The translations under genes and the position numbers were made by a program. Shown one piece after another: positions 1 through 64,000 of a stretch of DNA of 64,000 nucleotides; position 1 is the first letter of the stretch, and each line of letters begins with the position of its first letter. This stretch comes from Calorimonas adulescens. GTDB taxonomy: Bacteria > Bacillota > Thermoanaerobacteria > Thermoanaerobacterales > UBA4877. Location of the stretch: NCBI RefSeq assembly GCF_008274215.1, contig NZ_VTPS01000011.1, positions 1-64,000 on the forward strand, in the 5' to 3' direction. A model generated the notes under the pieces. It had not been told where the DNA came from and did not search any database. It worked only from the letters and a program-made list of their open reading frames with translations.

Positions 1-183
1 GTGGAAGGGGCTTTTGGCGTTTTGAAGAATGACTACAATTTCAATCGGTTTTTGACTCGCGGAAAAAACAACGTAAAAACCGAGTTCATTCTACTGTGTC
101 TAGCCTACAACGTAAACAAGTTGCATGCAAAGATACAAAATGAACGCATCGGAAAACCGCTTCACGAGCTAAAAACAGCCTAA
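1..183 (+). pseudogene. IS1182-type transposase, C-terminal fragment at window edge
   Basis: The first 60 codons read as the C-terminal end of an IS1182-family DDE transposase. Recognisable motifs are EGAFGVLKNDYNF, then FLTRGKNNVKTEF and CLAYNVNKLHAKIQ, the usual end of this family. The reading frame is open at base 1, so the 5' part lies outside the window and whether the full copy is intact cannot be judged. The stop codon is at 181-183, and the terminal repeat of the element follows about 125 bases downstream. Family assignment is from remembered motifs. Confidence 0.8.
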
Positions 184-308
184 TATATTCAAAAAAAGCC
201 CTACCATAGGGGGGCTTATTTAAGTATACCCAAAAACAGCTAACCGGGGGGAAAGCCCATATTCCCTTTAAAATTTTGAAGCTGTTTTTTATTTTTTATC
301 CAAAAAAA

Positions 309-350
309 GGGAGTGCCGCTAACACTTAAAAAGTGTTTTGCGACACTCCC
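309..350. repeat. Probable right-end inverted repeat of the IS1182-type element
   Basis: A near-perfect palindrome starts GGGAGTGCCGCTAACACTT and ends AAGTGTTTTGCGACACTCCC. Paired GGGAGTG/CACTCCC ends beside a transposase 3' end are typical of IS1182-type element termini, so the element probably ends near base 350. The same fold could slow or stop read-through from the transposase into the convergent lipoprotein gene. No second copy is in the window. Confidence 0.6.
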
Positions 351-412
351 AGAACTCAAACTATTGTATGTATTTTTGAAAACAATATAATTCATTAACT
401 TATTGAAGGTTA

Positions 413-979
413 TTACCTTGCAGCTGCAACCTTTGCAGCGGCAACTATAGCAGATATATAACCTTTTGTATCTACTAATGTAGCACCACTTACCGCATCA
501 ACCATTTGTTCAGGGCTGTTCTTTGCAAGGATGTCTTCTAATTCTGAAATTGTTTTTCCTGTTACATATGCTTCAATAGCATCAAAAGACTTGTTTATAG
601 GTGTTGTTGCGCCAGCCTCTTCTTTCATATGTTCACTGTAGTATTCTGCATTTGCTCTCTTGGATGCTAAAACCATATTTGGGTCGGCATAATTTTTCCC
701 AAAATCACTGTCAGAATTTGGGACACCCTTTGCTACGTCCTTGCTCATAAATTGATAATCATCTATGGATGCGCCTACAATTTTGTCACCCTGCAAAGCT
801 ACTACTGCGACTGTAAAACATTTTGTTCCATGGGCTGCATATTCGACTCTTCCCATTTTTATGGGCGCTGCATCTGGCTGTGAGGCATTTGTTGATGAGG
901 TTGATGGTGAACTGCTTGAACAACCGGCAATGCTTAAAACTAAAATAAGCATTAACGAAAAGATTATAAATTTTTTCAT
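413..979 (-). CDS. FMN-binding domain lipoprotein
   Basis: This 188-residue secreted lipoprotein starts with a basic-hydrophobic signal peptide and lipobox LSIAGC (Cys about residue 20), followed by a Ser/Thr-rich linker. The rest matches an FMN_bind domain. Near the C terminus it carries DAVSGATLVDTKGY, whose SGAT Thr is the residue flavinylated (covalent FMN) in RnfG/NqrC-type proteins. It therefore probably acts as a membrane-anchored extracytoplasmic electron carrier. It stands alone, with its own promoter and no Rnf genes or ApbE flavin transferase beside it, so its redox partner is unknown. The start is ATG behind AAGGGGG. Confidence 0.8.
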   Translation of the reverse strand: MKKFIIFSLMLILVLSIAGCSSSSPSTSSTNASQPDAAPIKMGRVEYAAHGTKCFTVAVVALQGDKIVGASIDDYQFMSKDVAKGVPNSDSDFGKNYADPNMVLASKRANAEYYSEHMKEEAGATTPINKSFDAIEAYVTGKTISELEDILAKNSPEQMVDAVSGATLVDTKGYISAIVAAAKVAAAR

Positions 980-1025
980 AAAAAACCCCCTTACATTAAT
1001 ATTTAATATGTACTTTACGGTATAA

Positions 1026-1055
1026 ATTATATATGGATTGTTTATGTTTTGTCAA
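1026..1055 (-). promoter_or_regulatory. Sigma-A-type promoter for the FMN-binding lipoprotein
   Basis: On the minus strand TTGACA (complement of 1050-1055) and TATAAT (complement of 1026-1031) are separated by 18 bases. This places transcription start near 1019, about 40 bases before the start codon. Confidence 0.65.
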
Positions 1056-1619
1056 TAGAAATTGTCATACATTTAACATTAAAACAGTATATCGATTTTG
1101 CTTTAATTTAATTGTTGTTGATGTTAAAAAATTATTTGGCAAAAACCATTTGGCAAAAATCATATTAATAATTTACGTCTATTTGAGAAAACATAATTGC
1201 CACCCGTTGAAGTTTAATAAAAAGTGATCAACTACTTTTTATTACCAAAACTCGATTAACAGTATATTTTTGTTTATCATGTGGTTAATATACAAAATAA
1301 AATTTGCATTTTATAAAACATACATCACCAGGGGAATACAGAGGAGCATAGCCAGATTATCTTGTATCTATAGACGGGGCAAGTTATTCTGTCTCATAAT
1401 TATACTTACACCAAGATGGTGTTAAAACAAGCGTGAATTTGCTGGCTTTATAAATGCATATACAACTTTGACCAGATTGTTGAGATTCTGTGACAGATGC
1501 TACAGGTATTGCAGTATAAGGTTTGTGCTTATAGACAAATTTTATAAATTGTTTATGAGGAACACTGTAAGTATCAAGCAATTCAATGTATAACCTTTGA
1601 GATTATATGGTTAAAACTG
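1056..1619. other. Gene-poor AT-rich spacer with one inverted repeat
   Basis: No convincing gene is present. Short open frames here (for example plus 1033-1227 and minus 1384-1581) have no ribosome site and no recognisable family. A perfect 10-bp inverted repeat, AATAAAAAGT at 1216-1225 and ACTTTTTATT at 1234-1243, could be a weak terminator or an old element end. The stretch 1330-1600 is less AT-rich than its flanks and may be decayed coding DNA, but I recognise nothing in it. Confidence 0.4.
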
Positions 1620-1648
1620 TTGACAGTTAGTTTGTTATTGCTTATTAT
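1620..1648 (+). promoter_or_regulatory. Sigma-A-type promoter upstream of fluoride riboswitch 1
   Basis: TTGACA at 1620-1625 and TATTAT at 1643-1648 are 17 bases apart. The expected transcription start is about 1655, roughly 20 bases before the aptamer, so the riboswitch lies at the 5' end of the moxR operon transcript. Confidence 0.6.
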
Positions 1649-1673
1649 AATATTAATAGAACCGTATATGTTT

Positions 1674-1760
1674 TGGGTGATGAAGTCCACCCGTAATTAT
1701 CTCAAGGTGAGGTTAATGACTTCTACTTCTGAAGGGGAGTAGGAGTCTTATTTTATTTTA
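1674..1760 (+). promoter_or_regulatory. Fluoride riboswitch (crcB motif) with overlapping terminator
   Basis: The aptamer begins GGGTGATGAAGTCCACCC (1675-1692; outer stem GGGTG/CACCC). It continues with a short stem CTCA/TGAG (1701-1711) and TTAATGACTTCTAC. GAAGTC in the first loop can pair with GACTTC (1718-1723) as the pseudoknot. This matches the published fluoride aptamer pattern (GGGCGATGAGGCCCGCCC ... GCTGATGGCCTCTAC). GACTTCTACT (1718-1727) also pairs with AGTAGGAGTC (1738-1747), followed by TTATTTTATTTT: a terminator that uses up the pseudoknot strand. Fluoride binding should therefore prevent termination and switch on the moxR/mutS-like operon. The call rests on motif recall plus base pairing read directly. 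Confidence 0.9.
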
Positions 1761-1834
1761 AAGGTATGTGTATTATGTCTTACCATTGAATTAAAGAGAT
1801 ATGCATTTTGAGTTGAAAGAATGGGGGGTTTATT

Positions 1835-2779
1835 TTGGACGTTAATGCCTATGTAGATTTCAAGAATAAAATAGTAGAAAATGTTTCAAAGGTCATAGTA
1901 GGCAAAAATGAAGTTATTGAACTGGTCATTATAAGTTTTATATGTGGAGGGCACGTACTTTTAGAGGATATACCTGGCGTTGGCAAGACCATGCTTGTAA
2001 AGGCCTTTGCCAAAACAATTGGTAGCAGCTTTAAACGGATACAGTTTACACCGGACCTTTTGCCTTCAGACCTTACAGGTATAAATTTTTATAATCAGAA
2101 ATCCAACGATTTTGAATTTAGGCCTGGCCCTTTATTTGCGAATTTAATCTTAGCGGATGAAATAAATAGGGCCACACCAAGAACTCAATCAAGTCTTCTT
2201 GAGGCTATGGAGGAAAGGCAGATCACGGTTGATGGAGTAACAAGAAAACTCCAAGAGCCCTTTATGGTACTTGCCACACAAAATCCTGTGGAATCATATG
2301 GGACTTTCCCACTGCCAGAAGCACAACTGGACAGATTTTTTATGAGGATAAGTATGGGATATCCTAAACGAGATGAAGAGATAGAGATAGTTAAGAGGAA
2401 CAGACACTCTAATATTGTTGAAGGGTTGCAGTGCACAATAACTAAAAATGAGATCGAATATGTTAGGACTAACTACAGCAAGGTTAATGTCTCTGATGAC
2501 GTGATGGAATACCTTATGGATATCGTCGATGCAACAAGAAAAGATGACAGGATACAGCTGGGTGTAAGTCCTAGGGGAACTATTGCATTATTTAAAGCCT
2601 CCCAGGCATACGCAGCAATAGAGGGACGAGATTATATTATACCGGAGGATGTAAAGAAAATGGCACCCTATGTATTAAATCACAGAATAGTTGCAAAAGG
2701 GATAAATAGGGGGCGGAACATATATGAGTTTGTTAAATCTATGATAGATAGCATAAAGGTTCCTACAGAAGAGATATAG
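1835..2779 (+). CDS. MoxR-family AAA+ ATPase
   Basis: This 314-residue MoxR ATPase is of normal length. The P loop is IPGVGKTML (Lys about residue 51), Walker B is LILADEINRATP (about 107-118), and the sensor region ATQNPVESYGTFPLPEAQLDRF is typical of the family. The C-terminal lid includes GVSPRGTIAL. MoxR ATPases work as chaperone-like remodelers, usually encoded with DUF58 or vWA partners, as here. The start is TTG at 1835 behind GGGGGGT. It is the first gene of the fluoride-riboswitch operon and lies 10 bases before the DUF58 gene. Its substrate is unknown. Confidence 0.92.
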   Translation: MDVNAYVDFKNKIVENVSKVIVGKNEVIELVIISFICGGHVLLEDIPGVGKTMLVKAFAKTIGSSFKRIQFTPDLLPSDLTGINFYNQKSNDFEFRPGPLFANLILADEINRATPRTQSSLLEAMEERQITVDGVTRKLQEPFMVLATQNPVESYGTFPLPEAQLDRFFMRISMGYPKRDEEIEIVKRNRHSNIVEGLQCTITKNEIEYVRTNYSKVNVSDDVMEYLMDIVDATRKDDRIQLGVSPRGTIALFKASQAYAAIEGRDYIIPEDVKKMAPYVLNHRIVAKGINRGRNIYEFVKSMIDSIKVPTEEI

Positions 2780-2789
2780 GGGTGTTTGC

Positions 2790-3902
2790 ATGATCTATGT
2801 GCTTGTATTTTTGGTGATAATTGGAATTACACTTAATTCCATATCAAAAAAATATGTCTTGTATAATCTTACTTATAAAAGAGAGATAAATAAGAGAATA
2901 GTCGAAATAGGCGAGGAATTTGAAGTAGTAACAGTGGTAGAAAACAGAAAGATGTTTCCCGTTACATTTCTCCAGATAATTGAAAAGTTTCCTTCAAGCC
3001 TAAACTACAAATTTAAGGCTGTTATACAGCCTACCACAGACTATGTGTACCACACAACAACTATGTTAATTATGCCGTATCAGAGAGTAAAAAGGAATTA
3101 CAAGGTTTACTGCAATAAGCGTGGCAGATTCATCTTCAGGGATGTAACCCTAATAGGAGGTGATTTGTTAGGTTTTAATACAACTATTGACAATGTTGAC
3201 TATTCTCAGGATATTGTAGTGCTGCCGAAGGCTGCAGACTTAGATAGCACGATAATACCTTATGGAGATTATAATGGGGATTTTTCAGTTAGACGTTGGA
3301 TAATTGATGACCCTGTTTTAACTGTTGGTATTAAGGAGTATACCGGTACTGAACCGGAAAGGACTATCCACTGGCCATCTTCTCTCAAATCTGGACGATT
3401 GATGGTAAAAAAATTTGATTATACATCCGATAATACGGCAATGATTCTATTGAATATAGAGTGTTCAAAACCATTTTGGGCTGGAATAAATAAGAAAGAT
3501 ATTGAGGAATGTATTTCTATTGCAAGGGCTGTTGTAGAAAAATTTGAGGAATTGGGCATACCCTATGGGTTTGCAACAGATGCCTATTACAGTGGAAATA
3601 ATGAAGGGGGCAGTGTACAGGCGGCTGGTTTTGGAGTGACTCATTATTATGATATTGTTGAAAACTTAGGAAGAATTGATTATGACATATGTATAAACTT
3701 TGAGGAACTGCTCCTAAAACAAATAAATAACAATGTAAATTATACCACGCTTGTAATCATAACGCCATCAATTCTTGAATCCTATGTTGAACATATCAAT
3801 AGCTTGAGCCAAATAGCAATCAAGACAATTGTAATAGCTCTGGAGAGCACAAACATGAAGTATTTAGGCGATGATATACTATCATTCATTAAAAGAGGGT
3901 GA
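2790..3902 (+). CDS. DUF58 domain protein
   Basis: This 370-residue protein has one N-terminal hydrophobic segment (about residues 2-17) and a long predicted extramembrane region. The family hallmark is DPVLTVGIKEYTGTEPERTIHW followed by SSLKSGRLMVKKFDYT (about 172-212). A vWA-like C-terminal part follows, with ISIARAVVEKFEELGIPYGF and a late LVIITPS segment. DUF58 proteins are the standard partner of MoxR ATPases; their biochemical role is not established. The GTG start of the next gene overlaps this stop by 4 bases, indicating translational coupling. Confidence 0.88.
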   Translation: MIYVLVFLVIIGITLNSISKKYVLYNLTYKREINKRIVEIGEEFEVVTVVENRKMFPVTFLQIIEKFPSSLNYKFKAVIQPTTDYVYHTTTMLIMPYQRVKRNYKVYCNKRGRFIFRDVTLIGGDLLGFNTTIDNVDYSQDIVVLPKAADLDSTIIPYGDYNGDFSVRRWIIDDPVLTVGIKEYTGTEPERTIHWPSSLKSGRLMVKKFDYTSDNTAMILLNIECSKPFWAGINKKDIEECISIARAVVEKFEELGIPYGFATDAYYSGNNEGGSVQAAGFGVTHYYDIVENLGRIDYDICINFEELLLKQINNNVNYTTLVIITPSILESYVEHINSLSQIAIKTIVIALESTNMKYLGDDILSFIKRG

Positions 3903-5155
3903 ATTCCTTGAATGGTATGAAGGGACTCCTAATAACAAAGGTATTTTGTGACTTTTCACTGGTCTTTGGAGTTATAAATTATTTGTTCCCTATTATGGGA
4001 TCAAGCAGGATAAACAGTATTATCTATATAGCCATCAGTAGTTTGACCTGTCTTATTTATTTTACAAAAGAAAAGAATAAACGATGGATATATGCGCTTA
4101 TCCCATCTTTGTTCATACTCTTTTTGACATTTAGAGTCATTAACAGTATAGCGTATTTTATCACAATATTTTTTTGTGTTATCTTTTTCCTTTTTAGGGA
4201 TATAGGTAAAATTGATTATTATTCATTTATGGAGACGTTTAAAAAAGGGATAGGACTTGTTGCTATAATATTTGGCATTTCTATTATAAGAAAAAACGCA
4301 AATATTTTTAGTGCCGTTTCAGCGCCATATATAATAGTTTATCTTGTCTTTTCTGTTGTACTTTTAAGGACACTCAGGTATATGGAATACAATAAAAGCA
4401 GTATGGATATCAATAAAATTAATTTGAAATATTCTGCGATAATCACAACCCTGTCACTGACGATAAGCATGAAGCCTATAAGAGAATTTATCTTCAATTT
4501 GTTATATCAAATCCATAATTTTATTATAAATATGCTTTTTTATCTTCTATCCTGGCCTTTACTTGGTATAGGATATGTGATGCAATTCATTGTCTACTTT
4601 GTAAAAAAAATTATAAGCACAAATGCAAGACAGCAAGTATCTATAAATGTTTCAGGGCCTCCTTTTGAAGATATTAGGGAAATAAATAGAACCGACATAA
4701 TTGAATTTTTAATGAAAAACAAATTAGTAAACACACTGCTGCAAATAATCATTTTTACAGTAGTTATATGGCTGCTTATTAGGATATTTGGTAGACAGTT
4801 TCAACTGAAACAAGAAGAAGAGGAGTATACCGAAAGCAGAGATTTTATAATAGAAAAAAACAAAAATAGCTATATAAGAGGGATACCCATTATATTTAGC
4901 AAGAATACACCTGTTGATTATGTAAGGGCCTATTATCTTAAATATCTTAAAATGTGTCAAGCAAAAAAGATTGATATAAAAAACAGCGACACAACCCTTC
5001 AAATAAATGATAAAGCTAAGGAATATTTTGATTCAAATATCATCGAAAATATCAGAGAAATATATATAAAAGTCAGATATGGAGGCTGGTCTCCGGATAA
5101 TACAGTAAAAAAGGAGTTTTATCAGCTTTTTAAGAGTCTTACAAAACATAGATGA
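3899..5155 (+). CDS. Multi-spanning membrane protein with DUF4129-like C terminus, no transglutaminase domain
   Basis: This 418-residue protein starts with several hydrophobic segments (roughly residues 8-150), then TM segments near 205-235 and 280-300. The soluble tail (about 305-418) contains TPVDYVRAYYLKYLK and EIYIKVRYGGWSPD, resembling the DUF4129 domain that ends TgpA-like transglutaminases in MoxR-DUF58 operons. The Cys-His-Asp transglutaminase core that normally lies between membrane part and DUF4129 is absent; only a short extracytoplasmic loop is present. It is probably the membrane anchor for the MoxR/DUF58 pair. The GTG start at 3899 overlaps the previous stop; TTG at 3908 is an alternative. 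Confidence 0.65.
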   Translation: MNSLNGMKGLLITKVFCDFSLVFGVINYLFPIMGSSRINSIIYIAISSLTCLIYFTKEKNKRWIYALIPSLFILFLTFRVINSIAYFITIFFCVIFFLFRDIGKIDYYSFMETFKKGIGLVAIIFGISIIRKNANIFSAVSAPYIIVYLVFSVVLLRTLRYMEYNKSSMDINKINLKYSAIITTLSLTISMKPIREFIFNLLYQIHNFIINMLFYLLSWPLLGIGYVMQFIVYFVKKIISTNARQQVSINVSGPPFEDIREINRTDIIEFLMKNKLVNTLLQIIIFTVVIWLLIRIFGRQFQLKQEEEEYTESRDFIIEKNKNSYIRGIPIIFSKNTPVDYVRAYYLKYLKMCQAKKIDIKNSDTTLQINDKAKEYFDSNIIENIREIYIKVRYGGWSPDNTVKKEFYQLFKSLTKHR

Positions 5156-5193
5156 AAGCAATATGAAACATTTTGAAGGTGAGGTGTTCGTGT

Positions 5194-6726
5194 GTGATTT
5201 TTTACAGCATATTATATGAAAAAGCTGAAAACAGAAAAAAGGAGGTGGCGGAAGCACCGGATTTTTTTAGGGATTTAAATCTTGACCAGATTATAGATGA
5301 AGTAACGGCCGGAAGGGATGAATATAATCTAAAACCTTTCTTTTATACCTCTTTAGATAATATCGATACCATAGAGTATCGTCACGAAATAATGCGAGAC
5401 CTGGAGAACGAAAGCCTTCTGAGGTGTATGAAGTCATTTATACAAAATATGCATAAAATGCGAGAGTATCTTGCGCTATCAAACAAGCTTTACTATAAGT
5501 ACCAGAAGGAAAGATGGTTTTTAGATGCGGTGGAGGTTTATTGTAACACTGTAAGTTGCCTGACAAATGATTTGAACTCTACAGAACTGAAATCCCGCGG
5601 TTTTTTGGCTTTCCGTGAATTTATAAGGGACTATTCAGGGTCTGATGGTTTTATATCTCTTTTTGACGAAATAAAAAAACTTAAATCTGATTTAGCTTCA
5701 GTAAGATATTGTATGCTTATAAGAGGTAACAGCATCAGGGTTCAAAAATACGAGTCTGAGGTGGACTACAGCGAGGATATAGAAGAAACCTTTAAGAAAT
5801 TCAAGCAGGGAGCAGTGAGAGATTACAAAGTGAAATTTAACGACTCACCAGACATGAACCATGTTGAAGCTGGGGTATTGGATCTGGTAGCCAAATTGTA
5901 TCCCGATATTTTTTCAAGTCTTGATGAGTTCTGCATGAGAAACAGCGGATATTTGAATGAAACTATAGCCATTTTCGAACGGGAGGTACAGTTTTATATA
6001 GCTTATCTTGAGTATATCGCTGAATTTAAGCGAGCAGGGCTTAAGTTTTGCTACCCACAAGTTTCCAGCAAATCCAAAGAAGTTTATAATTACGAAGGTT
6101 TTGATCTGGCCCTGGCTTATAAACTCATTAATGAGAATTCATCTGTTGTCTGCAACGATTTTTATTTAAAGGGTAAGGAGCGCATATTTGTTGTCACAGG
6201 TCCAAACCAGGGGGGCAAAACAACATTTGCCCGCACCTTTGGTCAATTGCATTATCTTGCCAGCTTAGGCTGTCCAGTACCCGGGCAAAGAGCCAAGCTT
6301 TTTCTGTTTGATAGGATTTTTACACACTTTGAGAGGGGAGAGAACATAAAAGATCTCCGGAGCAAACTGGAGGATGAACTGGTTAGAATTTACCATATTT
6401 TAAATATGGCTACGCCGAACAGTATTATCATAATGAACGAAATTTTTACTTCTACTACGTTAAAAGATGCTATTTTCTTGAGCAAAAAAATAATGGAAAA
6501 GATAATACAACTGGATTTGTTATGCGTCTGTGTAACATTTATTGACGAACTGGCTTTTTTGAGTGAGAAAATCGTGAGTATGGCCAGCACGGTAGTTCCT
6601 GAAAATCCGGCATTACGGACATATAAGATTTTAAGGAAACCTGCCGATGGACTTTCATATGCCATATCAATTGCAGAAAAGTACCGGCTTACTTACGAGT
6701 GTTTAAAGGAGCGGATAAGGGAATGA
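5194..6726 (+). CDS. MutS-like ATPase A (degenerate Walker B and His switch)
   Basis: A MutS-family protein of 510 residues without the mismatch-recognition N-terminal domain. Residues about 1-330 are helical lever-like sequence; the ATPase follows with Walker A TGPNQGGKTT (about 336-345). Walker B reads IIIMNEIFTST (about 410-420): Asn where MutS has Asp, Glu kept. The following segment CVTFIDEL (about 446) lacks the usual Thr-His pair. The start is GTG at 5194, six to eight bases after AAGGTGAGGTG; an upstream TTG at 5173 is less likely. It is paralogous to the next gene, whose ATG overlaps its stop by 4 bases, so the two may form a hetero-oligomer. MutS-like genes are known members of fluoride-riboswitch regulons. 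Confidence 0.85.
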   Translation: MIFYSILYEKAENRKKEVAEAPDFFRDLNLDQIIDEVTAGRDEYNLKPFFYTSLDNIDTIEYRHEIMRDLENESLLRCMKSFIQNMHKMREYLALSNKLYYKYQKERWFLDAVEVYCNTVSCLTNDLNSTELKSRGFLAFREFIRDYSGSDGFISLFDEIKKLKSDLASVRYCMLIRGNSIRVQKYESEVDYSEDIEETFKKFKQGAVRDYKVKFNDSPDMNHVEAGVLDLVAKLYPDIFSSLDEFCMRNSGYLNETIAIFEREVQFYIAYLEYIAEFKRAGLKFCYPQVSSKSKEVYNYEGFDLALAYKLINENSSVVCNDFYLKGKERIFVVTGPNQGGKTTFARTFGQLHYLASLGCPVPGQRAKLFLFDRIFTHFERGENIKDLRSKLEDELVRIYHILNMATPNSIIIMNEIFTSTTLKDAIFLSKKIMEKIIQLDLLCVCVTFIDELAFLSEKIVSMASTVVPENPALRTYKILRKPADGLSYAISIAEKYRLTYECLKERIRE

Positions 6727-8231
6727 ATGTTTTTCTTATGTACAGGGACCGTGATTTTAACCTTCAAGGAGAATTGCCGTGGAATGAACAGTCACTTACG
6801 CGGGATTTAGATTTAAACACACTTTTTGACGCCATGGCACAAGGTGATGATTTCTTGTTTGAAGTTGCAAAAAGAGCTGTTTTATCTGGTTTGGATAACG
6901 ATATGGAAACAATACTGTATCGCCAGGATATTCTTAAGGACTGTTTAAAAAATGCCTCTATTGTCAGGGATATGTACGACATAGCGGTAGAGTCAATTAA
7001 AAACGAGAAAAAGAATTATTGGGGCCTTTTCAGCAATTATCCTCGCGCGGTGCTGGATAGAGCCGTTGAGGTTATGAATATGTTTATGGACATGCTCAAA
7101 AAGATTAAGAATATCGCTGATGAACATGCTGATAGATTTGAGTCTGAGGGCTTTACGGCGTTTTTCGCCATGATTAAAAGGGAACTTGATGATGAATACT
7201 TTGAACTCGTTCAAAGTCATTTAAACGAACTAAAGTTCCGTGATGGAGTTTTAATAAGTGCTGAATTGGGAGAGGGCAATAAAGGGACAAATTATATATT
7301 ACGTAAACAGCAAAATAAAAAGAAACAGGGTTGGATAAAACAGTTCTTTTCTAAAAAAGTACCCGCTTATATCCTTTATATTCCTGACCGTGATGAAAGT
7401 GGCTTTAGGGCTCTTGGAGAGCTGGTGGACAGGGGTTTAAACCTTGCTGCGAATGCTCTTGCCCAGTCCAATGATCATATTCTCGGGTTTTTTAACGCAT
7501 TGCGGACGGAGTTGGCTTTCTACATTGGCTGTTTGAATCTATATGGCCAGCTTTCCCAAATTGGGGGACCTGTATCTTTCCCATTGCCTGTAGCCGTTAA
7601 CGAACGCAGGCATTCTTTTGAGGGATTATACGATGTGTGTCTGGCTTTAAAGATGAAACAAAAAGTTGTGGGTAATGATTTGAATGCTGATGGAAAATAT
7701 CTTTTTATAATCACAGGGGCCAACCAGGGCGGCAAATCTACATTTTTGCGCAGTATAGGCCTGGCCCAGTTGATGATGCAGTGCGGCATGTTTGTGCCGG
7801 CCGAAACTTTCTGTGCCAATATCTGTGACGGTCTTTTTACGCACTTCAAACGGGAAGAAGACACTACCATGGAGAGCGGCAAGCTTGATGAGGAGCTAAG
7901 CAGGATGAGCGACATTGTAGATAATATAACTTCAAATTCCATGTTGTTGTTTAGTGAATCATTTGCCTCGACAAATGAGAGAGAGGGCTCCGAAATTGCA
8001 AGGCAAATAACCTACGCCCTGATGGAAAAACGAATTAAGATTTTCTTTGTTACACATTTATATGAATTTGCACATGGTTTTTATGAAAAAAACATGATAG
8101 ATGTTGTCTTTCTTAGAGCTGAAAGACGAAGTGACGGTGGACGGACCTTTAAATTAATCGAGGGTGAGCCGTTGCAAACGAGTTTTGGTATAGATTTATA
8201 TAACAAAATATTTGGTAATGCCTGTAGATAA
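6723..8231 (+). CDS. MutS-like ATPase B
   Basis: This 502-residue paralog of the preceding gene shares the pattern LDLNTLFDAM ... LDN..TILYRQDILKD at the N terminus and a C-terminal MutS-type ATPase. Walker A is TGANQGGKSTF (about 331-341), the following conserved segment is LDEELSRMSDIV, and Walker B is MLLFSESFAST (about 404-414): Ser in place of Asp with Glu kept. Unlike protein A it keeps the Thr-His switch (FFVTHLYEF, about 441-449). No mismatch-binding or Smr nuclease domain is present. ATG at 6723 overlaps the previous stop (ATGA) and follows AAAGGAG, so the upstream GTG at 6699 is rejected. It is the last gene of the fluoride operon. Confidence 0.85.
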   Translation: MNVFLMYRDRDFNLQGELPWNEQSLTRDLDLNTLFDAMAQGDDFLFEVAKRAVLSGLDNDMETILYRQDILKDCLKNASIVRDMYDIAVESIKNEKKNYWGLFSNYPRAVLDRAVEVMNMFMDMLKKIKNIADEHADRFESEGFTAFFAMIKRELDDEYFELVQSHLNELKFRDGVLISAELGEGNKGTNYILRKQQNKKKQGWIKQFFSKKVPAYILYIPDRDESGFRALGELVDRGLNLAANALAQSNDHILGFFNALRTELAFYIGCLNLYGQLSQIGGPVSFPLPVAVNERRHSFEGLYDVCLALKMKQKVVGNDLNADGKYLFIITGANQGGKSTFLRSIGLAQLMMQCGMFVPAETFCANICDGLFTHFKREEDTTMESGKLDEELSRMSDIVDNITSNSMLLFSESFASTNEREGSEIARQITYALMEKRIKIFFVTHLYEFAHGFYEKNMIDVVFLRAERRSDGGRTFKLIEGEPLQTSFGIDLYNKIFGNACR

Positions 8232-8836
8232 TGTAAACACTGTCTGCAGAATATTATTTTTGATTTTTATTTTAACAATAACAATCAGGCTAAATTTTCA
8301 TATTCTGATACTATAAAAGGCCATCTGCAGTCTATAAATAAAGGTTTGAAATCTCCAGCAATAAATGAGATATACAAATGACTGGAGATTTTTATTATAT
8401 TGAATGACATTCAATTTTTCAAACAGAATAGGTTGAATGTTATTCAAATTATAATTAACAATATAAATATTAAGAAATATGTTGACAAATAAATTGTTTT
8501 GATGTATTATAGTTTTCAAAGTAGACAGATAGATATGATGGACTAATATTAATGCTTTATCCGTTTTAGCGCTTATTGCTGGAATGTGACTTTCAGGTTT
8601 AATTTTTTAGCTGCTCAATCAAATCCATCAATAAATTCAATAATAATCTGCAGCGCCTCAGCGTCAACACAATATTGATAGTTGTGAAGGGGGGATTCTG
8701 ATGGGTTGAATATCTATAGTGTATAGACGAATATAGATAGCCTCAGAAAATATTTTATTTTATCGAAGGTTGGTGCACAGCTTGAACTATATGAGAGCAA
8801 TACCAGATCGAAAAAATGAAATGGAGGCTATTTCAA
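8232..8836. other. Long intergenic region with inverted repeats
   Basis: No gene is recognised. AAATCTCCAG (8349-8358) pairs with CTGGAGATTT (8382-8391) ahead of a TTTATTATAT tract and is the best candidate terminator for the fluoride operon. A second nearby pair of elements (TTGAATGACATTCAA near 8400 and TTGAATGTTATTCAA near 8430) is internally palindromic. The remainder up to the protease start has no clear promoter, although the sequence around 8616-8675, read on the minus strand, gives a short open tail (EALQIIIEFIDGFD then stop) that could be gene debris. Confidence 0.4.
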
Positions 8837-10552
8837 ATGAAAAAATGGTTATCAATTTTACTGATAGGGTTACTGGTTTTAGGTTTTTCGGCACCAGTGA
8901 TAGGAGCCACAAATGGAGATTTAAAGCCTGTAGAAAAGCCTGAGAACATTACCGAGTGGAAAGTCACGGATAAGGGAGATCTTGAAAAAGAAGCTAAACT
9001 GCCGGACATAAGTGACAAAGACAAGAATAAAATGGCAGATGACCTTGACGATAAGCTTTCAGAGGCCAAAAATGATGAAGAAATACCTGTAATAGCAATA
9101 CTTGAAAAGGAACCAACAGAAGATATTATAGACAGCATAGAAGGTCAAATCGGGAAGTTTAAGTTAAATAAGAAATGGGGAAAAGCAGTCGATGGTTTTT
9201 CAGCTTTAATGACCCAGGAGCAGATTAATATCTTGTCTAAGATGGATGAGGTTAAAAGGATAGACTATGATAGAGAGGTTACTGCATTCTTAGACACGGC
9301 AACAGTTTGGACTGGAGTTCAGCAGGCAAGAAGGGATTTTGGCGTTGATGGTGACAGAGATGGAAATTCTGCGGTGTATTCAAAAAATGACGTGGTGGTA
9401 GCTGTTATAGATACTGGCATAGATACCGGCCACGTAGACCTGGACGAAGGAAAGGTAATTGGATGGAGAGATGAAGTAAATGGGAAGAGCACCCCGTATG
9501 ATGACAATGGTCATGGTACCCATGTATCCAGTATCATAGCCGGTACAGGGGAGGGCAATTCAGCATATCGTGGTGTAGCACCGGGTGTAGCACTGGTAGG
9601 TATTAAAGTACTCGATTCTAGAGGAAGTGGAACAACCAGTGATATTATTTCGGGCATAGATTGGATGATAGCTAACAAGGACACATATAACATAAGGATA
9701 GGAAATATGAGCCTGGGAGCCACTGGCTCGTCAGATGGTACAGACAGTCTGTCGCTTGCGGTAAATAGGGCAGTTGATAATGGCATAATAATGTGTGTTG
9801 CTGCAGGAAATGAGGGTCCTGCAAGGTATACAATAGGGAGTCCTGCAGCTGCTGCTAAGGCTATTACAGTTGGCGCTTCATATGACCCGGGTGAAAAAGG
9901 GTGGGTCCTAGCGGAGTTTTCCAGTCGAGGGCCTACAGCTGATGGGCGTACAAAACCCGATATAATTACACCAGGTCGAAACATTACTGCTGCTAAAGCA
10001 GGTTCTAAAGATGGTTATGTAACATACAGCGGCACATCTATGGCTACACCTTTTATGGCTGGAGTATTGGCGTTGATGCTTGATGCAAACTATTCTCTTA
10101 ATGATTCTGCTGTGAAAAACATATTATACTCAGATACAAATTTAAAGGACTTTGGGCCATCTGGTAAGGATATAGACTTTGGGTCAGGAATAAACATTTC
10201 TTACAATGCCGTAAAAAGTGCAGGAGGCTTTAACGGCAGTTTCAGTGACGGCCTTGTCTTTGATTATGGAGAGGCCACGCTCACAGGTACAGGTGATACC
10301 GATTGGTGGGAGTTTAATGTAACAGAATCTTCAAAACCCATAGGTATAACCTTTGTTATTCCAAACCATACCTCATCAATAGACTTTGACATTTATCTGT
10401 ATGATCCAAATGGTAAACAGGTGGCTGCGTCCGAAGGCACAAAGAGACAGGAACAGATATTGTTTACACCATCAACTGCAGGGACATATAGGCTAAAAGT
10501 ATATTCATATAAAGGGTCAGGCGGCTACTGGTTTAATGTAAGCTATAAATAG
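8837..10552 (+). CDS. Secreted subtilisin-like serine protease (S8) with PPC-type C-terminal domain
   Basis: This preproprotein of 571 residues has signal peptide KKWLSILLIGLLVLGF ending near PVIGA and an acidic-basic pro-region with an I9-like part (IPVIAILEKEP through MDEVKRIDYD). The S8 catalytic domain has Asp in AVIDTGIDTGH (about 190), His in NGHGTHVSS (about 227), oxyanion Asn in AAGNEG (about 323) and Ser in SGTSMATPFMAG (about 400). The last 110 residues (GDTDWWEFNV ... GTYRLKVYSYKGSGGYW) resemble a pre-peptidase C-terminal (PPC) beta domain. ATG at 8837 lies nine bases after GGAGG; ATG at 8816 is in frame but has no ribosome site. It probably degrades extracellular protein. Confidence 0.93.
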   Translation: MKKWLSILLIGLLVLGFSAPVIGATNGDLKPVEKPENITEWKVTDKGDLEKEAKLPDISDKDKNKMADDLDDKLSEAKNDEEIPVIAILEKEPTEDIIDSIEGQIGKFKLNKKWGKAVDGFSALMTQEQINILSKMDEVKRIDYDREVTAFLDTATVWTGVQQARRDFGVDGDRDGNSAVYSKNDVVVAVIDTGIDTGHVDLDEGKVIGWRDEVNGKSTPYDDNGHGTHVSSIIAGTGEGNSAYRGVAPGVALVGIKVLDSRGSGTTSDIISGIDWMIANKDTYNIRIGNMSLGATGSSDGTDSLSLAVNRAVDNGIIMCVAAGNEGPARYTIGSPAAAAKAITVGASYDPGEKGWVLAEFSSRGPTADGRTKPDIITPGRNITAAKAGSKDGYVTYSGTSMATPFMAGVLALMLDANYSLNDSAVKNILYSDTNLKDFGPSGKDIDFGSGINISYNAVKSAGGFNGSFSDGLVFDYGEATLTGTGDTDWWEFNVTESSKPIGITFVIPNHTSSIDFDIYLYDPNGKQVAASEGTKRQEQILFTPSTAGTYRLKVYSYKGSGGYWFNVSYK

Positions 10553-10560
10553 AAATGAAA

Positions 10561-10596
10561 CAGAGTCAGTGAATATGGTTCACTGACTCTGTTTTA
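10561..10596 (+). terminator. Terminator between the protease and the convergent enolase remnant
   Basis: CAGAGTCAGTGAA (10561-10573) pairs perfectly with TTCACTGACTCTG (10579-10591), followed by TTTTATT. Upstream AAATGAAA gives a weaker T tract for the opposite strand, so it may work both ways. Confidence 0.85.
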
Positions 10597-10606
10597 TTCT
10601 GTTGTA

Positions 10607-11203
10607 TTACTTTTTTACGTTATAGAATACATTTTTACCTTTAAATATTGCACTATCTCCAAGCAGTTCTTCAATTCTCAAAAGCTGATTATATTTTGCA
10701 ATCCTTTCCATCCTGCACGGAGCACCGCTTTTTATTTGTCCAGCGTTGGTAGCTACAGCAACGTCTGCCATTGTAGTATCTTCCGTTTCTCCAGACCGAT
10801 GGGAGATAACCGTAGTGTAGTTGGCCCTGTGAGCCATTTGGATTGTATCAAGCGTTTCTGACAGTGTACCTATTTGGTTCAGCTTAATTAAAATTGAATT
10901 TGCTATATTTTTATTTATGCCTTCCGCAAGGTCAATTTTTCTTTGTTCAAGCACATCAATACCTGATATTTCTGGAGCAATGATCTTATTTACATTATCC
11001 ACAACTGTTCTAACACCTTTGCCATGGAATCTTTTCTTATCATTGTCCCGAAGCTCTACTGCTTCCCTTGTACCTGTAGAAGCTCCTGAAGGGACAGCTG
11101 CCCTTCCTATAACTCCATTATCCAATATAACGTCAACTTCAACTGTCGGATTCCCCCTGGAATCCAAAATTTCTCTTGCTTTTACGGAATTGATGCTTGG
11201 CAT
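10607..11203 (-). pseudogene. eno: Enolase with large in-frame internal deletion
   Basis: The 198-residue reading frame joins the enolase N terminus ([36 protein letters not shown], up to DVLEQRKID near residue 85) directly to the C-terminal part ([47 protein letters not shown]). Normal enolases have about 430 residues, so roughly 230 are missing without a frame shift. The missing part carries the catalytic Glu pair and the three Mg2+ ligands, so 2-phosphoglycerate dehydration is not expected. ATG at 11203 follows GGAG by nine bases; ATG at 11212 abuts it and is rejected. It lies downstream of the MFS gene behind fluoride riboswitch 2, and enolase is a known fluoride target and fluoride-regulon member. 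Confidence 0.88.
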
Positions 11204-11333
11204 ATTTTCCATCTCCTTTATTTAAAAGTATTTGGTATGTTAAAGGCTGATTTATCCAATTGCTGAAATGATAGAAGTCATCAGCCGAATATCCGTTAAT
11301 TAAAATATCTATTGTGGCGATATGATTATCCGC

Positions 11334-12542
11334 TTACTCCATATTGTTATCATCATTTGTAGGAAGTTTTTCTATTTTTGAAAAGCTTATTATCAAAAAC
11401 GCAGTAAATGCGCATGCAGCCCCAAAATAAAATGTTGCTGAAGGGGAAACTTTATCCCATAGATATCCTGCAATAATATTTGCCGGCAAGGTCATAACGC
11501 CCAGAGAAGCATTGAATAAACCGTAGGCTGTGCCACGCTTGTTATCGGGTACTATATTGGCGACTAATGACTTCGCTATTCCTTCGGTAGTTGCATAATA
11601 AAGACCGTAGAATATGTATATTAACCATATATGCCATGGATGGTTAGCGAGGGCAAAGCCTATATATGATAGGGCATACACAAGCCATCCGATTTGCATT
11701 ACTTTGACCCTGCCTATCCTGTCCGAAAGACTGCCGGCAGGAACAGATAAAAGAGCATAAAAAAGGTTAAATACTGCATAGACTATCGGAATTGTTTCGG
11801 GACTTATACCTACGGTTTGAGCACGCAGAATTAAAAATGAGTCGCTTGAATTACCCAATGTAAAAACAAGCATGATTATAAGGAAGAACAGGAATTTACC
11901 TTTTAATATGCTAAAATCAAATTTTGTCTGTTTCTTGGAAACAGGTGTGGCTTTTTCACTTACAAAAAGACCGATTAAAAGTATTGTTACGGCGGAAATT
12001 AGTCCTGCGATATAGAAGATTATTCTGTAACGCATATTTCCGCTTACTAAAAGATAAAGTATCCCGGTTGTCGCAAGGGGACCGATAACAGAACCGAACG
12101 TGTCAAGCATACGTTGATACCCGAAAGAAAATCCCATCCGGTCTTCCTTTGCTGATTGAGCCACTAATGCATCCCTGGGAGCGTCTTTTGTACCTTTTCC
12201 TATACCGTCAATTAAACGCAAAGTAAAAGCTTGCCATGCAAAAAACACAGTTCCAAATAGGAAACGGCTTATTGCAGAAAGTAAATAGCCGATAAAAACG
12301 ATACTTTTTCGTTTACCTAACCTGTCAGAAATAATACCGGAGAGTATTCTAAAGACACTTACAATTGTCGTCACGCTACCCTCTATAAGACCTATTGTCT
12401 CTTTGTTTAGTCCCAACACAGAGGAATAAAAGATCGGAAGTATTGGCTGAATCATATCCTGGCCGAAACCACCAAAAAAGGCCACCCAGCCCAGTGTACG
12501 GACATTATCTCTCTCTTTGTTCGGTTTACTCTTATTATCCAT
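11334..12542 (-). CDS. Major facilitator superfamily transporter under fluoride riboswitch control
   Basis: A 402-residue protein with about 12 hydrophobic segments. MFS signatures include the loop 2-3 motif SGIISDRLGKRKS, the family segment GIGKGTKDAPRDALVAQS, and the second-half equivalent AGSLSDRIGRVKV. The substrate is not deducible from sequence; related proteins are annotated only as MFS permeases. It is the first gene behind fluoride riboswitch 2, so a role in fluoride tolerance (export of the ion or a toxic product, or metabolite balance) is an inference from control alone. ATG at 12542 follows AAAGGGG. The enolase remnant lies 130 bases downstream on the same strand with no obvious terminator between. 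Confidence 0.88.
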   Translation of the reverse strand: MDNKSKPNKERDNVRTLGWVAFFGGFGQDMIQPILPIFYSSVLGLNKETIGLIEGSVTTIVSVFRILSGIISDRLGKRKSIVFIGYLLSAISRFLFGTVFFAWQAFTLRLIDGIGKGTKDAPRDALVAQSAKEDRMGFSFGYQRMLDTFGSVIGPLATTGILYLLVSGNMRYRIIFYIAGLISAVTILLIGLFVSEKATPVSKKQTKFDFSILKGKFLFFLIIMLVFTLGNSSDSFLILRAQTVGISPETIPIVYAVFNLFYALLSVPAGSLSDRIGRVKVMQIGWLVYALSYIGFALANHPWHIWLIYIFYGLYYATTEGIAKSLVANIVPDNKRGTAYGLFNASLGVMTLPANIIAGYLWDKVSPSATFYFGAACAFTAFLIISFSKIEKLPTNDDNNME

Positions 12543-12560
12543 AATTACACCCCTTTCATA

Positions 12561-12646
12561 AAAAATAAAAAGCTAATAATTCCACTATCGAGGTAGGAAC
12601 TATTAGCTTCTTAATTCAAGCATTTCTGACGAGTTCCATCGCCATT
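12561..12646 (-). promoter_or_regulatory. Fluoride riboswitch 2 with overlapping terminator
   Basis: Read on the minus strand, TGGCGATGGAACTCGTCA (complement of 12629-12646) forms the outer stem and loop. A GCTT/GAAGC inner stem follows, then TAATAGTTCCTACC. GGAAC in the loop can pair with GTTCC as the pseudoknot. GCTAATAGTTCC (complement of 12596-12607) also pairs with GGAATTATTAGC (complement of 12572-12583), followed by TTTTTATTTTT, giving a terminator that competes with the pseudoknot. The layout is the same as riboswitch 1 but the stem sequences differ, so it is not a recent copy. Fluoride should turn on the MFS/enolase transcript. Confidence 0.9.
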
Positions 12647-12668
12647 AGTATTTACTTTAACGATATAT

Positions 12669-12697
12669 ATTATAATATACATCATGAAATTTATCAA
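12669..12697 (-). promoter_or_regulatory. Sigma-A-type promoter upstream of fluoride riboswitch 2
   Basis: On the minus strand TTGATA (complement of 12692-12697) and consensus TATAAT (complement of 12669-12674) have the ideal 17-base spacing. Predicted start is near 12662, just ahead of the aptamer. Confidence 0.75.
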
Positions 12698-12839
12698 TGG
12701 ATATCTTAAGTGAGGATCGCGTCAAGTATTTGTTGGCACCTTTTTATTTACATAATCATCCATTTTTATATATTCATATTTATACAAACATTTAGCTGCA
12801 TTTGGCAATATAATAATCTTAATTAGGTGGGTAAGCCGA

Positions 12840-12965
12840 TCAAATATTTTTTTCTGTAGCAAGAAGGAATTTTTGTAGTGCAGGTAGAATTAATTTCATA
12901 AGACATCACCTTCCTTAAGTTTTATACTCATCCACTGTAAATGATGGGGAGGTCTTATTTCTACA
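12840..12965 (-). other. Possible insertion-sequence remnant or leader peptide region
   Basis: The minus strand has AAGGAAGGTG seven bases before an ATG (12899) that opens a 19-codon frame (MKLILPALQKFLLATEKNI) ending at 12840. Upstream is a partly self-complementary segment between GACCTCCCC and GTGATGTC. The arrangement resembles the 5' end of some clostridial insertion sequences, with the transposase body missing. I cannot name the element, and a random small frame remains possible. Confidence 0.25.
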
Positions 12966-13017
12966 TCTATCATTAATTTTCCTGCTCAATGGCCTGACGA
13001 AATTTTGTAATATAATG

Positions 13018-13073
13018 TTCTATGATGGTGATGCCTGTGATAGTGAAATATGGCATTTAGCTTTTAGAACACT
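13018..13073 (+). other. Structured region ahead of the cobyrinate synthase gene
   Basis: GTTCTA (13018-13023) pairs with TAGAAC (13066-13071), and ATGCC pairs with GGCAT inside it, giving a two-part hairpin about 100 bases before the start codon. TATAAT at 13011-13016 could be its -10 element, but no good -35 is present. It does not match the cobalamin riboswitch or any other class I know. Confidence 0.3.
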
Positions 13074-13174
13074 GTTGTTAGATATAGAAAAGCTTAAAGA
13101 AAAAGCGGTATACAGTCAATTTAGCTTTAGGTTTATAAAAATTTAAATTGTAAAGATGAATGAGGGGTATGAGG

Positions 13175-14536
13175 ATGCATAAGGGGATAATGATAGCTGG
13201 AACACATTCGGGTGCGGGCAAGACAACGGCCTGCATTGGGATAATGGGTGCGCTTTCAAGAAGATACGTTGTGCAGCCGTTCAAGGTTGGTCCGGATTAT
13301 ATAGACACATCATATCATAGGTATGCCACAGGCAAATATTCATGCAATCTCGATATTTATATGCAGAGCAGAGAAAATATTCTTTCTATATTTATTAAAA
13401 ATGCGTTTAGAGCTGATATTTCAATTGTAGAGGGTGTTATGGGTCTGTATGATGGGATGGACAGCACCAGCAATGGCAGTAGTGCTGACATAGCAAAACT
13501 CCTTGATATACCTGTAATATTGGTTGTGGATGCTGGCGCAATGTCTGCCAGTGTATCTGCCATGGTTATGGGATACATGCAGTATGATAAAAATGTAAAC
13601 ATAGTTGGGGTAATACTAAATAGAGTGGGAAGTGAAAGACATTTTAGACTTTTAAAGGAGTGTATCGAGAGAGACCTAAAACTGAACGTATTTGGCTATC
13701 TGCCATATAATAAGGACTTTAGACTGCCTGAGCGGCATCTTGGCCTTATACCGGCTTTTGAGATGGAGGGTCTTAATAAAAAGCTTGAAGATCTGTATGA
13801 TTGTGTGGAAGAAAATATTGATATAGACAGAATATTGGAGTCTGCTGTTGATATTGACTGTTGCGGTGATGGAGGAAATACTGGTGTTTCAGTTATCAAC
13901 AAAAGAGTAAAGATTGCTTATGCCTATGATGAAGCATTTAATTTTTACTATAAAAATACTATGGATGTATTTATGGAATCGGGTGCTGAACTGGTGCCGT
14001 TCAGTCCAATTCATGACAGTTCACTGCCTGCCGGGATATCGGGAGTATACATAGGCGGGGGTTTTCCAGAGGTCTTTGCTGAGAGACTCAGCAATAATAT
14101 AGGAATGATGGAGTCCATAAGAAATGCGGTAGAAAGCGGAATGGCAGTGTATGCGGAGTGTGGTGGGTTTATGTACCTTACGCGGTCAATAACCTGCAAA
14201 GATGGAAGTAAATACCCCATGGCAGGCATATATAATGTAGATACCATTATGACAGATAGGCTAAACCATTTTGGTTATGTAAAAGTAGACGTAATAGAGG
14301 ACAATGTACTTTTTAATAAAGGTGAAACGATTAGGGGACATGAATTTCATTATTCGAAGGTTTCAGGCGGGTATCCATGTATGTCATATTTAGTACATAA
14401 ACTGGGTGGAAATGAGGCCTGGCCGTGCGGATATAGATATAAAAACTGTCTCGGCACCTATGTTCACATAGACCTATCTGCTTATCCAACTGCAGTGAAG
14501 AAATTTATTAATTATATTAAAGATAGCAATGTATGA
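13175..14536 (+). CDS. cbiA: Cobyrinate a,c-diamide synthase
   Basis: A glutamine-dependent amidotransferase of 453 residues that amidates side chains a and c of cob(II)yrinate in B12 synthesis. The N-terminal ATPase-like domain has the P loop GTHSGAGKTT (about 9-18) and FKVGPDYIDTSYH. The C-terminal glutaminase domain has the nucleophile Cys in AECGGFMYLT and a His in GHEFHYSKV. The terminal motif is LGTYVHIDLSAYP. ATG at 13175 is seven bases after GAGGGG; ATGs at 13160 and 13169 are in frame but worse placed. No other corrin genes are in the window, so it is separated from its pathway or serves a salvage step. Confidence 0.92.
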   Translation: MHKGIMIAGTHSGAGKTTACIGIMGALSRRYVVQPFKVGPDYIDTSYHRYATGKYSCNLDIYMQSRENILSIFIKNAFRADISIVEGVMGLYDGMDSTSNGSSADIAKLLDIPVILVVDAGAMSASVSAMVMGYMQYDKNVNIVGVILNRVGSERHFRLLKECIERDLKLNVFGYLPYNKDFRLPERHLGLIPAFEMEGLNKKLEDLYDCVEENIDIDRILESAVDIDCCGDGGNTGVSVINKRVKIAYAYDEAFNFYYKNTMDVFMESGAELVPFSPIHDSSLPAGISGVYIGGGFPEVFAERLSNNIGMMESIRNAVESGMAVYAECGGFMYLTRSITCKDGSKYPMAGIYNVDTIMTDRLNHFGYVKVDVIEDNVLFNKGETIRGHEFHYSKVSGGYPCMSYLVHKLGGNEAWPCGYRYKNCLGTYVHIDLSAYPTAVKKFINYIKDSNV

Positions 14537-14704
14537 TGTGGTTATATTTATGGCAAACAAGCCTATAATATTATTTATTTTCTACCTGGATTTTATGCTA
14601 TTAAAGTTGTGTGAAATGGACTGAAGAATTATTTTAAAGGAAACAACACTGATATTTGATTATATATAATAAAGTTAAATAAGGGCTATCTTTAAGAGTA
14701 ATTA

Positions 14705-14732
14705 AAACCCCCGGAGTTTTTCCGGAGGTTTT
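14705..14732. terminator. Bidirectional terminator between cbiA and hcp
   Basis: AAAACCCCCGGA and TCCGGAGGTTTT form a hairpin with a GTTTT loop and with A and T tracts on the two sides. It serves the convergent genes on both strands. Confidence 0.85.
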
Positions 14733-14742
14733 AATTATATTG

Positions 14743-16386
14743 TTATGCACCCATGAACATCTTGATGTCATCTTCCACAGTGGTGATACCACCAATGCCG
14801 AAGTTTTCTACCAGCACCTTGGCTACATTGGGTGATAGGAATGCAGGTAGTGTCGGGCCCAGGTGGATATCCTTTACTCCAAGGTAGAGAAGAGCCAGCA
14901 GAACTATTACAGCCTTTTGTTCGTACCAGGCTATGTTATATGATACAGGCAGCTCGTTGATATCGTCCAATCCAAATACCTCTTTTAGCTTAAGGGCTAT
15001 CAGTGCTAAGGAATACGAATCGTTGCACTGTCCCGCATCCAGAACCCTCGGTATCCCGTTTATATCTCCTAAGTCTAATTTGTTGTATCTGTACTTTGCG
15101 CATCCTGCAGTGAGGATCACGGCGTCTCTTGGAAGGGCTTTGGCAAATTCTGTGTAATATCTCCTGTCTTTGAACCTGCCGTCGCAGCCTGCCATTACAA
15201 AGAACCTCTTTATTGCCCCTGATTTTACTGCTTCTACAACCTTATCAGCAAGGCTGAACACCTGTTCGTGAGCAAATCCACCCACTATTTCGCCATTTTC
15301 AATTTCTATAGGAGGTTTACACCTTTTAGCATGTTCTATTATCTCTGAGAAGTCCTTCTTGCCATCAGGTCCTTCAGGGATATGCTTTACCCCCTCAAAT
15401 CCTACAACACCGGTTGTATATACCCTGTCTTTGTAGGAATCCTTTGGAGGTACTAGACAGTTTGTGGTCATGAGGATTGGACCGTTGAAGCTTTCAAATT
15501 CCCTATCCTGCAGCCACCATGAGTTTCCATAGTTTCCAGCGAAGTTGGGATATTTCTTAAATGCTGGATAGTAATGTGCCGGGAGCATTTCACCATGGGT
15601 ATATACATCAATACCTGTACCCTGAGTCTGCTCCAAGAGCTGTTCTAAGTCTTTGAGGTCATGACCGCTTATAAGTATACCAGGTTTTTTCCTGACGCCT
15701 ATATTCACCCTTGTTATTTCTGGATTACCATAGGTTGCGGTGTTGGCCTTATCAAGGAGTGCCATTACATCCACCCCGTATTTACCTGTTTCCATGGTGA
15801 GTGATACATAATCATTGACAGTCATGCTGTCATCCAGTGTTGCAATAAGGGCCTTCTCTATAAACTTAGAGATGTCGGGGTCTTTATAGCCAAGATTTGC
15901 AGCATGGTAGGCATATGCGGCCATACCCTTTACACCAAATGTGACAAGGGACTGCAGAGACCTTATGTCTTCATTCTCTGTGGAAAGTATGCCGACCTGC
16001 TGTGCCTTTCTGTCAAATTCCTCCTCTGAATCGGCGTACCATTTAACCGAATCATGCAGGTCTTCCACATTGACATTTATCCTTTGAAGCTGTGCTTTTA
16101 TGCTCTCTCTCAATGCAAGTGCTTCCTTTACCTTTTCCACAAAATAATTTTTATCAAAGTTTACATTGGTTATTGTAGAAAACAGGCCTTCAATCACAAA
16201 GCTGTCAGTCTCTTCATCGTTAATTCCTGCCTTTCTTGCCTCTGCATTTACCAATGCTATTCCCTTTAGTGCGTACATTAATAGATCCTGCATCCTTGCA
16301 GTGTCATCCGTTTTACCGCATGTACCCCGGAGGGTGCATCCAGCACCTCTCGAGGCTTCCTGGCACTGATAACAAAACATATTCAT
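14743..16386 (-). CDS. hcp: Hybrid cluster protein (hydroxylamine reductase)
   Basis: This 547-residue prismane protein is of normal length. The N-terminal FeS motif is [17 protein letters not shown] then TLRGTC (C-x2-C-x8-C-x5-C), the spacing of strict anaerobes. Hybrid-cluster ligands lie in the C-terminal half: [46 protein letters not shown] and [10 protein letters not shown]. The family reduces hydroxylamine in vitro; its physiological role is nitric oxide and nitrosative stress defence. It has its own CRP/FNR-type operator upstream and no hcr reductase beside it. Confidence 0.96.
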
Positions 16387-16419
16387 TGCTGTGTACCTCC
16401 TTCAATTTTTTCATCTGAG

Positions 16420-16425
16420 AATATA
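16420..16425 (-). promoter_or_regulatory. Candidate -10 element of the hcp promoter
   Basis: The minus strand reads TATATT here, about 30 bases before the ribosome site GAAGGAGG. No good -35 hexamer lies at the right distance, as expected if an activator bound to the palindrome at 16449-16466 replaces it. Confidence 0.4.
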
Positions 16426-16448
16426 CTAATCCGTCATGACCGATATTT

Positions 16449-16466
16449 CTGTGACATGTATCACAG
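16449..16466. promoter_or_regulatory. CRP/FNR-family operator upstream of hcp
   Basis: CTGTGACATGTATCACAG is a perfect dyad (TGTGA-N6-TCACA) centred at 16457.5, about 45 bases upstream of the inferred hcp start. Class II activators of the CRP/FNR family, including HcpR, bind such sites near -41.5. The likely meaning is activation of hcp by an HcpR-like regulator during nitrosative stress. No regulator gene is in the window. Confidence 0.6.
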
Positions 16467-16568
16467 AGAAAAGTGATTTTTTAGGACATACAAGAGCAGT
16501 TGAAAAATACTCCATTTAAAGGCAATTCGTAGAGCGATTGCAATATTAAAACGAGGTGCTCATTGGCA

Positions 16569-16682
16569 ATGTGGATGATTAAGGTTGTATTGAATAATGC
16601 TGGGGCTATGGGCACTTTTTCCCATAAGAATTATCCAGAGGACGGCGAATATCAGGCAGCAATTTATGGATTAAAGCAGTAA
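16569..16682 (+). CDS. Small uncharacterised reading frame (37 residues), possible gene fragment
   Basis: ATG at 16569 opens a 37-residue frame with the segment NNAGAMGTFSHKNYPEDGEY, richer in Gly, Pro and Asn than the surrounding AT-rich DNA would give by chance. GAGGTG lies 11 bases upstream. I do not recognise a family; it may be a remnant of a larger gene. The rest of 16470-16915 has no other clear feature apart from the GGCCAGGCC word at 16880. Confidence 0.25.
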   Translation: MWMIKVVLNNAGAMGTFSHKNYPEDGEYQAAIYGLKQ

Positions 16683-16915
16683 ATTAGTCATACCTTATAT
16701 TTAGGGACTATATGCAATAATAGCAAAAATGATTTATAATATTTTATAATAATATTAAGATATAACGTAATAGACCATAGGTATTCTTAATTAATAGCAA
16801 TTTATTCAAAAGAAACAGGTACACCTGAGGGAACGTGTTTTAGTTATTATAGTGTTGTGCTTTTTAAGCAGCTACGGGGGGCCAGGCCCGGAATAAGCAA
16901 AAGGGGAGGCATAAT

Positions 16916-17278
16916 ATGTTTTTTATAGGTATATTTGGTATACAGGATAAAGAAAAATCAATAAGAGAGTTTGACAGTGTAATATGCCCCGAGTGCGGCA
17001 GACTTACCAGGGCAGAGTTGATGGTATACTATACATATTTTCATTTCTTCTTCATACCTCTATTTAGCTGGAACAGGAGATATTTTGTGAGGTTTCGGTG
17101 CTGCGATAGCATATATGCTGTGGATGAGGACTATGTCAGGGAGATCAGAAATACAGAAATCCTCGATACGTCAAGGCTGCACAGGATAGGGAGCCAGGGT
17201 AATATCTGTCCCAACTGCGGCAGTTATGTAAACCCAACCTTTAATTATTGCCCAAACTGTGGGCACAGGCTTTACTGA
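16916..17278 (+). CDS. Zinc-ribbon protein, function unknown
   Basis: A 120-residue protein with one N-terminal zinc knuckle (VICPECGRL, about 22-30) and a C-terminal zinc ribbon (ICPNCGSYVNP then YCPNCGHRLY). Between them lies a hydrophobic aromatic patch (YYTYFHFFFIPLF) that could lie on or in a membrane. Such proteins are common in Clostridia as uncharacterised zinc-ribbon domain proteins. The start is ATG after AAAGGGGAGG. It is 36 bases before the phosphatase gene and probably co-transcribed with it. Confidence 0.7.
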   Translation: MFFIGIFGIQDKEKSIREFDSVICPECGRLTRAELMVYYTYFHFFFIPLFSWNRRYFVRFRCCDSIYAVDEDYVREIRNTEILDTSRLHRIGSQGNICPNCGSYVNPTFNYCPNCGHRLY

Positions 17279-17314
17279 CCCAGGCTTTTCAATATGGGCT
17301 TAGGAGATGAACAA

Positions 17315-17950
17315 ATGATAAGATGTGTAATTTTTGACTATGACGGGACTATAGCGGACACTGCGGAGATAGTAGAGAAGAGTTTTCGTGAAACTGTAAA
17401 ACATTTTACCGGACATGTAATCACGAGAAAGGAGTTTATTGATGTATTTGGAATGCCGCTTACGGATATGATGGCCTTTTATGATAAAGACAGAACTGAA
17501 GAGATGGTAAAGTATTACAGGGAGTATTTTTCAATATATCAGGATTTGCTTGTAAAACCGTTTCCAGGTGTTGTTGATACCATAAAGAGGTTAAAACAAT
17601 TGAAAATTAAGACAGCCATAGTTTCGTCAAGAACGAGAAGGGGGATAGAACATGGAATAAACCTTTTTGGGCTCGCTGACAGTATAGATCTAGTAATAGG
17701 TGTTGAGGATACACAAAACAGTAAACCCCATCCCGACCCCGTTTTGAAGGCCATAGATATGTTTGGTATTGAAGGCAAGCAGGCAATCATGGTAGGAGAT
17801 AGTCCACACGACATAATTGCTGCAAAAAAGGCGGGGATTAAAGCATGTGCGGTCCAGTGGTCACTTTTCGGGATAGAAAAACTAAATGATTTAAATCCGG
17901 ATTTTAAAATAGAGGCAATGGTTGACCTCTTGGATATAATAAAAGAATAA
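17315..17950 (+). CDS. HAD-superfamily phosphatase (phosphoglycolate phosphatase / PpaX-like)
   Basis: A 211-residue HAD hydrolase of subfamily IA. Motif I is IFDYDGTIADT (nucleophile Asp about residue 7), motif II is AIVSSRTR, motif III is NSKPHPDP and motif IV is MVGDSPHDI. The cap domain between motif I and II is alpha-helical. The substrate cannot be deduced; phosphoglycolate or pyrophosphate are the usual assignments. ATG at 17315 has TTAGGAGATG upstream, whereas the in-frame ATG at 17294 has no ribosome site. Confidence 0.85.
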   Translation: MIRCVIFDYDGTIADTAEIVEKSFRETVKHFTGHVITRKEFIDVFGMPLTDMMAFYDKDRTEEMVKYYREYFSIYQDLLVKPFPGVVDTIKRLKQLKIKTAIVSSRTRRGIEHGINLFGLADSIDLVIGVEDTQNSKPHPDPVLKAIDMFGIEGKQAIMVGDSPHDIIAAKKAGIKACAVQWSLFGIEKLNDLNPDFKIEAMVDLLDIIKE

Positions 17951-17976
17951 GGACAGATGGGTTCTGTCCTTATTCT
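17949..17976. terminator. Bidirectional terminator between HAD phosphatase and hsp20
   Basis: AAGGACAGA (17949-17957) pairs with TCTGTCCTT (17963-17971), followed by ATTCT. The stem contains part of the hsp20 stop codon on the minus strand. Confidence 0.7.
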
Positions 17977-18410
17977 ATGTTTATTCTTCTTCCTTTTGGA
18001 GGGGTAGGTTTTTCTTTGGGCAGTGTGATACGCAGTACACCATTGTTGTATTTTGCACTAATATCATCAAGCCTTACATTGTCAGGTATAGGTACTGTTC
18101 GGGTAAATGAACCCATACGGCGTTCCCTTCTTATATATTCGCCGTTGTTTTCATCCACAATATCCTCCTGTTTTCCGGATATTATCAGATAATCATCCTG
18201 TATCTCAATGTTGATATTCTCTTTATTATAGCCGGGTACATCTACCTCAACCACGTATTCGTTTTCAGTCTCTTTGACATCGAGTCTGGCACCCTTGATT
18301 GTACCTCTCATATAGTCAAAGAAATCATCAAAATACGGGAAGCTGAAAAAGTCATCAAAGAAAGCAGGCAAGTTATTTCTCCTGTCCGGGAACATGTCTC
18401 TTCTTCTCAT
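17970..18410 (-). CDS. Small heat shock protein, Hsp20/alpha-crystallin family
   Basis: A 146-residue ATP-independent holdase chaperone. The short N-terminal arm (residues 1-35, rich in Phe and Asp) is followed by the alpha-crystallin domain (LDVKETENEYVVEVDVPGYNK onward). The C-terminal signature is YNNGVLRITLPKEKP, with an oligomer-forming tail. ATG follows GGAAGGAGG by nine bases. It is monocistronic between a terminator and its own promoter, with a possible CtsR site. Confidence 0.95.
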   Translation of the reverse strand: MRRRDMFPDRRNNLPAFFDDFFSFPYFDDFFDYMRGTIKGARLDVKETENEYVVEVDVPGYNKENINIEIQDDYLIISGKQEDIVDENNGEYIRRERRMGSFTRTVPIPDNVRLDDISAKYNNGVLRITLPKEKPTPPKGRRINIE

Positions 18411-18454
18411 AGATTAATACCTCCTTCCTTAGATATTATTTTACTTTTCGATTA

Positions 18455-18486
18455 AATTATACATCAAAAGGTCAGGGAAAGTCAAT
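18455..18486 (-). promoter_or_regulatory. hsp20 promoter with CtsR-like direct repeat
   Basis: On the minus strand TTGACT and TATAAT, 18 bases apart, form a promoter about 40 bases before the ribosome site. On the plus strand GGTCAGG (18470-18476) and AGTCAAT (18480-18486) are direct heptads spaced by three bases, the layout of a CtsR operator (RGTCAAA-N3-RGTCAAA), with mismatches at the heptad ends. The repeat covers the -35 to -10 interval, as expected for a repressor. Confidence 0.45.
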
Positions 18487-18541
18487 AATTTTTATTGGAT
18501 TTTTTTCTTAATATGTTATAATCAGTCTGGAGGTGATATTT

Positions 18542-19068
18542 GTGGATATAGAGGCAGATATACCAATTCTTATTGATAGACTGTCAAAAACAACAGGCCT
18601 TATCCTTGATGTCGGTACAGGACGGGGTGCTATGGCAGAGAATCTTGCAAAAAAAGGATATCATGTTGTTACAGTAGAATACAGTGAAGAGAGAATAAAA
18701 GAGACCAGACAGGACTTTGAAGGTAGAGGTATAGAAAATGTCCTTTTTATCCATGCTGATGCTCAGGCTCTTCCTTTCTTATCTTAGATGAGACTTTTGA
18801 CATGGTGACATGCTATAATGCAGTACACCATTTTGATGACTATGTTAAAGCCCTGAATGAGATGGAAAGGGTTTTGAAAAAAGGTGGTGTCATTGTAGTA
18901 ACAGAACTTAATGAAGATGGTAAAGAGGTAGTAGCTGAAGCACACAGACACAGAGGGGAAGAACATCATGATGAGATGAATATAGATAGGATAAAGGATG
19001 CTCTGGCCGGGCAAAAAAAGGAAATATATCATTTTGCTTATTTTGATGCGTTGATAATGGAGAAATGA
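18542..19068 (+). pseudogene. SAM-dependent methyltransferase broken by a 5-bp tandem duplication
   Basis: The first half (18542-18787) encodes a class I methyltransferase N terminus with SAM-binding motif LDVGTGRGAMAEN and the acidic strand VVTVEYSEERI. The second half, in another frame, continues with DETFDMVTCYNAVHHFDDY and LKKGGVIVVTEL. The frame breaks at TCTTATCTTA (18777-18786), two copies of TCTTA; with one copy the protein would read ALPFLDETFD without interruption. The start is GTG at 18542 after GGAGGTGA. The methyl acceptor is unknown. A sequencing error is possible. Confidence 0.85.
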
Positions 19069-19216
19069 TTACAATGTGCATCATTATGTTATATACACAT
19101 ATGCCTGTTGCAGGTACATATGGCAGGGCGCAGACATAAATATCACGTATCAGCGTGATAAAGTTTGCATGCAATGCCATATACCAAGCTCAACAGGTTT
19201 TATGGAGAGTCATTTG

Positions 19217-19256
19217 TGGACTGCAGCATAAGAAACCTGTGCTATGCTGCAGTCCA
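19217..19256. other. Strong hairpin downstream of metQ
   Basis: TGGACTGCAGCATA (19217-19230) pairs perfectly with TATGCTGCAGTCCA (19243-19256), just past the metQ stop on the minus strand. No T tract follows on either strand, so it is more likely an mRNA 3'-end stabiliser or poor terminator than a classic terminator. The remaining 19069-19216 shows nothing recognised. Confidence 0.5.
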
Positions 19257-19264
19257 TATGACTA

Positions 19265-20107
19265 TTAAAATGCCGGTACAATGGCTCCTTGATATTTATC
19301 TTCAATGAATTTCTTGACCTCAGGGGAGTTCAGTACCTCAGCCAATGTCTTGATTGCCGGGTCGTCTTTATTGTCTGGTCTTACAGTGAGGACATTGGCG
19401 TAAGGAGAATCTTTATCTTCAATGGCAATGGCATCTTTTAAAGGGTTTAGTCCCGCTTCCAGTGCAAAGTTGGTATTTATGACTGAAGCGTCTACATCCT
19501 GTAGTGTTCTTGGCAGTTGTGCTGCATCCAGTTCAGAAAACTTAAGGTTCTTCGGATTTTCTGCTATATCTATAGGGGTAGCGGTTAATGAGGTAGAGTC
19601 TTTCAGTTTTATTAGGCCGTTCTTTTGGAGCAACAGCAGAGCTCTGCCTTCATTGGTTGGGTCATTGGGTATGGAGATGGTTGCACCATCCTTTAGTTCT
19701 TCCAACGATTTAACCTTTTTGGAGTATACACCCATGGGTTCAACGTGTACCTTGACGAGTGCTACAAGCTTCATATTGTTGTTTTTCTCAAACTCCTCCA
19801 TATAAGGTACGTGCTGAAAAAAATTAGCATCAATGGAACCGTCGTTCAATGCCTTATTGGGTTGTACGTAATCAGTAAACTCAACAATTTCCAGATTTAT
19901 CCCTTTTTCTTTTAATATTGGTTTTACAAACTCCAGTATCTCTGCATGGGGTACAGGTGTTGCTCCTACCCTTAATGTTACTTCTTTTTGTGTTTCTGCA
20001 GGTTGATTTTGTGGTTGACCTGAGGACTGTGTATTTGAACTGCCACAGCCGCTTACAAGGCCGACTAACAGTATAAAGATAAGGCTGATTAATAAAATTT
20101 TCTTCAC
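19265..20107 (-). CDS. metQ: Methionine ABC transporter, substrate-binding lipoprotein
   Basis: This 280-residue NlpA/MetQ-family lipoprotein has lipobox LVSGC (Cys about residue 21). The body carries family motifs LRVGATPVPHAEIL, FTDYVQPNKALNDGSIDANFFQHVPYM and ATISIPNDPTNEGRALLLLQ. It captures methionine outside the membrane for MetI-MetN. The start is GTG behind TAGGAGG. It is last in a minus-strand metN-metI-metQ operon that is led by a SAM-I riboswitch, so methionine specificity is well supported. Confidence 0.95.
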   Translation of the reverse strand: MKKILLISLIFILLVGLVSGCGSSNTQSSGQPQNQPAETQKEVTLRVGATPVPHAEILEFVKPILKEKGINLEIVEFTDYVQPNKALNDGSIDANFFQHVPYMEEFEKNNNMKLVALVKVHVEPMGVYSKKVKSLEELKDGATISIPNDPTNEGRALLLLQKNGLIKLKDSTSLTATPIDIAENPKNLKFSELDAAQLPRTLQDVDASVINTNFALEAGLNPLKDAIAIEDKDSPYANVLTVRPDNKDDPAIKTLAEVLNSPEVKKFIEDKYQGAIVPAF

Positions 20108-20112
20108 TGTAT

Positions 20113-20775
20113 TTACCTCCTATCAACTTTTTTGGCAAGATAACTTCCTGCAATTTGTACGACTTGTACAATTACAATCAGTACAATTACCGTTGCTATA
20201 AGCACGTGTGTATCATACCTCTGGTAACCATACCTGATGGCTAAGTCTCCGAGACCACCTCCTCCTATAGCTCCTGCCATTGCTGAGTAGCCTATAATAT
20301 TTATTATAGTGAGGGTAATTCCGAGTATAAGTGATGGAAGTGACTCTGGAATAAGTACCCTCGTTATAATTTGAAATGGTGTGGCACCCATGGATAGGGA
20401 TGCTTCAATTACACCCCTGTCTACCTCTTTTAATGAACTTTCTATTACCCTGGCAACAAATGGCGTTGCTGCTATAGAAAGAGGGACAATGGTAGCCGTT
20501 GTACCTATGGTGGTGCCAACGACAAGCCTTGACAGGGGGAGTATGACTATCATTAATATCAGGAATGGGAAAGAGCGAAGTATATTTATAACAGTGCCAA
20601 GAACGTTATTGAGTGCAGGCTTTTCCATTATGCCTCCCTTTTCCGTTATTACAAGCAGTACACCCAGAGGCAGACCCAGTATAAGAGAGAATATGGTGGA
20701 TGCAAAAACCATGTATATGGACTGCCAAAGGGATGGGAGAAGCAAGTTCAAAATACGCATGATTTCCTGATTCAT
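20113..20775 (-). CDS. metI: Methionine ABC transporter, permease
   Basis: A 220-residue permease with five or six hydrophobic segments and the binding-protein-dependent (EAA) loop EASLSMGATPFQIITRVLIPESLP. It forms the membrane channel with two MetN ATPases. The start ATG at 20775 overlaps the metN stop by 4 bases (ATGA) and follows AGAGGTG; a longer frame starting inside metN is rejected. Confidence 0.95.
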   Translation of the reverse strand: MNQEIMRILNLLLPSLWQSIYMVFASTIFSLILGLPLGVLLVITEKGGIMEKPALNNVLGTVINILRSFPFLILMIVILPLSRLVVGTTIGTTATIVPLSIAATPFVARVIESSLKEVDRGVIEASLSMGATPFQIITRVLIPESLPSLILGITLTIINIIGYSAMAGAIGGGGLGDLAIRYGYQRYDTHVLIATVIVLIVIVQVVQIAGSYLAKKVDRR

Positions 20776-21770
20776 TTCAACACCTCTATCTTTAATCCTT
20801 GATTTTTTAACCATTCTACGGCATTATTAATTTTATCAGCCTGGCCTTCAAGGCCAATGACTAAGTTTCCTATGGTTTCACCATGGATATGCTGTATATT
20901 TCCTGAGAGTATATTTACATCGACATCAAAGGTCTTTATGAGGTGGGAGATTACAGGTTCCCTGGCACTCTTGCCTATAAACAGTACCTTGACTACCATG
21001 CCCCTGTCGTAATCGATTATGCTATCTGGCATACCCTCCTCTATGCCTACGAATTTTTTAGTTATCTGAGAAGACGGTTGAGAAAATATATCAACCACAT
21101 TTCCCACCTCAACCAGCTCACCGGCATTTAAGACGGCAACCCTGTCGCATATCTCTTTTATTACGTCCATCTGATGGGTGATAACTATTATGGTGAGGTT
21201 GAGCCTTTTGTTGATTTCCTTTAAAAGTGATAAAATCTGCGAGGTTGTCTGGGGGTCAAGGGCTGAGGTAGCCTCATCAGACAAAAGCAGTGTTGGACCG
21301 TTGGCCAATGCCCTGGCTATGCCAACCCTCTGTTTTTGTCCGCCAGAGAGCTGAGACGGATATGAATCTTTTTTATCAGCCAGGCCGACCATATCCAGGA
21401 GCTCCTTAATCCTTTTATCAATCACGTCTTTTGATACCCCGCTGATTTCCATAGGGAAGGCAATGTTTTCGTATACAGTCTTATTGGATAGTAAATTAAA
21501 GTGTTGAAATATCATCCCTATTTTTTTTCGCATCTCTCGCAGCTCTTTGTTATTTAAAGACATAATATCCTGGCCGTTTATCTCGATGGTGCCCTCTGTG
21601 GGTTCCTCAAGGCGGTTTATGCAGCGTATCAGAGAAGATTTACCAGCTCCTGACAATCCCATTATTCCAAATATCTCACCATCATTGATCTCAAGATTAA
21701 TGTTTTTAAGTGCTGTAATGCTCTCATTTTCTGTACGATATACCTTGGTCAAATTTTTGATTAAAATCAA
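20772..21770 (-). CDS. metN: Methionine ABC transporter, ATP-binding protein
   Basis: This 332-residue ABC ATPase has Walker A GLSGAGKSS (about 37-45), Q loop FQHFNLL, signature LSGGQKQR, Walker B LLLSDEATSALD and switch His in VITHQMD. After the nucleotide-binding domain comes a C-terminal NIL/ACT-like domain (about 250-332) that in E. coli MetN binds methionine and inhibits transport. It is the first gene of the operon, directly behind the SAM-I riboswitch. Confidence 0.95.
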   Translation of the reverse strand: MILIKNLTKVYRTENESITALKNINLEINDGEIFGIMGLSGAGKSSLIRCINRLEEPTEGTIEINGQDIMSLNNKELREMRKKIGMIFQHFNLLSNKTVYENIAFPMEISGVSKDVIDKRIKELLDMVGLADKKDSYPSQLSGGQKQRVGIARALANGPTLLLSDEATSALDPQTTSQILSLLKEINKRLNLTIIVITHQMDVIKEICDRVAVLNAGELVEVGNVVDIFSQPSSQITKKFVGIEEGMPDSIIDYDRGMVVKVLFIGKSAREPVISHLIKTFDVDVNILSGNIQHIHGETIGNLVIGLEGQADKINNAVEWLKNQGLKIEVLK

Positions 21771-21786
21771 TAAGATACACCTCCAA

Positions 21787-21817
21787 TAAAAAATCCTCTT
21801 TCACACGATGAAAGAGG
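21787..21817 (-). terminator. S-box expression-platform terminator
   Basis: On the minus strand CCTCTTTCATC and GATGAAAGAGG-like arms (21795-21817) form a hairpin followed by ATTTTTT. It is the off-state of the SAM riboswitch just upstream and stops transcription before metN when SAM is high. Confidence 0.85.
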
Positions 21818-21821
21818 ACTA

Positions 21822-21935
21822 TAATAGCCTCTCTCATCTCTCAGCTTTGCGCTGCAGGAGTTGGCACCATTGCATATACATGCCGGTTGCCGGGTTTCAT
21901 CGGGCCAGTCCCTCCACCTCTCTTGATAAGAGTGC
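21822..21935 (-). promoter_or_regulatory. SAM-I (S-box) riboswitch
   Basis: The minus strand shows the hallmark order CTCTTATCAAGAGAGGTGGA, GGGACTGGCCCGATGAAACC, CCGGCAACC, a variable arm, GGTGCCAACTCCTGCAG and GATGAGAG. The first stem pairs CTCTTATC with GATGAGAG. It is upstream of metNIQ, the expected target, with a terminator that follows. Confidence 0.97.
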
Positions 21936-21959
21936 TTAACATATTCAATTTATACATTG

Positions 21960-21988
21960 AGTATATTTGAATTTGTACAGGAAGTCAA
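21960..21988 (-). promoter_or_regulatory. Sigma-A-type promoter of the metNIQ operon
   Basis: TTGACT (complement of 21983-21988) and TATACT (complement of 21960-21965) are 17 bases apart, with the expected start about 20 bases before the S-box. Confidence 0.7.
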
Positions 21989-21989
21989 C

Positions 21990-22218
21990 ACAAATTTTTT
22001 ATTTATGATTAAAATGCATGTTGAATTATATTTGCAATTGCATAAAATACATAAACTTATTTCATAATGATACTTTAGCACGATAACGTACTGCCCAAAT
22101 ATACCTGTAAATAGGTACTAATAGCATAAAGCTATTATATAAAATTTTTGCATAAAAGAAGGATTTGCTGTTTTTTTATCGAATATATTAATCTAAATAA
22201 ATAGTAGGGGGCAGACGG
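21990..22218. other. Upstream region of hutH
   Basis: AT-rich sequence without a gene. A small hairpin AATAGC-ATAAA-GCTATT lies near 22129-22145. No confident promoter, Hut regulator site or riboswitch is recognised; the ribosome site is AGTAGGGGG just before the ATG at 22219. Confidence 0.35.
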
Positions 22219-23748
22219 ATGTCAGAATTGTATATTGACGGTAATGGCCTTACTGTAGATGATGTTTATAATGTTTCTAAGGGCAATATAACCGTAAGGT
22301 TAGCCGAAGAGGCATGTGTTAAAATAGATAGAGCAAGGGAACTAGTAGACAGCTACGTGAGTGAGAACAGGGTTGAGTACGGCATCACCACGGGGTTTGG
22401 CAGGTTTGCTGATGTTACCATATCGATGAATGAGGCAACGGAGTTACAGTACAACCTTATAAGAAGTCATTCATGTGGTGTAGGAGATCCCCTTCCAATA
22501 GAGGTAGTAAGGGCTGTGATGCTGCTCAGAGCAAATACGCTTGCAAAAGGATATTCAGGCATTAGGTTACAGACTTTAAATACTCTGGTAGAAATGCTCA
22601 ACAGGGATGTTATACCTGTTATGCCTTCAAAAGGTTCCCTGGGGGCCAGTGGAGATCTTGCTCCTCTTGCCCATATGGCGCTGGTCATCATAGGTGAGGG
22701 AGAGGCATATTTCCGGGGAAAACGTATGCCTGGCGGAGAGGCTATGAGGTTAGCTGGTATAAAACCGGTAAAATTAGTTTCAAAGGAAGGCCTGGCCCTC
22801 ATAAACGGAACACCTGTAATGACGGCTATAGGAGCTTTAGCCATACATGATGCCATGAACTTAAGTAAAGCTGCGGATATAGCCGGAGCACTTTCTATGG
22901 AAGCCTTAAGAGGCATAAAGGACGCCTTTGATGAAAGGGTTCATATGCTCCGGCCACATGCCGGCCAGCTAAAAACAGCAAGAAATATTCGCATTCTTAC
23001 AGAGGGAAGTAGCCTTATTACAAGACAGGGAGAAATAAGGGTGCAGGATTCGTATACCATCAGATGTATACCTCAGGTACATGGGGCATCTAAGGATGCA
23101 ATTGATTATGTCAAAGGAATAGTAGAGACAGAGCTGAACTCCGTTACAGATAACCCACTGATCTTTTCTGAGGATTATATAGTAATATCAGGAGGAAATT
23201 TCCATGGTCAGCCGATTGCTCTTGCCATGGACTTTCTTGGGATAGCAATATCTGAACTCGCTGATATATCTGAAAGGCGGATAGCAAAACTGGTTGACTC
23301 AAATTTAAGCAATGGTCTGCCCGGTTTCCTTACAAGGGAAGGCGGTTTAAATTCCGGATTCATGATTCCTCAATATGTGGCAGCATCGCTGGTGTCTGAA
23401 AATAAGGTCTTATCTCATCCAGCCAGTGTAGACTCTATACCATCCTCTGCCAATCAGGAGGATCATGTAAGTATGGGGACAATAGCAGCCAGAAAGACAA
23501 GGGAAATATTAGAAAATGCAATTAATGTTATTGCGATAGAACTTATGTCTTCCGCTCAGGCGATAGACTTAAGAGATGGAGGGTCGCCTGGGAAGGGTAC
23601 AGGAGCTGCGTACAGGCTTATCAGGTCAAGGATACCGTTTATTGAAAGAGATGAATTGATGTACAGACATATTGAGGACTGTGCGATGCTTATTAAGACC
23701 GGTGAACTCATTGAAACAGTGGAGGGGGAGATTGGTTCATTAAATTAG
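22219..23748 (+). CDS. hutH: Histidine ammonia-lyase
   Basis: This 509-residue enzyme converts L-histidine to urocanate and ammonia, the first step of histidine degradation. The MIO prosthetic group forms from the Ala-Ser-Gly triplet in GSLGASGDLAPLAHM (about 141-146). Other family segments are YGITTGFGRFAD, RANTLAKGYSG, VQDSYTIRCIPQVHG, TDNPLIFSED and ANQEDHVSMG. No hutU, hutI or transporter gene adjoins it, so it stands as a single gene. A phenylalanine/tyrosine lyase is a less likely alternative, given overall similarity to HutH. Confidence 0.94.
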   Translation: MSELYIDGNGLTVDDVYNVSKGNITVRLAEEACVKIDRARELVDSYVSENRVEYGITTGFGRFADVTISMNEATELQYNLIRSHSCGVGDPLPIEVVRAVMLLRANTLAKGYSGIRLQTLNTLVEMLNRDVIPVMPSKGSLGASGDLAPLAHMALVIIGEGEAYFRGKRMPGGEAMRLAGIKPVKLVSKEGLALINGTPVMTAIGALAIHDAMNLSKAADIAGALSMEALRGIKDAFDERVHMLRPHAGQLKTARNIRILTEGSSLITRQGEIRVQDSYTIRCIPQVHGASKDAIDYVKGIVETELNSVTDNPLIFSEDYIVISGGNFHGQPIALAMDFLGIAISELADISERRIAKLVDSNLSNGLPGFLTREGGLNSGFMIPQYVAASLVSENKVLSHPASVDSIPSSANQEDHVSMGTIAARKTREILENAINVIAIELMSSAQAIDLRDGGSPGKGTGAAYRLIRSRIPFIERDELMYRHIEDCAMLIKTGELIETVEGEIGSLN

Positions 23749-23795
23749 AATTAACAGTATGTATAATCACAATGCTCCTGCGAGCGGCTGGTCTG

Positions 23796-23819
23796 ATTGG
23801 GGATTACCCAATTATTTTT
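23796..23819 (+). terminator. Probable hutH terminator
   Basis: ATTGGG-GATTA-CCCAAT followed by TATTTTT makes a short terminator-like hairpin 48 bases after hutH. Confidence 0.5.
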
Positions 23820-23889
23820 AAAACATTTTGCTTTAGCCTATTGAAGTTTTAATGAATTTTCTGTATAATATTTTCAAGGAGGGAAAACC

Positions 23890-24192
23890 ATGTATGAATC
23901 AAAACTCAAGAGTGAGGCTGTGGATGAGCTTTTTGAGGCTATACTGGAGCTTAAAGATGTGGAGGAATGTTACAGATTTTTTGAGGATTTATGCACGATA
24001 AATGAAATCAAAGAGATGGCACAGAGATGGCAGGTTGCAAAAATGCTCAGAGAAAAAAAGACCTACGTGGAGATAGCAGATAAAACAGGGGCAAGTACGG
24101 CTACCATAAGCAGGGTAAATAGGTATTTGAATTATGGCTCAGACGGTTATAATATTATATTAGACAGGTTAGAGCAAAAAAAGAAAAGCTGA
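23890..24192 (+). CDS. yerC: YerC/TrpR-family DNA-binding protein
   Basis: This 100-residue Trp-repressor-like helix-turn-helix protein of the YerC/YecD family has the core DVEECYRFFEDLCTINEI, AQRWQVAKML and the recognition region TYVEIADKTGASTATISRV. The regulated genes are unknown in the family. Its position before pcrA-ligA is common in Firmicutes. The start is ATG after AAGGAGGG. Confidence 0.9.
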   Translation: MYESKLKSEAVDELFEAILELKDVEECYRFFEDLCTINEIKEMAQRWQVAKMLREKKTYVEIADKTGASTATISRVNRYLNYGSDGYNIILDRLEQKKKS

Positions 24193-24217
24193 CCTGGGGG
24201 TAACCTCAGGTTTTTTG
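24192..24217 (+). terminator. Terminator or attenuator between yerC and pcrA
   Basis: ACCTGGGG-GTAA-CCTCAGGT is followed by TTTTTTG directly after the yerC stop, ending only about 15 bases before the pcrA start codon. pcrA-ligA-gat transcription must therefore read through it or start within yerC. Confidence 0.75.
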
Positions 24218-24231
24218 TTGAGGTGAGTCTT

Positions 24232-28357
<4,126 letters not shown>

Positions 28358-28419
28358 TGCTGCTAACATGCTAATATAGACTTTGTACAGTGGAATCAAT
28401 AATGATTGGAGGGTTGTAA

Positions 28420-28707
28420 ATGGAGATCGATAGACAGACAGTGGATTATGTTGCAAAGCTGGCCAGGCTTTATCTTGACGATAAGGCCATGGAAGACCTG
28501 CGTGAAGACCTTTCTCAAATAGTAGGGTATGTGACAAAACTTCAGGAGTTAAACACTGAAGATGTGGAGCAGACAGCACATGTGCTTCCGCTAAATAACG
28601 TCTTTAGAGAGGATATCGTAAGGCAGTCTATGGACAGGGACAGGGTATTATCCAACACGGATTATAAAAAAGATGGCTTTTTTGAAGTGCCAAAAGTCTT
28701 TGATTGA
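28420..28707 (+). CDS. gatC: Asp-tRNA(Asn)/Glu-tRNA(Gln) amidotransferase subunit C
   Basis: A 95-residue small subunit that wraps around GatA. Family features are [14 protein letters not shown] near the N terminus, the segment [19 protein letters not shown], and the end [14 protein letters not shown] follows GGAGGG. It begins the gatCAB run, 62 bases after ligA. Confidence 0.95.
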
Positions 28708-28718
28708 GGAGGTTTATG

Positions 28719-30167
28719 ATGGAGTTATACGAATACAGTGTTCATGAACTCATTTCCATTCTTGACAAGGGTGAGACGAATTCTGTGGAGCTTACAGAAA
28801 GTATAATAGAGAATATAGATAAGAAAGATGGGGCTATCGGGGCATTTCTGTATGTGGACAAAGAGGGCGCACTTAAGGCTGCTGAAAAGGCTGATAGGTT
28901 GAGGAGAGATGGCAAAAGTGCCGCACTTCTGGGTATCCCGGTGGCAATAAAGGATAATATATGTACAGAGGGTACTAAAACCACATGCGCATCAAAGATG
29001 CTGGAGAATTTTGTCCCGCCTTATGATGCTACAGTTGTGAAAAAGTTAAAGGAAGCCGGGGCTATAATTGTTGGGAAAACAAACATGGATGAATTTGCCA
29101 TGGGTTCATCCACAGAAAATTCAGCTTTTAAAAAGACAGTAAATCCGTGGAACTTTGACAGGGTGCCTGGTGGCTCCAGCGGAGGTTCTGCGGCGGCAGT
29201 GGCTGCATCAGAAGTCCCTGCAGCATTAGGTTCTGATACCGGTGGTTCTATAAGGCAGCCTGCCTCGTTTTGTGGAGTTGTGGGGTTAAAACCTACATAT
29301 GGGCGTGTCTCCAGATATGGGCTTGTGGCCTTTGCTTCTTCGCTGGATCAGATAGGGCCGTTTGCAAGGGATGTGGAAGATGCTGCAATGCTTTTGAGTG
29401 TCATTGCCGGACAAGATGAGATGGACTCCACGTCAGTCCCCGGGAGAGAAAATTGTTTTCTGGATGGGATAAGGGATGGTATTAAGGGACTTAAGATAGG
29501 TCTGCCAAAGGAGTATTATGGTGAGGGCGTCAGCAGTGATGTAAGGGAGTCGGTCCTTGCTATGGTTAAAAGGTTAGAGGGCCTTGGTGCCTTTGTGGAG
29601 GAGACAAGCCTTCCGTACAGTGAATATGCTTTGGCTGCGTATTATATTATTTCGTCAGCGGAGGCCAGCTCAAACCTGGCAAGGTATGACGGGATAAGAT
29701 ATGGGCACAGGGCCTCAGAGTATGATGACCTGATAGACCTCTATGCCCGTTCCAGGAGTGAAGGTTTCGGGAAAGAGGTAAAGCGCAGGATAATGCTTGG
29801 CACCTATGTATTGAGTTCTGGATATTATGATGCTTATTATAAAAAGGCGCTAAAGGTAAGGACGCTTATAAAGAACGACTTTGACAGGGCCTTTGAGAAA
29901 TACGATGTGCTTATCTCTCCAACGTCACCAACGGTGGCCTTCAGGTTTGGAGAGAAGTCGAATCCATTAGAGATGTACCTGGCCGATATCCTTACCGTGC
30001 CTATAAATATTGCGGGGTTACCTGCCATATCGGTTCCATGTGGCCTGGCCAGCGGCCTACCTGTCGGACTACAAATAATAGGCAAGCCTTTTGATGAGAA
30101 GACCATACTGAGGACTGCCTATGCCGTACAGGAAAGTACTGGTAAATTAAGACCGGAGGTGAGATAA
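28719..30167 (+). CDS. gatA: Asp-tRNA(Asn)/Glu-tRNA(Gln) amidotransferase subunit A
   Basis: This 482-residue amidase-signature subunit releases ammonia from glutamine. The catalytic Lys is in [14 protein letters not shown] (about 80), and the Ser cis-Ser pair is in [14 protein letters not shown] and [19 protein letters not shown] at 28719 lies six bases after GAGGAGG, which overlaps the gatC stop; the in-frame ATG at 28716 is an alternative. The gene contains one GGCCTGGCC word (30042). Confidence 0.97.
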
Positions 30168-31610
30168 ATGGAGTTTGAAGCGGTAATAGGATTGGAGGTT
30201 CATGCAGAGCTTTTGACGGAGTCTAAGATATTTTGCAGCTGTACCACAGAATTCGGTGGAGAGCCTAATACCCACTGTTGCCCTGTATGTCTTGGATTGC
30301 CGGGGACATTGCCTGTTCTAAACAAAAAAGCTGTAGAATATGCTATAAGGGCGGGACTGGCATTAAACTGCAATATAGCAAGATTCAGCAAGATGGACAG
30401 GAAGAATTATTTTTATCCGGATCTGCCAAAAGCGTACCAGATTTCTCAGTATGACCTCCCTTTATGCAGGGATGGGTATGTGGAGATAGAGACAGAGAAT
30501 GGTGTAAAGAAAATAGGCATAATAAGGGTGCATTTAGAAGAGGATGCTGGAAAACTTATCCATGATGAAGGCGCCGGCAGCTCCCTTGTAGACTATAACA
30601 GGACAGGGGTGCCTCTTATTGAAATCGTGTCTTACCCGGACATGAGGACACCGGAAGAGGCCAGGCTGTACCTTGCAAAGCTCAAGAGCATACTGGAGTA
30701 CACAGAGGTATCTGACTGCAAGATGCAGGAGGGTTCTTTACGTGTTGATACGAATATATCAGTAAGACCTGTAGGTAGTTCTGCCTTTGGGACAAAGGTA
30801 GAGCTTAAAAACCTCAATTCTTTTAGGGCTGTCTATAGGGCACTGGAGTATGAGTTTAAGAGACAGGCTGAAGCAATTAAAAACGGTGAGGAGATAACCC
30901 AGGAGACAAGGCGCTGGGACGAAAACAAAGGTATAACTGTATCCATGCGTTCTAAAGAGGAGGCCCACGACTACCGATACTTTCCTGAGCCTGATATTGT
31001 GCCTATAGTGGTAGATGATGAATGGATAGAGGACATAAGACGCAATATACCGGAGCTTCCACAGCAAAAAAGAGAGAGGTTTATAAATGACTTAGGGCTT
31101 CCGCCGTATGATGCAGGAGTCATAACCTCAGATAAGGCCCTATCTGACTTTTTTGAGAGGTGTGTGGAACTCTATGACAATCCAAAGACTATAAGCAACT
31201 GGGTGATGGGAGAGATACTGAGGGCGATGAAGGATTCAGATATAGAAGCATCAAATCTTCCTGTGAAACCAGAGCAGCTTGTCATGCTGCAAGAACTTGT
31301 AGATGATGGCACCATAAGTATAAGTATAGCCAAGAGGGTGTTTGACATCATGTTTAAGACCGGCGAGAATCCGGATGATATAGTAAGGAAGGAGGGACTG
31401 GCCCAGATCAGTGATGAAGGTGCCTTACGCGAGATTGTAATTAAGACTATTAAAAATAATCCTAAATCGGTAGAGGATTTCCTCGGTGGTAAGGAAAAGG
31501 CCATGGGCTTTTTGATAGGCCAGGTGATGAAAGAGACTAAGGGTAAGGCAAACCCACAGATGATAAATGAAATAATGAAGGAAGAATTAAGCAAGATAAG
31601 CAAGAATTGA
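30168..31610 (+). CDS. gatB: Asp-tRNA(Asn)/Glu-tRNA(Gln) amidotransferase subunit B
   Basis: This 480-residue subunit binds tRNA and phosphorylates, then amidates, mischarged Glu/Asp. Signatures are [47 protein letters not shown] and the zinc-binding Cys set near residues 22-43. A C-terminal YqeY-like helical domain ends with [16 protein letters not shown]. The ATG directly follows the gatA stop. The set implies that this organism makes Gln-tRNA (and perhaps Asn-tRNA) indirectly. Confidence 0.97.
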
Positions 31611-31884
31611 TATATTAAAAATAATTGAGATCTTGAAGGAAATGAAGTATAATTATTAACATATCAGATGTCATATAACCTGCTTATAAGTTTTAATATC
31701 GTTATCTGTGTATTTTTATAAAATAGAGTTAATAAATGTTAGATAAAGTAAAATTTTTTAGGAGGTTGATAAATTTTAAGGAGGATTTTTAGGGTAAATG
31801 TTTAATATATACTATATAACTTACCCAACAAAAGATACAATATAAGTTTTAGGAGGGAAAATTGGAAAGGAGAGGGGAAATTTA
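31611..31884. promoter_or_regulatory. Upstream region of the opp operon
   Basis: AT-rich 274-base spacer. It contains three purine-rich ribosome-site-like runs (TTAGGAGG near 31759, AAGGAGG at 31778-31784, TTAGGAGGG near 31851) and a hairpin GGGTAA/TTACCC spanning about 31792-31826. A 15-codon leader frame could start at 31798. No riboswitch class or clear promoter is recognised. Confidence 0.35.
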
Positions 31885-32805
31885 ATGACAAGGTACATCC
31901 TGCAACGTGTATTCGCCATGGTGTTAACGATGGTAGTTGTTATTACTATTACGTTTATCTTGATGCATGCCATCCCTGGCGGGCCATTTGCTTCAGAGAA
32001 GAATCTTCCACCGCAGATCAAGGCTAATATCGAAGCCAAGTATGGTCTGAATAAACCATTGTATCAGCAGTATTTTGACTATTGGGCCGGTTTATTGAAA
32101 GGTGACTTGGGACCTTCATACAAGTATCCAGGCAGGACCGTCAATGACCTTATTGAAGCCGGGTTTCCTATTTCTGCTGAATTGGGTTCCTATGCTATCC
32201 TGTTGATGCTTTTTGTGGGGATACCTGCCGGTATCATATCAGCACTGAGACAGTATCACTGGCAGGATCATACAGTTATGTTTATGGCTACCCTTGGCGT
32301 TGCGGTGCCGAGCTTTGTGCTGGCCACACTGTTTATATATATTTTCTCATCAAGGTTGGGTATTTTACCTGCAGCCAGGTGGCTTTCATGGCAGCACAAG
32401 ATAATGCCTACCATAGCACTTTCGGCATATAATGTCTCCTTTATAGCAAGGCTTACAAGGTCTTCCATGCTGGATGTCATGGGCCAGGACTATATAAGGA
32501 CAGCCAGGGCGAAGGGCTTGAGCGAGACTTCCGTAGTTATAAAGCATGCGCTGAAGAACTCATTAATTCCTATTGTTACTGTCCTGGGTCCACTGATTGC
32601 GGCTGTGCTGACAGGCAGTTTTGTTATTGAAAAGATATTTGCCATTCCAGGTATGGGTAGGCAGTTTGTAGATAGTGTTTCTAACAGGGATTACACTACA
32701 ATAATGGGTGTAACAATATTTTATGGTGCATTTCTGGTAATCATGAACCTCATAGTTGATATTGTCTATGTGTTCATTGACCCAAGGATCAAGCTTGCGG
32801 ATTGA
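31885..32805 (+). CDS. oppB: Oligopeptide ABC transporter permease
   Basis: This 306-residue permease of the DppB/OppB type starts YILQRVFAMVLTMVVVITI and has the family N-terminal segment MHAIPGGPF. It has six hydrophobic segments and the EAA loop DYIRTARAKGLSETSVVIKHALKNSL. It pairs with OppC to form the membrane pore. ATG follows AAAGGAGAGG. It is first in the opp operon. Confidence 0.94.
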   Translation: MTRYILQRVFAMVLTMVVVITITFILMHAIPGGPFASEKNLPPQIKANIEAKYGLNKPLYQQYFDYWAGLLKGDLGPSYKYPGRTVNDLIEAGFPISAELGSYAILLMLFVGIPAGIISALRQYHWQDHTVMFMATLGVAVPSFVLATLFIYIFSSRLGILPAARWLSWQHKIMPTIALSAYNVSFIARLTRSSMLDVMGQDYIRTARAKGLSETSVVIKHALKNSLIPIVTVLGPLIAAVLTGSFVIEKIFAIPGMGRQFVDSVSNRDYTTIMGVTIFYGAFLVIMNLIVDIVYVFIDPRIKLAD

Positions 32806-32817
32806 GGAGGGATAGAG

Positions 32818-33732
32818 TTGGAACTTGCTGAGAACTATTTTGAGAGACTGCCTAAGGAAGAAAAAACATCTGAGGAGATTGTAAGGCCCTCCATGACTTT
32901 CTGGCAGGACGCATGGAGAAGGTTGAGGAAAAACAGACTGGCCATGATAGGTATGTATGTGCTAATAGCAATCATACTAATTGCTATCTTTGGACCGATG
33001 ATATCGCCATACACATATTCTGATCAGACACTTTCCATGGCGAATCAGCCGCCCTCGTCTGCCCATCCATTTGGTATGGATAACCTCGGTAGAGACCTTA
33101 TGACAAGGGTATTCTATGGAGCGAGGATTTCCCTCAGCATAGGATTTATAGTAGCGGCATGTACCCTTGTTATAGGAATCCTCTATGGTGGAATTTCAGG
33201 CTATGTTGGTGGCATGGTTGACACAGTTATGATGAGGATTGTTGATGTATTATATATTATACCCAGCACCCTTTATGTAATACTTTTGATGCTGATAATA
33301 GGACCTGGTTTTAATAGTGTTATTATTGCCCTGGGTGCCACATCCTGGCTTGGGATGGCCAGACAGGTCAGGGGTCAGGTACTGAGTTTAAAAGAACAGG
33401 AATTCGTGTTGGCTGCCAAAGCTTTGGGTGCCGACAGCAGGAGGATACTTCTGAGGCATCTTATCCCCAACTCATTAGGGCCAATAATAGTTGTGGCGAC
33501 CATGCAGATACCGAACGCAATCTTTAATGAAGCATTTTTAAGCTTTATAGGCTTAGGCGTAAGTGCTCCAGAGGCAAGCTGGGGTGTTCTGTGCAATGAT
33601 GCCCTTCCAGCCTTGAGGACAGCTCCCCATGAACTATTTTTCCCGGCACTTGCAATTACAATAACAATGCTTGCATTCAGCTTTTTTGGCGATGGTTTAA
33701 GAGATGCACTGGATCCAAAAATGAGGAAATAG
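32818..33732 (+). CDS. oppC: Oligopeptide ABC transporter permease
   Basis: A 304-residue DppC/OppC permease with an N-terminal cytoplasmic extension containing FWQDAWRRLRKNRLAM. The AHPFGMDNLGRDLMTRVFYGARISL region and the EAA loop VLAAKALGADSRRILLRHLIPNSLG are typical. The start is TTG after GGAGGGAT, 12 bases past oppB. Confidence 0.94.
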   Translation: MELAENYFERLPKEEKTSEEIVRPSMTFWQDAWRRLRKNRLAMIGMYVLIAIILIAIFGPMISPYTYSDQTLSMANQPPSSAHPFGMDNLGRDLMTRVFYGARISLSIGFIVAACTLVIGILYGGISGYVGGMVDTVMMRIVDVLYIIPSTLYVILLMLIIGPGFNSVIIALGATSWLGMARQVRGQVLSLKEQEFVLAAKALGADSRRILLRHLIPNSLGPIIVVATMQIPNAIFNEAFLSFIGLGVSAPEASWGVLCNDALPALRTAPHELFFPALAITITMLAFSFFGDGLRDALDPKMRK

Positions 33733-33745
33733 GGGGGCAAAAGAA

Positions 33746-34768
33746 TTGGCAAAATTACTGGAAGTAAGGAATTTACACACTTCGTTTTCTACCTATGCTG
33801 GGAAGGTAAAGGCTGTTAGGGGTATCAGCTTTCATGTAGATGAGGGAGAGGCCATAGGTATAGTGGGTGAATCAGGAAGTGGGAAAAGCGTTACAAATCT
33901 TTCCATTCTGCGCCTCTTACCATCGGAGTCGGGTATTATTGATGAGGGAGAGGTCATATTCAATGGGGTTGACCTCTTGAAGCTAAGCGAGCAGGAAATG
34001 AGGTCAGTGAGGGGTAAGGAAATAAGTATGATATTCCAGGACCCTATGACATCGTTAAACCCCGTTTTGACCATAGGATACCAGGTGATGGAGATAATAA
34101 AGATACACAATCCCCATATGAGTAATGCCGAAGCAAAGAAGAGAGCAGTAGAGATGCTCAGAATGGTTGGGATATCCAATCCCGAGAAGAGACTGTCACA
34201 GTATCCCCACGAGTTTTCAGGTGGCATGAGACAGAGGGTTATGATAGCCATGGCACTGTCCTGTGAGCCAAAACTGCTTATAGCTGATGAGCCGACTACT
34301 GCCCTTGATGTTACAATACAGGCCCAAATTTTAGACTTGATGAAGGATCTAAGGGAGAGGCTTAATACGGCAATCATATTAATTACCCATGACTTGGGTG
34401 TGGTGGCTGACCTCTGCGATCGTATCATGGTAATGTATGGCGGTGTCATTGTTGAGGAAGGCACTACTGATGATATATTTTACAGGCCGAGACATCCATA
34501 TACCTGGGGTTTGTTAAACTCTATACCCAAAATCTCTATTGGAATACGTGAAAGACTTGTGCCGATAGATGGATCACCACCTGACCTTTTAAAGCCACCA
34601 GTTGGATGCCCGTTTGCAGCCCGCTGTGAATACGCAATGAGAATATGTGTTGAAAAAATGCCTGAGATGTATGAGGTGGCTGAAGGCCATAGGTCCATGT
34701 GCTGGCTTCTCCATCCCGACGCTCCAGAGGTGGATTTTTCTGAGAAGGGGGTAAGGAGAAATGCCTGA
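33746..34768 (+). CDS. oppD: Oligopeptide ABC transporter ATPase D
   Basis: This 340-residue ATPase has Walker [10 protein letters not shown], signature FSGGMRQRV, Walker [13 protein letters not shown] and switch ITHDLGVV. The OppD/DppD C-terminal extension has the FeS-binding-like [14 protein letters not shown], a four-Cys feature of the family. The start is TTG after GGGGGG. Its end overlaps oppF by 8 bases. Confidence 0.95.
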
Positions 34769-35738
34769 GACAATTCTTGAAGTACAGGGGTTAAAGAAGT
34801 ATTTCTTTAGTCGCAAGGGTCTGTTTGGTGGAAGGCCATCAGTACTGAAAGCTGTTGACAATGTATCGTTTAAGATAGAACGAGGAAAAACGATGGGTCT
34901 TGTGGGTGAAAGTGGTTGTGGCAAAACCACAGCGGGAAGGACTATTATCAAGCTTTATGAACCGACAGGCGGTCATATCATTTACAAGGGTGAAGATATA
35001 ACAGGATATGACAGTAAAAAGATGCTTCCACTGAGAAGAAGCATGCAGATTATTTTTCAGGATCCGTATGCCTCTTTAGATTCAAGGATGACCGTTGCGG
35101 ATATTATCGGTGAACCTTTAGACATACATCACCTTGCCTCAGGAAAGGACAGAGAAGACAGGATTAAAGAGCTGTTGAGGCTTGTGGGTTTGAATGATGA
35201 CCACGCCAGCCGGTACCCCCATGAGTTTTCTGGGGGGCAAAGGCAGAGGATAGGCATAGCGAGGTCTTTGGCTGTAGAACCTGAGTTTATTGTATGTGAC
35301 GAGCCTATATCTGCACTGGATGTATCCATACAGGCACAGATAGTCAATATGCTGGAAGACCTGCAGGATAGGATGGGACTTACCTATCTGTTTATAGCTC
35401 ATGACCTTTCTATGGTGAGACATATATCTGATGATGTGGGCGTTATGTATCTCGGGCAACTGGTGGAGACAGCACCCAGTGAGGAGCTATACCAGCACCC
35501 TCTGCACCCTTATACCCAAGCGCTGTTATCTGCCATACCTATACCAGACCCGCAGATAGCCAAGAGTAGACAGAGGATTTTGCTTGAGGGGGATGTGCCA
35601 AGTCCTATTGACCCGCCACCTGGGTGCAGGTTCAAGGGGAGATGCCCATATGCCATGGATATTTGTAGTGAAAAGGACCCAGAACTTGTGGATGTTGGTG
35701 GAGGCCATTATGTGGCATGTTATCTCATTAAAAAATAA
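34761..35738 (+). CDS. oppF: Oligopeptide ABC transporter ATPase F
   Basis: This 325-residue partner of OppD has Walker [10 protein letters not shown], signature [10 protein letters not shown], Walker [13 protein letters not shown], switch AHDLSMV, and C-terminal [14 protein letters not shown]. Both ATPases have complete catalytic motifs. ATG at 34761 lies inside the oppD end behind AGAAGGGGG-like sequence. Confidence 0.95.
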
Positions 35739-35834
35739 TTGATTATGATAAAGAGATGCTGTATAATCATCATAAGGTGTTTGTGCGTAAAACCTATCCA
35801 AAATAGTCATAAATTTAATTTAGAGTATAATTTT

Positions 35835-35862
35835 TACTGTCCTGTTGGACAGTATTAAAAAA
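35835..35862 (+). other. Hairpin between oppF and oppA
   Basis: TACTGTCC (35835-35842) pairs with GGACAGTA (35847-35854) around a TGTT loop, followed by an A-rich run. It lacks a T tract, so it is more likely a 5' mRNA stabiliser or processing site that raises oppA level over the permease/ATPase genes. Confidence 0.45.
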
Positions 35863-35887
35863 ATAAATTAATTTGGAGGGGGTAAAC

Positions 35888-37537
35888 TTGAAGAAGAAGA
35901 GTTTGATAGTGTTGTTGGCTGCGCTTATGGTGCTCTCAGTTGCCATAGCAGGATGCAGTAGCGGTACACAAAAGCCTGAGCAGCAGGCTCAACAGAAGAA
36001 GGAAACGGTTATACGTTATAACCTTGGTGCCCAACCTGAGACTATTGACCCAGCGCTAAACAGTGCCGTTGATGGTGCCAATGTCATTCTTCACACCTTT
36101 GAGGGACTTGTAAACCTGGATGAGCACCAGCAGCCGGTACCTGGTGTGGCAGAGAAATGGGAGGTTTCTAATGACGGTCTCGTCTGGACATTCCACCTGA
36201 GAAAGAATGCCAAGTGGTCAGACGGGCAGCCTGTGACAGCCAAGGATTTCGCTTATGCATGGAAGAGGGCTTTAGACCCAGCTACAGGTGCTGAGTATGC
36301 TTATCAGCTCTACTACATCAAGAATGGCCAGGCCTTCAACGAGGGTAAAGCCACGGCTGACGACCTCGGTATAAAGGTAGTGGATGACTACACAATTGAG
36401 GTTACACTGGAGGCTCCTACACCATACATTCTCCAGATATTTGCTTTCCCGACGCTGTTCCCTGTAAGGCAGGATATAGTTGAGAAATATGGTGATAAGT
36501 GGGCACAGCAGGCAGATACCTATATTGGAAATGGTGCCTTTAAAGTGTCGGAAATGGTCTATCAGGACCATATAACCATGGTAAAGAATGAGAACTACTG
36601 GAATAAGGATGCCATAAAACCGGATAAGTTGATATTCACTGAGATGACTGACGAAAGCACAATGCTTGCGAGCTATGAAAATGGTGAGGTAGACGTTATA
36701 GACAATATGCCTTCTGAAGAGATTTCAAGGCTGCAGAATGACCCCAATTCAGGATTCGTACTGGGTGCAAACCTTGGAACATACTATATTGACTTTAATA
36801 ATCAGAAACCACCTTTTAACAATCCTTTGGTAAGAAAGGCATTCTCGCTTGCAATAGACAGAAAGGCTATAGTCGAAAACGTAACAAAGGGTGGACAGTT
36901 ACCTGCTGATGCGTTTGTTGGTCCCGGCTTCCCTGATGCTGACCCAACGAAGCAGTTCCATGATGTACAGGGTCCGTTCTATGATGCCACAAAAGCCAAC
37001 GTTGAAGAGGCAAAGAAAGCTCTGGCAGAGGCAGGATATCCAGACGGCAAGGGCTTCCCTAAGGTCACATACCTCTACAACGAGGGCCAGGGGCACCAGA
37101 ACATAGCTCAGGCACTCCAGGAGATGTGGAAGCAGAACCTGGGTGTAGAGGTTGAGCTTGCTTCCCAGGAGTGGCAGGTGTTCCAGGAAACAAGGAGAAG
37201 AGGAGACTATGATATAGCCAGAGATGGATGGCTGGCTGACTATACCGATCCTATGACGATGCTGGACCTCTTTACATCCAACAGTGGCAATAACAATGCT
37301 CAATATAAAAATCCTGAGTATGATGCCCTGATTGATAAAGCAAAGAAAACAAACAACGAAGCAGAAAGGATGCAGGCTATGCATGATGCCCAGCAGCTGC
37401 TTCTTGGTCAGGATTGGGCTGTAGCACCCCTTTATTTCTATACAGACCCATACTGTGTAAAGCCAGGCCTGAAGGGTGTTATAGCTGATCCTTTAGGATT
37501 TAAGAGGTTCCACTTTGCATATTGGGAGAATCAATAG
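35888..37537 (+). CDS. oppA: Oligopeptide-binding lipoprotein
   Basis: A 549-residue SBP_bac_5 family binding protein. Signal peptide KKKSLIVLLAALMVLSV leads to lipobox IAGC (Cys about residue 22). The mature part contains NLGAQPETIDPALNSAVDG, WTFHLRKNAKWSDGQPVTAKDF, and a C-terminal VAPLYFYTDPYCVKPGLKG. It captures peptides for OppBCDF. TTG at 35888 is five bases after GGAGGGGG; the ORF-extending TTG at 35873 lies in that site. Codon use is GC-richer than flanking spacers, typical of a highly expressed gene. Confidence 0.95.
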   Translation: MKKKSLIVLLAALMVLSVAIAGCSSGTQKPEQQAQQKKETVIRYNLGAQPETIDPALNSAVDGANVILHTFEGLVNLDEHQQPVPGVAEKWEVSNDGLVWTFHLRKNAKWSDGQPVTAKDFAYAWKRALDPATGAEYAYQLYYIKNGQAFNEGKATADDLGIKVVDDYTIEVTLEAPTPYILQIFAFPTLFPVRQDIVEKYGDKWAQQADTYIGNGAFKVSEMVYQDHITMVKNENYWNKDAIKPDKLIFTEMTDESTMLASYENGEVDVIDNMPSEEISRLQNDPNSGFVLGANLGTYYIDFNNQKPPFNNPLVRKAFSLAIDRKAIVENVTKGGQLPADAFVGPGFPDADPTKQFHDVQGPFYDATKANVEEAKKALAEAGYPDGKGFPKVTYLYNEGQGHQNIAQALQEMWKQNLGVEVELASQEWQVFQETRRRGDYDIARDGWLADYTDPMTMLDLFTSNSGNNNAQYKNPEYDALIDKAKKTNNEAERMQAMHDAQQLLLGQDWAVAPLYFYTDPYCVKPGLKGVIADPLGFKRFHFAYWENQ

Positions 37538-37546
37538 CAGTTTATT

Positions 37547-37575
37547 AAAAGGACGCCATTGGGCGTCCTTTTTAT
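37547..37575 (+). terminator. opp operon terminator
   Basis: AAAAGGACGCC (37547-37557) pairs with GGCGTCCTTTT (37562-37572), continuing into TTTAT. Confidence 0.92.
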
Positions 37576-37649
37576 ATGCGCTCCGCAGCGGAAGTGAAGT
37601 TGATTGGCCTCGTAAAATCTAACTTTATAACCGCTATGATATGAGATTA

Positions 37650-37823
37650 TTAGTTGCTGCTATTGTGCCGATGCTTTTGATTTTGATTTAGTTTTTTACC
37701 GTTTTTTTTAACAAAGTATGTGCATTTACCAGGGTCAATACTATCTAGTGAGACGACGCACTCTAAGGTGCATTTACCCATTTCCTGGTAGATACAGTCC
37801 TCGACACAATTTATATTGACCAT
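37650..37823 (-). CDS. Small cysteine-rich protein, function unknown
   Basis: This 57-residue protein opens with VNINCVEDCIYQEMGKCTLE and has a second cluster around DPGKCTYF, five Cys in all, then a basic His/Asn/Lys tail. Small Clostridia proteins with the C-x3-C-x2-Q-x3-G-x-C pattern are common and probably bind metal; their role is unknown. ATG at 37823 lies nine bases after GGAGG; longer starts upstream overlap that site. Confidence 0.65.
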   Translation of the reverse strand: MVNINCVEDCIYQEMGKCTLECVVSLDSIDPGKCTYFVKKNGKKLNQNQKHRHNSSN

Positions 37824-37918
37824 ATACATCATCCTCCATATATATTTTGTGCAAATGTCCATAAATAATGTTGATTGACTTGGAGAGGAAAGTTTACAAT
37901 ATATAGAGGTGATGGCTT

Positions 37919-38266
37919 ATGAGAAAAAAAGAGGATAAAAACTTTCTGGAATTCATTCCAAAAAGGCGAAATAATGTAAACTGGAGAAACAGAGAGGATG
38001 GAAATGTGACCCTGATTATAGAAAGAAATAAACTGGCGGAAAGGGTACTGGCATTCATGTTCAATGCTCCTAAAACTATAACACTGGACCTGGACAGGTT
38101 GGGAAGCAGGGTATGGACTCTATGCGATGGAGAGAAGTCAATAGCTACAATTGGTTTAATCATTGAGAGAGAGTTTGGGGATGAAGCAAAACCAACTTAT
38201 GAACGGCTTATAAAGTTTATACAATTACTGAATAAAAACGGTCTTATAGATATTTCATCTGAATAA
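37919..38266 (+). CDS. PqqD-family small protein
   Basis: A 115-residue protein resembling PqqD-type peptide-recognition domains. The core contains LDRLGSRVWTLCDGEKSIATIGLIIEREFG followed by LIKFIQLLNKNGLIDI, the winged-helix layout of the family. PqqD domains deliver precursor peptides to radical SAM enzymes, but no radical SAM or peptide gene is visible nearby. The first 35 residues are basic. The start is ATG after AGAGGTG. Confidence 0.7.
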   Translation: MRKKEDKNFLEFIPKRRNNVNWRNREDGNVTLIIERNKLAERVLAFMFNAPKTITLDLDRLGSRVWTLCDGEKSIATIGLIIEREFGDEAKPTYERLIKFIQLLNKNGLIDISSE

Positions 38267-38309
38267 ATGAATTTTAAAAGGCCCATCATACTAAAGGAGG
38301 TGGGTTTTC

Positions 38310-38888
38310 TTGCTGTTTCCTGACTATGATGAAACGCATCTACTGTATCACATAGCCTCTATATCTGATCTTAAAACTATATTCAAATATGGCCTGAGGT
38401 TTAATAGAAGGCTTAGTTATAAGGGGAAGTATCATGATTTTCACAGGTTTATGGACAAAAACCGGACTATGAATGTACCTGGATGGGTTATGAGGGAGAA
38501 GGCGGTGTTTGCCAGTTTAAACTTTAAGGATTGCCAAGTGTGGCACTCACACAGTGCAATTCTATCAGTGAGGATTAATGAAGATTATTGCTGGGTTGCC
38601 AATGAGAATACAGCCAACTATCTGTATGAGCCATTTATATTGAATCATATACCTGGATTTGCATCATTGAGTGACTTCCTTTATAATAAAGGTAAAGAGA
38701 TCGCTAAGGAATACTGGGAAAATTCCATGAGCTTTAAGGAATACCTGTTGAAGAAAAGCTGTTTAGGCAGCGATTATGATGCTGAAGTGCTCATGATGAA
38801 TGATATAAAGCCAAATGATATAAAGCTTTTAGCGATTATTACTGACCACAGGATAGTAACAATAGATGAACTAAATCAAACATATTAA
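38310..38888 (+). CDS. DarT/KptA-like ADP-ribosyltransferase-fold protein (tentative)
   Basis: This 192-residue protein has no firm family. It resembles DarT/DUF4433-type ADP-ribosyltransferases at both ends: LLYHIASISDLKTIFKYGL near the N terminus (His and the NAD-site helix) and DAEVLMMNDIKPNDIKLLAI near the C terminus, where the catalytic Glu would sit (about residue 160). The middle contains AVFASLNFKD. No DarG-like macrodomain antitoxin gene adjoins it. The start is TTG after AAAGGAGGTGGG. Alternatives are an inactive ART-fold regulator or a housekeeping enzyme of unknown type. Confidence 0.45.
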   Translation: MLFPDYDETHLLYHIASISDLKTIFKYGLRFNRRLSYKGKYHDFHRFMDKNRTMNVPGWVMREKAVFASLNFKDCQVWHSHSAILSVRINEDYCWVANENTANYLYEPFILNHIPGFASLSDFLYNKGKEIAKEYWENSMSFKEYLLKKSCLGSDYDAEVLMMNDIKPNDIKLLAIITDHRIVTIDELNQTY

Positions 38889-38901
38889 GGGGAGGACAGA
38901 A

Positions 38902-39888
38902 ATGATGCAACCGGGCAAACTGCCAAACGAGCTTATGGCGGAGATTGTGTTTTCCAATATAAGGGTTAAAAGAGATGAGGTTCTTGTATTTCCACAGGTA
39001 GGTATGGACTGTGGAGTCATTGACTTTGGGGAGGATGTGTGCGTTTTGTCCACAGATCCTATAACAGGTACCTCGTCAGACATAGGTTGGCTTGGGGTGC
39101 ACATAGCTTGCAATGATGTCATAGCAGCTGGCGTGGAGCCACTTGGGCTTATGCTGACTATAATGGCGCCTCCAGGTACTACAGAATCAGAGCTGTATGA
39201 AATAATGAGTCAGGCTGACAAAGCCTCAGAGGAATTAAACGTAGCAATAGTGGGAGGGCATACCGAGATCACTCCGGCAGTGACCAGGACCGTCCTTTCT
39301 ACCACAGCCATTGGAAAGGCAAAAAAAAGCAGGGTTATGAACATGCTTACTGTAAAGAGTGGAGATTACATTATAATGACCAAAACTGCCGGTCTTGAGG
39401 GCACTGCTATAATTGCTACCGAGAGGGAAGATGAGTTAAAAAAGCATCTTGACTCTGAGTTAGTTGAAAGAGCTAAGAATATGATTAAAGATATCAGTGT
39501 GTTGAAAGAAGGCGAAATAGCTGTCAGGGTTGGTGTCAATAGGATGCATGATGCCACAGAAGGTGGTGTTCTTGGAGCTCTCTGGGAGATGGCAGACTCA
39601 TCCGGCTTAGGTATAGAGGTTTATGGGGATAAAATACCGGTAGCAGAAGAGACCAGGGCTATCTGTGATTATTTAAAGATAAACCCATTGAGGCTTATTT
39701 CCAGTGGCTGTCTCTTGATTGCCACTTCGGAAAAGAAACTGTTGAGTGAAGAACTTAAAAAAGAGGGAATAAAAGCGACAGTTGTTGGGAGGATAGTAAA
39801 GAAGGGGAGATATATAAAAAGTGGCACACTCAAGTTCCCATTAGAACCACCAAAATCTGACGAATTATACAAGGTGATAACAAATTAA
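38902..39888 (+). CDS. AIR synthase-related (HypE/PurM/SelD superfamily) protein
   Basis: This 328-residue PurM-like ATP-binding enzyme has N-terminal Asp-rich metal/ATP site residues (GMDCGVIDFGEDVCVLSTDPITG), the segment HIACNDVIAAGVEPLG, GGHTEITPAV, and C-terminal MHDATEGGVLGALWEMA. HypE normally ends in a PRIC-like Cys motif; here the end is DELYKVITN, so carbamoyl dehydration for hydrogenase is not expected. The true substrate is unknown. It sits 13 bases after the ART-like gene, suggesting one operon. Confidence 0.8.
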   Translation: MMQPGKLPNELMAEIVFSNIRVKRDEVLVFPQVGMDCGVIDFGEDVCVLSTDPITGTSSDIGWLGVHIACNDVIAAGVEPLGLMLTIMAPPGTTESELYEIMSQADKASEELNVAIVGGHTEITPAVTRTVLSTTAIGKAKKSRVMNMLTVKSGDYIIMTKTAGLEGTAIIATEREDELKKHLDSELVERAKNMIKDISVLKEGEIAVRVGVNRMHDATEGGVLGALWEMADSSGLGIEVYGDKIPVAEETRAICDYLKINPLRLISSGCLLIATSEKKLLSEELKKEGIKATVVGRIVKKGRYIKSGTLKFPLEPPKSDELYKVITN

Positions 39889-39969
39889 CCTATTTGTAAT
39901 GCCTCTGTAATCTTTTTGTAATAATGATGGATTATAATGTAAGAGGCTCAAGCGGGAAAGGGGGAAGAG

Positions 39970-41664
39970 ATGCTTAAAAGGACCAGTCTTTTTCTCATAC
40001 TATTCATGACAATTATGGAGCTTTTGTTGCCGATGAAAAATGTCCTTGCGGCGCAAAAGGGGGTTAAGCTTGTAATAAATGGCACAAGCATAATGTGGTA
40101 TAATGGGCCGCCGATAAGCATATACATAGACGGTAATAAAATTGATTCCGATGTTCCCCCTGTCATAATCAACGATAGGACGATGGTACCTGTAAGGGTG
40201 ATATCAGAAAACCTTGGTGCCCTGGTGGATTGGGACAGCAAGACAAATACTGTCTACGCATCGTATAATGGTAATTATATTGAGCTTCCCATAGGCAAAT
40301 CAGAGGCAAAGTTAAACGGGAACGTCATTGAGCTGGATACAAACGCTATGATTGTAAATGATAGGACTATGGTCCCATTGAGGTTTGTTGCAGAGGCATT
40401 TAAACTTCAAGTAGACTGGGACCAGGTGGCTTATTCGGTAACGATTAAAAGGCCAGAACCAAAAGATGGGTACAGCACTATCAAAGATGTTCAGTTTTAC
40501 CCCACAGATGCAGGGTATCAGGTTTCAATAATATCTGATGGGCCAATCTCGCAGAACAGTTTCCTTATGCAGAACCCTGACAGGCTGGTCATCGACATAC
40601 CGGATAGTATTATGGGACTGCCTAATGGCGTGATGCCGGTTGGGACAGGCATAGTAAGGCAGATAAGGGTTTCTCAGTTTAAAGAAAATCCATATGTATC
40701 CAGGGTAGTTATAGATTTAGAAGCAGTGCAGGAATACAGGATAACAGAGTCTGATGATAAAAAGGTCATCAATATCTTCTTTGGTTCCCAGATGGTAAAC
40801 AGTATAAAATATGATGAGGAAAAGAATGCAGTAATTATCGATACTGATGGGGTCTACTATAACGCCTTTAAACTAAGAGATCCCTATCGTATAGTCTTAG
40901 ATATACCAAATGCTCTTTTGAAAAACCCCAAGGGTAACAATACGATTAGTATCAATGATGGGAATATCAAATCAATTCGCTGGAGCCAGTTTGATGAGAA
41001 TACGGTAAGGGTTGTAGTGGATTTAAATGATAAGATGGACTACAAAATAGAAAAGAACAATGGGGAAATTTATTTTTATGTTCTCCCGTATGACCCAAAT
41101 AAGAAACATGTCGTAGTTATAGATCCAGGACATGGTGGCAAAGATCCCGGGGCCTCATCCAGCGACGGGTTGAAAGAGAAGGATGTAAACCTCGATATTT
41201 CTTTAAAATTAAATAACCTGCTTCAGGAAGCCGGTTATGAGACTTATATGACTAGGGTGGACGACAGTTACCCTGAGCTTATGGATCGGGTCTCGCTGGC
41301 CAATGAGATTGGAGCAGAGGTATTTGTCAGTATCCATAACAATGCCCATGATAACCCGTCAATAGGTGGCACAGAGGTTCTTTACTTCCCCAATGGTTAT
41401 AATGGTGATATGAGAGATAATCGTACCTTGGCCCAATCTATACATGATGCCATCATGAATGAGGTGGACACTACAGACAGAGGGATAATTCAGAGGCCAA
41501 ACCTTGTTGTTTTAAAGTATACGGAGATGCCGGCGGTAATAGTAGAGGTTGCGTTTTTAACAAATTCTAATGATGTTAAAAAGTTGAAGGATGAAGACTT
41601 TAAATGGCAGGTTGCAAAGGCCATATTTGATGGAATAGAGAATTATTTCTATAATATAGACTGA
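39970..41664 (+). CDS. N-acetylmuramoyl-L-alanine amidase with copper-amine-oxidase-like and AMIN domains
   Basis: A 564-residue secreted enzyme. After a signal peptide (about 1-26) come two copper-amine-oxidase-N-like repeats, each with IVNDRTMVP(V/L)RF/VISE... and DW(D) ends (about 55-155), then tandem AMIN-like beta domains (about 160-370). The C-terminal Amidase_3 catalytic domain has Zn ligands in IDPGHGGKDPGA (His), the KDVNLD Glu region and SIHNNAHD. It cleaves the bond between muramic acid and the stem peptide. ATG at 39970 follows AAAGGGGGAAGAG. Confidence 0.93.
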   Translation: MLKRTSLFLILFMTIMELLLPMKNVLAAQKGVKLVINGTSIMWYNGPPISIYIDGNKIDSDVPPVIINDRTMVPVRVISENLGALVDWDSKTNTVYASYNGNYIELPIGKSEAKLNGNVIELDTNAMIVNDRTMVPLRFVAEAFKLQVDWDQVAYSVTIKRPEPKDGYSTIKDVQFYPTDAGYQVSIISDGPISQNSFLMQNPDRLVIDIPDSIMGLPNGVMPVGTGIVRQIRVSQFKENPYVSRVVIDLEAVQEYRITESDDKKVINIFFGSQMVNSIKYDEEKNAVIIDTDGVYYNAFKLRDPYRIVLDIPNALLKNPKGNNTISINDGNIKSIRWSQFDENTVRVVVDLNDKMDYKIEKNNGEIYFYVLPYDPNKKHVVVIDPGHGGKDPGASSSDGLKEKDVNLDISLKLNNLLQEAGYETYMTRVDDSYPELMDRVSLANEIGAEVFVSIHNNAHDNPSIGGTEVLYFPNGYNGDMRDNRTLAQSIHDAIMNEVDTTDRGIIQRPNLVVLKYTEMPAVIVEVAFLTNSNDVKKLKDEDFKWQVAKAIFDGIENYFYNID

Positions 41665-41697
41665 AGGGGAATTAAATTTTTCTCCTTCTCTTTTTTA
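41663..41697 (+). terminator. Terminator after the amidase gene
   Basis: GAAGGGGA (41663-41670) pairs with TCTCCTTC (41681-41688, one G-T pair), followed by TTTTTTATTT. The stem overlaps the stop codon. Confidence 0.7.
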
Positions 41698-41746
41698 TTT
41701 ATTCTTAATCTGATAAAATAAGTAAGGGATTAAGGGGGAATAATTT

Positions 41747-42271
41747 ATGTGGGAGACACTTTTGGGTTGCGTTCTTATTGCCCTTGCCAGAATAACAGAT
41801 GTATCATGTGCCACGGTACGTACCCTTATGCTGGTGAGAGGGAAAAGGACAATTGCGGCAGCTATCGGGCTCGTAGAGGCAACGGTTTATCTTCTTGCCC
41901 TCAGTAAGGTCATGTCAAGTGTTAATAATATTCCCAACATAATAGCCTATGCAGTTGGCTTTGCCAGTGGTAACTATATAGGCAGTTTGATTGAAGAGAA
42001 GATTGCAGTGGGCACCATAATGGTCCAGGTGATCCCGTCATGTACTGATGGTATAGTTGGAGACTTGAGAAGTATGGGGTATGGGGTTACGGTGGTGGAT
42101 GGTACGGGCAAGGATGGACCGAGAGAGGTATTAAATATAACCATGAACAGAAAAGACCTGCCGCATATTTATAAGTATTTTCAAGAAAAGGACTGTCGCG
42201 CATTTATTACTGTGCTGGATACCCGAGACATAAGGGGCGGGTATTTAAAGGATATTACTAATAGGAAATAA
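41747..42271 (+). CDS. UPF0316/DUF2179 membrane protein
   Basis: A 174-residue protein with three N-terminal hydrophobic segments (about 3-90) and a soluble C-terminal DUF2179-like ACT-type domain (QVIPSCTDGIVGDLRSMGYGVTVVDGTG, then GGYLKDI). It matches the YebE/UPF0316 family; function unknown. ATG follows AAGGGGGAA. Whether it belongs with rph downstream (20-base gap) is uncertain. Confidence 0.85.
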   Translation: MWETLLGCVLIALARITDVSCATVRTLMLVRGKRTIAAAIGLVEATVYLLALSKVMSSVNNIPNIIAYAVGFASGNYIGSLIEEKIAVGTIMVQVIPSCTDGIVGDLRSMGYGVTVVDGTGKDGPREVLNITMNRKDLPHIYKYFQEKDCRAFITVLDTRDIRGGYLKDITNRK

Positions 42272-42296
42272 ATGGACTAAGAGAGGATAGTTGATA

Positions 42297-43067
42297 ATGA
42301 CAAGGATAGATAACAGGTTGAACGACCAGTTAAGACCAGTGCGTATTACATTGGATGTTTTAAAATATGCAGAGGGTTCAGCATATATTGAGGTAGGTGA
42401 CACTAAGGTACTCTGTGCTGTAAGTATAGAGGAAAAGGTACCGCCATTTTTGAGAGGGAAGGGCAGGGGATGGATAACCAGTGAATATTCCCTTTTACCA
42501 AGGTCTACTCAGCAGAGGACGCCGAGGGATATTACAAAGGGTCGAATAAGCGGAAGAACACAAGAAATACAGAGGTTAATAGGGCGTGCTCTTCGTTCTG
42601 TGGTGAACCTGGATTTATTAGGAGAGAGGACAATCTGGATAGACTGCGATGTGATACAGGCTGACGGTGGGACCCGCACATCCTCAATCACAGGTTCTTT
42701 CGTTGCATTGGCCCAGGCTTTTGGCAAAATGGTTCAGGATGGTGTGCTGAAGTATCTGCCTTTGACCAACTTTGTTGCTGCGACCAGTGTTGGTATTGTA
42801 AATAATGAGAAACTTCTGGACCTGTGTTATGAAGAGGATTCGATAGCGCTTATAGATATGAATGTGGTGATGACAGAGAAGGGAGAATATGTGGAGGTAC
42901 AGGGCACGGGCGAAGGCGGTCCATTTTCAAAGCAGGATATGGATGAGCTTATGTCATTGGCTGAAAAGGGAGTTATGCAGCTTATTGAAATACAGAGAGA
43001 AGTGCTTGGAGATTTATCAGAAAAGATAGGTGTTATACCGGATGAAATGGATAGCGGCGACCAATAA
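42297..43067 (+). CDS. rph: Ribonuclease PH
   Basis: This 256-residue phosphorolytic 3'-exonuclease trims tRNA 3' ends. Signatures are [62 protein letters not shown] and [14 protein letters not shown] at 42297 lies 10 bases after AGAGGA; the in-frame TTG at 42291 is too close. It forms the conserved rph-rdgB-yfcE run, and lies just upstream of the tRNA array. Confidence 0.96.
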
Positions 43068-43635
43068 TTTTAACAAATTAATGGAAATCCGTGAGATCCT
43101 TTCCACATATGGCATAGAAGTAGTTTCGCTAAAGGAAACGGGGTTTGACATTCATGTTATTGAGGACGGCAACAGTTTTGATGAAAATGCCTACAAAAAG
43201 GCAATTGCCGTATATAATGCCTTGAAACTGCCTACCCTGGCGGATGACTCTGGATTGGAGGTTGAAGTACTTGGGGGCAGGCCAGGCATATTTTCAGCAA
43301 GGTATGCTGGTGATAATGCGTTGGATAGCGATAACAATAAAAAATTGCTGGAGGAGCTGAAAGGTATACCTATATCAAAAAGAAGGGCTAGGTATGTGTG
43401 TACCGTGGTGTTGATAAAGGATGAGGATAAGGTGTACTATGGTAGGGGAGAATGTAATGGATACATACTGGATGAGCCAAGAGGCGAGAATGGTTTTGGT
43501 TATGACCCGTTGCTTTATATACCGGAACTGGGTAAAACCTTTGCTGAGATACCGTCAGAATTAAAGAATTGTATCAGTCATAGGGCAAAGGCTATAAAGG
43601 ATTTATTGCAGCAGATATTATACGAGGTGAAATAA
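43042..43635 (+). CDS. rdgB: dITP/XTP pyrophosphatase
   Basis: This 197-residue HAM1-family enzyme removes inosine and xanthosine triphosphates. Motifs are [44 protein letters not shown] and [26 protein letters not shown] at 43042 gives the family's usual start; it overlaps the rph end by 26 bases. Confidence 0.95.
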
Positions 43636-44135
43636 TGAGGATAGGAATAATTTCGGATACTCATAGGCTCTGGGGCAGGATAGAGGAAGCTCTCAGAACC
43701 ATGGGGAAAGTGGACATGATTCTACATCTTGGTGACAACGTGAGTGATGCAGAGGATATAAGAAATATACTCAGGGATATCCCGGTAGTTGCAGTAAAAG
43801 GCAACTGCGACTCAACAGATAATTTACCTGAGGAAAGGACATTGCTCCTTGAAGGGAGAAAGATATTCATGACGCATGGACATAGATATAATGTGAAATA
43901 TGATTTTAGTGATATATATAAGAGGGCAAAAGAGGTGGAGGCAGACATTGCGCTTTTTGGGCATAGCCACCTTCCTATCATCTTGAGAAAGAGCGATATA
44001 ATATTTATAAATCCTGGAAGCACCTCAATGCCGAAGCATGGTTCCAGTCCATCCTGCGCGATATTGACCATAGAGGACAACAGAATTGATGCAAGGCTTT
44101 TGACTGTAAGTAAGTCTATTGCTATGGCAGAGTAA
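43635..44135 (+). CDS. YfcE/MJ0936-family metallophosphoesterase
   Basis: This 166-residue phosphodiesterase has the metal ligand set ISDTHRLW, HLGDNVSD, VKGNCDS, MTHGHRY and GHSHLP. Related YfcE/YsnB enzymes hydrolyse phosphodiesters with Mn2+. The ATG overlaps the rdgB stop (TAATG). Confidence 0.92.
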   Translation: MRIGIISDTHRLWGRIEEALRTMGKVDMILHLGDNVSDAEDIRNILRDIPVVAVKGNCDSTDNLPEERTLLLEGRKIFMTHGHRYNVKYDFSDIYKRAKEVEADIALFGHSHLPIILRKSDIIFINPGSTSMPKHGSSPSCAILTIEDNRIDARLLTVSKSIAMAE

Positions 44136-44157
44136 AGTATTTTAAGGAAAAAAACCA

Positions 44158-44186
44158 TTGACAAAGAAAAACACAGCTGTTATAAT
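44158..44186 (+). promoter_or_regulatory. Promoter of the tRNA array
   Basis: Consensus TTGACA (44158-44163) and TATAAT (44181-44186) with 17-base spacing give a near-ideal sigma-A promoter about 24 bases before the first tRNA. Confidence 0.92.
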
Positions 44187-44216
44187 ATGAAAATGTCAGC
44201 GGTGCTAACTGATGAA

Positions 44217-44293
44217 GCGCCTGTAGCTCAGTTGGATAGAGCAACGGACTTCTAATCCGTGTGTCGGGGGTTCGACTCCCTCCAGGCGCACCA
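44217..44293 (+). tRNA. tRNA-Arg (TCT), CCA encoded
   Basis: Full cloverleaf: acceptor GCGCCTG/CAGGCGC, anticodon loop CTTCTAA (TCT), T loop TTCGACTC. First gene of the nine-tRNA array. Confidence 0.96.
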
Positions 44294-44298
44294 GTCCT

Positions 44299-44376
44299 GG
44301 TGGGTATAGTTCAGCTGGTCAGAGCGCCAGGTTGTGGCCCTGGAGGTCGTGGGTTCGAGTCCCACTACCCACCCCA
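44299..44376 (+). tRNA. tRNA-His (GTG), CCA encoded
   Basis: Anticodon loop TTGTGGC (GTG). The acceptor GTGGGTA/TACCCAC has an encoded extra 5' G (44299) facing the discriminator C, the identity mark of histidine tRNA. Confidence 0.96.
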
Positions 44377-44385
44377 TTTATACAT

Positions 44386-44461
44386 GACCCATTAGCTCAG
44401 GTGGCAGAGCACCTGCCTTTTAAGCAGGGTGTCCCGCGTTCGAGTCGCGGATGGGTCACCA
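44386..44461 (+). tRNA. tRNA-Lys (TTT), CCA encoded
   Basis: Acceptor GACCCAT/ATGGGTC, anticodon loop CTTTTAA (TTT). Confidence 0.96.
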
Positions 44462-44465
44462 CTTT

Positions 44466-44550
44466 GCGGGAGTGGCGGAACTGGCAGACGCGCAAGACTT
44501 AGGATCTTGTGCCTGTGGGCGTGGGGGTTCAAGTCCCTTCTCCCGCACCA
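44466..44550 (+). tRNA. tRNA-Leu (TAG), CCA encoded
   Basis: Class II tRNA with a long variable arm. Acceptor GCGGGAG/CTCCCGC, anticodon in ACTTAGGA (TAG). Confidence 0.95.
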
Positions 44551-44556
44551 GGTCAT

Positions 44557-44632
44557 GCGGATGTAGCTCAGTTGGTAGAGCATCGCCTTGCCATGGCGAG
44601 TGTCGCGAGTTCGAGTCTCGTCATCCGCTCCA
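44557..44632 (+). tRNA. tRNA-Gly (GCC), CCA encoded
   Basis: Acceptor GCGGATG/CATCCGC, anticodon loop TTGCCAT (GCC). Confidence 0.95.
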
Positions 44633-44651
44633 GTTTAATATGTTCATATGT

Positions 44652-44725
44652 GCGGGTGTAGCTCAATGGTAGAGCCCCAGCCCTCCAAGCTGGTCGCGAG
44701 GGTTCGATTCCCTTCACCCGCTCCA
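44652..44725 (+). tRNA. tRNA-Gly (TCC), CCA encoded
   Basis: Acceptor GCGGGTG/CACCCGC, anticodon loop CCTCCAA (TCC). Confidence 0.95.
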
Positions 44726-44738
44726 TTATTGAAAATAA

Positions 44739-44813
44739 TGGGATGTGGCCAAGTGGTAAGGCTCCAGAATTTGGATCTGGCATTCGCAGGTTCGAATCCT
44801 GCCATCCCAGCCA
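44739..44813 (+). tRNA. tRNA-Gln (TTG), CCA encoded
   Basis: Acceptor TGGGATG/CATCCCA, anticodon loop ATTTGGA (TTG). Its charging by the indirect route would use the GatCAB set encoded at 28.4-31.6 kb. Confidence 0.95.
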
Positions 44814-44820
44814 TAATCAT

Positions 44821-44896
44821 GCGCCATTAGCTCAGCTGGAAGAGCACCTGACTCTTAATCAGGGTGTCCAGGGTTCGAGTCCCTGATGGCGCACCA
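44821..44896 (+). tRNA. tRNA-Lys (CTT), CCA encoded
   Basis: Acceptor GCGCCAT/ATGGCGC, anticodon loop CTCTTAA (CTT). Confidence 0.95.
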
Positions 44897-44901
44897 AAGA
44901 A

Positions 44902-44989
44902 GCGGAAGTGGCGGAACTGGCAGACGCGCTAGATTCAGGGTCTAGTGGGAATTCCTCTCGTGGGGGTTCAAATCCCCCCTTCCGCACCA
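44902..44989 (+). tRNA. tRNA-Leu (CAG), CCA encoded
   Basis: Class II tRNA with long variable arm. Acceptor GCGGAAG/CTTCCGC, anticodon in ATTCAGGG (CAG). Last gene of the array. Confidence 0.95.
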
Positions 44990-45004
44990 AATATAGGGTT
45001 CAGG

Positions 45005-45030
45005 GTGATGCAGATGCATCACTTTTGTTG
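45005..45030 (+). terminator. tRNA array terminator
   Basis: GTGATGCA-GA-TGCATCAC (45005-45022) followed by TTTTGTTG. Confidence 0.75.
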
Positions 45031-45113
45031 TATTTATGTCAGGTATATATGTTTTGTTGACTCCATGTCCACATATTGACCTGGTGTGTTTATAAAAATT
45101 ATTGATTTTGATT

Positions 45114-45141
45114 TTGGTACATAACAATTTTGAGGTATAAT
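45114..45141 (+). promoter_or_regulatory. Promoter of tig-clpP-clpX
   Basis: TTGGTA (45114-45119) and TATAAT (45136-45141), 16 bases apart, about 42 bases before the tig start codon. No CtsR site is seen here. Confidence 0.55.
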
Positions 45142-45183
45142 AATTGTAGCAGAGCTGCTGCAAATTTTGTAAGGAGGATAAGA

Positions 45184-46497
45184 ATGGGGTTTGAATTAAA
45201 AAAGGTAGAGAAGAACATAGCAACAATTGAGTTTAATATTCCTTCCAATGAATTTCAGGACGCTATAACTAAAGCCTATAAGAAGAATGCCTATAAGTTT
45301 AATATTCCTGGTTTTAGAAAGGGCAAGGCGCCATTGAAGATTATTCAGAGATATTATGGAGAGGGTATATTCTATGAGGACGCCATTGATGCTATTTTTC
45401 CAGAAAAATATGATGAGGCTATAAAAGCAACAAATATAGAACCTATAGACAAACCGATAATTGACATAGTACAGATAGGTGAGGGGCAGGATTTAATATT
45501 GAGGGCAGAGGTTACTGTAAAACCAGAGGTAAACCTCGGAGAGTATAAGGGTATAGAAGTAGAAAAAATTGAGTATAATGTAACAGATGAGGATGTAGAG
45601 AACGAGCTAAATAAGATGAGAGAAAGAAATGCTCGTCTTGTTTCGATAGATGATAGACCTGTTCAGGAAGGTGACACAGTACTAATAGATTTTGAAGGTT
45701 TTATTAACGGTGAACCTTTTGAGGGAGGTAAGGCACAAAACTATAGCCTTGTTATAGGTTCTCATGCATTCATTGAGGGATTTGAAGAACAGTTAATAGG
45801 TAAAAGTAAGAATGAGACAGTGGATGTAAGGGTACGTTTTCCGGAAGACTATGGCAATGAAAGTTTGGCTGGTAAGGAAGCCGAGTTTAAAGTGACTATA
45901 AAAGAAATAAAGTATAAAGAACTTCCTGAGCTGGATGACGAGTTTGCTAAGGATGTCAGTGAGTTTGATACCTTGGACGAATTAAGAGCGGATATAAGGA
46001 AAAGACTGCAAGAGGGAAATGAAAATCGTGCAAAGAATGAATTTACTAATAAGGTCATTCAGAAGGTGGTTGACAATGCTTCCATTGAGATTCCAGATGT
46101 TATGATTGAGCGAGAGCTGGACTCAATGGAAAGAAATGTGGATATGAATCTTAGATATCAAGGGATAACTCTGGATAAGTATTTTGAGGTTACTGGCACG
46201 TCAAGGGAAGATTTCAGGAACAACATGCGGCAAGATGCTTATAACAATGTGAAGACGTCTTTGGTGCTGGATAAGATTGCAGAGGTGGAAAAAATTGAGG
46301 TCAGCGATGATGAGATTGAGGGAGAAATAGAAAATATTGCCAAGGGATATCAGGACCAAGAAAAGTTCAAAGGGTCTATCACAGAGGATTACAAGGAGTA
46401 TATAAAGGATAGTCTTGTGATTAGAAAGACTATTAATATGCTGGTGGAGAATGCAAAGCCAGTTGAAAAAATTATAGAAGGGGTTGAGGAAAAATGA
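45184..46497 (+). CDS. tig: Trigger factor (ribosome-bound chaperone, peptidyl-prolyl isomerase)
   Basis: This 437-residue chaperone has the ribosome-binding loop [17 protein letters not shown] (about 44-60), an FKBP-type PPIase domain ([20 protein letters not shown] ... [18 protein letters not shown]) and a long helical C-terminal cradle. ATG at 45184 follows AAGGAGGATAAGA; an in-frame upstream extension is rejected. clpP overlaps its stop by 4 bases. Confidence 0.96.
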
Positions 46498-47078
46498 GTT
46501 TAGTTCCTATAGTAATAGAACAGACAAACCGCGGTGAAAGGTCATATGATATATTTTCAAGGTTATTACGGGAGAGGATTGTATTTTTAGGTGAGGAGAT
46601 AAATGATGTAACTGCCAGCCTGGTGGTTGCTCAGCTTCTCTTCTTGGAGTCTGAGGATCCCGATAAAGATATATATCTTTATATAAACAGCCCGGGAGGG
46701 TCTATAACAGCAGGTATGGCTATATATGACACGATGCAGTATATAAAATCTCCCGTCAATACTATTGCCATTGGTATGGCTGCATCAATGGGTGCATTCT
46801 TGTTGGCCGCAGGTGAAAAAGGTAAAAGATTTGCATTACCGAACAGTGAGATCTTGATTCATCAGCCTTTGGGTGGTGCGCAGGGCCAGGCCACTGACAT
46901 AAAAATTCACGCTGAACACATTATACGTATTAAGCAGAAGATGAATAAGATATTATCGGAAAGGACTGGCCAACCACTGGAAAAGATTGAGATGGATACG
47001 GAGAGGGATCACTTTATGACAGCAGAAGAGGCAAAGGAATATGGTATAATAGATGAGATAATAACCAAGCGTAAGTGA
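46494..47078 (+). CDS. clpP: ATP-dependent Clp protease proteolytic subunit
   Basis: This 194-residue serine protease has the catalytic Ser in [14 protein letters not shown] (about 97), His in [11 protein letters not shown] (about 122) and Asp in the [14 protein letters not shown] region (about 171). It forms the two-ring chamber fed by ClpX, encoded next. It contains GGCCAGGCC at 46884. Confidence 0.97.
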
Positions 47079-47087
47079 GGTGAAACA

Positions 47088-48362
47088 ATGGCCAAATATG
47101 AAAATCAAAAACAGCTGAAATGCTCGTTTTGTGGCAAGACGCAGGACCAGGTGAAAAGACTTGTTGCGGGTCCTGGTGTATATATATGTGATGAATGTAT
47201 AGAATTGTGCCAGGAAATAATCGAGGAAGAGTTTGAAGAAGATGCAGACATAGAGCTCAGCGAGCTCCCGAAACCAAAGGATATCAAGGCGTATCTGGAT
47301 GACTATGTTATAGGTCAGGAAAATGCGAAGATTGCATTATCTGTGGCTGTATACAATCATTATAAGAGGATAAACAATAAGTCGAAGAACAATGATATTG
47401 AGTTGCAGAAGAGTAATATACTTTTGCTTGGGCCAACAGGGTCAGGGAAGACCCTTTTGGCACAGACACTGGCGAAGATGTTAAATGTACCTTTTGCTAT
47501 AGCAGATGCCACTACGCTTACTGAGGCAGGTTATGTCGGTGAAGATGTGGAAAATATACTCTTAAGGCTGATACAGAACGCTGATTATGATGTTGAAAGG
47601 GCCGAAAAGGGTATAGTCTATATAGATGAAATCGATAAGATAGCCAGAAAATCAGAAAACCCATCAATAACCAGAGATGTTTCCGGCGAAGGCGTACAGC
47701 AAGCACTCTTAAAGATTCTTGAGGGTACAATAGCCAATGTACCTCCTCAGGGTGGACGTAAGCACCCCCATCAGGAGTTCATACAGATAGACACTACAAA
47801 TATCCTGTTTATATGCGGCGGTGCCTTTGATGGAATTGAGAAAATAATAGAGCACAGGATAGGCAGTAATTCTATTGGATTTGAAGCTGCAGTTAACAGC
47901 AAAAACGATAAAAAGATTGGGGAAATACTGAAGCAGATAATGCCACAGGACCTGTTGAAATACGGAATGATACCTGAATTTATAGGGAGAGTGCCCATAA
48001 TTGTAACCCTTGATTCTTTAGACAGGGATGCCATGATAAAGATTCTGACCGAACCTAAAAATGCTGTGATAAAGCAATATCAGAAACTGTTTGAGATGGA
48101 TAATGTGAAGCTGGAGTTTGAGAAGGAAGCTATTGAGGCTATTGCCGACAGGGCTCTAGCAAGAGGAACAGGAGCCAGAGGGCTTAGGTCTATCATGGAA
48201 GAGTTGATGATGGGTATCATGTATGAAATACCATCGCGTGATGACGTGGAAAGATGCATTATTAAAAAAGAGACCATCACCGATGGTGTTCCGCCTACCC
48301 TGGTGATTACTGAACAAAAGACTAACAAGAGGACAAGAAGAAAGACAGAATCGGTATCTTAA
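47088..48362 (+). CDS. clpX: ATP-dependent Clp protease ATPase subunit ClpX
   Basis: A 424-residue AAA+ unfoldase. The N-terminal zinc domain is [11 protein letters not shown] ... CDECIELC; Walker [13 protein letters not shown]; pore loop GYVGEDVEN; Walker [12 protein letters not shown]; the ClpP-docking IGF-like loop is [10 protein letters not shown]. It delivers substrates to ClpP. ATG is 9 bases after clpP. Confidence 0.97.
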
Positions 48363-48398
48363 GAGAGCACTGGTATTATTTAGTTTTGTATAAAAACC

Positions 48399-48430
48399 GC
48401 CATGGTTTGTTTGACCATGGCTATTTTTTT
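48399..48430 (+). terminator. Terminator after clpX
   Basis: GCCATGGT (48399-48406) pairs with ACCATGGC (48414-48421), followed by TATTTTTTT. It separates tig-clpP-clpX from murJ-lon-engB. Confidence 0.9.
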
Positions 48431-48476
48431 GAGCTTATGATATAATACCAAGGGAAATTTAAGAAAGGAGATAAAA

Positions 48477-50048
48477 ATGGACACAGAACCACATAGAACC
48501 GCCACGAGGGCTGCCGGACTTCTCATGGTGACCATAACTGCCAGCAGGATTCTTGGCTTTATAAGGGAGACTACAGTTGCCAATATATTTGGGACGAGCT
48601 ACGTAACAGATGCATTTTATGCTGCATTTACCATACCTGACCTGATGTACTATTTATTAATCGGTGGCGCACTGAGTTCGGGATTCATACCTGTATTTAC
48701 TTCTTATTTAGCTAATAACAGAGAAAAAGAGGGTTGGGAAGTAGCAAGTATATTTATTAGTGTTGTACTATGCCTTCTTGTTGTTGTTACAATATTGGGG
48801 ATTATATTTGCCCCATACCTTGTACCTCTGGTTGCATATAAATTTAGAGGTGAGACTCTGGCATTAACTATAAGGCTTACCCGGATAATGTTTTCTGCTG
48901 TTATGATGACAGCTATAGCCGGTTTAGAATCCGGAATACTCAATTCATATCAGGAGTTTACAGCATCGGCATTTGGGCCTATTGTGTATAATATTGGGAT
49001 AATATTAGGGGCTGTAATGCTTGGAACACGGTTTGGTGTTTATGGCCTGGCCGTTGGAGTCGTGGCCGGGGCTTTTGGCAATGTTCTTACCCAATTTTTT
49101 TCTACAATACGTCATGCCAAAGGCTTTTTTAAGTTCAACCTTGATGTCCATAATGAAGGGTTTAAACAGATAATAGCCTTGGTGATACCGGCTCTCATAG
49201 GGCTATCCATATCTCAGATAAATCTGGTCGTAAACCAAAATATTGCATCAGGCTTGGCTGAGGGCAGCATAACAGCATTAAGGTATGCGAACAGGCTATT
49301 TCAGCTTCCACTGGGCATATTTGCTATGGCCATATCCACTGCCTTTTTTCCATCCATGACAAGACAGGCATCCATAGCAGACTATAAAAGTTTTAAGTCA
49401 ACGTTATCACTCGGATTGCGGAGCATATTCTTCATAACGATACCATCTGGAGTTGGTCTTATTGTTCTTAGTAAACCAATAGTAAGACTTCTATTTAAGA
49501 GCGGAAGTTTTACAGAATCTGATGTGGCTGCAACAGCTTTTGCGCTTGGGTTCTATTCCTTGGGTTTGTTTGCACACTCGGCCATTCAGGTGATAACAAG
49601 AGGATATTATTCAATTAAGGACACCCGCACACCGGTTATAATTGGTGCTATGGCTGTAGCTTTCAATGTAATATTAAATTTGATCTTTGTAAGGTATTCT
49701 AACCTTGCATTGGGCGGTATAGCATTTTCATTCTCACTTTCTGGTATATTAAATATGGTTGTCCTGCTTTATATATTAAATAAACGGCTGAATGGCATTG
49801 AAACGGGCAGAATATTAATGACAATTATTAAATCAACCGTATCCTCTCTGGTTATGGGAGCGGCAGCATATTATTCGTATGTCTATTTGAGTTCAATATT
49901 TGGGATAGAGTCGAAATTAAACCAGTTGATTCATACAGGGGGTTCCATTATAATAGGTGTTATAGTCTTTGCTGCTATGGCATATATACTCAGGATGGAC
50001 GAACTAAATGTTGTTTTAGATATCATAAAAAGAAGAATTAAAAAGTAG
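48477..50048 (+). CDS. murJ: Lipid II flippase MurJ (MviN family)
   Basis: This 523-residue polytopic protein has about 14 hydrophobic segments. Family motifs are ITASRILGFIRETTVANIFG, the cytoplasmic PDLMYYLLIGGALSSGFIPVF, and RLFQLPLGIFAMAISTAFFP. It flips lipid-linked peptidoglycan precursor across the membrane. ATG at 48477 follows AAAGGAG. It lies between clpX and lon, where most Firmicutes have no gene of this kind. Confidence 0.93.
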   Translation: MDTEPHRTATRAAGLLMVTITASRILGFIRETTVANIFGTSYVTDAFYAAFTIPDLMYYLLIGGALSSGFIPVFTSYLANNREKEGWEVASIFISVVLCLLVVVTILGIIFAPYLVPLVAYKFRGETLALTIRLTRIMFSAVMMTAIAGLESGILNSYQEFTASAFGPIVYNIGIILGAVMLGTRFGVYGLAVGVVAGAFGNVLTQFFSTIRHAKGFFKFNLDVHNEGFKQIIALVIPALIGLSISQINLVVNQNIASGLAEGSITALRYANRLFQLPLGIFAMAISTAFFPSMTRQASIADYKSFKSTLSLGLRSIFFITIPSGVGLIVLSKPIVRLLFKSGSFTESDVAATAFALGFYSLGLFAHSAIQVITRGYYSIKDTRTPVIIGAMAVAFNVILNLIFVRYSNLALGGIAFSFSLSGILNMVVLLYILNKRLNGIETGRILMTIIKSTVSSLVMGAAAYYSYVYLSSIFGIESKLNQLIHTGGSIIIGVIVFAAMAYILRMDELNVVLDIIKRRIKK

Positions 50049-50060
50049 AGTGGTGATAAT

Positions 50061-52373
50061 ATGAGATACAGATTACCTGTGATACCATTAAGAGGGGTTG
50101 TGGTCTTTCCATATGTTGTTATAAATTTTGATGTAGGCAGGAAAAAGTCAATCATGGCCTTAGATGAAGCAATGGCCAACAATCAAGAGGTTTTCCTATG
50201 CGCGCAAAAGGACCCGGAACTGGATGAGCCTGGGATAGAGGACATCTACACGGTGGGGACAGTAGCCAGAGTAAAGCAGGTCTTAAAGCTGCCCGGGGAT
50301 ATAGTAAGGGTAATGGCTGAAGGAGTAAATAGGGGACGAATTGTTTCAATTACAAAGAATGAGCCGTTTATTGAAGGTGAAATAGAAAATATTGTTGAAG
50401 TCCATAGAGAGAAAGATAAAGAGATGGAAGCATTGATGAGGAGTATTCTGAAAAATTTTGAGACATATCAGGAATACCTCAACCATATAGCTCCTTATAC
50501 GGTATTCAGCCTGTACTCAATTGAAGATCCATACAGGTTCAGCGATATGGTAGCCTCAAACCTCAATATAAAGGCTGAAGACCAGCAGAGGCTTTTGGAG
50601 ATGTCTGACGTTAAGGAAAGGCTGGAAGAAATACTGAGGATTCTTACCAGGGAATTGGATATTCTTGAGATGGAGAAGAAGATCAATGATGAGGTTAAAA
50701 GCAGCATTGACAAGGTACAGAGAGACTACTACCTGAGGGAGCAGCTCAGGGCAATAAAACAGGAACTTGGTGAAGAACCCGAGGAGAGGGACGAGATAGA
50801 TGAATACAGAGAGAAGCTGGAGTCTATCGTCCTGCCTGACGAAGTGAAGGAAAAGGCATTTAAAGAACTTGGAAGATTGGAGAAAATGTCCTATGGTTCT
50901 CCAGAAGCCCCGGTTATAAGGACTTATCTTGATTGGATACTTGACCTGCCGTGGTCGATAAGCACGACGGACAGATTGGACATAAAAGAAGCGAAAAAAA
51001 TACTGGATAAAGACCATTATGGACTTGCTAAAGTCAAAGACAGGATACTGGAGTTTCTGGCAGTAAGGAAACTTACAAACCATATGAAGGGTCCTATACT
51101 ATGTTTTGTCGGTCCTCCAGGAGTTGGTAAAACTTCCCTGGGCATGTCCATAGCAAGAGCCATGAATAGAAAGTTTGTTAGGATGTCTCTTGGCGGTATA
51201 AGGGATGAGGCTGAAATAAGAGGTCACAGGAGGACATACGTAGGCGCCCTCCCTGGTAGGATAATAAATGGTCTTAAGCTTGCAGGCTCGAATAATCCTG
51301 TTTTTCTCCTGGATGAGATAGATAAGCTTGGGACGGATTTCAGAGGGGATCCGGCTTCTGCTCTCTTAGAGGTGTTGGACCCTGAACAGAACTCTAACTT
51401 TAGAGACCATTATCTGGAGTTGCCATTTGACCTTTCTAATGTACTTTTTATAACCACTGCAAATACTATTGACACCATTCCATCTCCTCTGTTAGATAGG
51501 ATGGAGGTAATATCCATTCCTGGTTATACGGATGAGGAGAAGGTACAAATAGCCTTGAGATATCTGCTTCCAAAACAACTGGAAGCCAATGGTTTGAAAA
51601 AGGATCAGATAAACTTTACTGAGGGTGCTGTAAGAAGAATAATTAATGAATATACGAGAGAAGCAGGCGTGAGGAACTTAGAGAGGACTATTGCTGCAGT
51701 ACTTAGAAAGGTAGCCAGGAAGATTGTGGAGGAATCGGTGAAAAGTATACGTGTTACGGCACAAAATATAGAGACATATCTGGGTGTGCCACAATTTAAA
51801 TATGAAAAGATGGATGAGATGGACAGGGTGGGTGTGGTAAGAGGACTGGCTTATACTACAGCTGGCGGAGATACCCTATCCATTGAGACAATCATAATGC
51901 CCGGCAAGGGAAACCTTATACTTACCGGGCAGCTTGGTGATGTTATGAAAGAGTCAGCCCAGGCGGGGCTAAGCTATATCCGCTCCAAGTGTGAAGAACT
52001 TGGGTTGCCCAGTGATTTTTATAAGAACGTGGATATTCATATCCATGTACCGGAAGGAGCTATACCAAAGGATGGGCCCTCGGCTGGTATAAGCATGACA
52101 ACAGCGATGATATCAGCATTAACAAAAAAGCCGGTAAGCAAAGATATAGCGATGACGGGTGAGATAACTCTGACAGGCAGGATACTACCCATAGGTGGTG
52201 TAAAGGAAAAAGTATTGGCGGCACACCGCGCCGGCATTAAAAGAGTAATCTTGCCATTTGAAAACAAGAAGGACTTAGAAGACATACCAGCCAGTGTGAG
52301 AAAGGATATCACCTTCTATTTTGTAAAGACCATGGATGAGGTAATAAAGTTATCAGTGGTGAGCAGGAAATGA
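50061..52373 (+). CDS. lon: ATP-dependent protease Lon
   Basis: A 770-residue LonA protease. The N-terminal LAN substrate-binding domain ([20 protein letters not shown]), a coiled helical part ([17 protein letters not shown]), AAA+ domain with Walker [10 protein letters not shown] (about 351) and Walker [11 protein letters not shown], and a C-terminal Ser-Lys protease domain (catalytic Ser in [10 protein letters not shown], Lys in [14 protein letters not shown]). It degrades damaged proteins. engB overlaps its stop by 4 bases. Confidence 0.97.
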
Positions 52374-52945
52374 AGATAAATGATATCCAGCTTGTAAAGA
52401 CAATCCTTGATACAGAAGACATGCCGAAGGATAAGCTCCCTCAGATAGCTCTGGCAGGCAGGTCCAATGTAGGGAAATCTTCTTTTATAAACACTATTGC
52501 AGGCAGGAGGGTAGCAAAGATAAGCGCAACACCGGGTAAAACCGGGACGATAAACTTCTATAAAATAAACGGTTCCTTATACCTTGTAGATATGCCGGGA
52601 TATGGTTATGCAAAGGCATCTAAGGAAGAGCGAGACCGTTGGAGCAGAGCTATCGAAGGCTATCTAAGCGAATCCTGCAATCTTAAGGGTGTCCTTCTTT
52701 TAGTGGATATAAGACACAGGCCTACAAAAGATGACGTGGTGATGCATGAGTGGATACTTTCTAAAGGACTTTCGTCATTCGTCATAGCAACGAAAGCTGA
52801 TAAATTGACCAGAGCAGAACTTAATAAAAACCTTAAGATGATTGCTGAAACGTTGAATATAGAGGATATGAGTGACATAATCCCTTTTTCCTCATTAAAC
52901 GGACTGGGCAAGAACAGGGTCTTAGAACGGGTTTTTAAATTTTAA
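52370..52945 (+). CDS. engB: Ribosome biogenesis GTPase EngB/YsxC
   Basis: This 191-residue GTPase has G1 [11 protein letters not shown]2 region [11 protein letters not shown]3 [10 protein letters not shown]4 ATKADK and G5 SSLNG. It acts in late 50S subunit assembly. lon-engB is the usual Firmicutes order. A terminator (AACGGGTTT at 52926 with AAACCCGTT at 52943, then TTTTAT) overlaps the stop codon. Confidence 0.96.
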
Positions 52946-52957
52946 ACCCGTTTTTTA
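52926..52957 (+). terminator. lon-engB terminator
   Basis: AACGGGTTT (52926-52934) pairs with AAACCCGTT (52943-52951), followed by TTTTATTTT. The downstream arm starts with the engB stop codon. Confidence 0.8.
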
Positions 52958-53016
52958 TTTTCCTCCTGTATTTTAAAGGAAAAAAATGTTAATAATATAG
53001 GCAGGAGGGATAAATT

Positions 53017-54072
53017 ATGAGATTCAAAACCTTTATAACTGTATTGTTGGTTTGCATTTTGGTGTATGGACATGCATATGCTGAAGGTCCAAATTTTATA
53101 CTGAAAGGGAAGAATGTTTTAGAAGACGGTATAATATACTATCTGCAACGTATATATAATGGGATACCGGTATATGATGAAGGTGTATACCTGACCATTG
53201 ATAGAAATGGTGAACTAATCTATTTAAGTGATAGTTTTGGCGATGGGGATTTTGCAGAAAGCAAAAATATTGTAAGTCTTCAGGATGCCCTCGGTAACAT
53301 TCATGACAGTGTTTTGAAGTCATGGTACATTAAAGAGAAAGACGGATATGTACGGGTATTAAAACCAACTGAGTTTGTGGTGGACGCATCCACTGGGAAG
53401 GTAATTGACCTTGAGGATGAGGGGTATGAGATAGAAGGTAATTCTGCATTAGACTGGGGTGATACGGATATGACATTAAATAAAATGGAAGCACTATTGG
53501 AACAGGATGGATATACATATACCCAGAAGACATATTCGGAGTTTAATGGGTCAAGAAACACAAATTATATAACTGGGAACAAAAAATTTAGTTATTTAAA
53601 TATTGCAATTGCGGATAATAAGGTAATATCGATCATGTTTTCGTCCTTACATAGTGATGGAACTGACAGGACAGTAGATGCGAAAAGTGTGCGGACTGTT
53701 GCTGATAAGATATTTAAAGAAATTGTCCTTAAGGGGAATAAAGCAATAGGTCATATGAACGAGACTGAAAAGGGTTATAGGTTTAATTATGTGAGGATGG
53801 AGAATGGTATAGAGGTAGAAGACAATGGCCTTGAGATTGTAATGTCCAAGGACGGTTATATAGAATCTTTGAAGTACAGGTGGGATGCAGCGAGTTTTAA
53901 TGACACAGGGTGTTTTGACATGGAGGAAATATTAAAGAGGTATATTGAAGCTGCAGAATTTAACTTATATTATCGCAAACTGGGTAATAGGTATATTCCT
54001 GTGTATGCAGCGTCGAAAAGGATTGAGTACATCACGTCCCAGGGGTCTGTGGTTTATAATCCTGTTTTTTAA
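53017..54072 (+). CDS. Secreted protein with PepSY/YcdB-like repeats, function unknown
   Basis: This 351-residue protein begins with a signal peptide (RFKTFITVLLVCILVYGHAYA). The mature part has two similar segments with the pattern YNGIPVYDEGVYLTIDRNGELIYLS and VRMENGIEVEDNGLEIVMSKDGYIESL, as in YcdB/PepSY-type domains that accompany or inhibit proteases. No enzyme motif is visible. ATG follows GCAGGAGGG. Its last 41 bases overlap the convergent transporter gene. Confidence 0.6.
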   Translation: MRFKTFITVLLVCILVYGHAYAEGPNFILKGKNVLEDGIIYYLQRIYNGIPVYDEGVYLTIDRNGELIYLSDSFGDGDFAESKNIVSLQDALGNIHDSVLKSWYIKEKDGYVRVLKPTEFVVDASTGKVIDLEDEGYEIEGNSALDWGDTDMTLNKMEALLEQDGYTYTQKTYSEFNGSRNTNYITGNKKFSYLNIAIADNKVISIMFSSLHSDGTDRTVDAKSVRTVADKIFKEIVLKGNKAIGHMNETEKGYRFNYVRMENGIEVEDNGLEIVMSKDGYIESLKYRWDAASFNDTGCFDMEEILKRYIEAAEFNLYYRKLGNRYIPVYAASKRIEYITSQGSVVYNPVF

Positions 54073-54928
54073 ATGGCCTGGCCATTGGAAGCTCTGAGAT
54101 AAACATGCCCAGTATTATGAGGATACCGCCAATTAACCCGCGAAACCCCATCGCCTCTCCTAATATAAGCCATGCAAAAAAAGCTGAGAATGCCGGTTCA
54201 CATATGTATATAACCGATGCATGGGTGGGGGATGTCATTGCCTGATATCTGTTTTGAAGGATAAATGTTAAAGCTGTGGCAACCACCCCTGTCATTACGA
54301 GCTCAGCTATGATTTTGGGTGAGGACGGTATCTGGGGTTTATCAATTATAAAAGCAGTTGCAACGGCAAAAGCTGTAACAAATAACACCTGATATATGGC
54401 AAACTGAAATGTGTTCACCCTTGCCCCGTACTTGGATATAAGTACCACCTGGATAGCTAAACTTATGGCGCAGAGGATGGTAAGAAAATCACCGATGTTA
54501 AACGAAAGGTTTATGCCTGTGGTAAGCAGATATAAACCTGCCATGGCCGGGGCAATGCTTATAACCGATGATGTCTGTGGTTTTGTTTTCATAATCAGTG
54601 CTTCAAATATTGGTGTCAGCACGACATTAAAACCCGTTATAAATCCAGACTTTGATGCTGTGGTGTACTGCAAACCTATTGTCTGCAGTACATAACCCAA
54701 ATACGTAAATATTGACACAATGAATGCAAGGTAAATGGTGTTCCTGTCGGTATGCAATATGGTCCTGCCGAAAAATATGATAAAGACCAGTGAGGCTATA
54801 GAAAAGCGGAACATTAAGAAAGAAGGTGCTGGTATGACACTTACAGCATCTTTGATTATTATGAATGTAACTCCCCATATCATTGTAACTAAAATGAGCA
54901 TAAAATCTGCGAAATAATTTTTTTTCAT
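54032..54928 (-). CDS. DMT-superfamily transporter (EamA family)
   Basis: This 298-residue protein has about 10 hydrophobic segments and two EamA repeats: ADFMLILVTMIWGVTFIIIKDAV near the start and MTGVVATALTFILQNRYQ ... EPAFSAFFAWLILGE in the second half. The substrate is unknown; relatives export amino acids or metabolites. ATG follows AGGAGTG. The C-terminal tail, FKKQDYKPQTPGT, is hydrophilic. Confidence 0.88.
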   Translation of the reverse strand: MKKNYFADFMLILVTMIWGVTFIIIKDAVSVIPAPSFLMFRFSIASLVFIIFFGRTILHTDRNTIYLAFIVSIFTYLGYVLQTIGLQYTTASKSGFITGFNVVLTPIFEALIMKTKPQTSSVISIAPAMAGLYLLTTGINLSFNIGDFLTILCAISLAIQVVLISKYGARVNTFQFAIYQVLFVTAFAVATAFIIDKPQIPSSPKIIAELVMTGVVATALTFILQNRYQAMTSPTHASVIYICEPAFSAFFAWLILGEAMGFRGLIGGILIILGMFISELPMARPFKKQDYKPQTPGT

Positions 54929-54984
54929 TTGTATATCACTCCTGGAAGTCTATTAATTCTATTTTATTTTATATCCTCAATATG

Positions 54985-55812
54985 TCAAGAAATTTTCCAG
55001 CGTAAAAAATATTTTTCAAGATAGGATACACCTATATACATAAAGGCTGCCAAGATGGAAAGTATGAGAACACCAGTCATCACCATATCCAGTTTAAATA
55101 TCTGGCCTCCGTAGACGATCAAAAAGCCAAGCCCGGCTTTTGATACAAGAAATTCACCCGTAATTACCCCTACCCAAGAGAGACCTATATTTATCTTTAG
55201 AGCAGATATTATAGTGGGTATGCTGGACGGTAATACCACTTTTTGCAGTATCTGAAAGCGGCTTGCTCCAAAAGTCTTTAACAGCTTAATCTCGTCATCG
55301 TCGACTTCTTTAAAACCATTGAGCACGCTGATGATTGTCACTATCAATGATATGGCTAAGGCCATGGTTATTATTGCGGCCTGGCCGTTGCCCATCCATA
55401 CAATGAATATCGGGCCAAGGGCTGTCTTTGGCAGACTGTTTAATACCACGAGGTATGGGTCAAGTACACGGCATATATAGTCGGACCACCACAGGATGAC
55501 AGCAATGGCTGTCCCTATAACAGTGCCCAGCAAAAAGCCTGCAATGGTCTCATACATCGTAACATATATGTGGTACAGAAGGTTTCCAGTGCTCAATAGC
55601 TGTATAAAAGTACTCACCATGCGTGATGGCTGGCTCAATATGAATGGATCGACCCATTTTAGGTCTCCAGCTATTTCCCACAGGCCAAAGAAGGCAATCA
55701 GAATAATTATCTGTGTCATCCTTATAGACATGTTTATCTGACGCACCTTTTTAAGATATTCCTCATGTTCTTTAGATATGTTTTTTGACAGTTCAACATC
55801 ATACATGTACAT
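54985..55812 (-). CDS. ABC transporter permease (SsuC/TauC type)
   Basis: A 275-residue permease with six hydrophobic segments and the EAA loop LKTFGASRFQILQKVVLPSSIPTIISALKIN. Relatives carry nitrate, taurine, alkanesulfonates or thiamine precursors. The longer reading frame is rejected: ATG at 55812 follows GGAGGG by seven bases and overlaps the ATPase stop by 14 bases. Contains GGCCTGGCC at 55378. Confidence 0.9.
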   Translation of the reverse strand: MYMYDVELSKNISKEHEEYLKKVRQINMSIRMTQIIILIAFFGLWEIAGDLKWVDPFILSQPSRMVSTFIQLLSTGNLLYHIYVTMYETIAGFLLGTVIGTAIAVILWWSDYICRVLDPYLVVLNSLPKTALGPIFIVWMGNGQAAIITMALAISLIVTIISVLNGFKEVDDDEIKLLKTFGASRFQILQKVVLPSSIPTIISALKINIGLSWVGVITGEFLVSKAGLGFLIVYGGQIFKLDMVMTGVLILSILAAFMYIGVSYLEKYFLRWKIS

Positions 55813-56542
55813 CCAGCTCCCTCCATATTTCGTTGAAGTATTTTCTAAACTCCGGTGCATTTCTGCGGTTTAGCGGCCCCTGCTCTCCTGAGGTGACTAT
55901 CTTATGAATATTGATGGGGCGGCCAGGCCTTTTTGAGAGGACCAGGATACTGTCAGACATTGATATAGCCTCAGAAATATCGTGGGTTACGAAAAGGGCG
56001 GTCTTCTTTTCCTGTTTTATTATTCTCCAAACCTCATCTGCAATGGCGAGCCTTGTCTGATAATCTAATGCTGAGAATGGTTCATCAAGCAATAAAATAT
56101 CTGGGCCAACTGCCAAGGTACGTATAAGAGCGACCCTCTGCCTCATCCCTCCGGACAATTGGCCGGGATAGTGATTTAAAAAATCACTAAGGCCATATTT
56201 TTTCAGCATATTTACCACATTTTCCCTGTTCTCAGGTGTGAGTTTTTTCTGAATTTCAAGTCCAAGAAGTGCATTTTGCGTAATTGTCCTCCAGGCCAAA
56301 AGATAATCCTTTTGCAACATGTAGCTTACCTTTCCACCCACATATATTTTCCCCGAGGATGGTTTTAAGAGTCCAGAAATCAATGAGAGAATTGTAGATT
56401 TGCCACATCCACTCGGTCCCACTATTCCAAACAGTTCTCCTCTTTTTACTTCAAATGTAACCCTGTCTATAGCCTTTGTTTCTCCATCAATAGTATGATA
56501 ACTCATTGATGTGTTTTTCATGCTGACAATAACATCGTCCAT
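55799..56542 (-). CDS. ABC transporter ATPase (SsuB/TauB type)
   Basis: This 247-residue ATPase has Walker A GPSGCGKSTI (about 39-48), signature LSGGMRQRV, Walker B ILLLDEPFSALD and switch VTHDISEA. It pairs with the permease and the binding protein encoded either side. ATG follows AAAGGGGCAG. Contains GGCCAGGCC at 55921. Confidence 0.94.
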   Translation of the reverse strand: MDDVIVSMKNTSMSYHTIDGETKAIDRVTFEVKRGELFGIVGPSGCGKSTILSLISGLLKPSSGKIYVGGKVSYMLQKDYLLAWRTITQNALLGLEIQKKLTPENRENVVNMLKKYGLSDFLNHYPGQLSGGMRQRVALIRTLAVGPDILLLDEPFSALDYQTRLAIADEVWRIIKQEKKTALFVTHDISEAISMSDSILVLSKRPGRPINIHKIVTSGEQGPLNRRNAPEFRKYFNEIWRELDVHV

Positions 56543-56560
56543 ATATCTGCCCCTTTCTAA

Positions 56561-56597
56561 GTAACTGCCTTTAGGGTCAACCCCTAAAGGCAGTTAC
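56561..56597 (-). terminator. Strong hairpin between binding-protein and ATPase genes
   Basis: GTAACTGCCTTTAGGG (56561-56576) pairs perfectly with CCCTAAAGGCAGTTAC (56582-56597). The stem includes the binding-protein stop codon. No T tract follows on the minus strand, so it probably stabilises or partly terminates the upstream message, giving more binding protein than ATPase. Confidence 0.6.
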
Positions 56598-57604
56598 TTT
56601 ATAGTCTCAACAGCATTTTCAGCAAACGTATTATCAATGATTTTACTTGAATCTATCTTGCCACTCTTTAGTTCCCCTGAAGAAATGATGAAATCCTGAA
56701 GATGGTCCAGGCCCTCTTTACTGACTACCGGGGTATATGGCCAGGTATCTTGTTCCTTATATCTGGTTACAACTGTTTCTACAAGGTCGATATCCGCATC
56801 GGGGAAAAACTGTATTATGGCCTCAGCAATTTCTCTTGATGAGTGGTCTCTTACCCAGAGCTGCCCCTTATAAAGGGCGTTTGTCACCTTTTGGATTATA
56901 TCGGGATGCTGTTCAATATAACTCTTTTTTGCGGCAAAGGTAGTATACGGCACCTCACCACCAGCGACACCCAAAGACGCAACAATCTTACCCTCACCGA
57001 TCTTTTCCATCATACTGGCTGTAGGCTCAAAGAGTGCTACGTAGTCAACATCGGGCTGGCTTTGAAAAGCACCGGCTGTAGCGGTAAACTGAAGGTTGGT
57101 TATCACGTTTACGTCCTTACCTGGTATCAGGCCATGAGATTTCAGTACCCATTCTAAAACCATTTCTGGCATTCCACCAGGTCTTCCACCTATAATCGTC
57201 TTACCATTTAAATTTTCCCATTTAAAATCTGGTTCCGCCTTCCTGCCGACAAGAAAGGAACCATCCCTCTTAGTGACCTGTGCAAAGTTGACAGCGTAGT
57301 CTTCTCTCCCCTGGCTGTACACATATACTGTAGTTTCAGGTCCTTGAAGACCAAAGTCTGCAGTTCCGGATAATATTGCGGTCATGGCCTTATCAGAGCC
57401 CTGGGCCGTTGTAAGATTTATATCTATACCCTGTTCCTTAAAGAAGCCTTTGTTTATGGCTACATAGACAGGCGCATAGAATATGGAACGCACCGTCTCT
57501 ATGTAGTTCAATTTTACAAGTTTTGGCTGTGCTGAGCATCCCAAGGCAGAAAAAGTCATAATAAACGCAAGGGCACATATAAGCAGAAATTTTAAAGTCC
57601 GCAC
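56594..57604 (-). CDS. ABC transporter substrate-binding lipoprotein (NMT1/SsuA-like)
   Basis: A 336-residue periplasmic-type binding protein. Lipobox SALGC (Cys about residue 23). The mature part has the family pattern FYAPVYVAINKGFFKEQGIDI, TADFGLQGPETTVYVYS and GGRPGGMPEMVLEWVLK. The ligand cannot be named: sulfonates, HMP/thiamine precursor and nitrate are all possible. No TPP riboswitch or CymR-type site is seen upstream. The start is GTG after GGGAGGTG; an out-of-frame ATG one base upstream would make only a 4-codon peptide. Confidence 0.88.
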   Translation of the reverse strand: MRTLKFLLICALAFIMTFSALGCSAQPKLVKLNYIETVRSIFYAPVYVAINKGFFKEQGIDINLTTAQGSDKAMTAILSGTADFGLQGPETTVYVYSQGREDYAVNFAQVTKRDGSFLVGRKAEPDFKWENLNGKTIIGGRPGGMPEMVLEWVLKSHGLIPGKDVNVITNLQFTATAGAFQSQPDVDYVALFEPTASMMEKIGEGKIVASLGVAGGEVPYTTFAAKKSYIEQHPDIIQKVTNALYKGQLWVRDHSSREIAEAIIQFFPDADIDLVETVVTRYKEQDTWPYTPVVSKEGLDHLQDFIISSGELKSGKIDSSKIIDNTFAENAVETIK

Positions 57605-57767
57605 ATTTTACACCTCCCGATAAGAATCTTTCAGTCATATTATATTCATGGCATAGATTTTGGTGATAATATGGTATATAATCAATCTTTAACGCAAACT
57701 TAATATTTTCTTAATACAAATTTAAAGTTTATGATATAATATTAACTTAGAAAAGGAGATGACTCCA

Positions 57768-58247
57768 TTGAACTTTATCAATCCGACCAAGGGTAAGATG
57801 GATCTTGATAGCATGAGCAGGGATATTATTGAGTTTATGGCCGAGGACACAAAAAGCAAGTATACCCTTATGATAGGTACCGATTCACAACTTGGACGAA
57901 TGGTATGTTTTGTAACTGCAATCATAATTTACCGTAATGGTAAGGGTGGAAGGTTCTATTACAGAAGGTTTTTTAATAAGAGGATTCCATCTTTAAAGCA
58001 GCGAATTTTTATGGAGACCAGCTTTAGTCTAGAAATGGCAAATATGCTTGTAGAGAGGCTGGATATAAACGGAATGAATAACCTTGACGTAGAAATTCAT
58101 ATGGACGTGGGTAACAATGGTAAGACGAAAGAAATAATAAAAGAGGTTGTTAATCTTGTCATTGGTTCTGGTTATATGGCAAAGGTGAAACCGGATTCGT
58201 GCGGTGCAAGCAAAGTAGCTGACAAGTACACAAAATACGCAATGTAA
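57768..58247 (+). CDS. YkuK-family RNase H-like protein (DUF458)
   Basis: A 159-residue protein of the YkuK family, which has an RNase H-like fold. Core segments are YTLMIGTDSQ, VCFVTAIIIYRNGKGGRFYYRR, EIHMDVGNNGKTKEII and YMAKVKPDSCGASKVADKYTK. Acidic residues in GTDSQ and HMDVG fit a metal site; activity is unknown. TTG at 57768 lies nine bases after AAAAGGAG; the ATG at 57759 is only one base from it. Confidence 0.85.
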   Translation: MNFINPTKGKMDLDSMSRDIIEFMAEDTKSKYTLMIGTDSQLGRMVCFVTAIIIYRNGKGGRFYYRRFFNKRIPSLKQRIFMETSFSLEMANMLVERLDINGMNNLDVEIHMDVGNNGKTKEIIKEVVNLVIGSGYMAKVKPDSCGASKVADKYTKYAM

Positions 58248-58277
58248 AACAGTCAGGGATTTTGCTCCTGACTGTTT
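58247..58277. terminator. Bidirectional terminator between ykuK-like gene and rodZ
   Basis: AAACAGTCAGG (58247-58257) pairs with CCTGACTGTTT (58267-58277). A and T tracts on the two sides serve both convergent genes. Confidence 0.8.
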
Positions 58278-58999
58278 AAGTCTTCAAGGGTGAACTTTTT
58301 TGTTACCGGCATGCCGGGCTTTCCAAGGGGAGGCAGTTCCTGACCATTTAGAGTTATTATGGCATTACCGGGATCTCCTAACCGCAAAGTGATTTCCGTA
58401 CCCTCTAATGTAACCTCCTCACCATTGGTGAATTTTTTTTCTACCAGAACGTTTCCGTTAGCATCTCTAGCCCTTATCCAACAGTCACCAGTAAATTTCA
58501 GGTTTATTACAAGTTTGTCGGCAGGTTCCGGTGTTTTGGTCTCAGGCATTTCAGGTGGTGAGTTTTCTACCTGCTGCTGCTCTTTTTGCGGCTCGGTGGG
58601 AGGAGGCAAGTTTAGATTTAATTTTTTATACGGGTTTATATATATGAATATTGCAAAAGCAGCAATAAGGACCACTGATGTTATTATGGTAATAAGTGGC
58701 CTTAGGTTGATACCAGCAGAATGTTGAGAGACCTTTTCGCTTTGTCTGGAAGGACCTTTTGAGGATTTATTTGTTGAGTCAATAAAATTTTTTACCAGCT
58801 CGCTGCCGTCTAAACCGAGAAAGTCAGCGTATTTTCTGACAATACCTATTACATATATCCTATCTGGTACTATACTGTAATTGCCCTCCTCTATGGCGCT
58901 TAAATAACGGGTCAATATATGGGTTTCCCTTGAAACATCATCTAATGTTAGATGTTTACTCTCCCTTGCCTCTTTTAAGATCTTGCCAATATCATCCAT
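58253..58999 (-). CDS. rodZ: RodZ-like cytoskeletal helix-turn-helix protein
   Basis: This 248-residue protein has an N-terminal HTH (IGKILKEARESKHLTLDDVSRET, about 4-26, continuing to DFLGLDG), a basic Ser-rich linker and one TM segment (about 107-123). A Pro/Glu/Gln-rich linker leads to a C-terminal DUF4115 beta domain (GDCWIRARDANGNVLVEK). RodZ ties MreB filaments to the membrane for rod shape. Its usual partner gene pgsA is present but divergent. Confidence 0.88.
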   Translation of the reverse strand: MDDIGKILKEARESKHLTLDDVSRETHILTRYLSAIEEGNYSIVPDRIYVIGIVRKYADFLGLDGSELVKNFIDSTNKSSKGPSRQSEKVSQHSAGINLRPLITIITSVVLIAAFAIFIYINPYKKLNLNLPPPTEPQKEQQQVENSPPEMPETKTPEPADKLVINLKFTGDCWIRARDANGNVLVEKKFTNGEEVTLEGTEITLRLGDPGNAIITLNGQELPPLGKPGMPVTKKFTLEDLNSQEQNP

Positions 59000-59032
59000 A
59001 AAAAGATCACCATCCCTGCCTTACTTAATGTT

Positions 59033-59101
59033 ATTATAACACTAATTTGACATATAAAAAGTTAATTTTTGATTAATTTTTTAACATGACTATGATATAA
59101 T
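59033..59101. promoter_or_regulatory. Divergent promoters for rodZ and pgsA
   Basis: Both directions have extended -10 elements: TGATATAAT on the plus strand (59093-59101) for pgsA and TGTTATAAT on the minus strand (TATAAT complement of 59033-59038) for rodZ. -35 hexamers are poor on both. Confidence 0.5.
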
Positions 59102-59131
59102 AGAAATTGCTGGATCATAGGAGGAAAAATA

Positions 59132-59632
59132 ATGAACATCCCCAATTTGCTTTCTACAATGAGGTTGATTCTTTCACCAACAATAATATGGTTGTTTTTG
59201 CGGGATCAGACCTTGATGGGTTATATCATCTTTGGTTTGGCCGCCCTCACTGATATTTTAGATGGCTTTATAGCCAGAAAGTACAACGTCAGAACAAAGC
59301 TTGGCACTGTGTTGGACCCGCTGGCCGATAAGGTTCTGGCATTGAGCGTGCTCTTTACCCTTGCGATGAAGGAAATCATTCCATACTGGATACCTGGTAT
59401 ATTAGCTGTCAAAGAGATGATAATGGTAGCCGGGGGTCTTTTTTTATGGAATAAGGGCGTGGTGATACCTGCTAATATTTTTGGAAAGGTAGCTACTGCG
59501 TCCACATATGCTGCGGTGTTGGGTTCGTATGTTGATAGGACTATTGGACTTTATGGCCTCATTCTGACTGTAGCCTTATCTATAGTGGCTCTTTTTTCTT
59601 ACGGAAGGATATTTTTTAAGGAAAAGGTGTAA
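59132..59632 (+). CDS. pgsA: CDP-diacylglycerol-glycerol-3-phosphate 3-phosphatidyltransferase
   Basis: A 166-residue CDP-alcohol phosphotransferase with four hydrophobic segments. The active-site motif D-G-x2-A-R-x8-G-x3-D-x3-D is complete in DGFIARKYNVRTKLGTVLDP then LADK (about 47-70). It makes phosphatidylglycerol phosphate. ATG follows ATAGGAGG. It is single, followed by the T-box leader of valS. Confidence 0.94.
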   Translation: MNIPNLLSTMRLILSPTIIWLFLRDQTLMGYIIFGLAALTDILDGFIARKYNVRTKLGTVLDPLADKVLALSVLFTLAMKEIIPYWIPGILAVKEMIMVAGGLFLWNKGVVIPANIFGKVATASTYAAVLGSYVDRTIGLYGLILTVALSIVALFSYGRIFFKEKV

Positions 59633-59647
59633 GTGCTTTAATATGTG

Positions 59648-59676
59648 TTGACAGTATTAAAATTTTATTATAAGAT
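59648..59676 (+). promoter_or_regulatory. Candidate promoter of the valS T-box transcript
   Basis: TTGACA (59648-59653) and TAAGAT (59671-59676) are 17 bases apart. The start would be near 59683, over 200 bases before the T-box core; the interval 59690-59900 has no recognised feature, so a closer promoter is possible. Confidence 0.45.
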
Positions 59677-59904
59677 ATAAGCTAATATTGATATCCTGAT
59701 AAAACAGTTTTCAGGGCATGTCATATAGCATCCAAATGGGTTTCTGCAGTGAGTTTATGATTCTTAAAAGGTGATGAACGGTTAATGATGATACGTCGAA
59801 CCTGACTCATGTAGGGGTATTAGAACATATTGAACAGGTGTCAGGTGCTGGAATATTATTGATATGTATGCTTATTACTTTTTAACATAATATGTAAAAG
59901 CAAT

Positions 59905-60120
59905 GAAGAAGAGGAGTAACCAGGAGCCTGGCTTTCAGAGAGGATGGGTCATGGGCTGTGAGCCTGTCTAAGTCAGACCGGTGAAGGTAGCTTTGGAGCT
60001 GTCAGGCTGAAACAACAGTAGGCCTGGCCGGGTATTCCGTTATATGAATGATTGCCCTTATACAGGGAATTAAGGTGGTACAGCGGCCCCCCGTCCTTTA
60101 GTGATGAGGGGCCTTTAATT
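59905..60120 (+). promoter_or_regulatory. T-box riboswitch controlling valS
   Basis: A T-box leader with stem I from about 59905 (AAGAGGAGTAACC ... GGATGGGTCATGGGCTGTGAG). The specifier is probably GTA (Val) at 59987-59989 in GGTGAAGGTAGC. The conserved T-box AAGGTGGTACAGCG lies at 60072-60085. The terminator GGCCCC (60085-60090)/GGGGCC (60108-60113) is followed by TTTAATT. Uncharged tRNA-Val should disrupt the terminator and switch on valS. One GGCCTGGCC word (60021) lies inside the leader. Confidence 0.9.
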
Positions 60121-60146
60121 ATACAATCTTTTAAGGAGGGAAAGAC

Positions 60147-62783
60147 ATGGAACTTCCAAAGACATATAATCCAAGGGAGTTTGAAGAAAGGATATACAAG
60201 GACTGGGTAGAAAAAGGATATTTCAAACCCAGAATAGATAAAAACAAAAAGCCCTTCACCATAGTCATGCCTCCACCCAATATAACAGGACAGCTGCACT
60301 TGGGTCATGCACTGGACAACACAATGCAGGACATACTTATAAGATGGAAGAGGATGCAGGGTATACCCACCCTGTGGGTGCCTGGCACAGACCACGCCAG
60401 CATCGCTACTGAGGTTAAAATAGTGGAAATGTTGAAGGAGGAGGGTCTTACCAAGGAACAGATAGGCAGGGAAGAATTCTTGAGGAGAGCATGGCAGTGG
60501 AAGGAAAAATATGGCAGTCGTATTGTTGAACAGTTAAAGCGTTTGGGGACATCATGTGACTGGTCCCGTGAGAGGTTTACCATGGATGAACAGTGTTCTA
60601 AAGCTGTGAAAAGATTCTTTGTGAGGCTATACAACAAGGGTCTTATATATAGGGGAGACAGGATAATAAACTGGTGTCCGGACTGTAAGACAGCCCTCTC
60701 TGATGCTGAGGTGGAACACAAGGAAGAGGAAGGGCATCTGTGGTATATCCGATATCCTTTCAAGGATGGCAGCGGCTATGTCATGATAGCAACTACCAGG
60801 CCGGAGACTATGATTGGAGATACTGCCGTTGCAGTAAACCCCAAAGACGAAAGGTATAAAGATGCTGTGGGCAAGACATTGGTCCTGCCTATTGTAGGAC
60901 GAGAGATACCTGTTATAGCCGATGACTATGTGGATATGGAATTTGGCACAGGGGCAGTAAAGGTGACTCCTGCCCATGACCCCAATGATTTTGAGTGCGG
61001 GATAAGACACAACCTGCCACAGGTCCAGGTTATAGGCGAGGATGGCAGGATGACTGAGGAAGCAGGAAAATACAGAGGTCTTGACCGTTACGAGGCCAGG
61101 GCTAAGGTGGTGGAGGAACTAAAGGAACAAGGGTTTCTTGAAAAAATAGAGAAAATTACTCACAGTGTGGGACACTGCTACCGCTGTGACACTGTAATAG
61201 AACCACTTATATCCAAACAGTGGTTTGTAAAAATGAAACCTTTGGTAGAGCCTGCGTTAAAGGTTGTAGCTGACGGAAAGGTCAAGATTGTGCCTGATAG
61301 GTTTACAAAAGTCTATAACAATTGGCTGGAGAATATAAAAGACTGGTGTATTTCCAGACAACTCTGGTGGGGACACCGCATACCGGCATGGTACTGCGAT
61401 AGCTGCGGTGAGATAACCGTAGCAGAGGAAGAACCTGACAGATGCCAGTATTGTGGTGGCACAGACATACACCAGGATGAGGATGTTTTGGATACATGGT
61501 TTAGTTCTGGTCTGTGGCCGTTTTCAACCCTTGGCTGGCCTGATGATACGGATGATCTCAGGTATTTTTATCCCACCAGTGTACTGGTTACAGGCTATGA
61601 CATAATATTTTTCTGGGTTGCCAGGATGATATTTTCTGGTCTTGAGGCAATGGGTGATATACCCTTTGAGTATGTCTTAATCCATGGGCTTATAAGGGAT
61701 GCAGAGGGTAGGAAGATGAGCAAGTCTCTTGGCAACGGCATAGATCCCATTGAGGTGATCGATAGGTATGGGGCTGATACACTGAGGTTTACCTTAGCTA
61801 CAAATAATTCCCCGGGAAATGATATAAGGTTTTCATGGGAGAGGGTGGAGGCCAGCAGGAATTTTGCCAATAAGCTTTGGAATGCCACACGATTTGCCCT
61901 TCTCAATATGGAGATAGATAGGGTTATAGATATACCCTATGACGTGTTGGACCTATCGGACAAATGGATACTTTCAAGGTTGAATAACCTGATCAAAGAG
62001 GTGAACGCCAATCTTGAAAGGTTTGAATTAGGCCTGGCCGCCTCTAAACTTTACGATTTCATATGGAGCGAATTCTGCGATTGGTATATTGAGGCATCAA
62101 AAGCGAGACTGTATGGTGGCAATGTGGAAGAGAAAAGAGCCTGTGAAATTGTATTGAGGTATGTTTTAGACAATACTTTAAGGCTCCTGCATCCTTTCAT
62201 GCCCTTTATCACAGAGGAACTCTGGCAGCAACTGCCCCATGAGGGAGACTCTATAATGATAGCCCCTTGGCCGGAATATAGTGAGACTATGGAATATAAA
62301 GAGGAAGAGGAGAGCTTTAACATACTGATGGATGTTGTAAGGTGTATCAGAAACATAAGGGCTGAAGAGGATGTGCCGCCAGCCAAGAGGATTAAGGCGA
62401 TAATACACCCCGCTACTGACAAGGTTCTAAAGACTATAGAGTCTGGTTTGGATTACATAAAAAAACTTGGTAATGTTCAGGAAGTGGATATAGTAATGGA
62501 ACAACCTGAAGACAAGAGAATGAGAAGTATGGTCCTTACGGATATGGAGATTTATATACCACTTTCTGATTTGATAGATATTGACAAAGAGATAGAAAAG
62601 TTGAATAATGAGAAGAAGAAAATAGAGTCAGAGATTGAAAGGTCTACAAATATGCTTTCTAATGAGGGCTTTGTGAAAAAAGCTCCACCACAGGTTGTGG
62701 AAAATGAGAGGCAAAAACTGGTTAAATATCGGGAGACGCTGAATAAACTTGTGGAAAGGATAAAGACACTAACAGAATGGTAG
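60147..62783 (+). CDS. valS: Valyl-tRNA synthetase
   Basis: This 878-residue class I synthetase has the HIGH-type motif [15 protein letters not shown] (about 46-60), the editing CP1 domain ([16 protein letters not shown] ... [11 protein letters not shown]), zinc-binding segments ([17 protein letters not shown] and CQYCGG), and KMSKS in [16 protein letters not shown]-terminal tRNA-binding coiled coil (about 810-878) closes the protein. It is regulated by the T-box upstream. Confidence 0.97.
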
Positions 62784-62817
62784 AGGTATCCACAGAGGTG
62801 TCCAGGAGGGCATTAGG

Positions 62818-63357
62818 ATGTTCTTTCTCGCAAAAAGGCCAAAAATTTCCCAGGAAGAGATAATATTAAGAGAAGCAGTACCTGCCGATGCAAGAGGGAT
62901 TATAGATGTTGCCAACGCTGTAGGGAGAGAAAAAACATACAATGTCTCGGAAGTGTTTGGATATAGTGAGGCGGATGAGAGGAGCCTTATTGCAAGGCTG
63001 AACAGGAACAAAGAGCTCATCCTTGTGGCAGAACGCGGTGGTAAAATAATTGGTTTTTTGACTCTTTTTGTCTACTTTGGCGGACGTTCCCCAAAGGTAC
63101 AGCACGTTGGAGAGATTGGCATAAACATAATGGATGGTTACAGGGACATGGGACTGGGTTATAAGATGATGAATTATGCTATAGACTGGGCAAGGTGTAG
63201 GGGGTATATGAAACTTTGTCTGAGCGTTTTTAGCTCCAATGAAAGAGCAATACACCTTTATAAAAAATGCGGCTTTAGAGAGGAGGGGAGGAGGAAGGCC
63301 CAGTTTAAGATAGGGGACACCTATGTGGATGAGGTTGAGATGGGCCTTTTTCTGTAA
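62818..63357 (+). CDS. GNAT-family N-acetyltransferase
   Basis: A 179-residue GNAT enzyme. After an N-terminal extension (FFLAKRPKISQEEI) the acetyltransferase fold begins (LREAVPADARGIIDVANAV). The acetyl-CoA motif A is GEIGINIMDGYRDMGLGYKMMNYA and motif B contains LSVFSSNERAIHLYKKCGFREEG. The acceptor is unknown. ATG follows CAGGAGG; it may be co-transcribed with folC. Confidence 0.88.
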   Translation: MFFLAKRPKISQEEIILREAVPADARGIIDVANAVGREKTYNVSEVFGYSEADERSLIARLNRNKELILVAERGGKIIGFLTLFVYFGGRSPKVQHVGEIGINIMDGYRDMGLGYKMMNYAIDWARCRGYMKLCLSVFSSNERAIHLYKKCGFREEGRRKAQFKIGDTYVDEVEMGLFL

Positions 63358-63366
63358 AGAGAGGAT

Positions 63367-64000
63367 ATGGATTACAGAGAAACTATTGAGTGGATACATT
63401 CAGTAAACAGGTTTGGTATGAAGCTTGGTCTTGACAATATAAAGAGACTTACTGAGGCTATGGGGAACCCGCAGGATAGTTATAAGATAATTCATGTGGC
63501 GGGGACCAATGGGAAAGGTTCTGTATGTGCGATGACTGCCTCGATTTTAAAAGAGGCAGGGTACAGGGTAGGACTTTATATATCCCCTTATCTTGAGGAG
63601 TTCAATGAGAGGATACAGATAAATGGAGTAAACATATCAAATGAAGATCTTGCCAGGCTTGCCACGCAGGTTAAGGCAATCATAGATGAGATGGTTCAAA
63701 ATGGCTTCAGTCATCCAACGGAGTTTGAGGTGGTGACGGCCATAGGGTTTAAATATTTTGAAGAACAAGGTGTGGACTTTGCCGTAGTGGAGGTTGGACT
63801 TGGTGGCAGGTTTGATGCAACCAATGTGGTAAAACCCCTTGTAGGCGTGATAACCAATATAGGTTACGACCATATGGATGTACTGGGTGATACGTTGCCC
63901 AAGATTGCATTTGAGAAGGCTGGTATCATAAAAAAAGGGATAAGGGTGGTATCATATCCTCAAGAACCTGAGGTGTTGGATGTCATTAAGGTGAGGTGCA
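63367..64000 (+). CDS. folC: Folylpolyglutamate synthase / dihydrofolate synthase, N-terminal part (cut by window end)
   Basis: The open frame runs from ATG at 63367 (after GAGAGGAT) to the window end, giving 211 codons of about 430. The Mur-ligase-type ATP site is HVAGTNGKGSVCAMTASIL (about 42-60), followed by SPYLEEFNERIQING and the metal-site region VEVGLGGRFDATNV, then TNIGYDHMDVLGDT. It adds glutamate to folates. No stop is met, so the gene is only truncated by the window edge. Confidence 0.94.
   Translation, partial: MDYRETIEWIHSVNRFGMKLGLDNIKRLTEAMGNPQDSYKIIHVAGTNGKGSVCAMTASILKEAGYRVGLYISPYLEEFNERIQINGVNISNEDLARLATQVKAIIDEMVQNGFSHPTEFEVVTAIGFKYFEEQGVDFAVVEVGLGGRFDATNVVKPLVGVITNIGYDHMDVLGDTLPKIAFEKAGIIKKGIRVVSYPQEPEVLDVIKVRC

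Follow-up and report, generated by a model that had tools for sequence, protein, structure and literature searches.

We find that a fluoride riboswitch on the minus strand of the window (the whole 64,000-nucleotide stretch of Calorimonas adulescens DNA analysed here) lies directly before a gene for an MFS transporter. With a probability of about 0.88, we read it as a transcriptional fluoride ON switch that would drive this gene, making the gene a regular member of the fluoride regulon in this lineage and its product a likely carrier of a solute relevant to fluoride stress. This account is based on membership of the RNA in a known family, covariation, a terminator that overlaps the aptamer, and the recurrent linkage of the gene to fluoride switches.

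A covariance-model search of the full window with every family placed an RF01734 aptamer at 12652-12587 (-); its 40.4 bits exceed the gathering score of 34, and E for that search is 9.7e-08. Its first stem (GGCG/CGUC) lies within 12643-12628, a pseudoknot joins GGAAC at 12637-12633 to GUUCC at 12600-12596, and a second hairpin (GCUU/AAGC) spans 12621-12606, all on the minus strand. In an alignment of 35 aptamers, drawn from the window, its genome and related loci, 88.8% of cells were paired when the pseudoknot was written out, as against 37-54% in slid controls. Pairing reached 100% in the pseudoknot, with changes on both sides at three of its five pairs, 97% in the first stem, and 66% in the second hairpin, which falls in a poorly aligned region. 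The orthologous switch in Hungateiclostridiaceae bacterium UBA1305 (L007) pairs GGAGU with ACUCC where the window pairs GGAAC with GUUCC. The score, this covariation and the terminator described below together rule out a chance match to RF01734, and by its sequence and pairing 12652-12587 (-) is a genuine member of the known fluoride riboswitch class. Covariation was also one ground on which the sequence-only reading had let its proposal stand or fall. Its claim that an MFS gene on the minus strand is preceded by a second fluoride riboswitch, distinct from the first, holds.

The candidate promoter (12669..12697, minus strand) consists of TTGATA at 12697-12692, a 17-nt spacer and TATAAT at 12674-12669, and agrees with the consensus at 11/12 positions in our scan; promoter-like sites are no rarer than chance in this AT-rich stretch, and it is by position alone that this one is backed. 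An intrinsic terminator at 12567..12611 (-) overlaps the aptamer: AGAAGCUAAUAGUUCC (5′ arm, about 12611-12596) pairs with GGAAUUAUUAGCUU (3′ arm, about 12583-12568) in a stem of 15-17 bp, and a U-rich stretch follows. The fold reaches -18.7 kcal/mol (z = -6.15), a stability equalled in 0 of 200 shuffles. All elements of the promoter-aptamer-terminator unit that had been proposed were thereby located. Since the 5′ arm of the terminator takes in the 3′ strands of both the second hairpin (AAGC) and the pseudoknot (GUUCC, 12600-12596), aptamer and terminator cannot form together; as read from the sequence, this layout is that of an ON switch. An ATG at 12542, behind AAAGGGGTG, starts the MFS gene. 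Transcription would start shortly upstream of the aptamer. Without fluoride, the hairpin 12611-12568 would form and end transcription ahead of the MFS gene; Mg2+-bound fluoride would instead stabilise the pseudoknot (12637-12633 with 12600-12596) and the second hairpin, and an aptamer held in this way would keep its 3′ strands from the terminator, allowing the MFS gene and a shortened enolase gene to be transcribed. We infer both fluoride binding by the 12652-12587 copy and the direction of control (ON) from these features.

Three RF01734 matches were found genome-wide, two in the window and one on another contig (C20); with random placement, two of three inside 11 kb would be expected in about 2.5% of cases. 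The only other match within 900-13300 of the window lies at 1667-1732 (+), scoring 33.7 bits with RF01734, just below the gathering score of 34, and 50.9 bits with model R1, which was built here and included that sequence. This other switch has a promoter at 1620-1651 and terminator arms within 1718-1747, and is followed by genes for moxR, a DUF58-like protein, a transglutaminase-like protein and two MutS-like proteins. Comparison confirmed that its aptamer bases differ from those of 12652-12587 (-), as had been described. In the same family, the switch and gene order of window 1667-5155 (+) is kept at 86-94% identity in locus L106 (G001 contig C105). The switch on C20 (29.9 bits) precedes crcB and DUF190 genes. 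The sequence-only reading had drawn support for the MFS gene from there being no CrcB gene in the window, an argument weakened by this switch-controlled pair on another contig. With crcB present behind its own switch, the MFS transporter is an addition to CrcB, and a role as replacement for a missing CrcB is ruled out. A CLC-F exporter elsewhere in the genome was likewise rejected: the sole CLC protein carries GREGP, where the CLC-F signature is described as GREGT/V (PMC11139923), and is by this signature not CLC-F.

The MFS gene (11334..12542, minus strand) encodes 402 aa and was characterised by Pfam, a tree, gene contexts and a fold search. Its match to the MFS_1 profile scores 166.3 bits (cut-off 33.4), and the protein model has a confident MFS fold (pLDDT 87.7), with NorA and YajR as the closest solved structures, a resemblance that does not indicate the cargo. 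Pfam matches were to MFS families only, with none to the known exporter families CrcB/Fluc (PF02537) and CLC-F (PF00654). Relatives of the protein split into two groups, separated by an identity gap between about 60 and 45%, and in a tree of 53 proteins the 19 close ones fall on one side of a branch with support 100/100; searches centred on G349 and G328 returned no further members of this clade.

All 17 clade loci with enough upstream sequence have a fluoride switch ahead of the MFS gene and on its strand; L101, L104 and L109, truncated by contig ends, stand outside this count. Among 34 sister-group loci, no switch reads towards the MFS gene within 1.5 kb, and the two switches found within that distance at one of them (L070) both point away from it. 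Fisher's test of 17/17 versus 0/34 gives 7e-14, a guide only, as the loci are related and the upstream lengths examined differ; nor are the 17/17 to be read as 17 independent events, as clade members share descent and most of the non-direct cases come from one order. In five clade loci (the window, L007, L008, L009 and L011) the switch is immediately upstream. These directly controlled genes form one subclade and come from five genomes of several families: that of the window, UBA1305, Desulfosporosinus sp. PR, Caproiciproducens galactitolivorans and Caproicibacter fermentans. In the other 12 (L091-L095, L097-L100, L102, L103 and L105) further genes stand between switch and MFS gene, which comes later behind the switch, and linkage there is one of gene order. 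Genes for DUF6062, a small protein and/or a zinc-ribbon/HEAT protein are present in L091-L095, L098-L100 and L105. At L100 the switch is separated from the genes by inserted sequence that weakly matches a group II intron; at L097 two MutS-like genes come first and the MFS gene later; at L102 and L103 a Na+/H+ antiporter, Usp and a dynamin-like GTPase share the run with the MFS gene, which in L103 appears interrupted.

Because a switch lies upstream in every locus that could be checked, the MFS clade is probably a standard part of the fluoride defence of the Bacillota that carry it, and on this linkage it looks like an under-described member of the fluoride regulon. The suggestion that the MFS protein is a candidate fluoride-related transporter gains from the same 17/17 loci. 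Fluoride riboswitches are a reliable pointer to fluoride-defence genes, and a clade found behind them in every informative locus makes a specific, easily testable candidate for a component of fluoride defence that has gone unrecognised. In our search of the open literature, whose coverage did not extend to the 2012 primary riboswitch paper, no publication linked a fluoride riboswitch with an MFS gene. The switch itself is a further case of a known RNA class, and we do not claim its association with MFS as unreported.

Relatives carry the same parts in denser clusters on both strands, which supports the local fluoride-response region proposed for the window: L009 has five fluoride switches in about 5 kb and L011 four in 2.4 kb, among genes for Usp, MutS-like pairs, crcB, an acetyltransferase and the MFS protein. 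The window is a rearranged version of such a region. Neighbours of the clade include enolase, Usp, Na+/H+ antiporter, MutS-like and crcB genes, all of known fluoride-linked types (PMC2864571, PMC5533749, PMC11139923). The discovery of the motif already brought up MutS, K+/Cl- transport and formate hydrogen lyase (PMC2864571), and enolase, Usp and crcB are fluoride-induced under one switch in Enterobacter cloacae (PMC5533749). As side observations, the switches of L091, L092, L093, L098, L102 and L103 stand before a recurring group of uncharacterised genes that may also belong to the regulon, encoding DUF6062, a zinc-ribbon/HEAT protein, a dynamin-like GTPase and a protein of 112 aa with no Pfam match, and tandem fluoride aptamers stand before a Na+/H+ antiporter gene at L091 (8212-8394), L092 (10558-10748), L094 (5118-5308), L099 (3803-3977) and L108 (1807-1979). 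Elsewhere, the window holds a methyltransferase gene apparently split into two adjacent reading frames (18533-19068, plus strand), a SAM riboswitch (21932-21831, minus strand), a cluster of nine tRNA genes (44217-44986, plus strand) and a T-box leader (59894-60101, plus strand).

The MFS protein is most likely a 12-helix secondary transporter for a solute relevant under fluoride stress; that solute could be fluoride, or else an ion or metabolite that fluoride disturbs. We lean towards a protein that does not move fluoride: with enolase and other enzymes blocked by fluoride, it would carry a metabolite or balance ions or protons. The fluoride switch would then be real and the transporter an indirect stress gene. 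In keeping with this, the genome has its own switch-controlled crcB, genes for a Na+/H+ antiporter, Usp and enolase co-occur with clade members, the solved structures closest to the protein are those of MFS carriers for drugs, anions and sugars, and ion transporters, phosphate importers and antiporters have been described as fluoride-linked (PMC11139923). That the protein is instead dedicated to exporting fluoride, probably coupled to protons, and so adds a third kind of exporter to Fluc/CrcB and CLC-F, seems doubtful to us. The 17/17 linkage, the position directly behind a switch in five genomes of several families and an acidic residue of helix 1 kept in the clade (QDM) speak for it, but a similar acidic residue in the sister group (SE) means that this feature is not clade-specific, no halide-binding feature was found, and crcB occurs in the same genome and, in L009 and L011, near the MFS gene. 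With a switch-controlled crcB already there, a further fluoride exporter is not logically required. For the clade as a whole to be a third family of dedicated fluoride exporters under fluoride riboswitches, beside CrcB, is in our view unlikely.

The transcription unit of the MFS gene would also contain an enolase gene that the sequence-only reading had missed (10607..11212, minus strand; 201 aa), shortened by a 690-bp in-frame internal deletion. Against the intact 432-codon gene at the same place in UBA1305, the closest relative, the 201 codons fuse an N-terminal to a C-terminal part; Pfam finds just Enolase_N 1-88 of 131 and Enolase_C 179-294 of 296, neither of them a full domain. Synonymous outnumber nonsynonymous differences from UBA1305 in both parts (33 to 5 and 44 to 8), which points either to a recent deletion or to a remainder still under constraint; the deletion may also be an assembly error. 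From known enolase structure and numbering, we take most metal and catalytic residues to fall in the missing segment, and we would expect no enolase activity from the 201-aa product; a full-length eno lies on contig C16 of the same genome. The shortened gene would be co-transcribed with the MFS gene, and a hairpin of 16 pairs behind it (10558..10594, minus strand; -25.5 kcal/mol, z -8.0), which could serve both directions, is a candidate end of the unit. Before the enolase gene, 11265..11313 (-) may be the decayed 3′ half of another fluoride riboswitch, a tentative assignment with a score too weak for a claim (17.3 bits with model R1, E 0.06 over 383 kb; 11.0 bits to RF01734). The enolase deletion, this possible remnant and an aptamer score of 40.4 bits versus 58.8 for the UBA1305 orthologue could mean that the whole switch unit is a decaying relic losing function in this strain, which we think very improbable given that the aptamer differences are compensated in the pseudoknot, promoter and terminator are intact, and the MFS frame differs from that of UBA1305 mostly by synonymous codon changes (142 synonymous, 37 not). 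Taken together, switch, MFS gene and enolase form a further, lineage-specific case, in which the enolase seems to have been broken recently.

The window switch resembles the crcB RNA motif (RF01734) in consensus, stems, covarying pseudoknot and overlapping terminator, and in its 5′ leader position before stress genes (PMC2864571). The RNA is no different; what differs is the gene under direct control, which encodes an MFS transporter, a type absent from the gene lists covered. NorA, a solved MFS multidrug exporter, has the same fold as the window protein and resembles it weakly in sequence along almost its full length, at about 20-22% identity, from which we do not infer drug export. In the fluoride-resistance operon of E. 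cloacae FRM (ppaC, uspA, eno, gpmA, crcB; PMC5533749), a fluoride riboswitch likewise controls stress genes that include enolase; it differs in being without an MFS gene, in its intact enolase and in its setting on an enterobacterial genomic island (PMC5533749). In the cluster of UBA1305, switch-MFS-eno-switch-MutS-MutS, an orthologous MFS gene (91%) stands behind a fluoride switch with enolase next and a MutS-like pair nearby. There, however, the enolase is intact and the MutS pair lies directly behind its own switch, whereas in the window the pair lies about 2.4 kb past the enolase on the other strand, after moxR, the DUF58-like and the transglutaminase-like genes.
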